64,000 nt of DNA from Sulfurimonas sp. HSL-1716 (lineage in GTDB: Bacteria > Campylobacterota > Campylobacteria > Campylobacterales > Sulfurimonadaceae). Below the pieces are notes generated by a model. The model was not told where the DNA came from. It was given only the letters and a program-made list of their open reading frames with translations, and did not search any database. Positions 1 through 64,000 of the stretch are shown here, piece after piece (within the stretch, counting starts at the first letter, position 1; each line of letters starts with the position of its first letter). Made by a program: the position numbers and the translations under genes. The stretch covers positions 1-64,000 of the forward strand of contig NZ_CP147918.1 of NCBI RefSeq assembly GCF_039645975.1, given 5' to 3'.

Positions 1-63
1 TCTATAGTGATTGATGATACTATTCACATGTTTAATTCACACATCATTCACATAAGGCAATTT
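1..63 (+). other. DnaA-box cluster upstream of dnaA (oriC1-like)
   Basis: Three same-strand 9-mers resemble DnaA boxes: CTATTCACA at 20-28, TAATTCACA at 33-41 and TCATTCACA at 44-52. The first two differ by one base from TTATTCACA. The third fits the TCATTCAC form described for Helicobacter. Starts are 13 and 11 bp apart. The cluster ends just before the dnaA start, so it may act in origin function, dnaA autoregulation or both. The left part of the origin lies outside the window. Confidence 0.65.
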
Positions 64-1380
64 ATGAATATCGGCGAAAAAGTTCTTCTTAAACTCAAAG
101 AGGAGATACCCCAGATCGAATATGACAGATATATAAAACAACTTTTCTTCGATGAAAAAAGATCGAGCAGCGATAACGCCGTATACTATGCACCCAACAC
201 TTTGATAGCAAACTATATAAAAACAAAATATAGTGAAAAGATCTCTCATCTTTTTGAAGTATACGGTTCAAACAAGGTCCATGTGATAATAACTCTAAAA
301 TCCAAAATCGACGCGTCCGTAAAGGCGGCAAAAAATGTTGTCGATAAAGAGAAGATAAAACACTCTCTGCTCAATCCTTCTCATACATTCGATAACTTTG
401 TCGTAGGAGGCTCCAATCAGTTCGCTTATGCAGCAGCAAAAAGCGTAAGTGAAAAACCGGGAGATATCTATAACCCTCTTTTCATCTACGGCGGCGTTGG
501 GATCGGAAAAACCCACCTTATGCAGGCGGTAGGAAACGTACTGCAAAATCAGGGTAAAAACGTTATCTATACATCCGTCGAACAGTTCTTAAACGACTTC
601 CTGCGCCACCTTAGAAACGGAAATATGGACAGATTCAAAGACAAGTACAGAAAATGTGATGTCCTGCTCATTGACGATATTCAGTTTTTGAGCAACAAAG
701 ATTCTTTGCAAGAGGAGTTCTTTCACACGTTTGAAGCGCTGAAAAACGACAAAAAGCAGATCATCATCACGTCGGATAAACATCCAAAACAGATAGGGGG
801 TCTTGAAGAGAGGCTTAAAAGCCGCTTTGAATGGGGTCTTATAGCAGATATCCAGCCGCCGGAACTCGAAACGAAGATCAACATCATCAAGAAAAAATGC
901 GAGATCAACCGTATTAAGCTCAATAACGATGTTATCAACTACATCGCAACCATCATAGAGAACAATGCACGTGAAATAGAGGGCATACTCTCAAAGCTTC
1001 ATGCCTATGCAAAACTGATGAATATCGATATCAATATCGAATTTGCCAAGAACGTTCTAAAAGAGCAGCAGCGTGAAAACCGTGCAAACATTACGATCGA
1101 CCTTATTATGGACATCGTAGCAAAAGAGTTAAACGTGAAACCAAGCGAGATCAAATCAAAGAGCAGATCCAGAAACATCGTCTATGCGAGACGCATCGCT
1201 ATCTATTTATGCCGCGATCTCACCACAAACTCTATGCCTCAGCTTGCTCAATATTTCGGAATGAAAGACCATACGGCCATCTCACACACTATGAAAAAAA
1301 TAAACGAGCTTATCAAAAACGATGAAGATTTCAGAACAAAAATAGAGGAATTAAACAACAAAATAAAATCCACATCGTAA
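64..1380 (+). CDS. dnaA: Chromosomal replication initiator protein DnaA
   Basis: AAA+ ATPase that binds DnaA boxes and opens the origin. The 438-residue product has the N-terminal helicase-loading domain, then Walker A GGVGIGKTH near residue 155, Walker B LLIDDIQFL near 205, and a C-terminal domain IV ending with the box-binding signature KDHTAISHTMKKI. The frame stays open back to a GTG at position 7, but that extension would be read through the DnaA-box cluster. The ATG at 64, preceded by a weak AAGG, gives the usual family N-terminus and length. The gene is flanked on both sides by DnaA boxes and followed by dnaN. Identification is certain; only the start is inferred. Confidence 0.97.
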   Translation: MNIGEKVLLKLKEEIPQIEYDRYIKQLFFDEKRSSSDNAVYYAPNTLIANYIKTKYSEKISHLFEVYGSNKVHVIITLKSKIDASVKAAKNVVDKEKIKHSLLNPSHTFDNFVVGGSNQFAYAAAKSVSEKPGDIYNPLFIYGGVGIGKTHLMQAVGNVLQNQGKNVIYTSVEQFLNDFLRHLRNGNMDRFKDKYRKCDVLLIDDIQFLSNKDSLQEEFFHTFEALKNDKKQIIITSDKHPKQIGGLEERLKSRFEWGLIADIQPPELETKINIIKKKCEINRIKLNNDVINYIATIIENNAREIEGILSKLHAYAKLMNIDINIEFAKNVLKEQQRENRANITIDLIMDIVAKELNVKPSEIKSKSRSRNIVYARRIAIYLCRDLTTNSMPQLAQYFGMKDHTAISHTMKKINELIKNDEDFRTKIEELNNKIKSTS

Positions 1381-1569
1381 TTAAAAAGATTTAGTTGTAA
1401 GCTTGGAGAAAAAAAAGATATAATTTGTACAGTGAAAAGATGTGAAAGATACCTGTATGTAGATTCACATGGATGCGTTGCCGTATATTGGGTTGTTGCC
1501 GATTTATTCACATACTCACAACCCTCTACTACTACGTACTAAAAATTTAAAAATAAATAGGAAAATTAG
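1381..1569 (+). other. dnaA-dnaN intergenic region, oriC2-like
   Basis: This 189-bp gap holds a perfect TTATTCACA box at 1504-1512. A one-mismatch box lies on the minus strand at 1441-1449 (TCTTTCACA read on that strand), and a weaker AGATTCACA at 1461-1469. From about 1531 to 1569 the sequence is very AT-rich, as expected of a DNA-unwinding element next to dnaN. Together with the cluster upstream of dnaA this resembles the bipartite origins known in Campylobacterota. Which half unwinds is an inference. Confidence 0.65.
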
Positions 1570-2637
1570 ATGAAAATCACAATAGCCAAATCTATCCTGG
1601 AAAATATACTAATATCCTCTCAGCCGTTTCTAGAAAAAAAAGATACTTCACAGATAACATCCCATGTCTACATAAAAGTCCAAAACTCTGTTTTAACTTT
1701 AAAAGCCACCGATTATGAGATAGGTCTGGACGTGAGCGTTGAGCAGATAAACTCGATAGAAGACGGAGAGGTAACCGCAAACGGTAAAAAACTACTGGAT
1801 ATCATCAGAATACTAAAAGACTCTGATGTCACCTTAGAAACTAAAAATGATATTCTTCATATCTCTCAAGCCAGTTCAAACTTCAAACTTCCTACATTTT
1901 TATCGAATGAATTTCCTTTGTTTCCGAACTACGAAGGAAAACCAAAAATATCCATCGATTCACATACATTGATAGAATCACTCAAAAAAATAACGCCTGC
2001 CATCGATTCAAATAATCCTAAATTTGAACTAAACGGCGCATTGATAGATATTAAAAACGACAGCATCGCTTTTGTTTCTACAGATACCAGACGTCTGGCA
2101 CTCGTAAATATCAATAACTCTACACAAAACGTGCTCTCTATTATTATTCCTAAAAAAGCTATCATAGAGATACAAAAACTATTTTTCGATAATATAGAGA
2201 TCTATTATGATAATACTTATCTTATCATTCGTTCCGATCAATACACTTTCTATACGAAACTGATAAACGGAAAATTCCCTGATTATTCAAGGATTATCCC
2301 TAAAGAGATAGCAAAAAATATCCTGCTTCCAAAATCGATCATAATCGATTCTATCAAACAGATAACGACTATCTCAAATGATATGAAGCTGACTCTGCAT
2401 AAAGATAAAATAATCTTTGAAAGTTTAAGCAACGACAATATCGAAGCAAAAACAGAAATATCTCATACCACCGGTTTTGACGAGCCGTTCATATTGGCAG
2501 TCAACAGCAGATATATTTTGGATTTTCTGGCACAGATCAATAACCAGGAATTCACGCTTGGCTTGAACGATTCCAATTTGCCTTTTGTTTTAACAGACGA
2601 TAATTTTAAAACGATCGTAATGCCTATAGTCATATAA
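1570..2637 (+). CDS. dnaN: DNA polymerase III beta sliding clamp
   Basis: Forms the ring-shaped processivity clamp that tethers DNA polymerase III to DNA. The 355-residue product has the usual length and the three-fold repeated clamp architecture: an N-terminal segment beginning MKITIAKSILENIL, a central segment with VSTDTRRLALV near residue 175, and a C-terminus ending in the family-typical FKTIVMPIVI. It lies between dnaA and gyrB, the conserved origin order. The ATG follows the AT-rich end of the putative origin, and a strong hairpin follows the stop codon. Confidence 0.96.
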   Translation: MKITIAKSILENILISSQPFLEKKDTSQITSHVYIKVQNSVLTLKATDYEIGLDVSVEQINSIEDGEVTANGKKLLDIIRILKDSDVTLETKNDILHISQASSNFKLPTFLSNEFPLFPNYEGKPKISIDSHTLIESLKKITPAIDSNNPKFELNGALIDIKNDSIAFVSTDTRRLALVNINNSTQNVLSIIIPKKAIIEIQKLFFDNIEIYYDNTYLIIRSDQYTFYTKLINGKFPDYSRIIPKEIAKNILLPKSIIIDSIKQITTISNDMKLTLHKDKIIFESLSNDNIEAKTEISHTTGFDEPFILAVNSRYILDFLAQINNQEFTLGLNDSNLPFVLTDDNFKTIVMPIVI

Positions 2638-2645
2638 ATCTTCCC

Positions 2646-2671
2646 AAAAGAGTCTCTATAGGGACTCTTTT
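2646..2671 (+). terminator. Rho-independent terminator after dnaN
   Basis: Inverted repeat AAAAGAGTCTC-TATA-GGGACTCTTTT with an 11-bp stem (one G-T pair) and a 4-nt loop. It starts 9 nt after the dnaN stop and ends in a short T-rich tract. It probably separates dnaN from gyrB transcription. Confidence 0.75.
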
Positions 2672-2723
2672 CTTACAACTTGTCATAAAAAATCAATTTC
2701 TTAGCAATTTTTAGATAAAATAA

Positions 2724-5063
<2,340 letters not shown>

Positions 5064-5068
5064 CTTTT

Positions 5069-6469
5069 ATGATACTGCCTGAAAAAAAAGAGAGGGAAAA
5101 TAGATTTAAACTGGCTCTGAGAATGGGCCTGCCTATCTTTTTTTTAGGTCTTCTGTCTATTTTTGCTTTTATAAATCAGCCTACACAAAGTATAACATCA
5201 TCCTTTTATATCGGTGCTACACTGATACTTGCAATCATGATATATTTCTTTTTATATATGATATACAGAGGATTCGACGAACGGATAACAGATCCCATAA
5301 CCAATACGTTTACGCGTGAATATTTATATAAATTTTTAAAAAAAGAGATCTCAAAAGAGAACTATTCGCTTGTATTGATATCTATAGAAAACCTTTATGC
5401 GATAAATGAAACCTACGGGATAAAAAACGGTGATATGATACTTAACCGGACAGTCAAAGAGCTAACAAAGTTTTTGTACACAAAAGGGTTATACAGCTTT
5501 CCGGTCGGTCATATTAAAGGCGGAGATTTTCTAATAGGTCTGGAGGGAAGCAAAGAGGAACATCTGCCCGTAATAGATATCATGTGTATGAAATTTTCAA
5601 GTTTTCTGATAAATAATATAGAGGTGCAGGTCATCGGGTCCGTTACGGATAACCATTTTTCAAAAAATCTGGATTATCTGATAGATTATCTTTTTGAACA
5701 ACAGATACTTAATAAATCTTCAAAAAAGATTACGCAGGATGAAGATGTTATAGATCCAAACGATTTGGAGATATCCATAATCGATGCCGTCAAAAACAGC
5801 AGCTTTAAGATATACGGTCAAAATGTTTATGATAAAAACGGAAATATCTTTTTGGAAGATCTGTCGGTAAAACTTATGATCAAGGATAAGATCGTTCATC
5901 AAAAAGTTTTTATTCCGGTCATAAACAGGCTTGGTCTTGCAAAAGAGTACGATCTTATGCTTTTAGACGAAGTATCGAAAAAGATATCTTTGGACGACAG
6001 GCTCTGCTCTTTTGGGATATCTCCGACTACGATAAGAGATCCCCATTTTTTATCATATATTAAAGGACTTATGGATACATATCCGAAAATAAAAGAGAGA
6101 ATAGTCTTTTTACTTTCCGAGATCGATTACTATAATAATATAGCACGTTATAATCAGACGATACAGAGCTTGAGAAGAATGGGCATATTTATAGCTATAG
6201 ACAGATTCGGAGAATACCATTCGAGCAGCCTTTATTTTAGGGAGATAGAGGTCGATATGGTCAGATTCGATTCCAGATATACCAAAAACCTGAAATCGCA
6301 AAGATATAAAAAGATATTGGAAGGTCTTCATATCAGCGTGAATTCTCTGGGTTCAAGATCCTGGATAAAGATGATAGAAGAGGAAGAGCTCTATAATATT
6401 GCAAAAGATATCGGAATAGATATCATTCAGGGGAAATACCTGGATAATTTTAAAGGAGAAACACATTGA
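5069..6469 (+). CDS. Membrane-anchored protein with degenerate GGDEF and EAL domains
   Basis: Two hydrophobic segments (about residues 18-36 and 48-68) precede a GGDEF-like domain and an EAL-like domain. Both look catalytically dead. The GGDEF signature reads KGGDFL near residue 150, so the catalytic acidic pair is lost. The EAL part keeps the fold outline (AIDRFGEYHSSSLYFREIEVD near 375, where active enzymes have DDFGTGYSS) but has no EAL motif and no intact E-G-V-E-T. It is more likely a c-di-GMP receptor or structural protein than an enzyme. It follows gyrB by 5 nt and overlaps queF by 4 nt, so it is probably co-transcribed with both. No clear Shine-Dalgarno precedes the ATG. Confidence 0.8.
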   Translation: MILPEKKERENRFKLALRMGLPIFFLGLLSIFAFINQPTQSITSSFYIGATLILAIMIYFFLYMIYRGFDERITDPITNTFTREYLYKFLKKEISKENYSLVLISIENLYAINETYGIKNGDMILNRTVKELTKFLYTKGLYSFPVGHIKGGDFLIGLEGSKEEHLPVIDIMCMKFSSFLINNIEVQVIGSVTDNHFSKNLDYLIDYLFEQQILNKSSKKITQDEDVIDPNDLEISIIDAVKNSSFKIYGQNVYDKNGNIFLEDLSVKLMIKDKIVHQKVFIPVINRLGLAKEYDLMLLDEVSKKISLDDRLCSFGISPTTIRDPHFLSYIKGLMDTYPKIKERIVFLLSEIDYYNNIARYNQTIQSLRRMGIFIAIDRFGEYHSSSLYFREIEVDMVRFDSRYTKNLKSQRYKKILEGLHISVNSLGSRSWIKMIEEEELYNIAKDIGIDIIQGKYLDNFKGETH

Positions 6470-6849
6470 AATACGGTGAAAAGATAGTAACGGAGTTTGA
6501 TATCGAGAAGGATATTGAGATATGGCCAAATGAGCATAAACGCGATTATCTCATCAAAATGACGCTTCCGGAGTTTAGCTGCTTGTGTCCAAGAAGCGGA
6601 TACCCGGATTATGCGACGATCTATATAGAATATACTCCAAACGACTGGGTCATAGAATTAAAAGCCATAAAACTGTATATAAATTCGTTTAGAAACAGAT
6701 ATATTTCACATGAAAACGGCGCAAACGAAATATATGAACTTTTACAGACGAAACTAAAACCGAAATATCTTAAAATTATTGCCGATTATAATCCGAGAGG
6801 AAATGTTCATACGGTAATTGAGATAGATAGTTCCAAAGTGGAGCTGTGA
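6466..6849 (+). CDS. queF: NADPH-dependent 7-cyano-7-deazaguanine reductase QueF
   Basis: Reduces preQ0 to preQ1 in queuosine synthesis for tRNA. The 127-residue length fits the short, unimodular QueF type. The catalytic Cys lies in SCLCPRSGYPDYA (residues 37-49), and the QueF signature ELKAIKLYINSFRNR is at about 64-78. The start is a TTG overlapping the upstream stop (TTGA), with AAAGGAG 7 nt before it, so this non-ATG start is well supported. A downstream unknown gene begins 23 nt later, and the three genes from gyrB onward may form one operon with it. Confidence 0.93.
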   Translation: MKYGEKIVTEFDIEKDIEIWPNEHKRDYLIKMTLPEFSCLCPRSGYPDYATIYIEYTPNDWVIELKAIKLYINSFRNRYISHENGANEIYELLQTKLKPKYLKIIADYNPRGNVHTVIEIDSSKVEL

Positions 6850-6872
6850 TATAAACTAAAAAAGAGGCATGC

Positions 6873-7343
6873 ATGCTAAAAAAGCTACTAGGAAAAGATA
6901 AAGAGTCTATTTCAAAAAATGATAGTAAACAGCTTGCTGAATATATATCCAAAGCCGGATTGACGGAGTTACGTTCACTGCTGCTCGGACAGATTACGCG
7001 CTTTAAAGTGGACGAATATACAATCATAGAGGTTCTAAAAAAACTGACATATCAGGACGAGAGAACAAAAAAAAGATTTTTAGAAAAAGAGGATAACGAC
7101 ACAAAGCTCAAAAAAGCTTTCGAGACGGTCATAACTGCGGCAAAAAATAAAAAGATTTCCGTTGAAGCAGTAGAGCTGATCGAGAAGTTTATCACGATGT
7201 ACAGAGATCTCATAGAAGATTATGATGCTAGAAATAAAGATATATACATGCATAAACTGACAAAAGCGGCACAACACTCTCTTTCATTGATCGAACAGAT
7301 TCTAAACTATCTAAACAAGATGTCCGTTATCGGCAAAGATTAA
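6873..7343 (+). CDS. Conserved-looking helical protein of unknown function
   Basis: A 156-residue, Lys/Glu-rich protein with no signal peptide or membrane segment. Predicted from composition to be almost entirely alpha-helical, with heptad-like Leu/Ile spacing over the second half (roughly residues 80-150), so it may form a helical bundle. The ATG has AGAGG upstream. It follows queF by 23 nt and converges with the CCA-adding enzyme gene, overlapping it by 17 bp at the 3-prime end. I do not recognise the family, and nothing in the sequence indicates an active site. Confidence 0.7.
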   Translation: MLKKLLGKDKESISKNDSKQLAEYISKAGLTELRSLLLGQITRFKVDEYTIIEVLKKLTYQDERTKKRFLEKEDNDTKLKKAFETVITAAKNKKISVEAVELIEKFITMYRDLIEDYDARNKDIYMHKLTKAAQHSLSLIEQILNYLNKMSVIGKD

Positions 7344-8574
7344 ATCTTTTCAGATATTTTTTCAGCCATATCTTCGCTTCGTCATAAGTTAAAAAATACT
7401 CCTTGAGCTGAGCATCGTAAAGCGTGTTTAATATATCTGAAAAAACGGGAGAGGGTTCAAGCCCGAGATCGATCAGGTCGCGCCCCATGATGAGAGGTTT
7501 TGGCTTATTTGTAAAAACATTCAGGATCAAAGCTTTTTCTTTGATCTTTTCATATTTGGATTCTCTTGCTTCGCTTACCAATAAAATATTTTTTATATTC
7601 ACTTTCGTGCTTAAGATATTGATCTCGTAATCGGTAATAATATCAGAAGATATCTGCTCCAAAAAATTTTTATGAATATAAAGATTCAATACCTCTTGTA
7701 TTATATGTTTTTCATTCAAAAACTTATGCAAAAACGATTCTACATTAGCAGCAGTATCAAGATCGAAGGTAAGGACACTCAGCATAAGGATAATATCCGT
7801 TTTAAAATCGCCCGTCTTTAAAGAAGCCATGTTATCGATATATCTAAGGGAGTCTTTGGTAAGGGAAAGCTCGGGATAGTATCTGTTTAGATGAAAAGTA
7901 TCAAAAAGTGTAAAGCCGAGAGAAGGTTTTTTTGCCTTTAAAAGAAGTTTTAAAAACTCTTCGTAAATGCGCTCTTTTGGGAGTTGTGTTATAAGATCGT
8001 TATCACAGATATAACGGCATAACTCTATTAGTTCGAGACTGCAGGAAAGATTAAACCTTGCACAGAACTGGACGGCTCTAAGGACTCTCAACGGGTCTTC
8101 TATGAACGTTTTTTTGTTGACATAGGTGAGGATTCTGTTTTTCAGATCCATGATCCCGTTATAAGGATCCAGAATAGAACCCGTTTTTATATCGTATCCC
8201 ACAGAATTGATTGTAAAATCTCTGCGCTTTGCAGCCTGGGTGTAGGGAAGTTTTGAATCCAAAACGACACTAAAACCTTTATGGCCGGGTGAGATCTTTG
8301 TTTCGATTCTCGGAAGAGAAAAATCTATATCGTAATCTTGCAAAAAGAGTTTTAAAACGCCGAAGTTTTTTCCCACGACACTCAGCCGTCCGAACGGTTT
8401 TAATATCTCGGCCATCTCATCGAAGCCGGAGATGTTATAGACCTCGATATCGATATCTTTTGAATCCTTTCCCAAAAGGGTATCCCTTATATAACCGCCT
8501 ACAAGTACGGCGGTAGCACCGTTACTGTGCAGGGCTTCTATTGCGGGGGCGAGAAACTCGGGTATCTTTATCAT
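7327..8574 (-). CDS. cca: CCA-adding enzyme / poly(A) polymerase family nucleotidyltransferase
   Basis: Class II nucleotidyltransferase that repairs or completes tRNA 3-prime CCA ends. The head-domain signature VLVGGYIRDTLLGKDSKDIDIEVYN (starting near residue 22) carries the G-G and D-x-D metal ligands. RRDFTINSVGYD near 112 and the RNA-binding EDPLRVLRAVQF near 160 follow. At 415 residues it has the usual length. The start ATG overlaps the upstream histidine kinase stop (ATGA), so it is the third gene of a regulator-kinase-cca operon. All six tRNA genes in this window already encode CCA, so a repair role is likely. Confidence 0.9.
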   Translation of the reverse strand: MIKIPEFLAPAIEALHSNGATAVLVGGYIRDTLLGKDSKDIDIEVYNISGFDEMAEILKPFGRLSVVGKNFGVLKLFLQDYDIDFSLPRIETKISPGHKGFSVVLDSKLPYTQAAKRRDFTINSVGYDIKTGSILDPYNGIMDLKNRILTYVNKKTFIEDPLRVLRAVQFCARFNLSCSLELIELCRYICDNDLITQLPKERIYEEFLKLLLKAKKPSLGFTLFDTFHLNRYYPELSLTKDSLRYIDNMASLKTGDFKTDIILMLSVLTFDLDTAANVESFLHKFLNEKHIIQEVLNLYIHKNFLEQISSDIITDYEINILSTKVNIKNILLVSEARESKYEKIKEKALILNVFTNKPKPLIMGRDLIDLGLEPSPVFSDILNTLYDAQLKEYFLTYDEAKIWLKKYLKRFNLCR

Positions 8575-9962
8575 TTTATTAGCGGTTTTAAGTCAAATCC
8601 GAAAGATGAACCCACGTTCGGTTCGCTTTTTATGATAAGTTCCGTGTGGTGCAGCTTCAATATGAAAGAGACGATGGCAAGCCCAAGACCCATCGAGTTG
8701 TCCCAGCTGTTCGTTTTTACCCTGTAAAACTTCGAGGTGATCTTTTCGATCTCCGAACTTTCAAAACCGACCCCATGATCGTTTACGGACAATACGCAGT
8801 CGGATATCTTTATCTGAACGGAATCTTCGGAGTATTTTAAGGCATTGTCAACCAGATTTATCAGTACCAGTTCTATCATCGTTTTGTCGGCATGGACTCT
8901 GCAGTGTTCCAGATCGAGTATGATCTCTCGCTCTTTATATTTTGCCATGAGATTATTGGCGGTATCGACGCAGATGTCATAGATATCAAACTCGCTGGCC
9001 GATATGGAGAGATCGTTGTTTTCAAGTTTTATGGAGAGTGCGAGTCTGTCTATCATTGACGAGATCTTTTTGGCGTTGGAAAAGATCTTGTCTAAGAATT
9101 TGTTACGTATTTTTATATTGATGTTCTCATCGTCACGGATAGTCTCCGTATACCCCATGATGGCCGCCACAGGATTTTTGAACTCATGCGAGATGGCCGA
9201 GAGTATATCGTTTCTCTGTTTGTTGATAAGTCTCATTTTCGCTTCGTTCTTACGTTTTTTCTTTTCGCGGTTCGCCAGTTTTTTGACAAGGTTTTTTAAC
9301 AGCAGCGAAATATGTAAAAACTCGTAAAAATATTTTGTTTTTACTATTGCCTTATAATTTTTATTGGATATCTCGTTTAGATAAAAAGCGATCTGGTTTA
9401 TATCGTAGTTCACCTTTTTACTTATCTTGCTTGTAATGAACAGGGCAAGAAGGATAAAGACGGCATACACGAAAATGATTTTTATATATATGCTGTAAAA
9501 CTCCTCTTCCAGAGTGTTTAGATTTTGGGCGACCCTTATATATCTGTGGGAGTCTTTGTATTTTATATATTTTGCCACATATAGGAATTGATGGTGCAGC
9601 GTTGCGGATTTTCTGATTGAGGAACCGTATGTCGATTCTTTTGCCTGTAGTATTTCGATTCTTCTGAGATGGTTCTCCATCTTTTGTTTGTCGAAGTTTG
9701 TTTCAGCCAAAACGGTTCCGTCGGCATTGACGATCGTGATGCGCTTGGCAGAAACGGTGTGAATATTTTTTATAAAGCGGCTTACGTTATCAATGTTTGG
9801 CAGATTGAGATCTATAATGTTTATAATGTCTATCAGCTCTTTCTTCGAGTTTTCAAGGATGATCGATTTTAGAGCGAAATAACTTACGACGGACGTGATA
9901 AGAAGCGTCGCGATATACAGACCTAAAAAATTGTATAGGAAATATCTGTGGAGTTTTAGCAA
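8571..9962 (-). CDS. Two-component sensor histidine kinase
   Basis: Inner-membrane kinase of 463 residues. Two membrane segments (about 8-30 and 160-185) bracket a roughly 130-residue extracytoplasmic domain. Next come a linker, the HisKA dimerisation domain with phospho-accepting His in SAISHEFKNPVAA near residue 255, and a HATPase domain with NLVDNALKYS, DHGVGF and GLGLAIV. The start is TTG with AAGGAAAAC upstream, 12 nt after the response-regulator stop, so the pair is co-transcribed. The extracytoplasmic signal cannot be told from sequence. Confidence 0.9.
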   Translation of the reverse strand: MLKLHRYFLYNFLGLYIATLLITSVVSYFALKSIILENSKKELIDIINIIDLNLPNIDNVSRFIKNIHTVSAKRITIVNADGTVLAETNFDKQKMENHLRRIEILQAKESTYGSSIRKSATLHHQFLYVAKYIKYKDSHRYIRVAQNLNTLEEEFYSIYIKIIFVYAVFILLALFITSKISKKVNYDINQIAFYLNEISNKNYKAIVKTKYFYEFLHISLLLKNLVKKLANREKKKRKNEAKMRLINKQRNDILSAISHEFKNPVAAIMGYTETIRDDENINIKIRNKFLDKIFSNAKKISSMIDRLALSIKLENNDLSISASEFDIYDICVDTANNLMAKYKEREIILDLEHCRVHADKTMIELVLINLVDNALKYSEDSVQIKISDCVLSVNDHGVGFESSEIEKITSKFYRVKTNSWDNSMGLGLAIVSFILKLHHTELIIKSEPNVGSSFGFDLKPLIK

Positions 9963-9974
9963 ACGTTTTCCTTT

Positions 9975-10649
9975 TTAATAAAGAGTGTATCCGACGCCGC
10001 GGACGCTTTTTATATACTCTTTGCTTTTTGTAGGATCGATTTTTTCTTTTAAGCGGTTTATGGCGACGTTGACCGTTCTGTCCTGATATATCTCATCATT
10101 TCCCCAGACATGTTCAAGCAGATAATCCCGATCGAGTACGATATTTTGGTTTTGTACGAGCGTGAGCAGAAGATCAAACTCGAGTTTCGTGAGCTCTATT
10201 TTTTTGTCATCGACCAAAACCGTGCGTGAATCGAGTTTAAGAACTATATCTTTGTATGTTATCTCTTTTAACATAGATACGGGATTCGTTCGTTTTAAAA
10301 CGGCTCTTATTCTAAGAAGAAGCTCTTTCATGTTAAAAGGTTTGGTAATATAGTCGTCTCCTCCGCTGATAAAGCCCTCTTCTATGTTTTCGTCGCTGTT
10401 TTTTGCGCTTAGATAGATGACCGGTGTCTGTACACCCTCTTTTCTTAGACCTGCGATAAATTCGCTGCCTTCGACTCCCGGAAGATTGCGGTCCATGATG
10501 ATAAGATCGACCTTTTCCTCTTCAAGAAGCTCTTTGACGTTTTTTGTATTTAAAAAGCCTACGGTCTCGAATCCCTCTTTGTTGAGAGAGTATTCTATCA
10601 GCTCCAGTATGTCTTCCTCGTCTTCGACGATTACGATTAAATTTTTCAT
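9975..10649 (-). CDS. OmpR/PhoB-family response regulator
   Basis: A 224-residue regulator with a receiver domain (acidic cluster EDEED at 9-13, phospho-acceptor Asp in IIMDRNLPG near 53, Lys in YITKPFNMKE near 104) and a C-terminal winged-helix DNA-binding domain (ending VRGVGYTLY). It is the first gene of a minus-strand operon with the histidine kinase and cca. There is no Shine-Dalgarno. Instead TGATCTAAT, an extended -10, ends 6 nt before the ATG, predicting a leaderless transcript. Targets are unknown. Confidence 0.92.
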   Translation of the reverse strand: MKNLIVIVEDEEDILELIEYSLNKEGFETVGFLNTKNVKELLEEEKVDLIIMDRNLPGVEGSEFIAGLRKEGVQTPVIYLSAKNSDENIEEGFISGGDDYITKPFNMKELLLRIRAVLKRTNPVSMLKEITYKDIVLKLDSRTVLVDDKKIELTKLEFDLLLTLVQNQNIVLDRDYLLEHVWGNDEIYQDRTVNVAINRLKEKIDPTKSKEYIKSVRGVGYTLY

Positions 10650-10655
10650 TTCGGG

Positions 10656-10661
10656 ATTAGA
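10656..10661 (-). promoter_or_regulatory. -10 element 6 nt before the response-regulator ATG
   Basis: Read on the minus strand, TGATCTAAT (TGn extended -10) is followed by CCCGAA and the ATG. Transcription would begin at or beside the start codon. No Shine-Dalgarno is present. Confidence 0.5.
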
Positions 10662-10753
10662 TCACTTTTTTATATATGATATCAAAATTATGATTACTCT
10701 TTGATTACGGCTTTAGGTAGGGATGCATAACAAAAATAACAGCATAATTTGGA

Positions 10754-10759
10754 TATAAT
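10754..10759 (+). promoter_or_regulatory. -10 element of typA
   Basis: TATAAT lies 34 nt before the proposed TTG start, leaving a short leader with AGAGGAAAT as ribosome-binding site. The reading frame is open through this promoter, which argues against a start at 10749. Confidence 0.6.
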
Positions 10760-10793
10760 CGCACCAAAATTTATCCCATACAGAGGAAATCCT

Positions 10794-12596
10794 TTGCAAA
10801 AGATTAGAAATATCGCCGTTATCGCGCACGTTGACCACGGTAAAACGACGCTAGTTGACGGATTGTTAGAGCAATCAGGAACGTTTGGAGCTCACGAACA
10901 TCACGATGAGAGAGCTATGGACTCTAACGCGTTAGAGAAGGAAAGAGGGATCACGATCCTTTCAAAAAATACGGCTATCCGTTACAAAGATTACAAAATC
11001 AACATTATCGACACTCCGGGCCACGCCGACTTTGGCGGAGAGGTTGAGCGTGTACTTAAAATGGTAGACGGTGTTTTGGTTCTTGTAGACGCGTATGAAG
11101 GTGTTATGCCGCAGACGAAATTCGTCGTTAAAAAGATGCTTGCCCTTGGAAAAAAACCGATCGTCGTTATCAACAAGATCGACAAACCTTCAGCAGAGCC
11201 TGACCGCGTAGTTGATGAGATGTTCGACCTTTTTGCCGCAATGGATGCAACGGAAGATCAGTTAGACTTCCCTGTTATCTATGCTGCTGCGCGTGACGGT
11301 ATCGCCAAGCTAGACATGAGCGAACCGGACGGTAACTTCGAGTGTATCTTCGAAACTATCCTAAAAGAGATTCCTGAGCCGGACGGCGACAGAGAAAATC
11401 CTGTTCAAGCTCAAGTTTTTACGCTTGATTATGACAACTACGTAGGAAAGATCGGAATTTCCCGTATCTTCAACGGAAAGATTAAAAAGGGAAGCAACAT
11501 CGTTCTTGCCAAAGCGGACGGTGAGTTTGTCAAAGGGCGTATTACAAAACTTATCGGTTTTCACGGGTTGAACCGTATGGAGATCGAAGAAGCAGAAGCT
11601 GGAGATATCGTTGCGTTTGCAGGTTTAGAAACGGTTGATGTGGGTGACAGCATCTGTGATCCTAACAACCCTACACCGCTTGATCCGATGCATATCGAAG
11701 AGCCGACACTCAGCGTTGTGTTCTCCGTAAACGATTCACCGCTTGCGGGAACCGAAGGAAAACATGTAACTTCAAACAAGATCAAAGACCGTCTTGAGGC
11801 GGAGATGAAAACAAACGTCGCGATGCGTTTTGAAGTGATCGGAGAAGGGAAGTTTAAAGTTTCCGGGCGCGGCGAGCTTCAGATAACTATTCTTGCGGAA
11901 AATATGCGCCGTGAAGGTTTCGAATTCGGTATCAGCCGTCCGGAAGTCATCGTAAAAGAGATCGAAGGCGTAAAATGTGAGCCGTTCGAACACCTTGTGA
12001 TCGACGTTCCTGAAGAGTTCGGCGGTACCGTTATTGAGCGTCTTGGTAAACGCAAGGCCGAAATGAAATCCATGATCCCTATGGGCGAAGGTTTCCAGCG
12101 TATCGAATTCGAGATTCCTGCCCGTTCATTGATCGGATTTAGAGGACAGTTCCTGACAGATACGAAAGGCGAAGGTATCATGAACCACTCGTTTTTGGAT
12201 TTCAGACCGTTCAGCGGTACTGTCGAGTCTCGCCAGTACGGTGCGCTTATCTCTATGGAAGACGGTGTTACGCTTGCGTACTCGCTCTTTAACCTTCAAG
12301 ACCGCGGTGTACTTTTCGTCGGTCCGCAAGAGAAAGTTTATGAAGGTATGGTCGTGGGTGAACATTCCCGTTCAAACGATCTGGCCGTTAACCCTATTAA
12401 AGGAAAAGCACAATCAAACGTACGTTCGTCCGGTGCGGATGAGGCTATAAAACTTGTTCCGCCTCGTAATAACAGCCTGGAGCGTGCACTGGAGTGGATA
12501 GAGGATGATGAACTACTAGAGATCACGCCTTTAAACATCCGTATCCGTAAACGTTATCTGACAGAAACAGAACGTAAACGCCACGCTCGTAAATAA
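10794..12596 (+). CDS. typA: Ribosome-associated GTPase TypA/BipA
   Basis: Translational GTPase of the EF-G/LepA group that binds ribosomes and affects assembly and stress adaptation. The 600-residue product has G1 [10 protein letters not shown] near residue 11, the switch region [10 protein letters not shown]3 [11 protein letters not shown] near 73 and G4 VINKIDKP near 126. Domain II, the EF-G-like III/V domains and the BipA-specific C-terminal domain ending with LTETERKR follow. A TTG start gives the family N-terminus ([12 protein letters not shown]) and has AGAGGAAAT upstream; the earlier in-frame TTG falls inside the promoter. Confidence 0.95.
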
Positions 12597-12606
12597 TAAA
12601 AACATC

Positions 12607-12632
12607 GTTACATGTAAGCACTTACATGTAAC
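12607..12632 (+). terminator. Palindromic hairpin after typA
   Basis: Two perfect 12-bp arms, GTTACATGTAAG and CTTACATGTAAC, are separated by CA 10 nt after the typA stop. Each arm itself contains the palindrome TTACATGTAA. The T-run afterwards is short (CTGTTTTGC), so termination is likely but a protein-binding role is possible. Confidence 0.6.
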
Positions 12633-12729
12633 TGTTTTGCACACTCTTTCAACTCTTTTTATATCAAATTATATATTACTTTTTTTAATTACTCTCTTTT
12701 AATGATACTATATTACAAAAGGTGGTGTC

Positions 12730-13146
12730 ATGAAAAAATACATACTGCTGATCGCCGGTATTTTGATCCTGTTTACAAGCGGATGCAGCTCAAACAGAGG
12801 CGATCCTAAAGAGACGGCTGTCCATGTATGCAAAGCTCTTAAAAAACTGGATTTTGAGGAACTCAAAAAATATGCCGATGAGGAGCTGGCAAAACAGATA
12901 GAGCTCGGCCAAAAGAAAAAAGAGGATGCCCAGTCTCAGATCAACGCACTTCCCGAGCCTCAGCGCAAGAGCGTTAAAAAGATCTATGACAATCAGATGT
13001 CGATTTTAAGAGAAAAGATGTCCATGATCAACTGTGAAAACATAGTTATAAAAGAGGGCGGAGATAAAGATAATAAAACAGCACTTATCGACGGAAAGCC
13101 CGTAAAACTGAGATTTATAAAAGGCAGCTGGAGACTTACGAAATAA
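12730..13146 (+). CDS. Small lipoprotein, DUF4878-like
   Basis: A 138-residue exported lipoprotein: Lys-rich start, hydrophobic core and lipobox TSGC with Cys at residue 19. The mature part begins near DPKETAVHVCKALKKLDFEELKKYADEEL, which resembles the helical start of DUF4878/NTF2-like lipoproteins. The C-terminus is beta-rich and ends LRFIKGSWRLTK. AAAGGTGG precedes the ATG. It stands alone between typA and nrdB. The family assignment is by pattern only, and the biological role is unknown. Confidence 0.8.
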   Translation: MKKYILLIAGILILFTSGCSSNRGDPKETAVHVCKALKKLDFEELKKYADEELAKQIELGQKKKEDAQSQINALPEPQRKSVKKIYDNQMSILREKMSMINCENIVIKEGGDKDNKTALIDGKPVKLRFIKGSWRLTK

Positions 13147-13207
13147 CTATAAAAAATAAATATTTTTTTCCTCTGTGACAATAAACTTTTCTTAAAGAGA
13201 TTGCTAC

Positions 13208-13213
13208 TATAAT
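13208..13213 (+). promoter_or_regulatory. -10 element of nrdB
   Basis: TATAAT 23 nt before the nrdB ATG, followed by a leader with AGGGGAGA as ribosome-binding site. Confidence 0.6.
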
Positions 13214-13236
13214 CACATACTACTTAGGGGAGAAAA

Positions 13237-14256
13237 ATGAACAGAAAAAAGATATATAATCCGGAATCAAACGAGCATGTCAACGATCGTCAGATATTCG
13301 GCGGAAATCCGACGGGGATCTTCGAGCTGAACGATATCAAATATCAATGGGCCTATAATCTCTGGGAAGTCATGTTAAATAACACCTGGTTTCCAAAAGA
13401 GGTAGACCTGACGCGTGATGCAAACGATTATAAAAATCTTACTGATGCCGAAAAAACAGCTTATGACAAGGCTCTCTCGCAGCTTATCTTCATGGATTCG
13501 CTTCAAACGAACAATATTATAGATAATATCAATCCGTACGTGACTGCTCCGGAAGTAAATCTTATTCTGGTACGTCAATCGTTTGAAGAAGCACTTCACT
13601 CTCAAAGCTATGCGGTCATGGTGGATTCCATCTCTCAAAATTCGGATGAGATATATGATCTTTGGCGTGAAGATATGATGCTTAAGCATAAAAACGATGC
13701 AATCGCCGCAGTATATGAACAGCTTGCTAAAGAACCGAGCGAAACAAACTTTCTAAAAGCCTGTTTTGCCAACCAGATATTAGAGGGGATCTATTTTTAC
13801 AGCGGTTTTGCCTATCTCTATACTTTGGCGCGTTCGGGGAAAATGCTCGGTTCTGCACAGATGATACGTTTCATTCAGCGTGACGAAGTAACTCACTTGG
13901 TACTTTTTAAAAATCTTATCAATACGCTTCGCCGCGACAAGCCCTATCTTTTTACAGAGACGTTAAAAGCAGAAGTTATAGAGATGTTTAAAAAAGCGGT
14001 AGAACTTGAGAGCCAATGGGGTCAATACATTACACAAGGGCAGATTCTGGGTCTGACAAACGAGATAGTCGACCAATACATAAAATTCCTGGCTGACGAT
14101 CGTTTGACCTCCGTCGGATTTGAAAAGATCTATAACGTTTCAAATCCTATCAAATGGGTCGAAGATTTTGCCAAGTTCAATGATCAAAAAACGAACTTCT
14201 TTGAAGGAACGGTAACAAACTATTCAAAAGGAAGCTTGAATTTTGATGACTTTTAG
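13237..14256 (+). CDS. nrdB: Ribonucleoside-diphosphate reductase, small (R2) subunit
   Basis: Class I R2 subunit carrying the metal/radical cofactor used by NrdA to make deoxyribonucleotides. The 339-residue protein shows the ligand series: an early Asp in FMDSLQ near residue 88, [11 protein letters not shown] with the E-x2-H pair near 119, [13 protein letters not shown] near 186, and [10 protein letters not shown] near 220. The acidic C-terminus LNFDDF is the expected docking tail for NrdA. The large subunit gene is not adjacent. Upstream lie TATAAT and AGGGGAGA. It starts a run of nucleotide-related genes that includes thyX and a dGTPase-like gene. Confidence 0.94.
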
Positions 14257-14280
14257 ACCCTTGCAGACAGGAACGTTCTG

Positions 14281-15000
14281 ATGCGTTCTCTGTGCTCTCT
14301 TTCCTTTAAGACAATATCCGATTACGAAGAAAATTTAAAGACCCTTATAAGACTGATAGAAGAAACTCCTCAAGATGCACTGGTTGTAGCGCCGGAAGTA
14401 TGTTTGACCGGTTTTGATTATGAGAACTTTGACAAAGTCGTCGAATTTGCTTCTCATGCTGCCGATGAGATAAAAAAAGTTTCAAAGAAGCGTATAGTCA
14501 TTTTGACGATCATCGAAAAGATAGACGGCGAAGTATATAACATGGCAAAGATCTTTCATAACGGCGAAGTAGTTTATCAAAGAGGTAAAGCCAGACTTTT
14601 CCGTTACGGAGGCGAGCATAACTATTTTGCCGAGGACAGTGACGAGAAGGTTGAAATAGTCGAAGTAGACGGATTAAAACTCGGTGTGCTTATCTGTTTT
14701 GAACTTCGTTATAAAGAGTTATGGAAAAAGCTGGAGGGCGCGGATATCATAGCGACCCCGTCTTGGTGGGGAGTCCTTCGTACCGAACATTTTAAAGTTA
14801 TAACGCAGGGTCTGGCGATAATCAACCAGTGTTATGTGGTTGCAAGCGACAGCGCAAACGAGGACTGCACGAAGCTCAGCGGCATAATAACCCCTTTTGG
14901 CGAAGACAAAAGAAACGGGAGTGCAGCTTGTCTGAAAATCGATTATGATAAAAAAGAGGTGCGTGCCATGCGCCGGTATCTGGATGTAGGTATTGGATAA
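14281..15000 (+). CDS. Carbon-nitrogen hydrolase (nitrilase superfamily)
   Basis: Cytosolic amidase/nitrilase-type enzyme of 239 residues. The Glu-Lys-Cys triad is visible: Glu in VVAPEVCLTG near residue 39, Lys in RGKARLFRYGGEH near 102, and Cys in LGVLICFELRYKELW near 140. The substrate cannot be deduced; relatives act on omega-amides or carbamoyl compounds. The ATG has AGGAACG upstream and lies 24 nt after nrdB. Its 3-prime end overlaps the pcm frame by 8 bp if pcm uses its TTG start. Confidence 0.88.
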   Translation: MRSLCSLSFKTISDYEENLKTLIRLIEETPQDALVVAPEVCLTGFDYENFDKVVEFASHAADEIKKVSKKRIVILTIIEKIDGEVYNMAKIFHNGEVVYQRGKARLFRYGGEHNYFAEDSDEKVEIVEVDGLKLGVLICFELRYKELWKKLEGADIIATPSWWGVLRTEHFKVITQGLAIINQCYVVASDSANEDCTKLSGIITPFGEDKRNGSAACLKIDYDKKEVRAMRRYLDVGIG

Positions 15001-15634
15001 TATAACAGCTATGAAAACAGCGCGTTTGGCGCAGGAGATAGAGAAGAAATTTCCTATCTCCAAAGAGGTGTTTGAAGCCATCTCAAAAACAAACCGTGAG
15101 TTTTTCGTACCGCGGGGATTTGCACATAACGCATATAAATTAGACGCTTTGCCGATGGGCTCGGCACAATGGATAAGTTCGCCTCTTACGGTTGCAAAGA
15201 TGACGGAATACCTGAAGCCAAAGGGGGCCGACAGAGTTTTGGAAGTTGGCTGTGGGAGCGGTTATCAGGCCGCCGTGCTTTCACATCTTTTTCGAGGAGT
15301 CTTCACCGTAGAGCGTATAGAGTCGCTTCTGCTTGAAGCAAAACAGCGTTTTAAAACGTTAGGAATAAACAATGTCCATACAAGGACGGATGACGGACAA
15401 AACGGCTGGATACAGTATGCGCCTTATGACAGGATACTTTTTTCGGCTACTGCAAAAGAGATACCGCCAAAACTGTTTTCTCAGCTTGCGGACGGCGGGA
15501 TATTGGTCGCTCCTCTTCAAAAGGGGGAGAAGCAGGTCATTGCCCGTTTTACGAAAAAAGGCTCCTCCTTTGTAAAAGAGGAGCTCGAAGAGTGTGATTT
15601 CGTACCTATTTTAGACGGCGTGCAAAAATATTAG
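14993..15634 (+). CDS. pcm: Protein-L-isoaspartate O-methyltransferase
   Basis: SAM-dependent methyltransferase that repairs isoaspartyl residues in damaged proteins. The 213-residue frame has the PIMT pattern: FVPRGFAHNAYKLDALPMGSAQWISSPLTVAKM (from about residue 38) and the SAM motif VLEVGCGSGYQAAVL near 82, with FTVERIESL following. The start is either TTG at 14993, overlapping the previous stop, or ATG at 15011; neither has a strong ribosome-binding site. The 3-prime end overlaps the convergent rhodanese gene by 4 bp. Confidence 0.9.
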   Translation: MDNITAMKTARLAQEIEKKFPISKEVFEAISKTNREFFVPRGFAHNAYKLDALPMGSAQWISSPLTVAKMTEYLKPKGADRVLEVGCGSGYQAAVLSHLFRGVFTVERIESLLLEAKQRFKTLGINNVHTRTDDGQNGWIQYAPYDRILFSATAKEIPPKLFSQLADGGILVAPLQKGEKQVIARFTKKGSSFVKEELEECDFVPILDGVQKY

Positions 15635-16080
15635 ACCAGCGTCAGTTCTCCGAGATAACTGTGAATGGAGTTTCCTTGTGAAAGCCACTCCAAGATGCCT
15701 CCTTTAAGATTCTTGACATCGGTGAAGCCGAGTTTTTTAAGCTGCAGCGCCGCCAATGCTCCGCGGGGGCCTTTGAGGCAGTAGGTCACGATAGGAGCAT
15801 CCTGTCCGAACTGTTTGGCCAGTTTGTCTATGGCCATAAATTCAAGTTTTCCTCTGGGAATGGTCAATACCGTAGGGGCGTTTATATAGCCTGAGCTGAA
15901 CTCTTCCGGCTCTCTGACATCGACAAGGACGATATCTTTTGTGATGTTGTAAAGATCTTCGACCTCGATTGACTCTATGCTTTGATTCGCCTCGTCGATA
16001 AGCGCTTTTAGATGTTCGGAAAGAAAGACTTCGTCACATCTTTTTACATACTCTTCAAGTTTTGTATTTACGTTTTTCAT
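15631..16080 (-). CDS. Rhodanese-domain protein
   Basis: A 149-residue cytosolic protein. After an approximately 40-residue helical lead comes a single rhodanese domain: VLVDVREPEEFSSGYINAP from about residue 51, and the active loop TYCLKGPRGALAA near 99, with Cys as the probable persulfide carrier. LKGGILEWLSQG follows near 123. The family transfers sulfane sulfur or acts as a phosphatase-like fold; the partner is unknown. AAAGGAAAAAG precedes the ATG. It is convergent with pcm (4-bp overlap) and divergent from thyX. Confidence 0.88.
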   Translation of the reverse strand: MKNVNTKLEEYVKRCDEVFLSEHLKALIDEANQSIESIEVEDLYNITKDIVLVDVREPEEFSSGYINAPTVLTIPRGKLEFMAIDKLAKQFGQDAPIVTYCLKGPRGALAALQLKKLGFTDVKNLKGGILEWLSQGNSIHSYLGELTLV

Positions 16081-16159
16081 CTTTTTCCTTTACAAATATG
16101 GGATTCAAAAAGAATACCATATAATTGGATATAATAAGAATAAAAAAGAAAGTGGCAGC

Positions 16160-16999
16160 ATGTATGGGATCAATTATTCTAAACCGGAAGTAGTTCTTTT
16201 GCAAAATACGGGGATCGGCGTCGCCGAAGCGGCGGCAAGGACTTGTTACGATTCATTTGAAAACAGCGAGAACGAGGTTATAAAGTGTATCGAACACAGT
16301 ATGCCCGACGAAGCTATGTGCTGCGATATAAACGCTATAGAAGAATCCTCTTTGCTCGATGATCTGGCATGGACCTATTTTCATCATTCTATTTTAGAGC
16401 ATGCGAATCTGAGTTATCTTATCAGAGGAACCAGCCGCGGCGTACTTCAAGAGCATGCCCGCCACCGTATTCAGGCTATCTCCGTACGGAGTACGAGGTA
16501 CACTATGAGCTCTGTCATAAATGCGTTTGTGGCTTCGCTTGAGGATGCAGATCCAAAAGCGTTTTTCACAGGAAAAGTATTGGCGTTTGATATGCTGGTG
16601 ACTTCCGATGAAGCATACAACCGTATAGAGATAGGTGCTATGTTCGATAAACTTTTGTATCAGCTGAAGATGGTGGAAGATTTTTACTCTATCGCCGTCG
16701 CAAAGAGCTCCCTGCCTTTGCTTGATGAGCATAAAGGTGCGTCCGAAGCGTTGTTTGACGCACTGCAAAAAGGCAAAAAAAAGCGTAATGTCGGAGATGC
16801 TTTTAAACATATCGTAACGGACAATCTGAAAGTCGATATGGTGGTGACGTTCAATCTCAGAAGTTTGAAAAACTATTTCACGCTCAGAGACAGCGGGGCG
16901 GCATACTTTCAGATAAAATGGCTTGCACAGGAGATGATGAAAGTCACACCTAAAAAATATTTAGACTTGATAATAAAAAAAGGAAAATCGGATGCGTAA
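16160..16999 (+). CDS. thyX: Flavin-dependent thymidylate synthase
   Basis: Makes dTMP from dUMP with methylenetetrahydrofolate and FAD/NADPH, replacing ThyA. The signature RHRIQAISVRSTRY (from about residue 93) matches the ThyX RHRx7S motif, and LRSLKNYFTLR near 235 is the usual C-terminal substrate-binding region. At 279 residues it is of normal to slightly long size. A TATAAT lies about 30 nt upstream. The lipoprotein gene overlaps its end by 8 bp. With nrdB and the dGTPase-like gene nearby it fits a deoxynucleotide-supply neighbourhood. Confidence 0.95.
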   Translation: MYGINYSKPEVVLLQNTGIGVAEAAARTCYDSFENSENEVIKCIEHSMPDEAMCCDINAIEESSLLDDLAWTYFHHSILEHANLSYLIRGTSRGVLQEHARHRIQAISVRSTRYTMSSVINAFVASLEDADPKAFFTGKVLAFDMLVTSDEAYNRIEIGAMFDKLLYQLKMVEDFYSIAVAKSSLPLLDEHKGASEALFDALQKGKKKRNVGDAFKHIVTDNLKVDMVVTFNLRSLKNYFTLRDSGAAYFQIKWLAQEMMKVTPKKYLDLIIKKGKSDA

Positions 17000-17219
17000 A
17001 CTTTTACATATAGGCATGTTTGTACTGCCGTTTGCCTTTAGCGGATGCTATTTCACCGTGACTGCTGCGATGTGCGACCAGATACGTTCTGATCCAAACA
17101 AGGTAGTGCCGCAGGAGTGCAAAAAATACGATGAGAAAGCGGCAGAAAAAGCATCTACGATAAAACCGAAGCATAATGACAGCGAGATCATAAAATTTGC
17201 TCCCGCAGAAGATAAGTGA
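16992..17219 (+). CDS. Small lipoprotein of unknown function
   Basis: A 75-residue exported lipoprotein: charged start, hydrophobic core and lipobox FSGC with Cys at residue 19. The mature part has two more Cys (about 28 and 43), could form a disulfide, and ends in a charged tail. The start overlaps the thyX end by 8 bp and the stop overlaps the next start, so it is translated as part of a thyX-lipoprotein-dGTPase operon. I do not recognise a family. Confidence 0.75.
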   Translation: MRKLLHIGMFVLPFAFSGCYFTVTAAMCDQIRSDPNKVVPQECKKYDEKAAEKASTIKPKHNDSEIIKFAPAEDK

Positions 17220-18316
17220 TGAGAGCGGAAGAGCGTTTTTTTAAGGTAGAAGATGATTTTCGTTCGCCTTTTTCAAGGGATCGCGATCGTATCATCCATT
17301 CGGGAAGCTTTAGAAAGCTTGAGTACAAGACACAGGTCTTTTTAAATCATGAAGGCGATTTTTTTCGTACCCGTCTTACGCACTCTATCGAAGTTTCACA
17401 GATCGCCCGCTCCATATCCAACAGTCTTGGGCTTGAGGAGATACTGGCAGAATCCATAGCCCTTTCGCATGATCTTGGGCATACCCCTTTTGGGCATATC
17501 GGCGGCGATACACTTGACGAATGCCTGAAAAAAGACGGACATGAAAACGGCTTCGAGCACAATTTTCAAAGTTTCAGGGTGGTCAGTTCGCTGGAGAAAA
17601 GATATAGCGCTTTTGACGGTTTAAACCTTACTTTTGCGACATTGGAAGGGATATTAAAACACTCCTATCCATACAAAAAATCCTTTTTGCCCAAGATAAT
17701 CGACGAACAGTTCGATCTTTCCACCCACCCCTCCATAGAGGCGATGGTGGTTGATCGTGCCGATGAGATAGCCTATATAAGTCATGATATAGACGACGGT
17801 ATAAATTCGGGCCTTATCACTTTTGATGATCTAAAAGAGAGCGAACTCGTCTCTTTTATACTCCAAAAGGTGCATGACGAGGGAATAGACAGCCAAAACG
17901 GTGAAATGTTCAGATACCGGTTCAGTTCCCATCTTATAAACCATCTCGTATATTCGCTTTTGAACTACTCTAAAGACAAGATTGACAACAGTACTATCTT
18001 AACGGCTGCGATCGACGCTAAAGAGAGTCTTCCCGTAGGTTTTGATCAGGAGCTCGAAACACAGATAAAGAAACTTAAAAAACTGCTTTTTGTAAAACTC
18101 TACCAAAGCAAGGAGATCATAAGAAAGATGTATGCCGGAAAGCAGGCCATTAGAGGTCTTTACAGCGCTTTGATGGAGGAGCAGAATCTGCTTCCGAATT
18201 ACTATAAAGAGCTTTTACATGTAAGAAAAAAATACAGAGTCGTAGCCGATTACATCGCTTCAATGAGCGACAGATATGCGATAAAGCTTTATAATGAGTT
18301 ATATGGAAGAATATAG
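17219..18316 (+). CDS. dGTP triphosphohydrolase-like HD-domain protein
   Basis: HD-superfamily hydrolase expected to convert dNTPs (classically dGTP) to nucleoside and triphosphate. The metal-binding set is present: HSIEVSQIAR near residue 60, SHDLGHTPFGH near 83, and VVDRADEIAYISHDIDDG near 179. The 365-residue size fits the shorter Dgt-like group. The ATG at 17219 overlaps the upstream stop (TGATG); a GTG one codon earlier is less likely. Placement after thyX suggests dNTP-pool control. A hairpin at the stop codon separates it from flgE. Confidence 0.9.
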   Translation: MRAEERFFKVEDDFRSPFSRDRDRIIHSGSFRKLEYKTQVFLNHEGDFFRTRLTHSIEVSQIARSISNSLGLEEILAESIALSHDLGHTPFGHIGGDTLDECLKKDGHENGFEHNFQSFRVVSSLEKRYSAFDGLNLTFATLEGILKHSYPYKKSFLPKIIDEQFDLSTHPSIEAMVVDRADEIAYISHDIDDGINSGLITFDDLKESELVSFILQKVHDEGIDSQNGEMFRYRFSSHLINHLVYSLLNYSKDKIDNSTILTAAIDAKESLPVGFDQELETQIKKLKKLLFVKLYQSKEIIRKMYAGKQAIRGLYSALMEEQNLLPNYYKELLHVRKKYRVVADYIASMSDRYAIKLYNELYGRI

Positions 18317-18332
18317 GCCTTAAAGCCTATAT
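18311..18332. terminator. Bidirectional hairpin between the dGTPase-like gene and flgE
   Basis: ATATAGGC and GCCTATAT arms of 8 bp with a 6-nt loop contain the dGTPase-like stop codon and sit between two convergent genes. The plus-strand side ends ATTTG, so termination may be weak. Confidence 0.6.
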
Positions 18333-18338
18333 TTGATG

Positions 18339-20744
18339 TTATTGTTTTAGACCGATAAGAGTCTGAAGAAGCTGATCGGAGGTGGTGATAGTTTTACCGT
18401 TCGCCTGGAAACCTCTTTGGATGATGATCAGCTGGGTAAGCGCGCGTGAAAGATCGACGTTTGACGCTTCAAGTGCGGAACTTTGGATAAATCCGCGTCC
18501 GCCGTTTGCCGCTGTACCGATGATCGGATCACCCGAGTTCGCAGATTGCGAATATATATTTCCGCCCTCTGTGGCAAGACCTTCGTTGTTCGCAAATTTT
18601 GCCATCGCTATCTGTGCAAGACCGAAGCTTCTACCGTTACTGAACGATCCTACAAGCGTACCGCTTTGATCGATACGTATACCTACGAGATCCCCGCCCG
18701 TATAACCGTCCTGACTTATACCCGAAGTTGCCGATTTGCTGTCGAAGCTCGTAAGTCCGTCAAACGCGTTTGCCGTACCGACGGCAAGGTTGATACTTTG
18801 GTTAGGAGTAGAACCGTTGTTTGCCGTAAAGTTGATACTCGGAGGGGTAAAGGTCGAAAGAGAACCGTCTGGTCCGAATGTTACTGCACCTTCGATTATG
18901 TTTGTCGGCATACCCGTTGCACCGCCGGCTATATTTATGACACCCGGTTCCGGTACGGTTATCATGACTTTCCAAGTACTTCCTGTTGTCGGATTGAACT
19001 CCGATTTTCTGAAATCTATTTTTACCGTGTGTTTTGAACCGAGTGAATCGAACACGTCTATACTTGACGAGTGTGTCGGAACGTTAAAACTTTGAGATGC
19101 ACGGGTTCCTGCACTTCCGGTCGGAAGCGCACCGCTTATCGATTGGATCGTCTGGTTGAACTTTACGTTCTCGGTAGTATTGGCATCTACGATACTAGTA
19201 ACGAGTACATTTAGATCATAGTTCGTTCCGCCGGTATCCGGATTGTGGATTTGAAACTTCCCGGTACTGTCGACGGTAACATACGGACCGGTTCCCGCGG
19301 TAGTTATATGATTCGTGCCCGCAAGGATATCTGCAGTATTGGTTGCGTCGGTAACACCACCGCCTGTCGGCAGAGAGTTACGCATAAGTGTCTGCATACC
19401 CTGGCGAAGATCTTCACTTGTCGTAAAATAGTATGTGCTTGCCGATGCATCCCAGCCGACGGCGTTAACGGATGCGTCAGTATATCTGAACTGTTTCATC
19501 GGTGTATCGTCATCCGTGCTTGCCAAACCGGAAGGATCGCCGGCAACCGTCACGGTGACATCGATATTTTTTGTCGTACCGGTATTATCATTGATAAGCT
19601 GGATATGATCTTTTGATCCGCTGCCGGTATCGACGGCGATCGCCGTTACACCTGTTTTGGATGATAACGTATTGATTGCTGCTGCGATAGCTATAGCATT
19701 GTCTTCTGAAGTGTTTGCGGCTGCTGTCGTAACCGCCGGAACGTCAAAACCGTTTACGTTTATATCGCCAAGTGAAAGAGCCAATGCACCTGCATCGGTA
19801 GTACCGTCAGCTGCCGTTCCCCCGGTGGATGATGTAACCGAAGCCGTTCTAAATCCCATCCATTCACCTTGACCCTGATCCGGTACGGAACCGCTTTGCA
19901 GAAGAAAGCTTTCTCCGCTTCCGTTTGTCATGATCCCCATATCTTCACCGCGCTCGATGATATTTCCGTCAGAATCGGTAAAGATATGTGTCGGAGAATT
20001 TTCACTGATACCGTCCGTATTGGTGGCTGCATTACCGTCACCTTGCACTGCAGGATTGGATTGATAGAACGTATTATCGTATACCGCTTGAGGTGTGGCA
20101 AGAGAGTCGCTTTGATCCAGTATGCCGTCACGATTGAGATCGACTGCCTGTTCGAACTGATCGAGTCCATCTATAGCACTGAAAGTTTGTACGGTGTCAC
20201 CGGAGTTGAGATTCGCTTTTAGCGTTATCTGCGTACTTGCTTTTGCGGGAGTCGTAAGTCCAGGCGGGATACTTATGGAAGTAATCGGTGCGGTAGAATC
20301 CACTTTGCCGGTCGCCTCGTCGCGCAGCCAGCCTTGAATAACGAATCCGTTGTTGTCCACAAAGTTACCCGACGCGTCAAACTTGAAATCTCCCGAACGG
20401 GTGTATTGCAAGGTCTTTCCGGCATCGCCGCTGACGATAAAGAATCCGTCGCCCTGTATGGCACAGTCGGTATTTTTATCGGTATTTTGTACGGAACCCT
20501 GTGAATGGATACGCGTCATGGAACTCACAGTGGTACCAAGACCGACTTGAGTGGCATTTTTACCCCCAAGGTCGCCTTGAGGGGCAGTTGCTATCTGATT
20601 GACCTGTGCCAAGAGGTTTGAAAAATTTGCGCGAGAATATTTAAAGCCGATAGTATTGACATTGGCTATGTTGTTTGATTCGACGTCCATCGCTATTTGA
20701 TGCGATTGGAGTCCTGATACGCCAGAATATAATGATTTTAACAT
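18339..20744 (-). CDS. flgE: Flagellar hook protein FlgE (long form)
   Basis: Major subunit of the flagellar hook, exported by the flagellar type III system. The 801-residue length fits the long hook proteins of Campylobacterota. N-terminal rod-type helix MLKSLYSGVSGLQSHQIAMD with NNIANVNTIGFK, FlgE/F/G domain with AIQGDGFFIVSG near residue 94, long variable Thr/Ser/Asp-rich outer domains from about 200 to 640, and C-terminal helix (SNVDLSRALTQLIIIQRGFQANGK). GAAAGGATTT precedes the ATG. It has its own sigma-54 promoter, although it lies 68 bp after the FlgE-like gene. Confidence 0.95.
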   Translation of the reverse strand: MLKSLYSGVSGLQSHQIAMDVESNNIANVNTIGFKYSRANFSNLLAQVNQIATAPQGDLGGKNATQVGLGTTVSSMTRIHSQGSVQNTDKNTDCAIQGDGFFIVSGDAGKTLQYTRSGDFKFDASGNFVDNNGFVIQGWLRDEATGKVDSTAPITSISIPPGLTTPAKASTQITLKANLNSGDTVQTFSAIDGLDQFEQAVDLNRDGILDQSDSLATPQAVYDNTFYQSNPAVQGDGNAATNTDGISENSPTHIFTDSDGNIIERGEDMGIMTNGSGESFLLQSGSVPDQGQGEWMGFRTASVTSSTGGTAADGTTDAGALALSLGDINVNGFDVPAVTTAAANTSEDNAIAIAAAINTLSSKTGVTAIAVDTGSGSKDHIQLINDNTGTTKNIDVTVTVAGDPSGLASTDDDTPMKQFRYTDASVNAVGWDASASTYYFTTSEDLRQGMQTLMRNSLPTGGGVTDATNTADILAGTNHITTAGTGPYVTVDSTGKFQIHNPDTGGTNYDLNVLVTSIVDANTTENVKFNQTIQSISGALPTGSAGTRASQSFNVPTHSSSIDVFDSLGSKHTVKIDFRKSEFNPTTGSTWKVMITVPEPGVINIAGGATGMPTNIIEGAVTFGPDGSLSTFTPPSINFTANNGSTPNQSINLAVGTANAFDGLTSFDSKSATSGISQDGYTGGDLVGIRIDQSGTLVGSFSNGRSFGLAQIAMAKFANNEGLATEGGNIYSQSANSGDPIIGTAANGGRGFIQSSALEASNVDLSRALTQLIIIQRGFQANGKTITTSDQLLQTLIGLKQ

Positions 20745-20780
20745 TTTAAATCCTTTCTGCTATTAAGTAGAGATTATCAA

Positions 20781-20795
20781 GCAATTTACGTTCCA
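20781..20795 (-). promoter_or_regulatory. Sigma-54 promoter of flgE
   Basis: On the minus strand TGGAACGTAAATTGC, followed by TT, matches TGGCAC-N5-TTGCW with one mismatch in the -24 box and exact GG-N10-GC spacing. Transcription would start about 26 nt before the flgE ATG. Confidence 0.75.
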
Positions 20796-20812
20796 TTTGT
20801 TTGTCTCAAATG

Positions 20813-22081
20813 CTATCTATGCATCTGCAATGCTTTTTGTATCATCTGATCACCTGTCGTGATCAATTTTGCACTTGCATCGTACGCACGCTGGTAGGCT
20901 ATAAGCTCGGTTAATCCGACATCCGTTCTTACATTTGAACTTTCAAGTTTATTGTTTACGACACCTGCGCCGAGAATATTGTTTCCGTTTGCGTCTTGGT
21001 AAAATATGGGCTGGCCGCTGTTTGGAGTTTCTACAAAACGTGAACCGTCCACTCTTTGCAGTCCCTGATCGTTTTGAAAATGAAAAACCCCGATCTTTGC
21101 CATAGCAGCCTGTCTGCCGTTCGTAAATGTCGCGATAACGTCGGCGTTTTGGTTTATATCGTATCCGACGAGCTCTCCCGCTTCCAGACCGTTTGACTGG
21201 CTTGAAGCCGTTATGGGCGTTATGTTGGAGATGATCCCGTCATAACCGGTTCCAAAATCGATACTGACGGTAGTTCCGTTATTATTGATACTGCTGAGAG
21301 TCGAACCGGCTAGCGCTCCCGTATCGTCAAATGTAAGCACGCCGCTTTGCGTGTCGTAAAGCGTACTTGTACCGCTAAGGGTAACCGGCGAAGTGGCGGT
21401 AGCGACAACGTCCCAGGATGAACCTATCGCCGGTTGAGGTACGGTTTTTGTGAAGGTAAGATTGAGAACGTTTCTGTTTCCTTGGCTGTCGACCATCGTA
21501 GCCCCCATTTTTCTTACTACGTCGTCTTGTCCGAGATTACCCTTAAAAGAGGTAAGCGTCGTAGGTTCTGCGGGATATGTCAAAGTCTCGGGCAGTTTAA
21601 TACTTGTCTGAGCACTTGCATCTCCTAATTGGGCGGTCGTCTCTTTTGAAGTCAGGATGTTGTTTGTGTCAAAATTGTTTGTGAGTGTCCCAAGAACATA
21701 CTGCCCGTCGCCGTTAACCAGATCTCTTGAAGCATCGAAGGAAAAATTGCCGGCTCTTGTGTACATAGTTTGTCCGTTGCCCTGAACCCCGAACCAGCCG
21801 TTGCCGTTAATTGCCAAATCGGTAGCGCTGTCGGTCAGCATCAATGAACCCGTCTGCATCAATGTAGGTATTGCCTGAACGCCCGAACCGTAACCTACGC
21901 TGGAGTTTACAGAAGAGCTTCCAGAAGTAGTTGAGAGAGCATTCTCGAATAAAGATTTAAACTCTACGGTATCGCCTCTAAAACCTACGGTGTCGATATT
22001 TGCAAGGTTGTTAGAGGTTACGTCGATTCCGGTCTGCTGTGTTTGCAGACCGGTGATACCGGTGTAAAACGCCTGATTCAT
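20813..22081 (-). CDS. FlgE-like flagellar hook/basal-body protein (short form)
   Basis: Exported axial protein of 422 residues. It has the rod-type N-terminus MNQAFYTGITGLQTQQTGID with NNLANIDTVGFR, the LAINGNGWFGVQG segment near residue 87, and the C-terminal helix ESSNVRTDVGLTELIAYQRAYDASAKLI. This is about the size of standard FlgE and much shorter than the neighbouring 801-residue hook protein. Campylobacterota commonly carry two FlgE paralogues, with this one next to flgD. Its precise structural role (minor hook or cap-proximal part) is inferred. It starts 2 nt after flgD. Confidence 0.9.
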   Translation of the reverse strand: MNQAFYTGITGLQTQQTGIDVTSNNLANIDTVGFRGDTVEFKSLFENALSTTSGSSSVNSSVGYGSGVQAIPTLMQTGSLMLTDSATDLAINGNGWFGVQGNGQTMYTRAGNFSFDASRDLVNGDGQYVLGTLTNNFDTNNILTSKETTAQLGDASAQTSIKLPETLTYPAEPTTLTSFKGNLGQDDVVRKMGATMVDSQGNRNVLNLTFTKTVPQPAIGSSWDVVATATSPVTLSGTSTLYDTQSGVLTFDDTGALAGSTLSSINNNGTTVSIDFGTGYDGIISNITPITASSQSNGLEAGELVGYDINQNADVIATFTNGRQAAMAKIGVFHFQNDQGLQRVDGSRFVETPNSGQPIFYQDANGNNILGAGVVNNKLESSNVRTDVGLTELIAYQRAYDASAKLITTGDQMIQKALQMHR

Positions 22082-22083
22082 GG

Positions 22084-22749
22084 TTAGTATACCTCTTTGA
22101 TGTCCGCAAGAGAAACAAAACCGGAACCGACTCTAAGCAGAGTATTCGCACCGTCGAATTTTACTGATTCTATAGGGTATGCACCCACTCTGGTGCTTTG
22201 TGTCTGGTTATTGTTGTCCAGATATGTGGCATTGACATGGTATGAACCCGCATCGACAATATTGCCTGCGGTATCTCTGCCGTCCCATGTGAACTGATAG
22301 ACGCCTTTGGCGTTTGTTCCTACGTCTATCGTATCGACTGTATTGCCGTCGGTATCGGTAATGGTGATAGTGCCGCTTTGAGCATCAGACGGGAAATACA
22401 TCTCAAAATCCGTAGATGTACCGTCGCCGTTTGCTGCGACCGTATCATATCCCAGATCGGCCATTTTGCCGATAGCCGATATCGTCGAGAACTGCTGGGA
22501 GTTTTGCAAAGACGCCGAAAGAGCTTCTAATGCTTTGTTTGTGTTGTCCGTGGACTCGAGTGTCGCCAGCTGAGATGTCTGCTGCAAGATTTTGTCCGTA
22601 TCCATCGGAGCGGTCGGATCTTGATACTGCATCTCGGTCAGAAGCAGTTTCATAAAGTCATCTTTTCCGAGTATACCGTTAGGATTTGTTCCCGATGACT
22701 GGGTGCTTAGGCTCGATGATGTCGATGATGTCGTATCTACGGTTGTCAT
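22084..22749 (-). CDS. flgD: Flagellar hook capping protein FlgD
   Basis: Scaffold cap required for hook polymerisation, exported and then discarded. The 221-residue product has the FlgD N-terminal motif GKDDFMKLLLTEMQYQDPTAPMDTDKILQQTSQL (from about residue 28), then FLG-tudor/Ig-like beta domains including FTWDGRDTAGN near 150. AAAGGATACATT precedes the ATG. It lies 10 nt after fliK and 2 nt before the FlgE-like gene, so the three form a transcription unit under the fliK sigma-54 promoter. Confidence 0.94.
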   Translation of the reverse strand: MTTVDTTSSTSSSLSTQSSGTNPNGILGKDDFMKLLLTEMQYQDPTAPMDTDKILQQTSQLATLESTDNTNKALEALSASLQNSQQFSTISAIGKMADLGYDTVAANGDGTSTDFEMYFPSDAQSGTITITDTDGNTVDTIDVGTNAKGVYQFTWDGRDTAGNIVDAGSYHVNATYLDNNNQTQSTRVGAYPIESVKFDGANTLLRVGSGFVSLADIKEVY

Positions 22750-22759
22750 AATGTATCCT

Positions 22760-24217
22760 TTATATGTATCGTGGTATCACGATTTCCAAAGAGCTTAATA
22801 CCTCTTCGTTTGCTTCATCATTATCGAAATATTCATAAGCTTTTTTAGCATTTTCTTTATGATGGCCGTTTTGCTGTTGCTGCTGTTGACTTTGATTGTC
22901 AGCGGAGCTGTTAAAGTTTAGTGAAGCATTATTCATTCCATTTTGATTAAGCTGAACTTTCAAATCGCTTGCGTTTTGAGCGAGCGTATTTATGGCGCTC
23001 TGATTCGATGAGATATTCACATGCACGTTTTTGCCGCGCTGAACAACAGTCAGATCGACCTCGCCGAGTTTTGCCGGATTCAGCTTTACTTTTATCCTTG
23101 TAAAAGGCGGTTTATAATCCTCGATAGCCTGTTTTATATCATGGGCGAGATATTTCACCATCTGTTTGGCTTCATGTATCTTGGCCCCGAGATCCTGATC
23201 AGCCTCTTTTACATGCAAAGTGCTCTGTGCATTTGAAAAAACAGGTTTTATGACCTGTGTATCAGATTGAGCGTGTATCTTCGTATCTTTGTTGTCTTGA
23301 GAATCTCCATGCAGAAGCTGGCTTAAAACAGATGAATGGGCTTTGTGTTTGGATTCTATCTTGGATTCTGCTTTTGGTTGTGTTTTCAGTTCCGCTGATA
23401 AAGCCTGTTTATTGATATTTTTATTTCCGTGAAGGAGCGCGATCAGAGTGCTCTCCGTTTTACTGACGTTTTTTTCGCCTTTATTTTGTTTTTTATCTAC
23501 CAGTTCGGCCGTGGAGAAGGAAGATGCAAGATTTTGCGATGTTTTGAACAAAGGGATTTTGCTAAGGGAATCGCTTTGTGAAGGCTCCTGCTTTGAAAGT
23601 GTAGATGCAGTTTGTGAAGCAGCGGTTTTTACTTCGGGTTTGTCATCCTGTTTTTGTGCAGTTTTGGCGGTACTGTCGAGTTTGATATTTTTCATCTCTT
23701 TGCCGGTTTTCACCTGAACAGTTTCGAGTGTTATTTTTTCTACGTCTATACCGACTTTTTTGGCAAGCGCTACCAAACCCTTTGTGGTTTTTGGAAGCTC
23801 TTTAATCTCGCCTTTTTTATAAGCGAGGCTGTTTTTTATCTGGTCTTTGAGATACTCTTTTGCATCTTTGATCGCATTTTTCAAGGTTTTTGCATCCATA
23901 GCCGCGGCTGCCTGCGGATTGATGATGAAAGTTTTTGAATCTTGCGTAGCATCGTTTTTTAAAAGCGAGAGAAGCTCGCTCTTTTTTGAGCTCTCTTTTG
24001 TATCTGTTTTTACGTCTGCGGTTTCTTTAGAATCATTCAGCTCAAGCAGCAACGCACCCTCTTTTAAAGATTTTTTGTCCGTCTTCTGTGCAGATGAAGA
24101 TGAAATAGATTGCAGAAGTTTAGAAAAATCTTTTGAATCGCCGCTCGAGGATTTATCCGTTAGAGGCAGTTGTGAAGGTGAAGAAGATTTTTCCGCTTTT
24201 GTAGCTATCATTATCAT
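22760..24217 (-). CDS. fliK: Flagellar hook-length control protein FliK
   Basis: Molecular ruler that stops hook growth and switches export specificity. The 485-residue protein has a long low-complexity Ser/Lys/Gln-rich N-terminal half. The conserved C-terminal Flg_hook domain (roughly residues 365-450) includes RIKVKLNPAKLGEVDLTVV and VNISSNQSAINTLAQNASDLKVQL. A Gln run follows near the end. The chosen ATG has CGGAGA upstream. The frame is open 45 codons further back, but that stretch crosses the sigma-54 promoter and is not coding-like. First gene of fliK-flgD-flgE-like. Confidence 0.9.
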   Translation of the reverse strand: MIMIATKAEKSSSPSQLPLTDKSSSGDSKDFSKLLQSISSSSAQKTDKKSLKEGALLLELNDSKETADVKTDTKESSKKSELLSLLKNDATQDSKTFIINPQAAAAMDAKTLKNAIKDAKEYLKDQIKNSLAYKKGEIKELPKTTKGLVALAKKVGIDVEKITLETVQVKTGKEMKNIKLDSTAKTAQKQDDKPEVKTAASQTASTLSKQEPSQSDSLSKIPLFKTSQNLASSFSTAELVDKKQNKGEKNVSKTESTLIALLHGNKNINKQALSAELKTQPKAESKIESKHKAHSSVLSQLLHGDSQDNKDTKIHAQSDTQVIKPVFSNAQSTLHVKEADQDLGAKIHEAKQMVKYLAHDIKQAIEDYKPPFTRIKVKLNPAKLGEVDLTVVQRGKNVHVNISSNQSAINTLAQNASDLKVQLNQNGMNNASLNFNSSADNQSQQQQQQNGHHKENAKKAYEYFDNDEANEEVLSSLEIVIPRYI

Positions 24218-24265
24218 ATCTATTCTCCGAAGATCTCCCTGCATTAGAGAGTTTTTTATGAAGAA

Positions 24266-24281
24266 GCAACTTCTATTCCAA
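24266..24281 (-). promoter_or_regulatory. Sigma-54 promoter of fliK operon
   Basis: On the minus strand TTGGAATAGAAGTTGC followed by TT gives exact GG-N10-GC spacing and a perfect TTGCTT -12 box; the -24 box TGGAAT has two differences from TGGCAC. Start of transcription would be near 24255, about 38 nt before the fliK ATG. Confidence 0.7.
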
Positions 24282-24372
24282 AGTATCGTATTTTGTTTGT
24301 AATCAATGTGTAATAATGAATATATAAAATTCTGTATCGTGTTTGTCGGCACGATTTCATTTCATTCTTCCT

Positions 24373-24408
24373 TAAGTGATAGGTGTCGCCTATTTTTCCT
24401 ATCACTTA
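24373..24408. repeat. Inverted repeat between fliK and the divergent gene
   Basis: Perfect 11-bp arms TAAGTGATAGG (24373-24383) and CCTATCACTTA (24398-24408) are separated by 14 nt. The left arm can also pair with CCTAT at 24389-24393, which is followed by five T on the plus strand, so two alternative hairpins exist. The centre is about 135 bp upstream of the predicted fliK transcription start, a distance usual for a sigma-54 activator site. The rest of the 24218-24472 gap holds the fliK sigma-54 promoter and the -10 of the gene at 24473. Confidence 0.55.
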
Positions 24409-24460
24409 TATTACTTATAAATACAACTAACAAATCAAGCTGAAATATGAAAAAATTTGT

Positions 24461-24466
24461 TACAAT
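24461..24466 (+). promoter_or_regulatory. -10 element 6 nt before the 24473 ATG
   Basis: TGTTACAAT (extended -10) is followed by AACCGT and the ATG, with no Shine-Dalgarno. A leaderless transcript is predicted. Confidence 0.5.
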
Positions 24467-24472
24467 AACCGT

Positions 24473-24925
24473 ATGATTACATTAAACCTCATTATGGCTG
24501 TTTTGGGACTTTTGATCGTTTTGATCGTTCTGGTATTTTTAATAGTGGCGCCAAGCACGGAGGTAAGTAAAACAATAATACAAAAAACATCTTCGGATGT
24601 CGTACCCGAAGAAGAGATAAATAAACAGCGCGATTTTGAATCCTTAAGAAGGATCATTAAAAATAAGAGAAGCACTACGAAACAACTGGAAGAAGCGCTT
24701 GACCTTATCATACAGCATCATGGGAACATACATCCAAGACTCGGTGTCCGCGCTCATCCCGACTTTAACAAATATATGGATATTCTTTTTACGATATGCA
24801 GGCATAAGAATGCGACTTCAAAGATGATCGTAAAATTTGATAAAGAACTTTCGGCTATGAATCCCGATTATCTAAAAGAGATCAACGATGCCATCACAAA
24901 AGGGTTGAACTCCAGAGGTGCCTAA
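24473..24925 (+). CDS. Single-pass membrane-anchored protein of unknown function
   Basis: A 150-residue protein with one strongly hydrophobic N-terminal segment (about residues 5-27). A charged linker and a helical cytoplasmic domain of about 95 residues follow, containing LEEALDLIIQHHGNIHPRLG near 82 and TICRHKNATSKMIVKFDKEL near 107. No catalytic motif is evident and I do not recognise a named family. The last four bases overlap the convergent lapD-like gene. Transcription seems leaderless (-10 six nt before the ATG). Its position between flagellar and LapDG genes may be incidental. Confidence 0.7.
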   Translation: MITLNLIMAVLGLLIVLIVLVFLIVAPSTEVSKTIIQKTSSDVVPEEEINKQRDFESLRRIIKNKRSTTKQLEEALDLIIQHHGNIHPRLGVRAHPDFNKYMDILFTICRHKNATSKMIVKFDKELSAMNPDYLKEINDAITKGLNSRGA

Positions 24926-26841
24926 TCGAGCATCTCCGTTATGTGTCCTTGAACTTTGTGTATGTTTATATTTTGCAGTTTCTCCAAAGACTCGGGAGCT
25001 ATGACGCCCGTGGCTATGAGATCCGTACCGATAGAATCTGTTATGACCTGAAGCGAGGACAGATCTTGGCTCGTCAGGCCAAGGAAATAGTCGGCCTCCG
25101 CTTTTATATATGAGGGACGTAACTCTTTTAGGTATGTATAATCTTCCGATTCCCCTATAAACTCAAATATACCGATTTGTATATCGTGCAGTTCGAAAAG
25201 GTCCTTATAGAGCTGCAGATTCTCAGAAGCACTTCTTAAAACCTTGTCGGGAAGCTCGATGATCAGTTTAAACGGCAGGTTTTTGGCATATCTGTTTAGG
25301 ATATGCTTTAATTCGGCAAACGTCATCGGATCGTCGAGATATTGACTGGAAAGTCTGAGCGAACAGGTCGAACCTTTAAGTTTAGCATTCGGTTCTTTGA
25401 ATATTTTCAAGACGGCTTTTTTGTATATTTCGATATCAAGTCCAAGCGTGATCGCCGGTGCTATGAATTTGCCGTAAGGATATTTTTGCGCGTCGTACCC
25501 TATGACGGAGATGCTCAGTACGTTATGTATGATCTTTTTCGTTACGGTATCTATAACCTTATAGGTATCAAAATATATCGTATTGTGTTCGATGGCAAAA
25601 TCCAGAGTTTTGCGCCACTCCTCTTTGCCCATGATCTCATGGGTCGTTTCGGCCTTATGAAAATAAACATGGGTCTTATCTACCAGTTTCGCCTGAGAAA
25701 GTGCGTAATCGGATGCTCCAAGCAGATGTGAAACCGATTGTTTATGATGATACTCATAGACACCAAACGTGATGTAAGTCACTTTTCTGTCCAGCTCCTT
25801 GCTAAGCAGGATATCGCTGGCATGACTCATATAGTGGGCCAAAGAGATGCCGTTCTCTTCACTGCAGGAAGGAAGAAGAATAAAAAATTCCGTACCGTTC
25901 ATACGTACGACTATGGAGTTTTTAAAATCCTTTGAATGCTGCTTGAGCATTCTTGCGATATCTCCATACAGTTTATCGACTTTTTGACGGCCTACAAGAC
26001 GGTTTGCCTCTTGTGCGCCTTCTATCGCCAGCATGATGCAGATTCCGCTGGGCACTCCTGCGTCTATCTTTAAATATTCGGGCAGTTTGTTTATCAGATA
26101 TTTTCTGTTGTAAAGACCTGTGGCTTCATCTTTGTACATCAGTTCCGATTGGCGGCGGAGAGCTTCATTGGCTTTGTTAAATATCTCTTCGACCTTCTGT
26201 ACCATTATGTTCATGGCCTTTACCACCTCGCGGAAATCCAGAGTATACGGCAGTTTCTCCTGAATGATAAATCTGTTGTTCGAGATAGCTTCGGCCTGAA
26301 AACGGATATTTTGAAGCGGTTTTAAAAGTATGCTCAGCAGCAGATAAAGAAACGCGATGGAGATGATGAACGTTATAGAAAAGGAGATGGTCAATGAGTA
26401 GAGGATCTTATATAGCTGCGTATATGCCGCAGAAGTAGAACTTTGGACGTTCAAAATGCCTATAGGATTCCATCCTGCCGATACATTTGCCGAAGCGACC
26501 GGAGCCTTGATGGGAACAAGGTTCATAAACCATTTGGGGACGTCTATCGAGCTGTTTTCGCTATGGCGTTCGTAAAGCAGTTCTCCCTGCATATCCACAA
26601 GGGTGATCTCCTGATAAGCTCCGTTGTCAAAGTTCGCGTTTATCATCGTAGACATCATGGAGATATTTCCGTTTGCGCTTGCAAGAGAAAGGCTCAAAGA
26701 TGTAGCGGTGTTTTTTGCATCGCTATAGAGCTGTTCCTGCACGGAATCTATGGAGTTTTTAAAATTTACTCCCAATACGATGATAAATATGCTTATCAGT
26801 AAAAGAGTGACCAAAAAAGATAGCTGTTTATAAAGCGTCAT
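24922..26841 (-). CDS. LapD-like c-di-GMP receptor (degenerate GGDEF-EAL membrane protein)
   Basis: Inner-membrane receptor of 639 residues. It has a TM helix (about 8-28), a periplasmic LapD/MoxY-like domain to about 150, a second TM (about 150-175), a HAMP region, and degenerate GGDEF and EAL domains. The GGDEF signature reads MNGTEF near 316, and no EAL motif is present, as expected of a binder rather than an enzyme. In the known system, c-di-GMP-bound LapD holds the LapG protease and so protects a surface adhesin. The ATG overlaps the lapG-like stop by 4 nt, so the two are translationally coupled. Assignment rests on architecture plus neighbour. Confidence 0.85.
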   Translation of the reverse strand: MTLYKQLSFLVTLLLISIFIIVLGVNFKNSIDSVQEQLYSDAKNTATSLSLSLASANGNISMMSTMINANFDNGAYQEITLVDMQGELLYERHSENSSIDVPKWFMNLVPIKAPVASANVSAGWNPIGILNVQSSTSAAYTQLYKILYSLTISFSITFIISIAFLYLLLSILLKPLQNIRFQAEAISNNRFIIQEKLPYTLDFREVVKAMNIMVQKVEEIFNKANEALRRQSELMYKDEATGLYNRKYLINKLPEYLKIDAGVPSGICIMLAIEGAQEANRLVGRQKVDKLYGDIARMLKQHSKDFKNSIVVRMNGTEFFILLPSCSEENGISLAHYMSHASDILLSKELDRKVTYITFGVYEYHHKQSVSHLLGASDYALSQAKLVDKTHVYFHKAETTHEIMGKEEWRKTLDFAIEHNTIYFDTYKVIDTVTKKIIHNVLSISVIGYDAQKYPYGKFIAPAITLGLDIEIYKKAVLKIFKEPNAKLKGSTCSLRLSSQYLDDPMTFAELKHILNRYAKNLPFKLIIELPDKVLRSASENLQLYKDLFELHDIQIGIFEFIGESEDYTYLKELRPSYIKAEADYFLGLTSQDLSSLQVITDSIGTDLIATGVIAPESLEKLQNINIHKVQGHITEMLD

Positions 26842-27455
26842 ATTTTTCCTTTTTTTGTGTTTTGAACCAGATCATCCCACTTTTGTGTGGTTTTTTGATG
26901 GGCTTTTTTCGCTTTTTTCGATAGCACGTCGCCGTTGAAGTTATAGATAGGTATAAGGTCAGGGCGTTTGCTTGCCGGAAGTACAAAGCGGTTGTTATTA
27001 TCTAAAATAAGCGGTTCTGAAGCGGGTGTTTCAAAATATGTCAATACCATATGTGCTTCTTTGAACTGGGTGGATTTTACATATGTAAAATACATCTTTT
27101 TGGGATCGATGCCGAGATATTTGAGCGCAAAATATTTTGCGATGACGTAATCTTCGCAATCTCCCGCATCCCGAGCTAAAAACTCCCAAGGTGTAGCCCA
27201 GTAGTCAGACATATGATAGTTTTTCATATCCGATTCATACTTGACTTGGTTAAAAAAAGTGTTTATGGTGTTTAGCTTGATTATTATGCTCTTATTTTTT
27301 AATTCATCCAGTCTTTCTTGCATATAGATAAATCTGTTCCGGGCAAATTTATTATACTTTTTCTCTACATTTTTGATGAGGGATGGCGATACGTACGCCT
27401 CCGCCCCCGCAAATGTAAATGGCAGTAATAAGACTAATATGTGCTTAAAAAACAT
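26838..27455 (-). CDS. LapG-like periplasmic cysteine protease (transglutaminase-like, BTLCP family)
   Basis: A 205-residue secreted protein with a signal peptide ending near AGAEA (residue 20). The conserved LapG core is visible: WATPWEFLARDAGDCEDYVIAKYFAL from about residue 86 with the catalytic Cys in GDCED, His in EAHMVLTYF near 133, and Asp in LILDNNNR near 151. LapG cleaves the N-terminus of an RTX-type adhesin when not held by LapD. No adhesin or type I secretion gene is adjacent. A TGATATAAT -10 ends 7 nt before the ATG and there is no Shine-Dalgarno. Confidence 0.88.
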   Translation of the reverse strand: MFFKHILVLLLPFTFAGAEAYVSPSLIKNVEKKYNKFARNRFIYMQERLDELKNKSIIIKLNTINTFFNQVKYESDMKNYHMSDYWATPWEFLARDAGDCEDYVIAKYFALKYLGIDPKKMYFTYVKSTQFKEAHMVLTYFETPASEPLILDNNNRFVLPASKRPDLIPIYNFNGDVLSKKAKKAHQKTTQKWDDLVQNTKKGKI

Positions 27456-27462
27456 AGGGAAG

Positions 27463-27468
27463 ATTATA
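27463..27468 (-). promoter_or_regulatory. -10 element 7 nt before the lapG-like ATG
   Basis: On the minus strand TGATATAAT is followed by CTTCCCT and the ATG. This is an extended -10 with no Shine-Dalgarno, predicting a leaderless lapG-lapD transcript. Confidence 0.55.
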
Positions 27469-27485
27469 TCATATAATCTTATGCT

Positions 27486-28997
27486 CTAATGATGATGCTT
27501 TGCCTGACGTTTGTTGAATGCCGCCGCCTTCTCTTTGGGCTCGTTTTTTTCCTCTTTGTAAAACCCTCTGAGATATTCAGGGAGCATTCTCCCCTTTATT
27601 TTCAGAAGATCGTTTATCATAGCTTGCGCGACAGTGTCTTTGTTCAGATTTTTCTTTTCAGTAAGATATATAAAAAGGAGTGATGCCTGTCTGTCCAGCG
27701 ATATTTTATATGTGGATGAGGTCTGTTCATATATCCACAAGCTAAAATCATAAAAATTCTCATAAACGGCATCGTCCGTTTTTAATAACTGCATGGAGTC
27801 TTTAAAGTTTCCGCTGTTATAGTAGATATCCCAAAATCTTGAGAATCTTTTCATGTTTTGTATATCTTTGAAGCTGAGTTGTGCATTTTTTAAAATATCG
27901 TAAGGCGGGGTGTTTGAGTAAACCATTTCAAAAATTTTGTCATGGCGTGATATGGTCGTGCCGGAGAGTTTTTTTAGAATGCCTATCTGGATCTCGCAGC
28001 TGCTCATTTTTACCAGTGTATCGAGGTTTTTGCCAAAACTCTTCAGATCTTCGCCGGGAAGCCCTACAATGAGGTCCAGATGGATATGTGCATTTGTCTC
28101 TTTTTCCAAGAACTCGATATTCTCTTTTATTTTCTCAAAGTTCATAGGTCTGCTGATGTTGTCTGCGATCTCGCCGTTGAGTGTTTGAATGCCGATCTCA
28201 AGCTGCAAAGCTCCAGGACCAAAAAGAGAGATCTTCTCTTTTATGGAATCGGGAAAATGATCGGGGATGACTTCAAAATGTGCAAAGAATTTTTCATCCC
28301 TGCTCAAAAAGAAATCGAGTATCCTGTTTGCAAGATGTATATTTATGTTAAACGTCCTGTCCACGAACTTGAAGTTTCTCGCTCCTCTTCGCCACAGTTC
28401 CTCAAACTCCTCTATAAGTATGTCCAGATCGAAGTTGCGTATCTTTTTATCTATCGAAGAGAGACAAAACTCGCACATAAAGGGGCATCCGCGCGAAGCT
28501 TCGACATAGATGTAGCGGTTTTTAATATCGTCATCAGTATAGAGTCGATAAGGCAGCGCTAATTTTTTGAGGTTTTCCATAACGGGTTTTATAATGCGCT
28601 CATCCGTTTTTTCACCCGAAACTATCTTTTTTGCAAGCCTGTAAAATGCGGTGTCGCCCTCGCCTTGGATGATAAAATCTGCTTTGGTGTAATCGACGCG
28701 AAAAGGCTCATGGCTTACTTCTGGGCCGCCTAGGATGATGACGGTTTTTGGAGCAACCTTTTTTATAATTTCTATGAGTTCTTTTACTTCGCCGGCATTC
28801 CAGATATATACGCCTATGCCTACGATAAAGGGAGTTTCGTCGAGTATCTTTTCAGCAATACTCTGAATGGCGTCATTGATACTGAACTCAAGGATCTTCG
28901 TTTTTTTTGCAAGTTCCTGCATATTTGCACAAATATATCTGAGTCCGAGTGATGAATGTGTAAAACGCGAGTTCAAAGTAGTTAAAATTATATTCAT
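27486..28997 (-). CDS. B12-binding-domain radical SAM protein (DUF4080-type)
   Basis: A 503-residue radical SAM enzyme. The N-terminal cobalamin-binding-like Rossmann domain has TVIILGGPEVSHEP near residue 86 and FIIQGEGD near 109. The [4Fe-4S] motif follows as ASRGCPFMCEFCLSS near 170 (CxxxCxxC), then the TIM-barrel with LQLEIGIQT and LDLIVGLPGEDL. The remaining C-terminal part resembles DUF4080, ending in a Lys/His-rich tail with three terminal His. Substrate unknown. TGATATAAT ends 6 nt before the ATG, so this gene also looks leaderless. Confidence 0.85.
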   Translation of the reverse strand: MNIILTTLNSRFTHSSLGLRYICANMQELAKKTKILEFSINDAIQSIAEKILDETPFIVGIGVYIWNAGEVKELIEIIKKVAPKTVIILGGPEVSHEPFRVDYTKADFIIQGEGDTAFYRLAKKIVSGEKTDERIIKPVMENLKKLALPYRLYTDDDIKNRYIYVEASRGCPFMCEFCLSSIDKKIRNFDLDILIEEFEELWRRGARNFKFVDRTFNINIHLANRILDFFLSRDEKFFAHFEVIPDHFPDSIKEKISLFGPGALQLEIGIQTLNGEIADNISRPMNFEKIKENIEFLEKETNAHIHLDLIVGLPGEDLKSFGKNLDTLVKMSSCEIQIGILKKLSGTTISRHDKIFEMVYSNTPPYDILKNAQLSFKDIQNMKRFSRFWDIYYNSGNFKDSMQLLKTDDAVYENFYDFSLWIYEQTSSTYKISLDRQASLLFIYLTEKKNLNKDTVAQAMINDLLKIKGRMLPEYLRGFYKEEKNEPKEKAAAFNKRQAKHHH

Positions 28998-29003
28998 ATC
29001 GGG

Positions 29004-29009
29004 ATTATA
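29004..29009 (-). promoter_or_regulatory. -10 element 6 nt before the radical SAM ATG
   Basis: TGATATAAT on the minus strand, spacer CCCGAT, then ATG. No Shine-Dalgarno is present. Confidence 0.55.
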
Positions 29010-29048
29010 TCAAATTTGGATGTAACTGAGAGGAGTTTGATAAAAAGG

Positions 29049-29084
29049 GGCTAAGCGAAGTAAAGGGGGTAAATCGGCTTAGCC
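29049..29084 (-). terminator. Hairpin with T-tract, probable terminator of the GGDEF gene
   Basis: Arms GGCTAAGC and GCTTAGCC (8 bp, 20-nt loop) are followed on the minus strand by CCTTTTTATC. It lies about 120 bp beyond the stop of the minus-strand GGDEF gene. Confidence 0.55.
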
Positions 29085-29113
29085 ACACTTTAAATTTTTA
29101 AGGAGTGTATAAA

Positions 29114-29173
29114 ATGAAAATCTTCAAAAATGTTAAGGGGAGAACATATTTGAGATTTAAAAGTATAAGATGA
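29114..29173 (+). CDS. Possible 19-residue basic peptide ORF
   Basis: ATG with an AAGGAG site 10 nt upstream opens a 20-codon frame encoding MKIFKNVKGRTYLRFKSIR, which is strongly basic. It lies on the plus strand in a 209-bp gap between two minus-strand genes. The good ribosome-binding site is the only support; no convincing promoter was found, and short frames arise by chance. Treat as a candidate only. Confidence 0.25.
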   Translation: MKIFKNVKGRTYLRFKSIR

Positions 29174-29206
29174 TTAAGTTAACGGTTTGTAAATGTTATA
29201 TAAAAA

Positions 29207-31069
29207 TTATTTGTGAACAACTCTGTTCCTTCCTTCGTTTTTTGCCAGATAAAGAGCGGCATCACATTTTTTAAAGAGCGAAGCCTCATCATCCTCTTTG
29301 TCTCGGTAGGTTGTAACGCCCATACTTATCGTCACATGATCGACCGTGGCAAAGGCATGCTCGTCTATTTTTCTTCTGATATCCTCAGCGAGGCTCATAG
29401 TACCGTCTTTACCGGTTTCCGGACAGATTATCATAAACTCTTCTCCTCCGTATCTTCCCAGAAAATCGAGTTTTCGGATATTGTTTTGCAAAATAGCGGC
29501 CACACCTTTTAAAACTTCGTCACCCGTATGATGACCGAAGGTGTCGTTGACTTTTTTAAAGTGATCGATATCTATGAGAACAAGAGAGAATACTTCGCCG
29601 TATCTTCGCGCTTTTTCTATTTCCAGACTTAAAAGTTCGTCGATTCTGCGTCTGTTAAAGACGTTGGTCAGTTTGTCGATCGTAGAGATGACCTCCAGTC
29701 TTTTTTTAGCCGTGATTTCTGTGCCTACCGACATAAAGGAGATTGTCTTGTCATCTATGGTTTTGATGGGGAAGATTGTCTGCTCCAGCCAGTAGCTTTC
29801 GCCGTTTTTTGTTTTGTTCTTGATCTCTCCGTTCCATTGGCGGCCGCTTAAGATGGTGTCCCAGATATCTTTATATACGCTTCTTGGGGTATCCTCGTCT
29901 TTTATGATATTCATGTTTTGGTTGAGGAGCTCTTTTTTGGAGTAACCGCTCGTTTTGGAAAAAGCGCTGCTGACATCCGTGATGAAACCGTTTAGATTAG
30001 TGGTCGCCGTGATGACGTATTTGTCGATGATTTGTGCAAAACGCTGCAGATCGAGGTTGGTGTCTTGAAGTGTTTTTTGAAGTTTCGAAGGTGCCCTTGC
30101 CGCATACATGGCAAGAGGAATACTTAAAAGAACGCTCAGCAGAGCCACGATGGCCGATGTGAGCAGATTTTCATTTTTTAGAGATCTTTCTATCTCTTTT
30201 TTCGGCTGCAGCAGCAAGACGGCTCCATCGTCGTTTTGCAAAATCTGGTTCAGTTTATACGCAAAAAAGTTTTTTCCTTTTATGCCGCCGGAGAGGATGT
30301 TTGAAGCACTTTTTGGAAAATCTTCGTACAGTTTTCTTTTGACTTCGGTATATTTGTTCCATGAATATTTTTCATCGGGATGAACGATATAATTGCCGTC
30401 TTTGTCGATGATGTAGATATTGAAGATAGGCGAACTCTGAATAGCGGAGAACATCTGGTGGACGAGCATGTTTAAGATAACGGTTCCGGCAAATTTATTA
30501 TCCTCAAAAAGAGGAACGGCGATCCTGAAGGTAGGTCTGTAGGGAACTTCTATCTTACCGTTTTCTATGTTTAAGTCGATGTCGGAGTGCCAGATCTTCT
30601 GTTTGTTCATCTGTTTTATGGCTATAAAATAATCGCGCAGACTTTTATCCTGTAGTTTTGCCCGGGGGATTATATGGGGAAAGCTTTGCATGTTGTCCCT
30701 ATCGACGCGGATCATCTCTTTTCCTTTTGCATCTATATATCTGACCTGCATGATATTTTTTTCCGAGTTGGCAACGGTCAAGAAGAGATTGTTCAGTTCG
30801 GCCAGTTTTTTCGGGTCTTTGGTTTTTACGTAGTTTATAAGCGTCTTATCGTTGGCTAGGGCTTCTGCGAGGAAGTTCATTTTGTCGATATTTGGTTTGA
30901 GGTAGTCGTTGATTTTGCTGTAGGAGATCTCTTGCGCATAACGCTCTATGACGTCTTGTATATTGACCATATGTACGTTGTAGCTGATGAGAGTACTTAG
31001 AGCTGTTATGAAAACACCGAAAATAATGAAATACAGAGTAAATACCAGTTTAAAGTTTTTATTTTTCAT
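29207..31069 (-). CDS. Cache-PAS-GGDEF diguanylate cyclase
   Basis: Membrane sensor of 620 residues that should make c-di-GMP. TM1 is at about residues 9-31, followed by a large periplasmic dCache-like domain to about 290 (containing YIIDKDGNYIVHPDEKYSW near 222), TM2, a PAS domain (about 340-455, SSAFSKTSGYSKKELL) and a GGDEF domain. The active motif is GRYGGEEF near 545, with RKLD as the RxxD product-inhibition site five residues before it. GAGGGG precedes the ATG. It is monocistronic with a terminator-like hairpin downstream. The periplasmic ligand is unknown. Confidence 0.9.
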   Translation of the reverse strand: MKNKNFKLVFTLYFIIFGVFITALSTLISYNVHMVNIQDVIERYAQEISYSKINDYLKPNIDKMNFLAEALANDKTLINYVKTKDPKKLAELNNLFLTVANSEKNIMQVRYIDAKGKEMIRVDRDNMQSFPHIIPRAKLQDKSLRDYFIAIKQMNKQKIWHSDIDLNIENGKIEVPYRPTFRIAVPLFEDNKFAGTVILNMLVHQMFSAIQSSPIFNIYIIDKDGNYIVHPDEKYSWNKYTEVKRKLYEDFPKSASNILSGGIKGKNFFAYKLNQILQNDDGAVLLLQPKKEIERSLKNENLLTSAIVALLSVLLSIPLAMYAARAPSKLQKTLQDTNLDLQRFAQIIDKYVITATTNLNGFITDVSSAFSKTSGYSKKELLNQNMNIIKDEDTPRSVYKDIWDTILSGRQWNGEIKNKTKNGESYWLEQTIFPIKTIDDKTISFMSVGTEITAKKRLEVISTIDKLTNVFNRRRIDELLSLEIEKARRYGEVFSLVLIDIDHFKKVNDTFGHHTGDEVLKGVAAILQNNIRKLDFLGRYGGEEFMIICPETGKDGTMSLAEDIRRKIDEHAFATVDHVTISMGVTTYRDKEDDEASLFKKCDAALYLAKNEGRNRVVHK

Positions 31070-31127
31070 AAGTAAACCCCTCTTATATGTATTATAACAT
31101 TAATATCGATATGAAAATAAAGTAGGC

Positions 31128-31133
31128 TATAAT
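31128..31133 (+). promoter_or_regulatory. -10 element 6 nt before the RDD gene ATG
   Basis: TATAAT, spacer TACGCC, then ATG at 31140. No Shine-Dalgarno is present, so a leaderless transcript is predicted. Confidence 0.55.
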
Positions 31134-31139
31134 TACGCC

Positions 31140-31604
31140 ATGAGATGGCGAAAATTAAAACAAAAAAAGATCAATAAGAGTTTTGACGCAAAACAGCGCG
31201 TCGTTTACCCGAAGTATACCGATAAGATAAAAGGTTTCATAACCGATCTGTTCATGATATATACACCTATACTCTATATCATCACTTACGTCGTTCTAAA
31301 CGGAAAAGAGGCGTTTCAAGCCTCTGCGCTTGCGCAGTTCAGCGGGGTGACCCTGTACGGGATCATCTATGCGGTATTTATCGCAAGAACGGGTCAGACT
31401 CCGGGTAAAAAAGCTTACGATATGAAAGTCGTAGATGCAAAAACCCTGCACAATATCTCGTTTTTGCGAGCATTTTGGCGTTTTGCGGCCTTTTTGTTTA
31501 CCGCCACGACCCTTTTGGGTCTGCTGCTTCCTTTTTACAGAAAAGACAAGCGTGCTTTGCATGATATTTTAAGCTCTACGGTCGAGGTAGAGAACCGCTC
31601 TTGA
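31140..31604 (+). CDS. RDD-family membrane protein
   Basis: A 154-residue inner-membrane protein with three hydrophobic segments (about residues 38-56, 68-88 and 112-136). The RDD-type pattern is present: a charged-Asp helix (KIKGFITDLFMIYTP) near residue 26 and GQTPGKKAYDMKVVDAKT near 89, followed by the late D-x2-S (HDILSSTVEV). Function of the family is poorly defined (some members are transport-related). It sits 4 nt before the MFS gene, so both are probably expressed from the TATAAT upstream. Confidence 0.85.
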   Translation: MRWRKLKQKKINKSFDAKQRVVYPKYTDKIKGFITDLFMIYTPILYIITYVVLNGKEAFQASALAQFSGVTLYGIIYAVFIARTGQTPGKKAYDMKVVDAKTLHNISFLRAFWRFAAFLFTATTLLGLLLPFYRKDKRALHDILSSTVEVENRS

Positions 31605-31608
31605 TTTT

Positions 31609-32718
31609 ATGCAGATTCTGATTTCAGCTTTTTATTTTTTTTACTTCGCTATTGTCGGCATCTATGTCATCTTTTTGCCCAAAGTCCTCTCCATGCTCGG
31701 ATACAGCGGTGTCGAGATAGGTATAGTTTTCGCAACCGCTCCGCTTGTGCGCTTTTTGGTGCCTTTTGCTTTCATTAAAGGGATGAAGCTCAACAAAAAA
31801 GCGTTTAACTCCGCTCTTTTGATCATAGTCGTTTCATCCGTACTCTTTTATGCGGCTCTTCATAATTTTTATGCACTGGTATTTACAAACATTCTTTTTG
31901 GGATCGGGCTGAGTCTTCTTCTGCCTTATGTGGAGGTGATAGCGCTCAGCGTCATAACAAAAGAGCGTTACGGAAAGGTGAGGCTTTTTGGTTCCATCGG
32001 TTTTATCGTCGTGGCGCTCGTCCTTGTGAAATACCTCAGCGGTGTGGATATCGCCGTATTTTATCTCATCTTTATGAGTGTAATGACGGCAATATTCGGG
32101 TATCTGGTGGCAAAAAACGAATCGGGAGAGAGTGAAGATACCGATACTTCGCAAAGCGGGAACATAAATATCTTTTCCCATTGGAGCTTGTGGGCGGGAC
32201 TAACGCTGATGCAGGTGAGCTTCGGTCCTTTTTACAACTTCTTTACTATCTATGAAACGGATCACGGCATCGGTATGGACATGACTATTTATCTATGGAG
32301 CTTCGGCGTAGTCATGGAGGTGTTCATGCTCTTTTTTCAGGGCCGTCTTTTGCAAAAAAACCTGCTCGGTATCCTTCAGTTCACGACTTTTATGACCGCT
32401 CTAAGGTGGCTGCTTCTGTTTTTGTTCCCGCAGAGCCTTGCAGTATCGTTTTTTACACAGTCCATCCATGCCCTCTCTTTTGCGCTTTTTCATTCGGCGG
32501 CGATCAGCTATCTGTTCACGCTTTATAAAAAAAGAAAGCTCGCACAGCAGTTTTTTTTGGGCATAACGTACGGACTCGGCGGATTTACGGGTGCACTTTA
32601 CAGCGGGTACGTATATGAGTATTTCAGCACGTACCTGTTTTTGAGTTCTGCGTTTGTAGCGTTTACCGCATTTTTATTTGTAAGGCATGAAGCAAAAAAA
32701 ACAGCATATGCAAGCTAG
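31609..32718 (+). CDS. Major facilitator superfamily transporter
   Basis: A 369-residue polytopic permease with about 12 hydrophobic segments. It resembles the MFS_1-like/LacY-type group (related to 3-phenylpropionate and nucleoside permeases). FYFAIVGIYVIFLPKVLSMLGYSGVEIGI is at the N-terminus, and KERYGKVRLFGSIGF near residue 120 carries the conserved loop with R and G-S-I-G. Substrate cannot be told. It is second in a two-gene unit with the RDD protein and overlaps the convergent MscS gene by 4 bp. Confidence 0.85.
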   Translation: MQILISAFYFFYFAIVGIYVIFLPKVLSMLGYSGVEIGIVFATAPLVRFLVPFAFIKGMKLNKKAFNSALLIIVVSSVLFYAALHNFYALVFTNILFGIGLSLLLPYVEVIALSVITKERYGKVRLFGSIGFIVVALVLVKYLSGVDIAVFYLIFMSVMTAIFGYLVAKNESGESEDTDTSQSGNINIFSHWSLWAGLTLMQVSFGPFYNFFTIYETDHGIGMDMTIYLWSFGVVMEVFMLFFQGRLLQKNLLGILQFTTFMTALRWLLLFLFPQSLAVSFFTQSIHALSFALFHSAAISYLFTLYKKRKLAQQFFLGITYGLGGFTGALYSGYVYEYFSTYLFLSSAFVAFTAFLFVRHEAKKTAYAS

Positions 32719-33539
32719 TCGTTATTTATATGGATGTCCATCTGCGGATAAGGGATGGTGATCCCTTTTTCGTCAAACGTCAGCTTTATCTCCTCTAAAA
32801 GAGCAAAATTAACCTCTCCGAAATCATCCGTTTTCACCCAGGCACGAACCGTGAAGTTTACACTGCTTTCTCCCAGTTCGCTCACACCGACAAAGGGAGC
32901 CGGCTCTTTGAGTATCCGTTCGTTGTTTCCCAAGATCTCCAAAAGGACGCTTTTTGCGAGCTTGAGGTCGGCATCGTATCCGATACCTATGATATGGTCT
33001 ATCCTGCGCTGCTCTTTTTTAGAAAAGTTCGTTATGTTTGCGGCTATTATTCTGGAGTTGGGGACGATTATCGTTCTGTTATCGACGGGACTGATGGTCG
33101 TGGAGAAGAGGTTGATATCCTCTACCGTTCCGTGTGCTCCGCCTGCATCTATGACATCCCCGATCTTAAAGGGGCGAAACATCATGATAAGCACCGCTGC
33201 ACCGATGTTTGAAAGTGAATCTTTTAAAGCAAGACCTACGGCCAGACCCACGGCACCGAAAACCGCTACGATGGATGTCGTCGCCACGCCCAGTGTATTG
33301 AGCGCTGCCATGATGACGGCGAGCAAAAGGATGAAGTAGACGATGCTCTCGCTGAACTCAACCAGGGTCTTGTCGAGCTTTGATTTTATCATCAGCTTTT
33401 TTGATACGGCCGTTATCTTGTGCGCAGCCCATCGTCCGATGATGAAGATCGCCAGTGCACCGAAGACTTTGAAACTGTATTCGCTGACGTAGTTTACGGC
33501 CATATCTATATATTTCGTATAATCATGTGAATTAAACAT
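32715..33539 (-). CDS. Small-conductance mechanosensitive channel (MscS family)
   Basis: Inner-membrane tension-gated channel that releases solutes on osmotic downshock. The 274-residue protein has three TM helices (about 23-43, 63-85, 90-118). The Gly/Ala-rich pore helix is AVFGAVGLAVGLALKDSLSNIGAAVLIM, followed by the cytoplasmic beta domain starting FKIGDVIDAGGAHGTVEDIN and the C-terminal IPYPQMDIHI. This is the usual size of core MscS. It is the last gene of a three-gene overlapping set with DUF309 and rhodanese-like genes. Confidence 0.92.
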   Translation of the reverse strand: MFNSHDYTKYIDMAVNYVSEYSFKVFGALAIFIIGRWAAHKITAVSKKLMIKSKLDKTLVEFSESIVYFILLLAVIMAALNTLGVATTSIVAVFGAVGLAVGLALKDSLSNIGAAVLIMMFRPFKIGDVIDAGGAHGTVEDINLFSTTISPVDNRTIIVPNSRIIAANITNFSKKEQRRIDHIIGIGYDADLKLAKSVLLEILGNNERILKEPAPFVGVSELGESSVNFTVRAWVKTDDFGEVNFALLEEIKLTFDEKGITIPYPQMDIHINND

Positions 33540-33855
33540 CTGATGACACCTCTTGTTTTAGCTTTTCTATCTTTTTTTCTATCTCTGCATATTTATGCGA
33601 ATATACGGAGTCTATCTGCGGGCGTAAATCTTTATATTTCAGGTAATTATTGTAAACCTTTTGAGCTGAATCTTTTCTTCCGCGCTTTATGAGTTCAAAG
33701 CTTACCGCCGCGTTGATATAGCCTTTTAGAAGGGCGATCTCGTTATTTTTTTCGAAACGGTGCGGAAACCAGAGCGCTTCAAGCGCATCGTGAGCATCGT
33801 AAAAACGCTTTTCCTCAAGACATTTCAAGAACTCGTCGAGATACTTAGCGTTCAT
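33532..33855 (-). CDS. DUF309 family protein
   Basis: A 107-residue all-helical cytosolic protein. The family pattern is YDAHDALEALWFPHR near residue 19, with the His, Glu and Trp typical of DUF309, and KGYINAAVSFELIKRGRKDSAQKVYNNYLKY near 43. Function of the family is not established. Both ends overlap neighbours (11 bp with the rhodanese-like gene upstream, 8 bp with MscS downstream), so translation is coupled. Confidence 0.85.
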   Translation of the reverse strand: MNAKYLDEFLKCLEEKRFYDAHDALEALWFPHRFEKNNEIALLKGYINAAVSFELIKRGRKDSAQKVYNNYLKYKDLRPQIDSVYSHKYAEIEKKIEKLKQEVSSDV

Positions 33856-34159
33856 CTGCCGCCGTCAAGTTTTTCCTCCAATAGCCTCTTCCTCCCTTTA
33901 AAGAGATGCAGATATGATCGGGGAATTTTTTTCTGAACTCCGGCAGTCTGTCAAGGGTCGATTTTCCCGTATCGCAGTAAAAGACGAAGACGCTTCCTTT
34001 TGGTTCTTTTTTGAGTTCGTAAGGGTTGTAGACGACACTGTCGGCTTTTTCTATGGAGGAGAGTATGGTGTCTATTAGCAGAACTTTTATACCCTCTTTT
34101 TCGAGTTTTTGTTTGTTTGCAAGGTATTCCTTTTGCGTCCATTCATCAGGAAAATCCAT
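33845..34159 (-). CDS. Rhodanese-like protein, short form
   Basis: A 104-residue protein whose second half fits a rhodanese fold. A VFYCDTGKSTLDRLPEFRKKF segment has the Cys where the active loop is expected, and LKGGRGYWRKNL near the end matches the LxGGxxxW closing motif. The N-terminal half lacks the usual DVR signature but has VLLIDTI. The ATG at 34159 has GGGAGAG upstream; an in-frame ATG four codons earlier is possible. First gene of the overlapping rhodanese-DUF309-mscS set. Confidence 0.7.
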   Translation of the reverse strand: MDFPDEWTQKEYLANKQKLEKEGIKVLLIDTILSSIEKADSVVYNPYELKKEPKGSVFVFYCDTGKSTLDRLPEFRKKFPDHICISLKGGRGYWRKNLTAADER

Positions 34160-34351
34160 ATTCTCTCCCATATTTTACTTTTTTAGAAATTATATATTAT
34201 TAGATTTACTCCCTCTTTAAGAGTAAAACCTAGTTTTTCACTTGTTACGCTTTATTATATTGCGTATTTATTGTTTTCAGCCTCGATTTGCCTACAGGAT
34301 ATAGTATAATATTTATACTTTATAGAGGCATCTAAGATGTCTGTAATAGGA

Positions 34352-34357
34352 TACAAT
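34352..34357 (+). promoter_or_regulatory. -10 element 5 nt before the helicase ATG
   Basis: TACAAT, spacer TTCGT, then ATG at 34363. No Shine-Dalgarno is visible, so a leaderless transcript is predicted. Confidence 0.5.
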
Positions 34358-34362
34358 TTCGT

Positions 34363-37146
34363 ATGGCAAAGAAAAATAAAAAATCGACGAAGATAAATAT
34401 AAAAATACGAAACTTTTTTGGCGGTGATCCATTTGATGTCGGTATAGAGCGGGTAGGAGAGAAGACTCTCATCGAGCTTGCTCACACAATAGGTCTGTAT
34501 GACGTAGAATTTACAAAAAAAGAGCTTCTTCGCGCGCTTCGCCAGCTTTGGTCTACAGGCGATATGACGGTGCGCGAGGATATACTGCATTTTTTTATTG
34601 AGGACAAGATCCTCTATCCTCCGCTTGCCCCAGCAGAGCCGAGCATGGAAAAAGAGGAGAAGATAGAGTCTCTTTTAGAAGAGTTCAAAGACATCACTCC
34701 GGAAGAGAGAGTGGAACTTTTCGGGATATTTTTGGATGTCAGGACAAAAAAGATAAGCTATGCAAAAATAGAGTCCAAGCTTCAGCACCTGCGATTTGAG
34801 AAGAAAAAACAGAGACTGCAAAAAGCGCTTGAGGGGACGTTTGATCTTGAGGACAGGCTGGAGTTCAACGCTTCTGTAGCCATTACCTTCAAAGAGCAGA
34901 GCTTTAAAAAGATAACGGTCTTAAAAACAGCTATGATAGATATTGACGAGCTGATGCAAAAGGATGAGGAGTCTTTGATCAAAAAGATATCCTCTTTAAA
35001 ACAAAGAACTGCCGATAAAAAACAGAAGGATGTGGACGAGTTTGTCAAGAATCTTAAGCAGCCGCACCCTTACTTAAGCGACGAACAGATACTAAATGCT
35101 TTAAAAACTGCAAACCCTACGGCTGATCTGAAGCTTCCTCCTCTGAACAAAAATGTTTTAAAAGCCGTTTTAAAAGCCAATGCGGATGTAAGCGATCTTT
35201 ATGTAAGCGAAGCGGATGTCGTTTTGATCACGGATGCCAAGTTCGTCTTTAACGAGCTTGACAAAAGTATCGATTATGAAGTGCATACGACCATAGAACT
35301 TCAAAAGATACTAAAGAACATCTGGAGGGGTGAAAAGTTCTCTCTCGACAGATTGATTAAAAAAGCCAGAACTGAACAGGAAGAGGATTTCAGGTCCGAG
35401 TTTAACCTGCTTGTAGAGGAGTGCCAAAAAGCCTCAACCCTGCTGCTGCTGCCAAGAGCAGAGCTTTTGGAGATGGTATATGAACATCTGTTCATATACC
35501 TGGACAACACTCTGTCCATCTCTCCAAAGACGCAGAGAAAGATCATTTACGCTTTTAACAAATCTATCCAGGAACAGCTTTTAAAAAGACAGCGCCAGAT
35601 GCTTCTTGCACGTACGATAAGAGATTTTAAAAATCTTTTTCCGCTTGCACGCTCCATGAAAAGAGAGCTGATACTGCATATCGGACCGACTAACAGCGGA
35701 AAGACCTACGAGGCTTTGAAAGTCTTAAAAAATGCGGATACGGGTTATTATCTTGCACCTTTAAGACTCTTGGCGCTGGAAGGGTATGAGGACTTGAACG
35801 CAAGCGGTGTGGATGCTTCGCTTATTACGGGAGAGGAACAGCTCATAAATGAAGAAGCGACACATATCAGTTCGACCATAGAGATGCTTAACTTCGATGT
35901 CGACGTAGATGTGTGCGTCATCGACGAAGTACAGATGATAGACGACCGCGACCGCGGCTGGGCGTGGGCAAACGCCATCATCGGGGCACCGGCAAAAAAG
36001 ATCATCATGACGGGTTCGGTCAACGCCAAAGAAGCGATAATCGAGCTTGCCAAGTATCTGGGAGAAAAACTCACCATCGTCGAATTCGAGAGAAAAAACC
36101 CTCTCAAGCTGCTCACAACGGCAACCGCTATCGCTGATGTCAGACCTGCGACGGCCATCATCGCATTTTCAAGAAAGGATGTTCTGCGTTTGAAGCAGAA
36201 CTTCTCACGCAACTTCAAAGTAAGTGTTGTTTACGGAAACCTTTCGCCGGAAGTAAGACGCGAAGAAGCTAGAAGATTCCGTGAAAAAGAGACCGATATT
36301 TTAATAGCTACCGATGCGATAGCGATGGGGATGAACCTTCCCATCAAGACCATACTTTTTTCAAAGGTTGTGAAATTCGACGGAGAAAAAGACAGGTTTC
36401 TTACCCCTTCGGAAGTGCATCAGATTGCGGGGCGTGCGGGAAGATACGGACTAAACGAAATAGGGTATGTCGGTGCGCTTAAAAACGACGCTTTGCATGT
36501 GATAGAAAAAAATATGTCAAAACCCGCCAAAGAGGTGGATATTCCTTTTAAAGTGATGGCAAATCTCGATCATATCAGGCTGGTAGGCTCCATTTTGGAA
36601 GAAAATTCGCTGGCAAAGATATTGGAGTTCTTTGTAGAGAACATGAAGTTTGACGGACCCTTTACCGCTGAAAACATAGAAACAATGCTTGAAGCCGCGA
36701 AGATAGTCGACGGCTACAATCTCGATATCGCCGAGAAGTATCATCTGGCTTCCGCTCCGCTAACTTTAAAATCACCCTACATCATGGCGTCTTTTGAGCG
36801 CTACGTCCACAAACTCGAACAGCGTGAGCCTATCTATTACCTTCCGCCGGAACTCAAAAGCGAGTTTGCAAGCACGATGGACGAGCTGCTTGAGATAGAG
36901 GATCGGGTCAAAGAGATCACGCTGTATCTGTGGCTCAGTTACAGATTTGAAGATTTCTTCGTAGATGCGGACAATGCAAGGCATTTCAGGGGTGTTTTAA
37001 ACAGATATATAGAAAACTCGCTTAAAAACAGCCATTTCGTTCCAAGATGTAAACTCTGTACGAAGCCGCTTCCGCTCAACTCCAATTACGGCATTTGTCA
37101 GAGCTGTTTTAGAAAGAACTATAAGCATAAAAGCAGTAAAAGATGA
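34363..37146 (+). CDS. SUV3-like DExH RNA helicase with C-terminal Cys4 motif
   Basis: A 927-residue helicase. The core starts near residue 440 with motif I GPTNSGKT, then VCVIDEVQMIDDRDRGWAWANAI near 518 (motif II plus the SUV3-characteristic RGWAW segment), MTGS (III), ATDAIAMGMNLP (V, near 647) and QIAGRAGRYG (VI, near 687). This matches the mitochondrial SUV3/SUPV3L1 group, which partners with an exoribonuclease in RNA decay. The N-terminal 430 residues are charged and helical and unlike mitochondrial SUV3. The C-terminus has CKLC and CQSC (about 897-918), a probable zinc knuckle. The gene appears leaderless. Confidence 0.85.
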   Translation: MAKKNKKSTKINIKIRNFFGGDPFDVGIERVGEKTLIELAHTIGLYDVEFTKKELLRALRQLWSTGDMTVREDILHFFIEDKILYPPLAPAEPSMEKEEKIESLLEEFKDITPEERVELFGIFLDVRTKKISYAKIESKLQHLRFEKKKQRLQKALEGTFDLEDRLEFNASVAITFKEQSFKKITVLKTAMIDIDELMQKDEESLIKKISSLKQRTADKKQKDVDEFVKNLKQPHPYLSDEQILNALKTANPTADLKLPPLNKNVLKAVLKANADVSDLYVSEADVVLITDAKFVFNELDKSIDYEVHTTIELQKILKNIWRGEKFSLDRLIKKARTEQEEDFRSEFNLLVEECQKASTLLLLPRAELLEMVYEHLFIYLDNTLSISPKTQRKIIYAFNKSIQEQLLKRQRQMLLARTIRDFKNLFPLARSMKRELILHIGPTNSGKTYEALKVLKNADTGYYLAPLRLLALEGYEDLNASGVDASLITGEEQLINEEATHISSTIEMLNFDVDVDVCVIDEVQMIDDRDRGWAWANAIIGAPAKKIIMTGSVNAKEAIIELAKYLGEKLTIVEFERKNPLKLLTTATAIADVRPATAIIAFSRKDVLRLKQNFSRNFKVSVVYGNLSPEVRREEARRFREKETDILIATDAIAMGMNLPIKTILFSKVVKFDGEKDRFLTPSEVHQIAGRAGRYGLNEIGYVGALKNDALHVIEKNMSKPAKEVDIPFKVMANLDHIRLVGSILEENSLAKILEFFVENMKFDGPFTAENIETMLEAAKIVDGYNLDIAEKYHLASAPLTLKSPYIMASFERYVHKLEQREPIYYLPPELKSEFASTMDELLEIEDRVKEITLYLWLSYRFEDFFVDADNARHFRGVLNRYIENSLKNSHFVPRCKLCTKPLPLNSNYGICQSCFRKNYKHKSSKR

Positions 37147-37174
37147 GGGACTGGTATTTTTGCGATTATTATGC

Positions 37175-37180
37175 TACAAT
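37175..37180 (+). promoter_or_regulatory. -10 element of rpsU
   Basis: TACAAT lies 37 nt before the rpsU ATG. The leader carries AAAGTGGGTGATG as ribosome-binding region. Confidence 0.5.
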
Positions 37181-37217
37181 TCGCGTTCAAAAATTTTAAA
37201 GAAAGTGGGTGATGTGA

Positions 37218-37430
37218 ATGCCTGGTATCGTATTACGTCATGACGATAATTTTGATGCAGCTTACCGCCGTTTCAAGAAACAAACAGATAGAAATCTGAT
37301 TGTTACTGAAGCTCGTGCTCGCCGTTTCCATGAAACAGAGACCGAAAAGCGTAAGAAAGACAAAATTAGCGCTCGTAAGAAAATGCTAAAACGTCTTTAT
37401 ATGATGAGACGTTATGAATCACGCCTGTAG
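37218..37430 (+). CDS. rpsU: 30S ribosomal protein S21
   Basis: Small basic ribosomal protein involved in 30S initiation. The 70-residue product has the S21 pattern: [41 protein letters not shown], and a Lys/Arg-rich C-terminal helix ending [12 protein letters not shown]. It stands alone between the helicase and the DUF234-like gene, with its own -10 and a clear terminator. Confidence 0.96.
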
Positions 37431-37435
37431 TAATT

Positions 37436-37453
37436 AGCCCTTCGGGGCTTTTT
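37436..37453 (+). terminator. Rho-independent terminator after rpsU
   Basis: AGCCC-TTCG-GGGCT hairpin 6 nt after the rpsU stop, followed by a T-tract (TTTTG). Confidence 0.85.
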
Positions 37454-37496
37454 GCTCACCTCTGTAAACTCTCCTTCTGCCAACCGTTTAATCTGA

Positions 37497-37502
37497 TATA
37501 AT
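37497..37502 (+). promoter_or_regulatory. -10 element of the DUF234-like gene
   Basis: Extended -10 TGATATAAT. The predicted RNA would start near 37508, leaving about 25 nt before the proposed ATT start at 37533 and including AAAAAAGG. Confidence 0.5.
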
Positions 37503-37532
37503 TTTAACGACACCTATAAAAAAGGCTAGACC

Positions 37533-38405
37533 ATTTTTTCAATTAACAATCCATTATCCGAACAGTTTCGCTCATTTTATACAAAAAACAAGTTCGACGA
37601 CCTTGAAGCAGCACTGGAATATTTCACTGTTTTTGGCGGAGCGGATATCAAGATAGATATCAAAAAACCTCTGTATGAACTTATTGTAGAACATATCCTT
37701 ACAAACTATAATTTCCTTCATAAGCAGGTCTCTCATCTTGTGGACGTGGAGTACAGTGCAGTGCTTACGGGTCTGGCTATGGGGGATGGACGTATTCATT
37801 CCGCATTTAAAAGAGCCAGGATATCCGATGAGAACGCCGGTGAGATTGCTAAAAAGCTGATGGATACCCGCATTGTCAGACTGCTCAGATCAAGAAAACA
37901 GTTCACAAGCTGGGTGAATGACGAGAGGATAAGCGACAAGCTTCTTTTCACGACCCCTTTTTTGAGGTTTTGGTTTGCCTTTGTCGCACCGATATTCAAA
38001 GGGATCAAAGAGGGTAATTATGACGAGTTCAACCAAAGATATGAGAATAAGATAGCCGAGCTGCGCGAGGCGGTGTTCAAAGAGCTTTCTTTTGAAGTCG
38101 TCAAAAAAAGTTTCGCCGATGATGCGATAACCGAGATAGCATCCTATTGGGACAGAGAAACGGAGATCGATCTTTTTGCAAAAACGGTATCTAAAAAAGT
38201 GATCGTCGGTTCATGCAGATACACGAATGCAAAGCTCAAAAAGAGCGAGATAGCAAAGCTTCAGGAGCTTTCAAAAAGAGCAAGACTCAAAGCGGATGTT
38301 TTCGTTATCGTCGCAAAAAGAGGTTTTTCAAACGAACTGAAATCTTTAAAGAGCGAGAATGTCAGACTTTTTACTCTTAAAAATTTTAAATCTCTGCTTT
38401 TGTAA
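37533..38405 (+). CDS. DUF234-like protein with a probable non-standard ATT start
   Basis: A 290-residue product when read from ATT at 37533. The first available ATG/GTG/TTG is a GTG at 37740, but in-frame sequence upstream is clearly coding (AALEYFTVFGGADIKID, KPLYELIVEHILTN) back to a TAG at 37527. The C-terminal part is like DUF234, the nuclease-like tail found on archaeal-type ATPases: FAFVAPIFKG near residue 148, and SYWDRETEIDLFAKT near 205, which looks like a PD-(D/E)xK-type region. No ATPase domain is present. AAGG lies 7 nt before the ATT. The 3-prime end overlaps the convergent GGDEF gene by 20 bp. Confidence 0.65.
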   Translation: MFSINNPLSEQFRSFYTKNKFDDLEAALEYFTVFGGADIKIDIKKPLYELIVEHILTNYNFLHKQVSHLVDVEYSAVLTGLAMGDGRIHSAFKRARISDENAGEIAKKLMDTRIVRLLRSRKQFTSWVNDERISDKLLFTTPFLRFWFAFVAPIFKGIKEGNYDEFNQRYENKIAELREAVFKELSFEVVKKSFADDAITEIASYWDRETEIDLFAKTVSKKVIVGSCRYTNAKLKKSEIAKLQELSKRARLKADVFVIVAKRGFSNELKSLKSENVRLFTLKNFKSLLL

Positions 38406-40653
38406 CCTGATTTCTGCCTTTTTCTTTTGATGTATACAAGGCAGAATCGGCAGCTTTTATCACATCGTCTATATTTTTTCGGTCACCAAAACAGCTGACG
38501 CCGAAACTCGCCGTCAGATGCTTTACATTGTTTGCGAAATGGTAAGCGGCTATTTTGTCTTTTATGTTGTTCGCGACATTTTCCACCTGTTCTATGTTCG
38601 TGTTGGGACAGATGATCAAAAACTCTTCTCCGCCCCAGCGGCCTGCTATGTCGGTGGATCTGATACTGTTTTTCAATATTTGAGCGAACTGCTGGAGCAC
38701 GTAATCTCCCGTTTGATGGCCGTACGTATCGTTTACCTCTTTAAAATGGTCGATATCAAGCATAATGACTCCGCACGGTGTTTTATATCTTGAGAAAAGG
38801 TCGTATTGGTATTGCAAGATATCGTCCGTCTTCATCCTATTATAAATGCCCGTCAAAGAATCTGTGACAGATAATCGTTTTAACTCGGCACTGTATTTTT
38901 TTAGTCTGAAGTAGTGGTATAAAAACGCCAGAGATATGATCAATATGACAGAAAGCAGTTTGATTATGAAACCGTAGTTCATCTCTTTTGTTTCCTCTAC
39001 AGAGACCCATTGGTTGTAGATCTCCTGTTTCTCTTTTTCCGAAACCGTATGGACCAGTTTTTCAAATATCGTATGAAGAAGCGGTTCGTCGTTTCTTGTA
39101 CCTATCGCAAGGGCGACATTCTCGTTTACTCTTGAGGATATTTTTAAAAGCCCGGTAAATTCATGCTGGATTGTATATGCCAGTACCATCAGATTGTCGA
39201 CATATCCGTAGAGTTCGCCTCTCTCGACTTTTTTCAATCCATCGTGAATATTTTTTACGTCTACGATATCCATATTGGGGTATTTGCGGCGAAGTATCTC
39301 ACCGATAGCATAACCTCCTACGACGCCGATCTTTTTGTCTTTGAGTGCATAAAAATTGTATGTGTAGGGTTTATCCATTTTTGTAGCGAGAACAAGAGGC
39401 AGCTTTATGTACGGATCGGTAAACTGCATGTATTTTAAACGGCTGGGTGTCGAAGATGCGAGAGAGAAGATGTCGCACTTTCTCGTTTTTGCGGCATTGA
39501 CGCTTTGCTGCCATGTTTTTGTAGGATAAAGTTCTATCTTGATGTCGGATTTTTTTCTGATGAGATTGAAAAAGTCGGCCGCTATACCTATGTGTCTGCC
39601 GTCTTTGATCCCTTCAAAAGGCATCCAGTCGGGGTCGGCGCACATCTTGATAGGTCCTTTTGAGATAAGAAAGCTTTTCTCCTCCTTTGTAAGGTCGCTT
39701 GCATAATGTTTGTCTTCATAGATAAAGTTGCTAAAATCCAACGCGGTTTCCGTCGATACAAGACCCATCTCTTTGAAATCTTCGGCCATCATCCTTACCC
39801 GCACGGGGTCTATACTTCCTATGGGAAAGATGGAAGGAAGAACGGCATGCTGGATCTGATTGGCTTCGAACTCCAACGCTGCACGGGATTTGTGCTGCGT
39901 ATTATATTTTTTCAAGATGAGGTCTATGATCTCCTCTTTATGCGTCAATGCATACTGCCATCCTCTTATGCTTGCATTTTTGAAATTTTCTACTCTTCTT
40001 GGATGGTTTATGAGCTCGTCTCTTGACGTGAAAAGATTGACGTCGTAAAACTCGGTTCCGTAGCTCGAGGGATTAAAGACATTGTACTTTACGCAGGCTT
40101 TGTCAAGATAAAAAAGTTCATTTGTGGAAAAAACGACCATAGCGTCGATCTTTTTATTTACGAAGTCGTCGATCTTAAAGCTCGGAGGTACATTGGTAAA
40201 GCTGCCAAGATTCATGCCGAAATCTTTGAACATCATCAAAAAAGCCGTACTTTTTATGGTGTTTTCTATCCCCATGATCTTTTTGCCTTTAAGATCGCTG
40301 GGAAGTTTTATGTTGCTTTGAGCGACAAGGACAAGCGGCGAGTGCTTAAAAAAATTTGCTACGAAGACTACGGGTTTTCCGTCGAGATAATCTACGATCA
40401 GATCGGAATAGGTTATGCCGTATGCGTTTTTGGTATCTAAAACGTCGTCTACCGGATGCATGCCGTTTTTAAACTCTTTAAAGCTTACGTCAAGACCTAC
40501 CTCTTTGTAAAAACCCTTCTCCTCAGCAGCATAAAATCCGGCATACTCGAACTGATGTTTCCATTGCAGCTGGAGCGTTACGTTTTGCAGCTTATTATCC
40601 GCATAAAGAGACGAAAACACCAATAAAATATAAAATATAATAACTTTCAACAT
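38386..40653 (-). CDS. Diguanylate cyclase with two periplasmic substrate-binding domains
   Basis: A 755-residue membrane sensor. A signal peptide (about 1-18) is followed by an NMT1/THI5-like domain ([27 protein letters not shown] from about 25). A family 3 solute-binding domain ([13 protein letters not shown] near 338 to about 555) follows, then one TM helix (about 570-590) and a GGDEF domain with GRWGGEEF near 682, preceded by the RSTD inhibitory site. It should couple binding of a small molecule (NMT1 relatives bind pyrimidines or similar; SBP3 relatives bind amino acids) to c-di-GMP synthesis. TGATAAAAT ends 6 nt before the ATG, so the mRNA looks leaderless. Confidence 0.9.
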
Positions 40654-40659
40654 TTCAGG

Positions 40660-40665
40660 ATTTTA
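40660..40665 (-). promoter_or_regulatory. -10 element 6 nt before the SBP-GGDEF ATG
   Basis: On the minus strand TGATAAAAT, spacer CCTGAA, then ATG. Extended -10 without Shine-Dalgarno. Confidence 0.5.
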
Positions 40666-40704
40666 TCAAAAGATAGATTAATTTTTTCTGCTAGGCACTT
40701 ATGT

Positions 40705-40710
40705 TACAAT
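40705..40710 (+). promoter_or_regulatory. -10 element of purT
   Basis: TGTTACAAT (extended -10) lies 27 nt before the purT ATG; TATAGGATTTTT supplies the ribosome-binding site. Confidence 0.55.
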
Positions 40711-40737
40711 TGCGATAATTTTAATATAGGATTTTTA

Positions 40738-41901
40738 ATGCAATTTTCTGCTCCGTTAAAAAGTAATTCAAAGCGTATCATGCTTCTTGGTTCGGGTGAG
40801 CTCGGCAAAGAGGTAGCCATAGAAGCGCAGCGCCTAGGGCTTGAAGTCATAGCAGTGGACAGATACCAAAACGCTCCTGCACATCACGTAGCCCATAGAA
40901 GCTATGTCGTAAATATGCAAGACCGCGAAGCAGTGCTTGAGATCATCAGACGTGAAAAACCGGACTATATTCTGCCCGAGATAGAGGCGATCAGTATAGA
41001 GGCTCTTTTTGATGCCGAGAAAGAGGGTTTTAACGTTATTCCCAATGCCGATGCGGTAAACAAAACGATGAACCGTAAGAACATCCGCCGTTTTGCTGCG
41101 GAAGAACTTGGTCTTAAAACAGGTCCTTACGAGTTCGTCAGCACGCTTGAAGGTCTGAAAGAAGCGGCACAAAGACTCGGATTTCCCTGTGTGGTAAAAC
41201 CCGTTATGAGCAGCTCCGGTCACGGACAAAGCGTAGCAAGAAGTGCTGAAGACGTTGAGAAGTCCTGGGAGATGGCAAAGGAAGCCAGAGGCGATGCAAG
41301 CGAGCTTATCGTCGAAGCATTCGTCGATTTTGACTATGAGATAACGATGCTAACGGTCCGTAACGGCAAAGAAACGGTTTTTTGCGAACCTATAGGTCAT
41401 GAGCAGCGTGACGGGGATTATGTCTTCTCATGGCAGCCGATGCGTATGAGTGACAAAGCAAAAGCAAATGCTCAGGAGATCGCAAAAAAGATAACCGACG
41501 GTTTGGGCGGGCGCGGGCTTTTCGGAGTAGAGATGTTCGTTAAAGGGGATGAGGTCTATTTCAGCGAAGTTAGTCCCCGCCCGCACGATACGGGGATGGT
41601 GACGCTCATCACGCAAAGCCAGAGCGAGTTTGCGCTTCACCTGCGCGCGGTTTTGGGCCTTCCTTTAGGCTTTACGTTTTACGGAGACGGAGCGTCTGCG
41701 GCCTTTAAATCACAAAAACATTCTTATGCGCCGATAGTCGATGCGGATGAAACTCTTTTTAGTACAAACTCCTTTGTCAGAATCTTCAGCAAACCCGAAT
41801 CGCATAAAGGACGCCGTATGGCAGTTGCACTTGTGCTCGATGAAGTGGATGCCGCGCTCGCACAGGCCCGCGAACTTATAACAAAGATCAAAGACGTCTA
41901 A
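40738..41901 (+). CDS. purT: Formate-dependent phosphoribosylglycinamide formyltransferase
   Basis: ATP-grasp enzyme that formylates GAR with formate and ATP in purine synthesis, a folate-independent alternative to PurN. The 387-residue product has [20 protein letters not shown] (from 15), [14 protein letters not shown] near 41, the ATP-grasp segments [15 protein letters not shown] near 153 and [14 protein letters not shown] near 278, and the C-terminal lid. It is followed 2 nt later by a dehydrogenase gene, so the two are co-transcribed. Confidence 0.95.
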
Positions 41902-41903
41902 AA

Positions 41904-42824
41904 ATGAAGATAATCTTACTCGATGCCGTGACGTTCGGGGATACCGATCTAAGCGGGTTTGACGAGCTCGGCAAGGTCAGTATATATCAAATGACGGCAC
42001 CGGATGAACTCGACGAGCGCATAGCCGACGCCGATGTTATAGTGACAAACAAGGTCGTTATAACCGCCGACACTATGCAAAAGAGCAAAAATCTCAAACT
42101 TATCTGCATCGCCGCCACCGGGATGAACAATGTCGATCTAAAGGCCGCAAAAGAGCGTGGTATTGAGGTCAGAAACGTCGCCGGTTATTCGACGGACTCC
42201 GTTGTACAGCACACTTTTTCCATGCTGTTTTATCTCATCGGGCATTCAAGATACTATGATGAGAGCGTAAAGAGCGGAGCTTGGAGCAGAAGCGGGATAT
42301 TCACCGATGTGAGCCGTCCTTTCTTTGAGATCAGCGGTAAAAAATGGGGGATCATCGGACTTGGAACGATCGGTAGAAAAGTGGCCCTCTTGGCAAAGGC
42401 TTTTGGAGCCGATGTCAGCTATTTTTCGACAAGCGGAAAAAATCTGGATTCCGAGTTTAAAAGCGTCGAACTTGACGAGCTTTTAAGACAAAGCGACATT
42501 ATCACTATCCACGCGCCGTTAAACGAGATGACCGCAAACCTGCTCGATTATGAAAAGATGCTCGGATGTAAAGAGGGTGTCGTCATATTGAATCTCGGGC
42601 GCGGAGGGATCATAAACGAAGCGGATGCGGCAAAGATCATAGACGAAAGAAAGATATCTTTGGGTCTGGACGTACTGTCCCGCGAGCCGATAGAGGAGGG
42701 ACATCCGCTTTTGCATGTAAAGAACAAAGACAATCTTTATATAACCCCGCACATCGCTTGGACGTCCAAAGAAGCGCGTGACACGCTCATCGCCTCTACC
42801 ATAGAGAACATCCGTTCACTTTGA
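41904..42824 (+). CDS. D-isomer-specific 2-hydroxyacid dehydrogenase
   Basis: NAD(H)-dependent oxidoreductase of 306 residues, close in pattern to glycerate/hydroxypyruvate-type enzymes. Catalytic-domain start TNKVVITADTMQ near residue 48, NAD-binding GIIGLGTIGRKVALLAKAFG near 150, catalytic Arg in LNLGRGGIINEADA near 231, Glu near 260 and His in TPHIAWTS near 282. The substrate is not determined. It begins 2 nt after purT and overlaps the next gene by 4 bp. Confidence 0.9.
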   Translation: MKIILLDAVTFGDTDLSGFDELGKVSIYQMTAPDELDERIADADVIVTNKVVITADTMQKSKNLKLICIAATGMNNVDLKAAKERGIEVRNVAGYSTDSVVQHTFSMLFYLIGHSRYYDESVKSGAWSRSGIFTDVSRPFFEISGKKWGIIGLGTIGRKVALLAKAFGADVSYFSTSGKNLDSEFKSVELDELLRQSDIITIHAPLNEMTANLLDYEKMLGCKEGVVILNLGRGGIINEADAAKIIDERKISLGLDVLSREPIEEGHPLLHVKNKDNLYITPHIAWTSKEARDTLIASTIENIRSL

Positions 42825-43225
42825 TAGCCCTTTCGCTTTTTTTCTCGGCTTTTTTGGCCGCGACCATTCTTCCTTTCTCCTCAGAGATAGCCCTGTTCAC
42901 GGCGGTCGAGGGAGGATTGGACAAACATACCGCACTTCTTGCGGCATCGGCGGGAAATATTTTAGCCGTCATATTAAATTATTATCTCGGCTACTTCCTC
43001 TATGAGAAAACAAAAGACAAACTCTTAAAGAGCAAGAGCGGTAAAAAAGCTTACCATGTAGGACACAATTACGGCTACTACGCCCTTTTACTCTCCTGGC
43101 TTCCCATCATCGGTGATCCGCTCACTTTGGTTGCCGGAATGGTGAGACTCAACTTCTTTTATTTTTTGGTTATTGCGGCGAGTTTAAGAGTTGCTAGGTA
43201 CGTGGCTGTTTTGTATTTTAGTTAA
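42821..43225 (+). CDS. YqaA/DedA-type (SNARE-associated) inner-membrane protein
   Basis: A 134-residue membrane protein with several hydrophobic stretches. The YqaA-like pattern is visible: ILPFSSEIALFTAVEGG near residue 17, AASAGNILAVILNYYLGYF near 41, and WLPIIGDPLTLVAGMVRLNFFYF near 90, where the G-D-P-L-T motif lies in the re-entrant region. Related DedA proteins move lipid carriers, but the role here is not known. The start is TTG overlapping the dehydrogenase stop (TTGA); no strong Shine-Dalgarno is visible, so coupling is likely. Confidence 0.85.
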   Translation: MIALSLFFSAFLAATILPFSSEIALFTAVEGGLDKHTALLAASAGNILAVILNYYLGYFLYEKTKDKLLKSKSGKKAYHVGHNYGYYALLLSWLPIIGDPLTLVAGMVRLNFFYFLVIAASLRVARYVAVLYFS

Positions 43226-44130
43226 AAAAACGTAATGATCTTCGTAGCAATAAATACAACTCCCAGAAACATAACCGAAGTCATAAACACTAACGCCGTC
43301 ACGACCTTCGGTGAACAGTCGTAAAGCGAAGCGAGATTGACGTTGGCCACTGCGAGGGGCATCATCAGTTCTATGAATACAAGCCCTTTTATCATCGGTG
43401 AAAGGTCGAGCTGCATAAGTACCAAGAATGCTACAAGAGGTAAGACGATGAACTTCACAGATACCACAAGGGCAATGAGCCGTTTGCTGATCTCCTGAAC
43501 TTTTGTGCCGTAAAGATAGATGCCGAACAAAAAGAGCTGCATCGTCATAGAGGCGTATGCGCCCATCATCAGCATCGTCTCTATGGTTTCGCTCGGTCTG
43601 TAGCCGTTTACGCTGAGGGTAATGGCGATAATGGCCGCCCAGAGGATCGGAAGCTTTACGATGTTCTTTACCGAAGTCTTCACATCGAAGTTTCCGCGCG
43701 AATAATAATAAACTCCAAACGTATAGACCACAAAGACGTTTACGAGGTTCACGACCGTCGTGTAGGGAATGGAAGCCTCACCGAAGATAGCGATGTTAAG
43801 AGGGATCCCGAGATTGCCGGTGTTGCCTATGATGGCGGCAACCGTAGCGATAGAGCGTTCTTTTTGATCAGAAAACATCTTTCTTGCCGTAACTACAGAT
43901 GCAAAAAGTACGATGAGCACAATGACAAAGTACACGCTCGGTGCATAAAGCAGAGTGATGTCCACGGGGCGAAGCAGCAGACCCCAGAAAGTCAAAAACA
44001 CCTGCAGAAAATAGACGTTGATGATGGTAATGGTTTTGTCGTCGATTTTCTCTTTAAAGCTCATCTTTGCAAGAAATCCCATTGCTATGAAGATATAGAC
44101 GCTGAGGATAGAATAGATAATAGAACTCAA
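43222..44130 (-). CDS. AEC-family transporter (auxin efflux carrier-like permease)
   Basis: A 302-residue inner-membrane permease with about 10 hydrophobic segments. The AEC pattern includes AIIGNTGNLGIPLNIAIFGE near residue 95 (N-x-G-x-L-G-x-P) and the helical-hairpin repeats of the two halves. Such proteins export carboxylates or related anions; the substrate is unknown. The start is TTG with AAGGG 6 nt upstream, 9 nt after the methyltransferase-like gene, so both form one minus-strand unit. The 3-prime end overlaps the convergent YqaA-like gene by 4 bp. Confidence 0.87.
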   Translation of the reverse strand: MSSIIYSILSVYIFIAMGFLAKMSFKEKIDDKTITIINVYFLQVFLTFWGLLLRPVDITLLYAPSVYFVIVLIVLFASVVTARKMFSDQKERSIATVAAIIGNTGNLGIPLNIAIFGEASIPYTTVVNLVNVFVVYTFGVYYYSRGNFDVKTSVKNIVKLPILWAAIIAITLSVNGYRPSETIETMLMMGAYASMTMQLFLFGIYLYGTKVQEISKRLIALVVSVKFIVLPLVAFLVLMQLDLSPMIKGLVFIELMMPLAVANVNLASLYDCSPKVVTALVFMTSVMFLGVVFIATKIITFF

Positions 44131-44139
44131 GCTTGACCC

Positions 44140-44571
44140 TTAAAAAATATACGGCACGAGGCGGTAGGTGTTTTTGGCATAGGCATCATATCTTTCATCT
44201 TTGCAGTGCCATAAAGATTCTTCGTAAAACATTTTTACGAGAAGATCGATGAAAAGTATCAAGTACAAAAATGCAGTGTAGATGTTGGCATACGCTATGA
44301 GGACGCCGAACATACCCGTCAATACCGATGAATACATCGGGTGCCTTATGTAAGCATATATGCCGTCGTTTATAAATACGCAGTTCTCTTTTATATCGGG
44401 CCTTATATTGAAATTGCCGAGCCTGTTTTTGTACAAAGCCCCAAGACCGATGAGAAGCCCGACGAGGATCAACACGATCCCAGCGTACGGATGCTTGATG
44501 TCACCGCCAAGAGGCAGCAGCATCAAAAATATTGTGGCAAACTGGATAAATACTAAGATACGGCTTTTCAT
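44140..44571 (-). CDS. Isoprenylcysteine carboxyl methyltransferase-family membrane protein
   Basis: A 143-residue protein with 3-4 membrane segments. The ICMT/PEMT-like motif GIYAYIRHPMYSSVLTGMFG (near residue 71) carries the conserved R-H-P-x-Y. Near the C-terminus the pattern E-E-x2-L is seen in FYEESLWHCKDERYDAYAKNTYRLVPYIF. The family binds SAM and methylates lipids or thiols; the substrate is unknown. An extended -10 (TGCTAAGAT) ends 6 nt before the ATG without a Shine-Dalgarno. Confidence 0.82.
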   Translation of the reverse strand: MKSRILVFIQFATIFLMLLPLGGDIKHPYAGIVLILVGLLIGLGALYKNRLGNFNIRPDIKENCVFINDGIYAYIRHPMYSSVLTGMFGVLIAYANIYTAFLYLILFIDLLVKMFYEESLWHCKDERYDAYAKNTYRLVPYIF

Positions 44572-44577
44572 ACAGTA

Positions 44578-44583
44578 ATCTTA
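44578..44583 (-). promoter_or_regulatory. -10 element 6 nt before the ICMT-family ATG
   Basis: On the minus strand TGCTAAGAT, spacer TACTGT, then ATG. The hexamer is the least TATAAT-like of the leaderless set. Confidence 0.4.
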
Positions 44584-44631
44584 GCAGATTTACTCTAATT
44601 TCAAAACAATACCATATATAAAGTTGGGGTT

Positions 44632-44651
44632 TTGTAAAATCGCTTTTACAA
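44632..44651. promoter_or_regulatory. Inverted repeat upstream of the SdhA-like gene
   Basis: Perfect 8-bp arms TTGTAAAA and TTTTACAA around TCGC, about 70 bp upstream of the gene. A TATACT -10 candidate lies at 44699-44704, so the dyad is roughly 50 bp before that -10. It may be an operator, or the terminator of something on the minus strand; neither is shown. Confidence 0.4.
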
Positions 44652-44721
44652 GAAGATAGATATATATTTCATAGGTGATGCGGTATATCTCTATTTTTTA
44701 TACTTATAAGCAGGGGTTTAT

Positions 44722-46311
44722 ATGGAAGATGTTTTAGTTATCGGAGCTGGAGGTGCAGGTCTTGTAGCCGCGCTGAGCGCCAAAGAATCGGGTGCCGATG
44801 TCAAAGTACTGACAAAAAACTACCCTACCCGTTCACAAACCTGCATGGCTCAAGGCGGCATAAATGCGGCTTTGTCCAATGCGAAAGAAGACAGCAAAGA
44901 GAGCCATTACGAAAACACGCTCAAATCGGCTCACGGCATCGCGGACGAGAAGATGGTGAAAAAGCTCTGTGACGAAGGCGTCGATGCGGTTTTATGGCTT
45001 GACCGCATAGGCGTACCTTTTAGCAGAGATGAAAACGGCAACATCGCTCAACGTCGTCTTGGCGGAGCGAGTGCGCCGCGCGCGTGTTACGCTCAGGATT
45101 ATACAGGACTCAAAATTCTTCATACACTGTACGATCAGTGCAATGCAAACGACATAGAGATGCTGAGCGAAAGGTTTCTGCTTGAACTCATTGTAGAGGA
45201 CGGCGAAGTCGGTGGAGCGGTCGTGCTCAATATGAAAACGGGTGAGACAGAGACGCACCACGCAAAAAGCGTGATACTTGCGACCGGCGGATACAGCCGT
45301 CTCTACGGTAAAAACTCGACCAATGCCGTCGGTTCTACGGGTGATGGCATAGCGGCGGCATTAAGAGCAGGTGCAAAACTCAGCGATATGGAATTCGTAC
45401 AGTTTCACCCGACGGGACTCAAAAATTCATCCATCCTTATTTCTGAGAGTGCCAGAGGTGAAGGCGGTCATCTTTTAAACAAAGAGGGCGAGCGTTTCAC
45501 AGATGAGCTTGCACCGCGGGATAAGGTCAGCCGTGCAATACATGAAGAGATACAAAAAAGCGGTGAGGTTTACATAGATATCCGCCATCTGGGAGAGAAG
45601 TTCATAGACCATCAGCTTCCTCAAGAGAGAAAGCTTGCAAAGCTGTATGAAAACGTCGACCCCGTGTATGATCTTATTCCTATAAAACCGGTCGCTCACT
45701 ATACGATGGGCGGTATTGCGGTGGATGCGGATTCGCAGACGAACATTAAAGGTCTTTTCGCCGTTGGAGAGTGTGCAAACCATAAAGTCCACGGAGCAAA
45801 CAGGCTTGGCGGAAACTCGCTTTTGGAACTTATCGTCTTTGGACGAGAGGCAGGTAAAAACGCTTCATCTTTTGCAAAGCAGAGTACGCATACTCCAGCA
45901 GGACACCAAAGTCATGATGACTTTTTAAAGGATGTGAAAAACTCTGCAGGCAGCGTCGATTTTTATAAAAAAAGAGATGAACTGGCTGAGTGTTTTTATG
46001 AAAATGTCGGCATCAAACGTGATGAGCCAAGGCTCTTAACTGCACTCTCTTTTGTTCAAAAGCTAAAAGAGCAGATTCCTTTAATGGGTGTGAGAGATAC
46101 AAACTCAGTCTATAACACGGAGTTAGTAGAGTTCTTGGAGTTTAAAAACATGATAGAGATCGCTCTCAGTGTGGCTGCTGGAGCGATAAAGCGTAAAGAG
46201 AGCAGAGGCGCACATTTCCGTGAGGATATGCCAAACGAGGATGATGCATTTCAAACAAATACGATTTACTATAAAAACGGAGATGAGCTGTGTATAGATT
46301 TAATGAAATAG
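44722..46311 (+). CDS. SdhA/FrdA-like flavoprotein with Gln at the covalent-FAD position
   Basis: A 529-residue flavoprotein of the succinate dehydrogenase/fumarate reductase family. FAD-binding VIGAGGAGLVAALSA is at 6-20. Catalytic residues look intact: FVQFHPTGL near 225, GEGGHLLN near 244, LAPRDKVSRAI (Arg) near 262, HYTMGGI near 328 and GANRLGGNSLLE near 355. In place of the FAD-linking His, TRSQTCMAQGG has Gln39, so FAD is probably non-covalent. There is no Tat or other signal peptide, so it should be cytoplasmic. CAGGGG precedes the ATG. It is followed by a small overlapping ORF and an iron-sulfur subunit. Confidence 0.9.
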   Translation: MEDVLVIGAGGAGLVAALSAKESGADVKVLTKNYPTRSQTCMAQGGINAALSNAKEDSKESHYENTLKSAHGIADEKMVKKLCDEGVDAVLWLDRIGVPFSRDENGNIAQRRLGGASAPRACYAQDYTGLKILHTLYDQCNANDIEMLSERFLLELIVEDGEVGGAVVLNMKTGETETHHAKSVILATGGYSRLYGKNSTNAVGSTGDGIAAALRAGAKLSDMEFVQFHPTGLKNSSILISESARGEGGHLLNKEGERFTDELAPRDKVSRAIHEEIQKSGEVYIDIRHLGEKFIDHQLPQERKLAKLYENVDPVYDLIPIKPVAHYTMGGIAVDADSQTNIKGLFAVGECANHKVHGANRLGGNSLLELIVFGREAGKNASSFAKQSTHTPAGHQSHDDFLKDVKNSAGSVDFYKKRDELAECFYENVGIKRDEPRLLTALSFVQKLKEQIPLMGVRDTNSVYNTELVEFLEFKNMIEIALSVAAGAIKRKESRGAHFREDMPNEDDAFQTNTIYYKNGDELCIDLMK

Positions 46312-46448
46312 AAACTCTTGAAAATACTCAGGAGAAAGTACAATCGAATTGTGTCTACGGTGAAGAAGACGACAACTGGGGCGAAGGGTGTTGCGAAGAC
46401 GAATTGATGGATGATGATTTTTACGAAAGAGAGCAATGCGACGAATGA
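46290..46448 (+). CDS. Small acidic Cys-containing ORF between the SdhA- and SdhB-like genes
   Basis: A 52-residue, very acidic product (Asp/Glu about one third) with four Cys, at positions 21, 34, 35 and 50, and a single Trp30. The GTG start has GGAG 7 nt upstream inside the SdhA-like gene and overlaps that gene by 22 bp. The stop overlaps the SdhB-like ATG (ATGA). This tight packing and good ribosome-binding site argue that it is translated. I recognise no family. The Cys residues could bind metal or form a redox pair, but that is a guess. Confidence 0.6.
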   Translation: MYRFNEIETLENTQEKVQSNCVYGEEDDNWGEGCCEDELMDDDFYEREQCDE

Positions 46449-47134
46449 GAGTTGATATTAAAAGAGGCGATGAATTCGTCAGTTATGATGTCGAACAAAG
46501 CGATATTACTCTTCTGGAAATTTTAAGCCATATAAAAACAAAACAGGACAGCACCTTGGCATTTTCATCGGGATGCAGAAGTAGTGTCTGCGGCAGTTGT
46601 GCCATGAGGGTAAACGGCAAGGAGGTACTGGCGTGTGCTTATAAACTGCAAGACGGCGATCTTATAGAGCCTCTGAGAAATGCTCCTGTATTACGTGATT
46701 TAGTGGTAGATATGGATAAAGCGTATGCATTTAATAAAGTGGCTCGTGCATGGGGTATACCGACTTCGGATAATCTTCATGTAAGCGTTAAAGACGCCGA
46801 GTTAAACGAATTGCAAAGCGACTGCATATTGTGCGGATCATGCTACAGCGCCTGTCCTGTGTATGCGGTAAATGGCGAGTTTATCGGTCCTTTTGCATTG
46901 ACGAGGTCTTGGAAGTATGCAGCCGATGTCAGACAAAAAGATATCTCCGCAACGATCGCGGCAGTGCAGACAAACGGCATCTACGATTGTACGCTTTGCA
47001 ACGAGTGTGTCTTGGTGTGTCCTCAGGGGATCGCTCCAAAACAGGATATCGTGATGCTGAGAAACAAAAGCGGCATGATGGGATATATGGATCCGAATTT
47101 TGCATCAAGTTTCGGAGGCGGATTGTCTTTTTGA
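46445..47134 (+). CDS. SdhB/FrdB-like iron-sulfur protein with three full cluster motifs
   Basis: A 229-residue electron-transfer subunit. The N-terminal [2Fe-2S] motif is SGCRSSVCGSCAM (near residue 38) with a later Cys in VLACAYK. The C-terminal half has CILCGSCYSACPVY (near 128) and CTLCNECVLVCPQG (near 181). The last has four Cys where classical SdhB/FrdB lack one, so a [4Fe-4S] rather than [3Fe-4S] cluster is expected, as in archaeal-type enzymes. The ATG at 46445 overlaps the small ORF stop; an ATG at 46436 is possible. No membrane-anchor subunit follows. Confidence 0.88.
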   Translation: MRVDIKRGDEFVSYDVEQSDITLLEILSHIKTKQDSTLAFSSGCRSSVCGSCAMRVNGKEVLACAYKLQDGDLIEPLRNAPVLRDLVVDMDKAYAFNKVARAWGIPTSDNLHVSVKDAELNELQSDCILCGSCYSACPVYAVNGEFIGPFALTRSWKYAADVRQKDISATIAAVQTNGIYDCTLCNECVLVCPQGIAPKQDIVMLRNKSGMMGYMDPNFASSFGGGLSF

Positions 47135-47204
47135 CGCAGTCGGAATCGAAGAAGATATGAAAATCTCTTATAAGCATCATAATTGGAGGATAAGCTTTAT
47201 CTGT

Positions 47205-47210
47205 TATAAT
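47205..47210 (+). promoter_or_regulatory. -10 element of the YajQ gene
   Basis: TGTTATAAT (extended -10) lies 26 nt before the ATG. The leader carries GTGAGGGG as ribosome-binding site. Confidence 0.6.
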
Positions 47211-47236
47211 TACTAAAACAGTTGTGAGGGGATGTT

Positions 47237-47737
47237 ATGGCAGCAAAAGAACACTCTTTTGATATTTCGGCAAAGATCGATATGCAGGCGTTTAAAGATG
47301 CCATTAATCTAGTCGATAAAGAGGTTGCGAACAGGTATGACTTTAAAGGCACGCCGTACGAGGTGAGCTACAAAGAGAAAGAGAAGGCGTTAGTCCTTGT
47401 GGCTTCTAGCGACAACAAACTCGAAGCGCTTTACGATATCGTGATATCAAAACTTCTAAAACGCTCTCTTTCTTCAAAAGTACTCGAAGAGGCAAAAATA
47501 GAAAACGCAAGCGGCAATACGAGAAAAGCGACATACAAGGTGGTCGACTACATAGAGTCAAAAGAGGCCAAAAAGATCGTTGCCGAGATAAAAAACCTAA
47601 AACTCAAAGTGACTGCTGCAATAGAGGGTGATGCTATCCGTGTTAAATCCAAACAGATAGACGATCTTCAAAAAGTCATGAAAGCTATACGGTCTATGGA
47701 ATGGGAAGCTCCCCTGGTTTATGAAAATATGCGTTAG
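47237..47737 (+). CDS. YajQ-family nucleotide-binding protein
   Basis: A 166-residue cytosolic protein with the two-domain YajQ fold: EHSFDISAKIDMQAFKDAINLVDKEVANRYDFKG at the N-terminus and KKIVAEIKNLKLKVTAAIEGDAIRVKSKQIDDLQKVM near residue 112. Some members bind c-di-GMP and act with a transcription regulator. Here the next gene, 6 nt on, encodes an HTH-type protein, which makes a functional link plausible but unproven. Size matches the family. Confidence 0.92.
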   Translation: MAAKEHSFDISAKIDMQAFKDAINLVDKEVANRYDFKGTPYEVSYKEKEKALVLVASSDNKLEALYDIVISKLLKRSLSSKVLEEAKIENASGNTRKATYKVVDYIESKEAKKIVAEIKNLKLKVTAAIEGDAIRVKSKQIDDLQKVMKAIRSMEWEAPLVYENMR

Positions 47738-47743
47738 GAGAAG

Positions 47744-48337
47744 ATGATGGCAAAACTTACGATTCAAGAAGCAGCGGACCATTTCAAAGTATCCAAAGAA
47801 GCTGTTCATAACCGTATCAGACGCGGAACACTGGCGTCCATAGTAGAACACGGCGTCAAATATGTTATAGTCGATGATGTGAAAAAAGACGTAAAAACAT
47901 CTGCAGGCGACGACAAGTATTATGCATTTTTGGAAGAGCAGAACAAAACGCTTCAGGAAAAAGTCGAACGTTTGGAAAGAAATAACTCTTCGCTGCGTGA
48001 TCAAAAAGAACAGATGCTCATAGAGGAGCGCATCAAGATAGAGAACATCTATAAAGAGAAAGACGAACAGCTAAAAAGTATTCTTCAGACGATCTCTACA
48101 AAATTTTTGGCGCAGAGCATGCCAAACGATATCTCCAGTGTCGAAATCATTGATGTTTCTGATGAGGGGGAAATATCCCTTAAGAAATATCTAAAATCGC
48201 TGGGGCTGAAACAAAAAAGACAGGAAAAAGTGATAGCGCGATTTAAAAAGCTCGCAAGTAAAGATGACAGGATCATCATAAAAGAGAATAAACTTTTTGT
48301 AAACCCGAAAAAGTACGGTTACAGCGATATTATTTGA
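47744..48337 (+). CDS. Helix-turn-helix protein with coiled coil
   Basis: A 197-residue protein. The N-terminus (LTIQEAADHFKVSKEAVHNRIRRGTLASIVEHG, residues 5-37) looks like an excisionase/MerR-type helix-turn-helix with a short beta wing. A coiled coil (about 65-115, LEEQNKTLQEKVERLERNN) and a basic C-terminal helical domain with KYLKSLGLKQKRQEKVIARFKKL near 148 follow. It may belong to the DUF3972-type group of Campylobacterota, but I am not certain. It lies 6 nt after the YajQ gene and 9 nt before dnaG, so probably in one operon. AGGAGAAG precedes the start. Confidence 0.75.
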   Translation: MMAKLTIQEAADHFKVSKEAVHNRIRRGTLASIVEHGVKYVIVDDVKKDVKTSAGDDKYYAFLEEQNKTLQEKVERLERNNSSLRDQKEQMLIEERIKIENIYKEKDEQLKSILQTISTKFLAQSMPNDISSVEIIDVSDEGEISLKKYLKSLGLKQKRQEKVIARFKKLASKDDRIIIKENKLFVNPKKYGYSDII

Positions 48338-48346
48338 AAGACCTAG

Positions 48347-49996
48347 ATGATATCCAATGACTCAATAGAGCAGTTAAAGGCCAGACTCGACATTCTTGAC
48401 GTCGTCGGATCCTACATAGAACTGAAAAAAAATGGCGCAAACTTCAAAGCGCCATGTCCTTTTCATGATGAAAAATCGCCGAGTTTCGTCGTAAGTCCTT
48501 CGAAACAGATATACCACTGTTTCGGGTGCGGCGCGGGAGGCGACAGTATCCGTTTTGTGATGGAATATGAAAAGCTGAGCTATCCCGAAGCCATAGAGAA
48601 ACTCGCCGGTCAGTACAACTTTTCTCTTCGTTATACGGATAACAAAAACCAGCAGAAACGCTCACCGCTTCTCGATAGGCTAAATGAGTACTACCAGACG
48701 CTTTTGACCCATAATAAAGAAGCGCTGTCATATTTGAAAGATCGCGGTATATTTGAATCAAGTATAGAAAAATTCGGTATCGGGTATGCACCGGGCTCGG
48801 TACAGACGATTTCATATATACAAAAAAATATGTTTACGATGAACGAAGCCATCGAGGTCGGTGTGGCAGGACATGACAACGGCAAGAGCTTTGCGAGGTT
48901 CATAGAGCGCATAACTTTTCCTATTCAGGCGACAAACGGTACCATCGTCGGTTTTGGCGGACGTACGATCTCGGGGCATCAGGCAAAGTACGTTAACTCT
49001 CCACAAACGAAGCTTTTTAATAAATCGAGGCTTTTGTATGCTTATAACTTTGCAAAAGAAAGCATCCATAAAAAACAGCAGATCATCATAACAGAGGGTT
49101 ATCTCGATGTTATCATGCTGCATCAGACGGGATTTACCAATGCCGTGGCGACACTCGGAACGGCGCTTACACCAGAACATCTTCCGCTGCTGAGAAAAGG
49201 TGAACCTAAAGTGGTGATGGCATATGACGGAGACAGTGCGGGAGCCGCCGCCGCCCTAAAAGCGGCAAAGCTTTTAAGCACTTCCGGCTTTAGCGGCGGG
49301 GTAGTGCTCTTTAGCGGCGGTATGGACCCTGCGGATATGGTAAAAAACGGTCAGATAGAGGAGCTGAACAATCTGTTCAGACGTCCAAAACCGTTCATAG
49401 ATTTTGTCGTGGACCATATTATCGAAAGTTACGATATCAGAGATCCAAAAGCAAAACACAGCGCACTCGAAGAGGCGGTAGGATATCTAAAGACGCTTCC
49501 TGCGCTGCTTCAAGAGGAGTATCGCGGCAAAGTTGCCCAAAAGCTCGGCATAAGCTCGTCGGTCGTGAACGTCAATACGCACAATCTTGTTTATTCGAAC
49601 AAAAAAGATGTGCGTACGCCGCAAAAAGATATGTGGGAACTCTCGCTTATCAAGACGGTTTTGGAATACCCGGAACTGACAGATCAGATACTCGATGCCA
49701 TCGATCCTTCGATCCTGCAGTTTCATCAAAGGGAGTTTCGGCTTGCTATCTCGGGTCAAACAGAAGCACCGGAGCTGATGGCTATCTCCGTGGACGAGAG
49801 TATAATCTCTCATAAAAGCTATGATGAACTAAAAGCAGAACTTATCAATTTTTTAATCAAACATTATAATCAGGAGTATAAAAAAATACAACTGAAGTCG
49901 GATATGGCATTTGAGCAAAAAGCCTTTTTGATACGCTCTATTCGTGGTAAAATTACAAAATTACAAAGAGGTGAACTAGTCGCTTACGAGGGGTGA
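48347..49996 (+). CDS. dnaG: DNA primase
   Basis: Makes RNA primers at the replication fork. The 549-residue product has the N-terminal zinc-binding domain (APCPFHDEKSPSFVVSPSKQIYHCFGCG from about residue 35), the catalytic TOPRIM core (IITEGYLDVIMLHQTG near 248, VVMAYDGDSAGAAAA near 290) and a C-terminal helical DnaB-interaction region. The length fits the shorter Campylobacterota primases. The 3-prime end runs to within 40 nt of the next gene's start. Confidence 0.95.
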   Translation: MISNDSIEQLKARLDILDVVGSYIELKKNGANFKAPCPFHDEKSPSFVVSPSKQIYHCFGCGAGGDSIRFVMEYEKLSYPEAIEKLAGQYNFSLRYTDNKNQQKRSPLLDRLNEYYQTLLTHNKEALSYLKDRGIFESSIEKFGIGYAPGSVQTISYIQKNMFTMNEAIEVGVAGHDNGKSFARFIERITFPIQATNGTIVGFGGRTISGHQAKYVNSPQTKLFNKSRLLYAYNFAKESIHKKQQIIITEGYLDVIMLHQTGFTNAVATLGTALTPEHLPLLRKGEPKVVMAYDGDSAGAAAALKAAKLLSTSGFSGGVVLFSGGMDPADMVKNGQIEELNNLFRRPKPFIDFVVDHIIESYDIRDPKAKHSALEEAVGYLKTLPALLQEEYRGKVAQKLGISSSVVNVNTHNLVYSNKKDVRTPQKDMWELSLIKTVLEYPELTDQILDAIDPSILQFHQREFRLAISGQTEAPELMAISVDESIISHKSYDELKAELINFLIKHYNQEYKKIQLKSDMAFEQKAFLIRSIRGKITKLQRGELVAYEG

Positions 49997-50034
49997 TCTC
50001 CTTAAGCGGCCCATGTGCCTTATCAAGGAAAAAT

Positions 50035-51021
50035 ATGTCAAAAACAAAAGCGATCGCACTCTTTAGCGGCGGTCTGGATTCCATACTCGCTATCAAGCTC
50101 ATTATCGATCAGGGTATAGATGTTATCGCGTGTAACATCAACACGGGTTTCGGTGCTACGAAAGACAGGTATGAACATATGAAAAACCTGTGTGATCAAG
50201 TGGGAGCGGAGCTTCGTATCATCGATATCCAAAGCGAGTATCTGCAAGATGTTCTTTTCAGCCCGAAATACGGTTACGGCAAACATTTCAATCCCTGCAT
50301 AGACTGTCATTCAAAGATGTTTGAGGTGGCAAAACGGATCATGTCCGATGTGGGAGCGAGCTTTCTCATCAGCGGCGAGGTTCTGGGACAGCGTCCGATG
50401 AGTCAGAACAAAGACGCGCTGCAGACCGTTTTAAACGAAAGCAACTGCGACGGGCTTCTTCTGCGTCCGATGTCTGCAAAACTTTTGGCACCGACGATCG
50501 CCGAGCAAGAGGGGCTGGTTGAGAGAGAAAAGCTCGAAGCGATCATGGGAAGAAGCCGCGACAGACAGTTCGAGCTGGTGGAGAAGTTTGGCTTGAAAGA
50601 CTTTGAAAGTCCCGGCGGCGGATGTCTGCTCACGGACGAAAATTTTGCAAAAAAGATAAGGGATTTTATCGCTTACGATACGTTTGCGATAAAAGACATC
50701 CCTGTTTTAAAATACGGCCGCCATCTTCGTCTGCTCGACGGATCAAAGCTCGTAGTAGGACGCAATAAAGAGGAGAATGAAAAACTTCAGGAGATAGATA
50801 ACGATAAATTTATACATCTAAGAACCGTCGGCATACCGGGGCCGCACTCTCTGCTTTCTAAATCCGCTACGCCAAAAGATAGAGAACTGGCGGCAAGAAT
50901 CGTGCTTACATACTGTAAAACAAAAGCGGATGAGAAATATGTCGTCTCTTTTGACAACGAAGAAGCGGAGTTCTCTCCTTTGGCTTCAAGAGAGGAGATA
51001 AAGCCTTTTACTATTTTATAA
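50035..51021 (+). CDS. PP-loop ATP-pyrophosphatase, probable tRNA-thiolation-type enzyme
   Basis: A 328-residue protein with the N-type PP-loop IALFSGGLDSILA (residues 8-20). HFNPCIDCHSKMF near 82 and GGGCLLTDENFAKK near 197 follow, and the C-terminal region of about 100 residues resembles an NFACT-R-type RNA-binding domain. Similar proteins are often annotated as argininosuccinate-synthase-domain or MnmA/ThiI-like proteins. tRNA sulfur modification is plausible, but the target base is unknown. The ATG at 50035 has AAGGAAAAAT upstream; the frame is open 14 codons further but that stretch lacks coding character. Confidence 0.75.
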   Translation: MSKTKAIALFSGGLDSILAIKLIIDQGIDVIACNINTGFGATKDRYEHMKNLCDQVGAELRIIDIQSEYLQDVLFSPKYGYGKHFNPCIDCHSKMFEVAKRIMSDVGASFLISGEVLGQRPMSQNKDALQTVLNESNCDGLLLRPMSAKLLAPTIAEQEGLVEREKLEAIMGRSRDRQFELVEKFGLKDFESPGGGCLLTDENFAKKIRDFIAYDTFAIKDIPVLKYGRHLRLLDGSKLVVGRNKEENEKLQEIDNDKFIHLRTVGIPGPHSLLSKSATPKDRELAARIVLTYCKTKADEKYVVSFDNEEAEFSPLASREEIKPFTIL

Positions 51022-51066
51022 GAATATTAAATATATACTAGGCTAATCATAAAATAAGGAATTTCT

Positions 51067-51486
51067 ATGGCAGGGGTCAAATTTCCATTTAAAGATATTA
51101 TCTCTTTGCTTACGCTAAGCATAGGACTTGCAAAAAGGGTAGATGAGAACAGAGCCGAGAGCATGACGGTTTTATACTGTAACTTTGCGGATTTTTCGCA
51201 AGGGCTGATATCTGTCAGTCTGGAGCAGATTCTGCGTTCATCGGATGCTATCTTGTCATATGAGAACCATTATTTTTTTATCTTGCAGTACACCGACAAA
51301 TACGGTGCAACCATAGTAAAGGATATGTTTGAAGAGTTCTTTGCTTCATATATAGAATCTTCTATGGTGAGTTATCCTATAGACGGTGAAGACTCATACA
51401 CTCTCTTAGAAGAACTGCAGACGAACATAAGCAAAAACTTTTCGACAGATCTGCTGTTTTTGGATAGAGACAGACTCGACGCCTAG
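51067..51486 (+). CDS. Small protein with a GGDEF-like fold lacking the active motif
   Basis: A 139-residue cytosolic protein of unknown function. The order of elements looks like a reduced GGDEF domain: VLYCNFADFS near residue 36, LRSSDAILSYENHYFFILQYTDKYGA near 61, where cyclases have R-x-x-D...GGDEF-x-I-L, and VSYPIDGEDSYTLLEEL near 100, like the final G-x-S...LL motif. No GGDEF residues remain. AAGGAATTT precedes the ATG. It overlaps the convergent small secreted-protein gene by 4 bp. The fold assignment is an inference from pattern. Confidence 0.6.
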   Translation: MAGVKFPFKDIISLLTLSIGLAKRVDENRAESMTVLYCNFADFSQGLISVSLEQILRSSDAILSYENHYFFILQYTDKYGATIVKDMFEEFFASYIESSMVSYPIDGEDSYTLLEELQTNISKNFSTDLLFLDRDRLDA

Positions 51487-51716
51487 CGGTTGGAAAACTT
51501 ATATATCTTAGAATTTTTATAAAACTCTATGGCCGTCTTCATCCTCTGCAGGTTGGAGATTTTTTTGTCGCAGACGCAGCGGCATTGGATCTCGCTTTTT
51601 TTTGCCGTATTTTTGCTTTTTGGAATAAAATCCCTCTTTTCACATTCACTTTGGTCGTTCGCAAAGGTAAAGACAAACATTAATAAAATCAATACAATAT
51701 TTTTCATAAGACTCAC
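51483..51716 (-). CDS. Small secreted protein with CxCxC motif
   Basis: A 77-residue product (74 from the internal ATG at 51707) with an N-terminal signal peptide ending near FANDQ. The mature part has Cys in SECEKRD and the closely spaced QCRCVCDKK, followed by a basic helical tail. Four Cys in a periplasmic peptide suggest disulfides or metal binding. I recognise no family. It is convergent with the GGDEF-like gene and divergent from the large membrane protein downstream. Confidence 0.55.
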   Translation of the reverse strand: MSLMKNIVLILLMFVFTFANDQSECEKRDFIPKSKNTAKKSEIQCRCVCDKKISNLQRMKTAIEFYKNSKIYKFSNR

Positions 51717-51775
51717 ATCGACAAAAAAGATAACTATGTTAAACTATCAGATAAATTATCTATAAGGATAACATA

Positions 51776-53998
51776 ATGAAGTTTATAATCAAGCTGTTCA
51801 AAGCGTTAAATTCAGGACAGACTCCTTGGCAGGTAACATTGGCGATAGTTTTGGGTATGATCATGGGACTGACCCCCATAAGCGGGATACAGACCGTAGT
51901 GATTTTCTTCTTGGCACTGCTGCTTAACATCCATTTCGGGCTGTTTTTGATCTCGGCCGCATTTTTTGCAGGTGTGGGGTATATCTTTGATCCTCTCTTT
52001 GAATCTTTCGGCTATTGGCTTTTAAACGCAGCGGCTTTAAAGGGCTTGTGGACATCGATGTATAACAGCGGCATTATGCGTCTGACATATTTTAATAACA
52101 CCATAGTTTTGGGCTCGTTTGCAGCAGCTGCGATATTGGCGCTTCCTCTATATATAGTCCTAAACAGGATTATTCTTACCTCTCGCGACAAGATAAGCGC
52201 ATTTCTGGACAGATATCCGCTTTTGGCAAAACTCGGTATCTTGAAAAAAAGCGAGAAGAAAGATTCTGCTTTTCGCATCTTGGGTGTGGGTGTGTTTGCT
52301 GGACTCGGAGCCTTGGTTACAGTCACAGCAATGTTCGTTATAGACCCTGTTATAAAACTTTCACTTGAAAAAGGGATTTCAAAAGCCACGGGAAAAGATG
52401 TTCTTATTAAAAGCGTGAAGACAAGTTTTAGCGATGCTTCTTTACATGTAAACGGTCTTGAAGTCCAAAATAACGACGGGAAGACGAACAGCGTAAGTAT
52501 CGCCGATATCATCGCCGATCTTGATTTTAATGCACTGCTTTTGCATAAAAAGCATATGGAATTGGTACAGATGACGGGCATCGGTTTCGATACGCCGAGT
52601 TCAAATCCAAAACACCTCGCCACAAAAGAACAAACGGCAAAAAAACTTTCAAAAACAGAATCGGCTTTTAAGATGCCCGATATTAAACTCCCTACTCCAA
52701 AAGAGGTATTGGCAAACGCTGATCTTAAATCCGTAAAAGTCTACGACAAGGCTCAAAAGGAGATAGGGGAGATAAAAGCGAAATGGGAAAAGATCTCAAA
52801 AGAGCAGTTCGGTGCCGATGCGCTTGAAGGTTATAAAAAAGATCTCGATGCCATCAAATCGGCTTCTTCATCAAAAGATCCGGCAGAGCTTTTGAAGCTC
52901 AAAGATAAAATAGCGGAGTTTAAAAAGAAAATAGATGCAGACAAAGCAAAGCTGGCATCTATCAAAAAGGACTTCGCAAAAGATCAGGCGCACATCAAAG
53001 CACTGATGGCTGAGGTGAAAAACGCTCCGGCTGATGATTATAAAAACCTCAAAAGCACTTATTCGCTTGACGGCAACGGTGCGATCAACGTCGTGGGAGC
53101 GGTATTCGGCGACAGGGTAAAACACTATATAGCGATGGCGAAAAGATACTATGCGCTGGCGGCACCTTACATGAAAACCGAGAAGAAGATCGAGCCTCCA
53201 AAACCTCCGCGCGGAGAGGGAAGGTGGATCAAGTTCAAAGAGAACACTCCTTCACCTGATATCTACGTAGCAAAAGTCGAACTCGGCGGAAAGTTTAAAA
53301 CGCAGAGTTTTACGGGTGTTATCAACGATATAACGGATGATCAAAAGCTTTTAGGCAAGGTCACCACGTTTAAAGTGACAAGTGACGGTGATGTCGTTCA
53401 GAAGTTCGCATTGAACGGTAAAGACGACAGACTGGGAAAAGAAGCACATGAAAGTGTCGTATTCAGTGCAAAAAACATCGCTTCAAACGATCTTGCCCTC
53501 TCATCGCTCAGCATCAAAAAGAGCAACATCGCCCTTGAAGGTAAAGCAGATATTTATGACCTCTCGAAATTGCAGTTAGCGAGCAGTTTTAATTTTAAAA
53601 ATGCCGTTATCTCTCTTGAGGGTCTTGATAAAAAATATGCCGATATCGTAAACGATACGCTTTCAAGTGTAAAAAACTTTCATGTAAAAACGGATGCGAC
53701 GGGAAGTTTGGAGACTCCCGCAGTACATGTAAGCACTGACTTGGATAAAAAGATATCGGAAGCGTTAAACGGTGTCTTTGCCAAAGAGGCGAAAAAATAT
53801 GAAGCACAACTTAAAACGATGTTAAACGATAAGATGAAAGATCAGCTAAAAGGCTTAGGCGGAACTGCATCGGGACTGCCTGATATCAATTCGCTTGTAG
53901 GTTCGCAAAGCGGAGCTCTTGACGGACTTCTCTCACAGTCAAGCGGTCTTGGCAAAGGTTCTTCGGGAAGTATGTTAAAAGGATTGCTTCCGTTTTAA
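51776..53998 (+). CDS. TIGR03546/TIGR03545-type fused membrane protein
   Basis: A 740-residue protein. The N-terminal part (about 1-165) is a DUF2062-like/TIGR03546 membrane domain starting KLFKALNSGQTPWQVTLAIVLGMIMGLTPISG, with several TM helices. A further TM near 168-190 leads into a long AsmA-like, TIGR03545-type periplasmic part with a Lys/Ala-rich coiled coil (about 335-420) and a Gly/Ser-rich C-terminus. The two families are usually separate neighbouring genes; here they seem fused. Envelope lipid transport or assembly is plausible for AsmA-like proteins, unproven here. AAGGATAAC precedes the ATG. Confidence 0.75.
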   Translation: MKFIIKLFKALNSGQTPWQVTLAIVLGMIMGLTPISGIQTVVIFFLALLLNIHFGLFLISAAFFAGVGYIFDPLFESFGYWLLNAAALKGLWTSMYNSGIMRLTYFNNTIVLGSFAAAAILALPLYIVLNRIILTSRDKISAFLDRYPLLAKLGILKKSEKKDSAFRILGVGVFAGLGALVTVTAMFVIDPVIKLSLEKGISKATGKDVLIKSVKTSFSDASLHVNGLEVQNNDGKTNSVSIADIIADLDFNALLLHKKHMELVQMTGIGFDTPSSNPKHLATKEQTAKKLSKTESAFKMPDIKLPTPKEVLANADLKSVKVYDKAQKEIGEIKAKWEKISKEQFGADALEGYKKDLDAIKSASSSKDPAELLKLKDKIAEFKKKIDADKAKLASIKKDFAKDQAHIKALMAEVKNAPADDYKNLKSTYSLDGNGAINVVGAVFGDRVKHYIAMAKRYYALAAPYMKTEKKIEPPKPPRGEGRWIKFKENTPSPDIYVAKVELGGKFKTQSFTGVINDITDDQKLLGKVTTFKVTSDGDVVQKFALNGKDDRLGKEAHESVVFSAKNIASNDLALSSLSIKKSNIALEGKADIYDLSKLQLASSFNFKNAVISLEGLDKKYADIVNDTLSSVKNFHVKTDATGSLETPAVHVSTDLDKKISEALNGVFAKEAKKYEAQLKTMLNDKMKDQLKGLGGTASGLPDINSLVGSQSGALDGLLSQSSGLGKGSSGSMLKGLLPF

Positions 53999-54007
53999 GG
54001 ATTATTC

Positions 54008-54024
54008 TGCCCCTTTAAGGGGCA
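54008..54024. terminator. Bidirectional terminator hairpin
   Basis: TGCCCCT-TTA-AGGGGCA, a 7-bp GC-rich stem with a 3-nt loop, lies between the convergent TIGR03546-type gene and ilvD. Plus-strand continuation is ATCTTT. Confidence 0.75.
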
Positions 54025-54035
54025 ATCTTTAGCGG

Positions 54036-55721
54036 TTACAGCTCGGTTTTTAAAGCTGCACCGTTTGAAGCGTTGGAGACGAGTAAGCTGTAACGTTTGA
54101 GCCATTTTGAAGGAATCTCTTTTTTTACAGGTTTAAAGTGAAGACGGCGGCGCTCCAAGACTTCAGCATCCACATTCAGTTGAAGCAGGTGGGCATCGAC
54201 GTCCAGCTCTATCTCGTCACCGTCTTCAATGAGACCTATCATACCGCCCTCAGCTGCTTCCGGGCTTACATGTCCTATGCTTGCACCGTGAGTCGCTCCT
54301 GAGAAACGTCCGTCAGTGATGAGTGCGACGCTCTCTCCAAGTCCCATTCCCTGTATCAGTGCCGTAGGTGCGAGCATCTCCTGCATTCCCGGTCCGCCTT
54401 TTGGTCCTTCGTAGCGTATGACGACGACATCTCCGGCTTTTACTTTGTGGCCCATGATGCCGGCGATGGCTTCCTGCTGTGAATTGAAACATACGGCAGT
54501 GCCTTTGAACTGGCGCATACCCGGTACGATACCGGCTGTTTTAACGACCGCGCCCTCTTCGGCAAGATTGCCAAAAAGGATAGAAAGACCGCCCACTTGG
54601 GAGAAGGCGTCCTCATTTCTGTGGATAATGTTCGTATCTTTGATATCGGCATCCTTGATGCGCTGGGCAAGTGTTTCTCCGGTAACGGTCATGACATTCG
54701 TGCGAAGGATGTCTCCGCGGCGGCTGACCTCTTTCATAACAGCGTTTACACCGCCGGCACGGTTGATGTCGTCCATATGCACGGTAGAAAGTGACGGCGA
54801 TATCTTAGCGATGTGCGCTACTTTCTGGCCGATCGTGTTGATGTTGGTTATATCAAAATCCACTTGGGCTTCTTTGGCGATAGCAAGCATATGCAAAACC
54901 GTATTAGACGATCCGCCCATAGCCATATCTATGACAAAAGCGTTGTGGATCGCGTCGGCATTGACGATATTGCGCATGTTCCATTTGCTGTCTTCGCTTT
55001 TTGCCATCTCGACGATACGCTTAGCCGCGGTTTTTACCATCTCTATACGCTCTGGCGTCATAGCCAAGACGGTACCGTTACCGGGAAGGGCGACACCCAT
55101 AGCTTCGCAAAGGGTGTTCATGGAGTTTGCGGTAAACATTCCCGAACAGCTTCCTCCGCTCGGACAAGCTTCGCACTCTATCTCGTAAAGCTCTTCATCG
55201 CTCATATTGCCTTCGGCATGCTGACCTACGGCTTCAAAAGCGGTGGCAAGGTCGATAGGCGTACCGTCTTTCTTGTGGCCCGCTTTCATAGGACCGCCCG
55301 AGACGAATATGGTCGGTACGTTGACGCGGAGCGCTCCCATAAGCATACCGGGTACGATCTTGTCGCAGTTAGGGATACATATCATCGCATCGAGTTTGTG
55401 TGCGTTCATAACGGTTTCGATGGAGTCTGCGATAAGTTCGCGTGAAGGAAGAGAGTAAAGCATACCGTCGTGCCCCATTGCGATTCCGTCGTCTACACCT
55501 ATAGTATTGAACTCAAAAGGAACCCCTCCCGCTTCGCGGATGGCATCTTTGACGATACGTCCATATTCTTGTAAGAAAAAATGCCCCGGAATGATATCTA
55601 TATAAGAGTTTGCAACGCCTATAAACGGCTTGTTGAAATCTTCGTCTTTTAGTCCCGTCGCACGCAAGAGTGAACGGTGCGGAGTGCGGTCAAATCCCTT
55701 TTTTATTGTGTCGCTGCGCAT
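54036..55721 (-). CDS. ilvD: Dihydroxy-acid dehydratase
   Basis: Iron-sulfur dehydratase of branched-chain amino acid and pantothenate synthesis, converting dihydroxy-isovalerate and -methylvalerate to the keto acids. The 561-residue product has the signature [18 protein letters not shown] (from about 117), [23 protein letters not shown] near 186, [20 protein letters not shown] near 473, and ends near ALKTEL. The ATG has AAGGATTTTT upstream; the frame is open 20 codons further without coding character. It stands alone, next to the tRNA cluster. Confidence 0.96.
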
Positions 55722-55790
55722 AAAAATCCTTGTTAAATTTATTATATTAATGCGATTATAACACTTTTTGAAAAAAATCACTAAAAACTC

Positions 55791-55819
55791 TTTACATCAC
55801 AAAAAAAATTTGCTATACT
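55791..55819 (+). promoter_or_regulatory. Promoter of the tRNA cluster
   Basis: TTTACA (55791-55796) and TATACT (55814-55819) are separated by 17 bp, giving a near-consensus sigma-70 promoter. Transcription would start about 25 nt before tRNA-Gly. It is one of the few sites in the window with a recognisable -35. Confidence 0.65.
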
Positions 55820-55852
55820 TCCGCCCCAACAGTTAGTAATTTTGTTGTAATT

Positions 55853-55927
55853 GCGGGAATAGCTCAGTGGTAGAGCACAACCTTGCCAAGGTTGGGGTCG
55901 CGAGTTCGAACCTCGTTTCCCGCTCCA
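55853..55927 (+). tRNA. tRNA-Gly (GCC)
   Basis: 75-nt cloverleaf: acceptor GCGGGAA/TTCCCGC, anticodon loop TTGCCAA with GCC at 55885-55887, T-loop GTTCGAACC and encoded CCA. Confidence 0.96.
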
Positions 55928-55967
55928 TTAATTAAGAAATTATTTTTTGTTTAATAAGTATGTATCT

Positions 55968-56054
55968 GCCCGGATGGCGAAATCGGTAGACGCAAGGGAC
56001 TTAAAATCCCTCGGTGGTAACACTGTGCCGGTTCAAGTCCGGCTCCGGGCACCA
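55968..56054 (+). tRNA. tRNA-Leu (TAA)
   Basis: 87-nt class II tRNA: acceptor GCCCGGA/TCCGGGC, discriminator A, anticodon TAA in GGGACTTAAAATCCC, long variable arm and encoded CCA. Confidence 0.95.
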
Positions 56055-56079
56055 TAATATTGAAAATAATATGAACCGC

Positions 56080-56153
56080 GGCGCCATCGCCAAGTGGTAA
56101 GGCCGGAGCCTGCAAAGCTTCTATCCCCGGTTCAAATCCGGGTGGCGCCTCCA
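56080..56153 (+). tRNA. tRNA-Cys (GCA)
   Basis: 74-nt cloverleaf: acceptor GGCGCCA/TGGCGCC, anticodon GCA within AGCCTGCAAAGCTT, T-arm CCCGGTTCAAATCCGGG, encoded CCA. Confidence 0.95.
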
Positions 56154-56182
56154 TATTATCAATAGCTTACAAAAATTTTAGT

Positions 56183-56272
56183 GGACAGGTGGCAGAGCTT
56201 GGTTGAATGCACCGGTCTTGAAAACCGGCGAGGGTCATACCTCCGTGGGTTCGAATCCCACCCTGTCCACCA
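56183..56272 (+). tRNA. tRNA-Ser (TGA)
   Basis: 90-nt class II tRNA: acceptor GGACAGG/CCTGTCC, anticodon TGA in CCGGTCTTGAAAACCGG, long variable arm and encoded CCA. The discriminator base reads A rather than the G usual for bacterial tRNA-Ser. Confidence 0.95.
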
Positions 56273-56306
56273 CTGATACTGACAAAAAAATAATCGATAA
56301 AAACTT

Positions 56307-56397
56307 GGATAGATGGGTGAGTTGGCTGAAACCACATCCCTGCTAAGGATGCGTACTGGTAACGGTACCGAGGGTTCGAATCCCTCTCTGTCCACCA
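56307..56397 (+). tRNA. tRNA-Ser (GCT)
   Basis: 91-nt class II tRNA: acceptor GGATAGA/TCTGTCC with one T-G pair, anticodon GCT in CATCCCTGCTAAGGATG, long variable arm and encoded CCA. Discriminator again A. Confidence 0.95.
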
Positions 56398-56409
56398 CTT
56401 TTGGCATAT

Positions 56410-56484
56410 TCCGAATTAGCTCAGCGGTAGAGTAGGTGACTGTTAATCACTTGGCCACTGGTTCGAATCCAGTATTCGGAGCCA
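56410..56484 (+). tRNA. tRNA-Asn (GTT)
   Basis: 75-nt cloverleaf: acceptor TCCGAAT/ATTCGGA, discriminator G, anticodon GTT in GTGACTGTTAATCAC, encoded CCA. Last gene of the cluster. Confidence 0.95.
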
Positions 56485-56653
56485 CTTTAAAACCCCTAAA
56501 TAACAAACTTTCAAATAAAACTTAAAATTGATCCGGCATACTTATTTACATCAATGCATTCAAATAAAATCCTCTTTATCGCAGATGTTATATATCTGAA
56601 TAAGTTATAATTATTTAGATATAATGATTGTTAATTAACGGCGAGAAAAACAA

Positions 56654-57631
56654 ATGATATATATTATTCTGATCTTAGTTTTGTTGATCATCTTTATTTA
56701 TTTCAGATTTCGCAAACAGCAGCAAAAGCTGATCGAAGCTAAAGAAAAATATGAATCTATCGTCGAAGATCTGGGAGAGAATTTTTTTGCATACCGTATG
56801 GGTGCGGATTTGAAATTTGTCTATTTCAGTCAAAACATGGAAAATATACTCGGCGTTCCTCCAAAAGAGATTTTAGGAAAAACTTTTGACGGGATTTTGG
56901 AGTGGACGGGCGACTCTTTTGAAGTGGGGACAAAAAGTCTTGAAGCCTATGAAAGCGGACAGCAGCACAGCGATTTGACCATTATGTCGTTTATCCATCC
57001 CGTTCGTAAAGAAGAACGATTTGTCAGAGTGGCAGATCATGCCGTTAACGACAGCTCGGGCAAGTTATTGTGGATAGAGGGGATCCTTGAGGACATCACG
57101 GACAGAATAAATGCAGAAAAAGCTCTTCAGCAGAAAAAGCTTGAGTTTGAAAAACTTGCTACGACAGATATTTTAACAGAGTGCTACAACCGCTACTCTA
57201 TCATGAACCAGATTGAAGAGGAGATCAACCGCACAAAACGTAAAGAGGAACCGCTCTCGATTATTATGTACGATTTTGACCATTTTAAACAAATAAACGA
57301 TACTTTCGGTCATGATGCGGGGGACTATGTGTTAAAAGAATCCACGCAAGTTATAAGCCAAGTGATCAGAGAGATCGATAAAATAGGAAGATACGGCGGG
57401 GAAGAGTTTCTTGTTTTATTGCCATTTTCCGATCTCTCCGATGCACTGGAAGTTGCCCAAAGAGTTAAAAGTGCTGTTGCTTCCCATCGGTTTAAAGATG
57501 TAAACCAGGTGACCATCAGCTTGGGAGTGGTCGAGTATAGCAAAGATGAATCTCTTCAGAACTTATTAAAGCGCGTCGACGATAAAATGTATCAATCAAA
57601 ACACTCCGGCCGCAATAAGATATCTTCATGA
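56654..57631 (+). CDS. PAS-GGDEF diguanylate cyclase
   Basis: A 325-residue membrane-anchored cyclase. One N-terminal TM helix (about 3-20) leads to a PAS domain (about 32-150, with FVYFSQNMENILGVPPKEILGK). The GGDEF domain has TDILTECYNRYSIM near 168 and active GRYGGEEFLVLLP near 248, preceded by the REID inhibitory site. It should synthesise c-di-GMP from two GTP under control of whatever the PAS domain senses. A TATAAT lies about 30 nt upstream. No neighbour is in the same operon. Confidence 0.9.
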   Translation: MIYIILILVLLIIFIYFRFRKQQQKLIEAKEKYESIVEDLGENFFAYRMGADLKFVYFSQNMENILGVPPKEILGKTFDGILEWTGDSFEVGTKSLEAYESGQQHSDLTIMSFIHPVRKEERFVRVADHAVNDSSGKLLWIEGILEDITDRINAEKALQQKKLEFEKLATTDILTECYNRYSIMNQIEEEINRTKRKEEPLSIIMYDFDHFKQINDTFGHDAGDYVLKESTQVISQVIREIDKIGRYGGEEFLVLLPFSDLSDALEVAQRVKSAVASHRFKDVNQVTISLGVVEYSKDESLQNLLKRVDDKMYQSKHSGRNKISS

Positions 57632-57694
57632 CAAAATTAACACTCCGCTAACAGTTTTGTTTTATACTTATATATACCAAAAAAAGGATTAGCC

Positions 57695-57955
57695 ATGAAA
57701 ACTATGTTAATTATTCTTTCTGTATTATTACTCGGAACACTTTCTCTTGAAGCAAGAGGCGGCGGTGGCGGCATGGGCGGCGGTATGGGCGGACAAAGCT
57801 CAATGCACAAGTCGATGTATAAAGACACTACGCAAACAAAAACAAAGACTCAAGATCAAAAACGTCTCAAAGACGGTACGGGCGACAAAGAGCAGATAAG
57901 AAACCAGTACCAAAACGAGTACAAGAATCAATACAAAAACAGTGATAAAAAGTAG
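57695..57955 (+). CDS. Small secreted Gly/Met-rich protein
   Basis: An 86-residue product with a signal peptide ending near LSLEA (residue 20). The mature part begins with a Gly/Met run (RGGGGGMGGGMGGQ) and then Met-His, Met-Tyr pairs. It continues as a Lys/Gln/Asn/Tyr-rich tail with QNEYKNQYKN repeats, likely disordered. Met-rich Gly stretches can bind Cu(I), but nothing here proves metal binding. AAAAAAGGATTAGCC gives a good ribosome-binding site. No family recognised. Confidence 0.7.
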   Translation: MKTMLIILSVLLLGTLSLEARGGGGGMGGGMGGQSSMHKSMYKDTTQTKTKTQDQKRLKDGTGDKEQIRNQYQNEYKNQYKNSDKK

Positions 57956-57985
57956 CCATTAAAAAAACACTAAAGAGCATTTCTC

Positions 57986-57991
57986 TATAAT
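57986..57991 (+). promoter_or_regulatory. -10 element of trpB
   Basis: TATAAT lies 29 nt before the trpB ATG; the leader has ATGAGGAAATGCT with GAGGA as ribosome-binding site. Confidence 0.6.
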
Positions 57992-58020
57992 AATCAAAAT
58001 CAATTATATGAGGAAATGCT

Positions 58021-59238
58021 ATGAAGCAGTCGTACTTAGAATCTCATCCGGATGAAAAGGGCTTTTTCGGTAAATACGGGGGTTCTTTCATTCCCCCTGT
58101 TTTGGAAGGCCCCTTTGCCGAGATCACAAAAGCATACAAGGAACTTAAAAATTCTCCCGCTTTTATAGAGGAGTTGAAATATGTCCGAAAACATTACCAA
58201 GGACGCCCGACTCCCATCTCGTTCGCAAAAAACCTTACCGAACATTGCGGCGGTGCAAAGATATACCTTAAACGCGAAGACCTGAACCACTCAGGCGCTC
58301 ACAAGCTCAACCACTGTATGGCAGAAGTGATACTGGCAAAGCATCTCGGCAAAAAAAAGGTGATCGCAGAGACGGGTGCGGGGCAGCATGGTGTGGCACT
58401 GGCAACGGCTGCGGCGTACTTTGGACTGGAGTGTGAGATACATATGGGGGAAGTGGATATTCAAAAAGAGCATCCCAACGTTGTGCGTATGAAAATATTG
58501 GGTGCGAACGTTATTCCTGCGACTCATGGTCTAAAAACACTTAAAGAAGCGGTCGACAGTGCTTTTGAAAGTTATGTTCCACAAGCAGACACTGCCATCT
58601 ACTGTATCGGTTCTGTGGTAGGGCCTCACCCTTTTCCCATGATGGTGCGGGATTTTCAATCGGTCATAGGCTTTGAAGCAAAAGAACAGTTCTTTGAACA
58701 CGAAGACAGACTGCCCGACAACATAGTGGCATGTGTAGGAGGAGGAAGCAACGCTATGGGGATTTTCTCGGCATTCATCGATGACAAAGAGGTGAACCTT
58801 TACGGCGTAGAGCCTATGGGAAGAGGCGAGAAGCTCGGAGATCATTCGGCGACGCTTACATACGGAAGCGAAGGCGTTATGCACGGGTTCAATTCCATAA
58901 TGCTCAAAGACGCCAACGGCGAACCCGCACCCGTTTACTCCATCGGTTCGGGCATCGACTACCCATCTGTCGGCCCGGAACAAGCGTATTTAAAAGAGAT
59001 AGGGCGCACAAAAGTGGGACTAAGCAATGATGAAGAAGCGGTCGATGCGTTTTATAAACTTTCTCAGCTTGAAGGTATCATCCCTGCACTTGAATCGGCA
59101 CATGCCGTCGCTTACGCGATGAAACTGGCAAGAGAGCTGCCAAAAGACAAAACGATCCTTGTCAACCTAAGCGGCCGCGGCGACAAAGATATAGATTTTG
59201 TCGTTGAGAACTATCCGATCCCAAACGCAAAGTTTTAA
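58021..59238 (+). CDS. trpB: Stand-alone tryptophan synthase beta chain
   Basis: PLP enzyme that joins indole and serine to tryptophan. The 405-residue product has [13 protein letters not shown] near 19, PLP-Lys in [16 protein letters not shown] near 82, the catalytic Glu in [17 protein letters not shown] near 114, the phosphate loop VGGGSNAMG near 239 and C-terminal SGRGDKD. The COMM-domain region ([22 protein letters not shown]) differs from standard TrpB. No trpA or other trp gene is adjacent, so it may be a second TrpB serving as an indole scavenger; this is inference. Own promoter and terminator. Confidence 0.88.
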
Positions 59239-59242
59239 AAAG

Positions 59243-59268
59243 AGCGGCCGTTAAGTAAAACGGCTGCT
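59243..59268 (+). terminator. Terminator hairpin after trpB
   Basis: AGCGGCCGTT pairs with AACGGCTGCT over 10 bp (one G-T) with a 6-nt loop, 4 nt after the stop. The following T-tract is weak (TATACTG). Confidence 0.65.
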
Positions 59269-59321
59269 TATACTGCATAGTTTTTATACACTCTTTTTCC
59301 AAAGTTTCATCGCAATCGGTC

Positions 59322-59327
59322 TATAAT
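59322..59327 (+). promoter_or_regulatory. -10 element 6 nt before the antiporter ATG
   Basis: TATAAT, spacer TCGTTT, then ATG at 59334. No Shine-Dalgarno is present. Confidence 0.55.
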
Positions 59328-59333
59328 TCGTTT

Positions 59334-60932
59334 ATGGAAAATCTACTACTTGCAATATTTTTAACCTTGGCTATCGCGACGGTGCTTAACATCATCCTCA
59401 AAAGATTCGGCGTGTCGCACATTATCGGGTATATCCTTACGGGGACTATCATCAGTTATATCTTCGGTTTTAACGGGCTGAATATCTACTCGCTTGAACT
59501 CATCGGAGAGTTCGGCATCGTCTTTTTGATGTTTACCATCGGATTGGAGCTGAGTTTCGGCAAAATAAAAAAGATGAGGGATATCCTGCTCACAAACGGT
59601 CTGCTGCAGGTGCTGCTGAGTGTGGTAGTGATATTTCTGCTTTCCTATTATCTCTTTAAACTGGATTTCAATACTTCGCTTATCGTCTCTTTGGCGTTTT
59701 CGCTCTCATCGACCGCCATCGTACTGACATATCTGAAAAGATCAAAAGATATTCTCACGCCTTACGGGCAGAAATCGATGGGTATACTTATATTTCAAGA
59801 TCTTGCCGTCATCCCCATCTTGCTGCTTATCACTTTTTTGTCTAACCATCATCTTTCCATAGGCGAAGTGCTGTTGCAAACGATGATATCGGCTGTTTTA
59901 GTAGTTGCTTTTATGTTTACCGTCGGAGAAAAGATAGTAAACGCACTGCTTCAATTTTCGGCAAAAACGCAGATAGAGGAGCTGTTTTTGGGTTCCGTTT
60001 TCTCTATCGTGATAGGAACTGCTTTGCTGGCGCATACTATGGGGTTTACCTACTCGCTGGGAGCTTTTATAGCAGGGATGATTATCGCCGATACCAAATA
60101 CAACGTGAAAGTCGAGTCGGACATCGTAAGCTATAAAGATCTGCTGCTTGGTGTCTTTTTCTTCGGTGTGGGGACAAAGATAGATGTGGTCTATTTTTTG
60201 CAAAACATACATATCATCATCTTTATTTTTGTGCTTGCCATGCTTTTTAAATCGATCGTCATCTATGCGATTATCAGACGAAATTCGGATAAAAACACCT
60301 CTGCAAAGACCGCTTTGGCATTGGCCCAGATCGGCGAATTCTCTTTTGCGGTTTTTGCCCTTGCCGATTCTCATAAGCTTATAAGCCATGAAACGGCGAG
60401 CTTTTTAATACTGGTGAGTGTCATCTCGATGATATTGACACCTATAGTGCTGAGCAATATCTACAAACTCTCATCCTATTTTGAAAAAGAGTTTTACGAG
60501 TCGGACGTCATTACTCCTATCGGGCTAAAAAACCATATCATTGTTGCGGGGTATTCGACTTTGGGAAGAAGGATTGCAGCCGAACTGCAAGCAAAAAATG
60601 CAGATTTTATCATCATCTCGGATAACTTGAAACATGTTCTTTTAGCCAGAAAACTTGGGTATATGGCATATTTCGGGCATCTCAACAAACTGCCCGTTTT
60701 GGAATCTTTGGCCGTGGATGAGGCAAAAGCCGTCATCATAACGGTAAGCAGTGAACATAACAAACGGCTAATCAGCGAAGCGATACTGGGCTTTTCTCCG
60801 CATGCGAACATAATCATAAAAGTAGACAGCGCAGAAGAGAAGAAAAGCTTGAAAGATTTGAATGAACTGGAGTTTGTAGACGTAAGCCATGAGATATCGA
60901 ATTTGCTGGTAAACCATGCACTGAACAAATGA
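59334..60932 (+). CDS. Kef-type CPA2 cation:proton antiporter with RCK domain
   Basis: A 532-residue inner-membrane antiporter. About 12-13 TM helices fill residues 1-385, with LIGEFGIVFLMFTIGLELSFG near 57 and LGAFIAGMIIADTKY near 242. A cytosolic TrkA-N/RCK nucleotide-binding domain (NHIIVAGYSTLGRRIAAEL near 400) ends the protein. The architecture matches KefB/KefC-like or related K+(Na+)/H+ exchangers involved in pH and potassium control. The gene seems leaderless and converges with the GGDEF gene downstream with a 3-bp gap. Confidence 0.9.
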   Translation: MENLLLAIFLTLAIATVLNIILKRFGVSHIIGYILTGTIISYIFGFNGLNIYSLELIGEFGIVFLMFTIGLELSFGKIKKMRDILLTNGLLQVLLSVVVIFLLSYYLFKLDFNTSLIVSLAFSLSSTAIVLTYLKRSKDILTPYGQKSMGILIFQDLAVIPILLLITFLSNHHLSIGEVLLQTMISAVLVVAFMFTVGEKIVNALLQFSAKTQIEELFLGSVFSIVIGTALLAHTMGFTYSLGAFIAGMIIADTKYNVKVESDIVSYKDLLLGVFFFGVGTKIDVVYFLQNIHIIIFIFVLAMLFKSIVIYAIIRRNSDKNTSAKTALALAQIGEFSFAVFALADSHKLISHETASFLILVSVISMILTPIVLSNIYKLSSYFEKEFYESDVITPIGLKNHIIVAGYSTLGRRIAAELQAKNADFIIISDNLKHVLLARKLGYMAYFGHLNKLPVLESLAVDEAKAVIITVSSEHNKRLISEAILGFSPHANIIIKVDSAEEKKSLKDLNELEFVDVSHEISNLLVNHALNK

Positions 60933-60935
60933 TCT

Positions 60936-62732
60936 TTACTCTTCCTCTGAAATCTTGCTATGATACAGACGGATGCCGTTACGTCCGCTATTTTTCACAC
61001 TGTAAAGTGCCTTATCGGCTTTTGAGAGCAGTGTATAGATGTTGTCATCCGTATGAATGAATTCCGCGACACCCATACTGACCGTGACCCTTAAAACAGA
61101 TCCGTTATAAGGAATATCCATCTTATTTATTTTTTCTAATAACAGGTCCGCTTTTTTCAAAGCCTGCTTGGAGGTGGTATTTGGAAGCAGGATTACAAAC
61201 TCCTCTCCTCCTATTCTTGCGAAAAAGTCGGTATCGCGCATGTTATTTTTGATCTCTTGTGAAAATATTTTAAGTACCAGATCACCGGCTTCGTGTCCGT
61301 AAGAGTCGTTTACTTTTTTAAAATGGTCTATATCGATGATGATTAAAGAAAAAGGAGCCTGATAAGAGGCTGTGTCCGTTATTAGTCTTTCTCCGTGTTC
61401 TAAAAAAGCCCTTCTGTTCCATATACCGGTCATCTCATCTATTCTAGCGAGCTTTTCGGCTTTTTTTGTCTGAGTTTCCAGCTCATGCGTTCGTTTTTTT
61501 ACTTCGGACGACAACGCTTTTTTTGCTTCTTCTAAAGTGTGCTTGACCTTTTCCTGTTCGTTTTTGTAGTTATGTTCCAAGATCGTGATTCTGTCCGCAA
61601 GAGCTATGGAGAGCAGTACCCCTTCGAGAATAAATCCGAATCTTCCTATCCAAAACAGAAATTCGCTGGTCTCTACTATCCCAGATACGCGCAAAATAGA
61701 GATTATAACGGTGATCGAGAGAACACTTGAAGCTATCGTGTAGCCTCTTGCGATCTTGTATCCGCGATGCCAGAGCACAAGGCCTATGAGAGGAAAGAAC
61801 ATAAAGGTAAAAGAGATGGCTTGAATCATCTGTATGGCCAAAAGGCGCCAGCCGATATGGGCTAAGACGATACCTATTATATTTACTAGGATCAATACTT
61901 TTAAAAGCTCGTCTACGGTAGGTAAAAGTTTGTTCGTTTCCAAGAACGTGCGTGTAAACTGCATGAAAGAGATGAACATGATCACAGCAGAGATAAAAGG
62001 CATCATATCGATAAGGTAAGGTGATGAGCCCCATAAATAGATTGCCCCCACCTGATTAAAGGTCAATATGGCGAAGATAACGCCTATAAGGTAAGCGTTA
62101 TACCAAAAGTACTCTTTTTTTCGAAGAATGAACCAGATAAAGATATTGTAAAAAAGCAATATGCCAAGAGCACTCATGATCCCTACCAGAAGATCGATGT
62201 AAAAGTGTTGCGAACTTATGAACTCCTTTTTGCTCCAGACGGAGTTAAACATCTCCATGACCCCGGCATCGGCGTAGGAGAGCTTAATATAGATCGTGTT
62301 TTTTGCTTTTGATGAGGTAATAAAATCAAATGTATTGCGTTGACTGAAAGATGTTTTAGATACGTTTAGATAGTGGTCGCCTTTTATAGAGTGGGCAAGC
62401 AGAAGGCCTGTATCGTCGAATTGCCAGCTTTCCATCGTGTCGAATTGACGGTAATTGAATTTTAATACCCACTCTATGGCTTTGTCCGTGGGATTTTGGA
62501 CATGAAGTCTTATCCACCAATCAGACCGGCTTGCTCCTTTATTCGTACGAAAAGGAGTTCCTCTTTTAAAATTTTGCGTCATGATCTCTTTGATATTCAT
62601 CTTTTTCGTAGTATCTTCAAAAAAAGAGATGTTTGAAGAGGTTGCCACCCCTTTCATCTGCGGATCCAATCTTAATGTATCGGCATATGAAAAAAGCATC
62701 AGCGAAAGAGTGAAAAAGAGTATTTTAAACAT
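60936..62732 (-). CDS. 7TM-DISM diguanylate cyclase
   Basis: A 598-residue membrane sensor. A signal peptide (about 1-18) precedes a periplasmic 7TMR-DISM extracellular domain (about 20-175, with SDWWIRLHVQNPTDKAIEWVL). Seven TM helices (about 180-385), a coiled-coil linker (EEAKKALSSEVKKRTHELETQTKKAEKL) and a GGDEF domain follow. The active motif is ARIGGEEFVILLP near 515, with RDTD as the RxxD inhibitory site before it. It should make c-di-GMP in response to a periplasmic ligand, perhaps a carbohydrate-like molecule as proposed for the DISM2 family. Monocistronic on the minus strand. Confidence 0.92.
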   Translation of the reverse strand: MFKILFFTLSLMLFSYADTLRLDPQMKGVATSSNISFFEDTTKKMNIKEIMTQNFKRGTPFRTNKGASRSDWWIRLHVQNPTDKAIEWVLKFNYRQFDTMESWQFDDTGLLLAHSIKGDHYLNVSKTSFSQRNTFDFITSSKAKNTIYIKLSYADAGVMEMFNSVWSKKEFISSQHFYIDLLVGIMSALGILLFYNIFIWFILRKKEYFWYNAYLIGVIFAILTFNQVGAIYLWGSSPYLIDMMPFISAVIMFISFMQFTRTFLETNKLLPTVDELLKVLILVNIIGIVLAHIGWRLLAIQMIQAISFTFMFFPLIGLVLWHRGYKIARGYTIASSVLSITVIISILRVSGIVETSEFLFWIGRFGFILEGVLLSIALADRITILEHNYKNEQEKVKHTLEEAKKALSSEVKKRTHELETQTKKAEKLARIDEMTGIWNRRAFLEHGERLITDTASYQAPFSLIIIDIDHFKKVNDSYGHEAGDLVLKIFSQEIKNNMRDTDFFARIGGEEFVILLPNTTSKQALKKADLLLEKINKMDIPYNGSVLRVTVSMGVAEFIHTDDNIYTLLSKADKALYSVKNSGRNGIRLYHSKISEEE

Positions 62733-62845
62733 ATTGTTTCGGTAAGATATCTTTTATGCTAAAGATAGCCGTCTCCTTTTTTTCATATTTTATCATTGTT
62801 TTTAATTAAGTGGATTATCAGTATTATTTTAGTCAAATATATGTT

Positions 62846-63304
62846 ATGAAAAGATTTTATTTTATAAGACATGCAAAATCAAGCTGGAAAGATCTGGCAT
62901 TAGATGATTATGACAGACCCTTGAACAAAAGAGGGGAAAAAGACGCCCCTTTTATGGGTGCACTGCTTAGAAAAAAAGGTGTCATCCCCGATCTTATCAT
63001 ATCCAGCCCCGCGCTCAGAGCAAAAAGAACTGCACAGATCATCGCCGAAGCGGTGAATTTCACGAAACCTATAGTATATGAAGAGCGGATATACGAAGCA
63101 GATGTGAAAGACTTGCAGGAAATAATCGAAAATATCGATCATAAATATAAAACGGTCTTTATCATCGGGCACAATCCCGGATTAAACATGTTCATAGAGC
63201 GTTTGGTCGGTTTTCATGAGAACATTCCGACGTGCGGGATAGTTGAAATCGATCCTCAAAGTAAAGAACTTATATCTTTTGATTATCCCAAAAGATACCG
63301 CTAA
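62846..63304 (+). CDS. sixA: SixA-type phosphohistidine phosphatase
   Basis: A 152-residue histidine-phosphatase-superfamily enzyme. The catalytic motif YFIRHAKSSWKD is at residues 4-15, SSPALRAKRTAQIIAEAV near 52 and the second His in FIIGHNPGLNMF near 103. SixA removes phosphate from histidine on phosphotransfer proteins (ArcB in E. coli, NPr elsewhere); the target here is unknown. The ATG at 62846 gives the family N-terminus; a longer frame from 62810 has no support. Confidence 0.87.
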   Translation: MKRFYFIRHAKSSWKDLALDDYDRPLNKRGEKDAPFMGALLRKKGVIPDLIISSPALRAKRTAQIIAEAVNFTKPIVYEERIYEADVKDLQEIIENIDHKYKTVFIIGHNPGLNMFIERLVGFHENIPTCGIVEIDPQSKELISFDYPKRYR

Positions 63305-63352
63305 AGTAAGTATAAATATGTTAAGATTTTAAAAATATACCAAGGAACACCA

Positions 63353-63589
63353 ATGCTACACGAATATCGCGACATTATTACACATATGAAAGAAAATGAA
63401 GCGGCAAACGCTCATTTTTTAAAGATTTTTGATCGTCATAACGAACTCGATGATAAGATTGCAAAAGGCGAAAACGGTGATATGCCTCTAACCGACATCG
63501 AGCTGGAAAAACTTAAAAAAGAGAAATTGAAACTAAAAGACGAAGCGTACGCTATCATCTTGAACTACAAAAAAGAGCACAATCTATAA
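63353..63589 (+). CDS. YdcH-family (DUF465) small protein
   Basis: A 78-residue helical protein. MLHEYRDIITHMKENEAANAHFLKIFDRHNELDDKI at the start and LEKLKKEKLKLKDEAYAIILNYKK at the end fit the DUF465 pattern of a helical hairpin. Function is unknown. The ATG has AAGGAACACC upstream. A hairpin at its stop codon separates it from the convergent nitroreductase. Confidence 0.85.
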   Translation: MLHEYRDIITHMKENEAANAHFLKIFDRHNELDDKIAKGENGDMPLTDIELEKLKKEKLKLKDEAYAIILNYKKEHNL

Positions 63590-63610
63590 TCCATCGCTAT
63601 GATGGATTAT
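63586..63610. terminator. Bidirectional hairpin between DUF465 and nitroreductase genes
   Basis: Perfect 10-bp arms ATAATCCATC and GATGGATTAT with loop GCTAT span the ends of both convergent genes. T-tracts on either side are weak. Confidence 0.65.
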
Positions 63611-64000
63611 CTTATATATTCTACTATATCCTCATAAGGCAGTCTGAGTTGCTTGGATTGTTCTTTTATCCTATACCCGAACGGTAAGAACATAGACAAT
63701 CTATACTTCGTAGTGTCAAGACCGAGTATCTCTTCGGCGGCATTTATGTCCATCCCCTCTATCGGGCAGGAATCTATGCCTATAAATGCCGCAGCAGTCA
63801 TCATGTTTGCCGCTGCGATATATGTCTGTTTCGCCGTCCATGCATATATATTTTCATCGCTGCTCAATGTCTCTTTTAAATGATCTTCGTAAAGGTTGAG
63901 GTAAAAGTCAAGTTTGTCATCGGGCATATTGCGTCTTTGAAACCGTTTTTTAGGTATGCCGCTTTGCGGTTTGACGTTTTCGATCCCTGCAAGCACGGCA
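63607..64000 (-). CDS. Nitroreductase family protein (partial, N-terminus beyond window)
   Basis: The visible 131 or so residues are the C-terminal part of an FMN-dependent nitroreductase-type oxidoreductase: TAKQTYIAAANMMTAAAFIGIDSCPIEGMD carries the family helix and the G-x-D-S-C-P-I-E-G motif, and LSMFLPFGYRIKEQ the later FMN-contact region. The frame runs off the window edge, so start, length and regulation cannot be judged. Confidence 0.85.
   Translation of the reverse strand, partial: AVLAGIENVKPQSGIPKKRFQRRNMPDDKLDFYLNLYEDHLKETLSSDENIYAWTAKQTYIAAANMMTAAAFIGIDSCPIEGMDINAAEEILGLDTTKYRLSMFLPFGYRIKEQSKQLRLPYEDIVEYIR

Follow-up and report, generated by a model that had tools for sequence, protein, structure and literature searches.

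A tiny open reading frame squeezed between the genes for the flavoprotein and the iron-sulfur subunit of a complex-II-like enzyme raises two questions: whether it is a gene at all and, if so, what its product might do for the enzyme. Such a frame lies within the first 64,000 nucleotides of contig NZ_CP147918.1 of Sulfurimonas sp. HSL-1716 (the stretch analysed here, referred to as the window), whose genome amounts to 2.26 Mb. An earlier note had taken the packing of the frame to suggest a real, co-translated third component of an unusual reductase.

Genetic context and coding status of the frame

The upstream neighbour is an sdhA-like flavoprotein gene (SdhA/FrdA/TfrA-like; 44722-46311, forward strand), whose 529-aa product matches TIGR01812, FAD_binding_2 and Succ_DH_flav_C, and the downstream neighbour is an sdhB-like iron-sulfur gene (SdhB/TfrB-like; 46445-47134, forward strand), whose 229-aa product, counted from the ATG at 46445, matches TIGR00384. 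Between them, on the same strand, the microprotein gene (46290-46448) begins with a GTG codon and encodes 52 aa. Its likely Shine-Dalgarno sequence, GGAG (46279-46282, forward strand), is located within the sdhA coding sequence, 7 nt 5' of the GTG; the frame overlaps sdhA by 22 bp, and its TGA stop codon (46446-46448) overlaps the ATG of sdhB at 46445, forming an ATGA junction (46445-46448, forward strand) with the geometry of termination-reinitiation. This arrangement, as claimed by the earlier note, was found again in the sequence, and reading of the homologous junctions revealed an equivalent GGAG or AGGA ahead of the microprotein start and, in most homologues, a like overlap with sdhB. The ATG at 46445, and not the listed start at 46436, is probably the real start of SdhB, since it matches the start used by homologues. 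No membrane-anchor gene adjoining sdhAB was found within the window. The host genome also encodes a separate SdhA/SdhB pair, longer than this one, at 1.016 Mb, a NadB-like SdhA homologue at 468 kb (L170) and another SdhA-like flavoprotein of 560 aa with an FRSNSAVASGG motif (L169, G000:C1:1528136-1529227).

A search with the SdhB protein covered 150 related genomes, and the sdhA/sdhB junctions of about 100 of these were read, which yielded intact homologues of 26-78 codons at the same junction in 36 family genomes. When 13 pairs of relatives were pooled, leaving out the first eight codons because of the overlap with sdhA, the proposed frame had a pN/pS of 0.19, compared with 1.77 and 1.46 for the two alternative frames; the pairs were chosen partly by similarity, which biases the absolute values low, but the alternative frames, read from the same DNA, provide an internal control. 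In the same pairs, differences fell on the first, second and third codon positions in the proportion 51/31/155 (chi-square p about 4e-25), and where dN/dS could be computed for a single pair, it was mostly about 0.02-0.31. Purifying selection thus acts on one frame only, so that the check on conservation and synonymous-site constraint proposed with the original claim was passed. Together with the frame's own Shine-Dalgarno sequence and its overlap, in most genomes, with both flanking genes, this strongly supports a co-translated product, and the frame is almost certainly a real gene. It represents an unnamed, lineage-restricted gene family.

Conserved tail, variable middle and distribution

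The 52-residue product is, as the note had stated, strongly acidic; its Asp plus Glu content is 37% and its net charge -16, and the homologues contain 43% Asp plus Glu on average. Their most conserved part is the extreme C-terminus, with the family pattern E-x-[E]-[W/Y]-C-D-stop and the consensus ERE[W/Y]CD-stop. If the extra final Glu of the window protein is set aside, E(-6), C(-2) and D(-1) are present in 36/36 homologues and an aromatic residue occupies position -3 in 34/36, where W, Y, M or Q is found across the family, while the C, D and E positions of the tail are encoded by mixed synonymous codons. The window protein itself ends in EREQCDE (residues 46-52), with Gln replacing the aromatic residue and Glu52 following the Asp. 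Its gene ends in GAC-GAA-TGA where two relatives (L004, L005) have GAC-TAA-TGA, which points to Glu52 as the result of a stop-loss caught by the following stop codon. Since the tail is also retained in nine loci with 3-135 nt between the microprotein stop and sdhB (L017, L021, L036, L046, L052, L063, L074, L078 and L080), its conservation is not explained by the overlap with the sdhB start.

A second motif, W-G-E-G-C-C-E-D (residues 30-37 in the window protein) or W-E-D-A-C-C-E-D-P-Y, is common to several genera and absent from many homologues. The four cysteines described earlier are indeed located at positions 21, 34, 35 and 50, although conservation is limited to C34/C35 and C50, and the nearest relative alone shares C21. 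The middle region varies freely and tolerates in-frame insertions, and in six loci (L051, L063, L064, L065, L071 and L080) the protein is reduced to MxxFY plus the acidic tail. The tail also survives in L055 and L072, where the gene contains a dispersed repeat inserted in frame. This repeat of about 100 bases, with the pattern GCGCGTGGGC..GCCGA.G..AAC..AG.GTTA.CGTAG, has entered the sdhA-sdhB junction repeatedly (L063, L074, L080, L021, L026 and L130), the in-frame copies of L055 and L072 being the reverse complement of the pattern. TTCC/GGAA-type arms inside it seem to covary among copies, and up to 18 copies occur in one genome (G058); a pattern search returned 0 copies in the window's genome, and a comparison with Rfam gave no match.

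A profile built from 20 homologues and run on 228 family genomes matched 30/228, with a single match in 29/30 and, in the remaining genome (G170), the main match plus one extra 20-codon fragment. Because the profile misses short homologues, 30 genomes is a lower bound. The window's genome has one match, which excludes a second copy elsewhere in it. All homologues whose neighbours were examined lie at the sdhA/sdhB junction, and the microprotein is likely to be an accessory protein specific to SdhAB; its description as a third component of the enzyme is plausible from this linkage. A scan of public contigs added four close loci from metagenome-assembled genomes, the closest records bearing the frame being metagenome assemblies of Campylobacterales/Sulfurimonadaceae. 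Apparent fusions were rejected: long open frames joining the microprotein to SdhA or SdhB in G336 and G290 merely reflect missing upstream stops, and in L088 a stop codon separates sdhA from sdhB.

When placed on a tree of SdhA plus SdhB, carriers belong to genera g1 (6/8 genomes), g7, g11, g14, g15 and g16, with no start codon found in g16; genus g13 has one copy, broken by a repeat. The microprotein is missing, with sdhAB intact, from g2, g3, g4, g5, g6, g8, g9 and g10 and from two g1 genomes. The note had named absence beside a retained sdhAB pair as evidence against the gene, and such absence does occur, in several genera and even within one genus; combined with the selection data, it indicates an accessory, losable gene rather than a chance frame, and an old gene lost several times is the simplest reading. 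One further locus (L018, G022) has a homologous acidic EREWCD stretch in the same frame after the sdhA stop and lacks an ATG, GTG or TTG start, which may reflect an assembly error, an unusual start or readthrough. In genus g21 of the sister family (L143-L157), a different small frame with a coiled-coil-like N-terminal part occupies the junction. Some of its members carry PWEEEYExGGNCCED, and the CD tail is missing; the shared W..CCED suggests a relationship with the microprotein, without proving it.

The neighbouring enzyme

SdhA scores 594 bits with TIGR01812 (cut-off 567.3) and contains the PF00890 and PF02910 domains, features by which it is assigned to the complex II flavoprotein family. 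At the position of the His that binds FAD covalently it has Gln39. This Gln, shared by nearly all relatives that were read whether or not they carry the microprotein, implies non-covalent FAD and rules out a role of the microprotein in covalent flavinylation. The motifs of the dicarboxylate site are present, namely FHPT (H229), PRD (R266), HYTMGG (H326) and GANRLG (R361), which we take to be equivalent to the corresponding residues of E. coli FrdA. SdhB scores 178.9 bits with TIGR00384 (cut-off 88) and has 12 Cys, arranged as one set for [2Fe-2S] and two of the form CxxCxxCxxxC, the second of which has a Cys where the [3Fe-4S] motif of E. coli FrdB has Val (alignment to 1kf6_B). Thus, SdhB alone can hold three clusters, and since its 12 Cys are invariant in genomes with and without the microprotein, the latter was ruled out as supplier of a missing cluster ligand. 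A comparison of SdhA and SdhB residues with microprotein presence gave only weak hits, non-significant after multiple testing: acidic residues at SdhA 297 and SdhB 206 (numbered from the 46436 start) occur mainly or only in genomes without it.

With the thiol:fumarate reductase TfrA/TfrB and class-E-like SdhAB enzymes, the pair shares homologous SdhA and SdhB proteins and, in SdhB, the additional Cys of the second [4Fe-4S]-type motif. However, SdhB here is about 230 aa long and without CCG domains, whereas the TfrB model spans 488 positions, and identity with TfrAB was rejected, as the scores were 427/718 bits for TfrA and 161/385 bits for TfrB and the TfrB match stops at position 220/488. Both neighbours also score well below the cut-off of the profiles for MfrA/MfrB, the 8-methylmenaquinol:fumarate reductase of Campylobacterota. 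We know of no acidic microprotein described in the TfrAB/class-E-like SdhAB family. From the known physiology of Sulfurimonas, we infer a role of the enzyme in the reductive TCA cycle (PMC10066037).

Possible functions of the microprotein

Charge-hydropathy analysis predicts disorder in 36/36 homologues, and an AlphaFold model of the microprotein reached a pLDDT of 59 and a pTM of 0.14. Searches of the microprotein against Pfam, NCBIfam and PDB sequences gave no match, and literature searches returned no account of such a protein in Sulfurimonas. The two small proteins known to assist SdhA-type flavoproteins, SdhE (PF03937) and SDHAF4 (PF07896), are undetectable in the window's genome, for PF07896 at E<=10. 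SdhE (SDHAF2/Sdh5), likewise a small accessory to the SdhA flavoprotein, is a folded flavinylation factor; membership of that family was rejected, since the microprotein has no PF03937 match and its partner SdhA has Gln in place of the His required for covalent FAD.

The closest likeness is to SDHAF4/Sdh8 (DUF1674), a small protein that is disordered, as the microprotein is predicted to be. Both have a variable N-terminal part and a conserved C-terminal end with Asp as the last or next-to-last residue, and SDHAF4 has a complex II flavoprotein as its partner, a partnership that for the microprotein is inferred. The disordered human SDHAF4 inserts its last residues, Asp107-Phe108, into the SDHA active site, where Asp107 acts as a dicarboxylate mimetic and the flavin is protected before SDHB docks (PMC10784507). 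The microprotein differs from it in ending in [W/Y]-Cys-Asp (C-D-E in the window) instead of Asp-Phe, in being far more acidic and in being encoded between sdhA and sdhB. As 0/20 homologues match PF07896 even at E<=1 and the C-terminal Asp-Phe is lacking, membership of the SDHAF4 family was rejected, and a manner of working like SDHAF4 is put forward as a hypothesis by analogy.

In chemical terms, a peptide with a free C-terminal Asp is a substituted succinate. This, together with the SDHAF4 precedent, leads us to propose, tentatively, that the microprotein is a disordered helper in the assembly or protection of an anchorless SdhAB enzyme. The gene order places its synthesis between those of SdhA and SdhB, the order of presumed need. 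SdhA, once made, would load its non-covalent FAD, and the acidic chain would then settle on it, with the conserved tail E-x-E-[W/Y]-C-D-COOH inserting into the active site, where the terminal Asp, with its two free carboxylates, would imitate the dicarboxylate substrate; the bound tail would guard the flavin until docking of SdhB expels it. Frame-specific selection, tail conservation, the expendable middle and the linkage to sdhAB all speak for an assembly or protection factor, as do the predicted disorder, the failure to detect SdhE and SDHAF4, the SDHAF4 precedent and the retained dicarboxylate motifs of SdhA. Against it, sdhAB is retained without the microprotein in several lineages, the window protein has a Glu beyond the Asp and Gln for the aromatic residue, the g21 variant (W..GGNCCED) has no CD tail, the association of SdhA 297 and SdhB 206 with the gene is weak and not significant, and mimicry leaves the invariant C(-2) unexplained. 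The specific mechanism, mimicry of a dicarboxylate by the terminal Asp at the SdhA active site, is rather doubtful. More doubtful still is the full scenario, in which a lineage-specific disordered microprotein with an added invariant Cys would have arrived independently at the SDHAF4 strategy and would use its free C-terminal Asp as a succinate mimic during assembly of the anchorless, non-covalent-FAD SdhAB.

Because mimicry does not account for the Cys beside the Asp, metal or redox roles have to be weighed. In the main rival explanation, the peptide would supply SdhB with iron, with an iron-sulfur cluster or with some other metal, or would scavenge it, through CCED, the penultimate Cys and nearby carboxylates. 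C(-2) is present in 36/36 homologues, CCED is frequent in the family and returns as GGNCCED in the sister-family variant, and the three SdhB clusters are bound by Cys motifs. However, CCED is missing from many intact homologues, some of which are left with one Cys, too few for holding a cluster alone, and many genera keep SdhB, with the same 12 Cys, without the microprotein; such a Cys-based factor is possible, if on the unlikely side. Less probable is a lasting place in the mature enzyme, as a permanent small subunit or as a redox-sensing regulator, for instance a flexible arm exchanging its penultimate Cys with a partner. The strict genetic linkage to sdhAB, a flexible chain ending with a penultimate Cys and the absence of an anchor gene beside sdhAB in the window would fit this, and the C-terminal arm of DsrC is likewise a flexible tail with a penultimate Cys, though the analogy is mechanical only, as the microprotein has neither the fold nor the sequence of DsrC. 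Against this stand its dispensability across lineages, the unconstrained middle, and the lack of a predicted folded domain and of similarity to known families. CydX-type operon microproteins are likewise tiny co-translated accessories of redox enzymes, but CydX is a membrane helix, whereas the microprotein is soluble, acidic and predicted to be disordered.

Two explanations would deny the peptide any function. A frame that only delivers ribosomes to the sdhB start would suit the stop/start overlap of most homologues and the purine-rich 3' end, which could serve sdhB as a Shine-Dalgarno sequence; yet selection acts on amino acids along the frame, the tail is kept where the stop is 3-135 nt before sdhB, and sdhA and sdhB are adjacent or overlapping in many genomes without the frame, making a mere translational coupler quite improbable. 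A chance frame in a purine-rich spacer, conceivable for a short, low-complexity acidic frame missing from several relatives, is refuted by the frame-specific substitutions and by a tail invariant across several genera, and can for practical purposes be dismissed.

Taken as an assembly or protection factor, the microprotein would mean that a complex-II-like enzyme may own a dedicated factor where SdhE and SDHAF4 are undetected. Should the tail indeed mimic a dicarboxylate, the SDHAF4 mechanism would have been reached by convergence, a reading that is easily tested thanks to natural relatives with and without the gene. In any case, a new gene family is found within the operon of a complex-II-like enzyme that is likely linked to carbon fixation by the reductive TCA cycle, and whose hosts are abundant sulfur- and hydrogen-oxidising bacteria.
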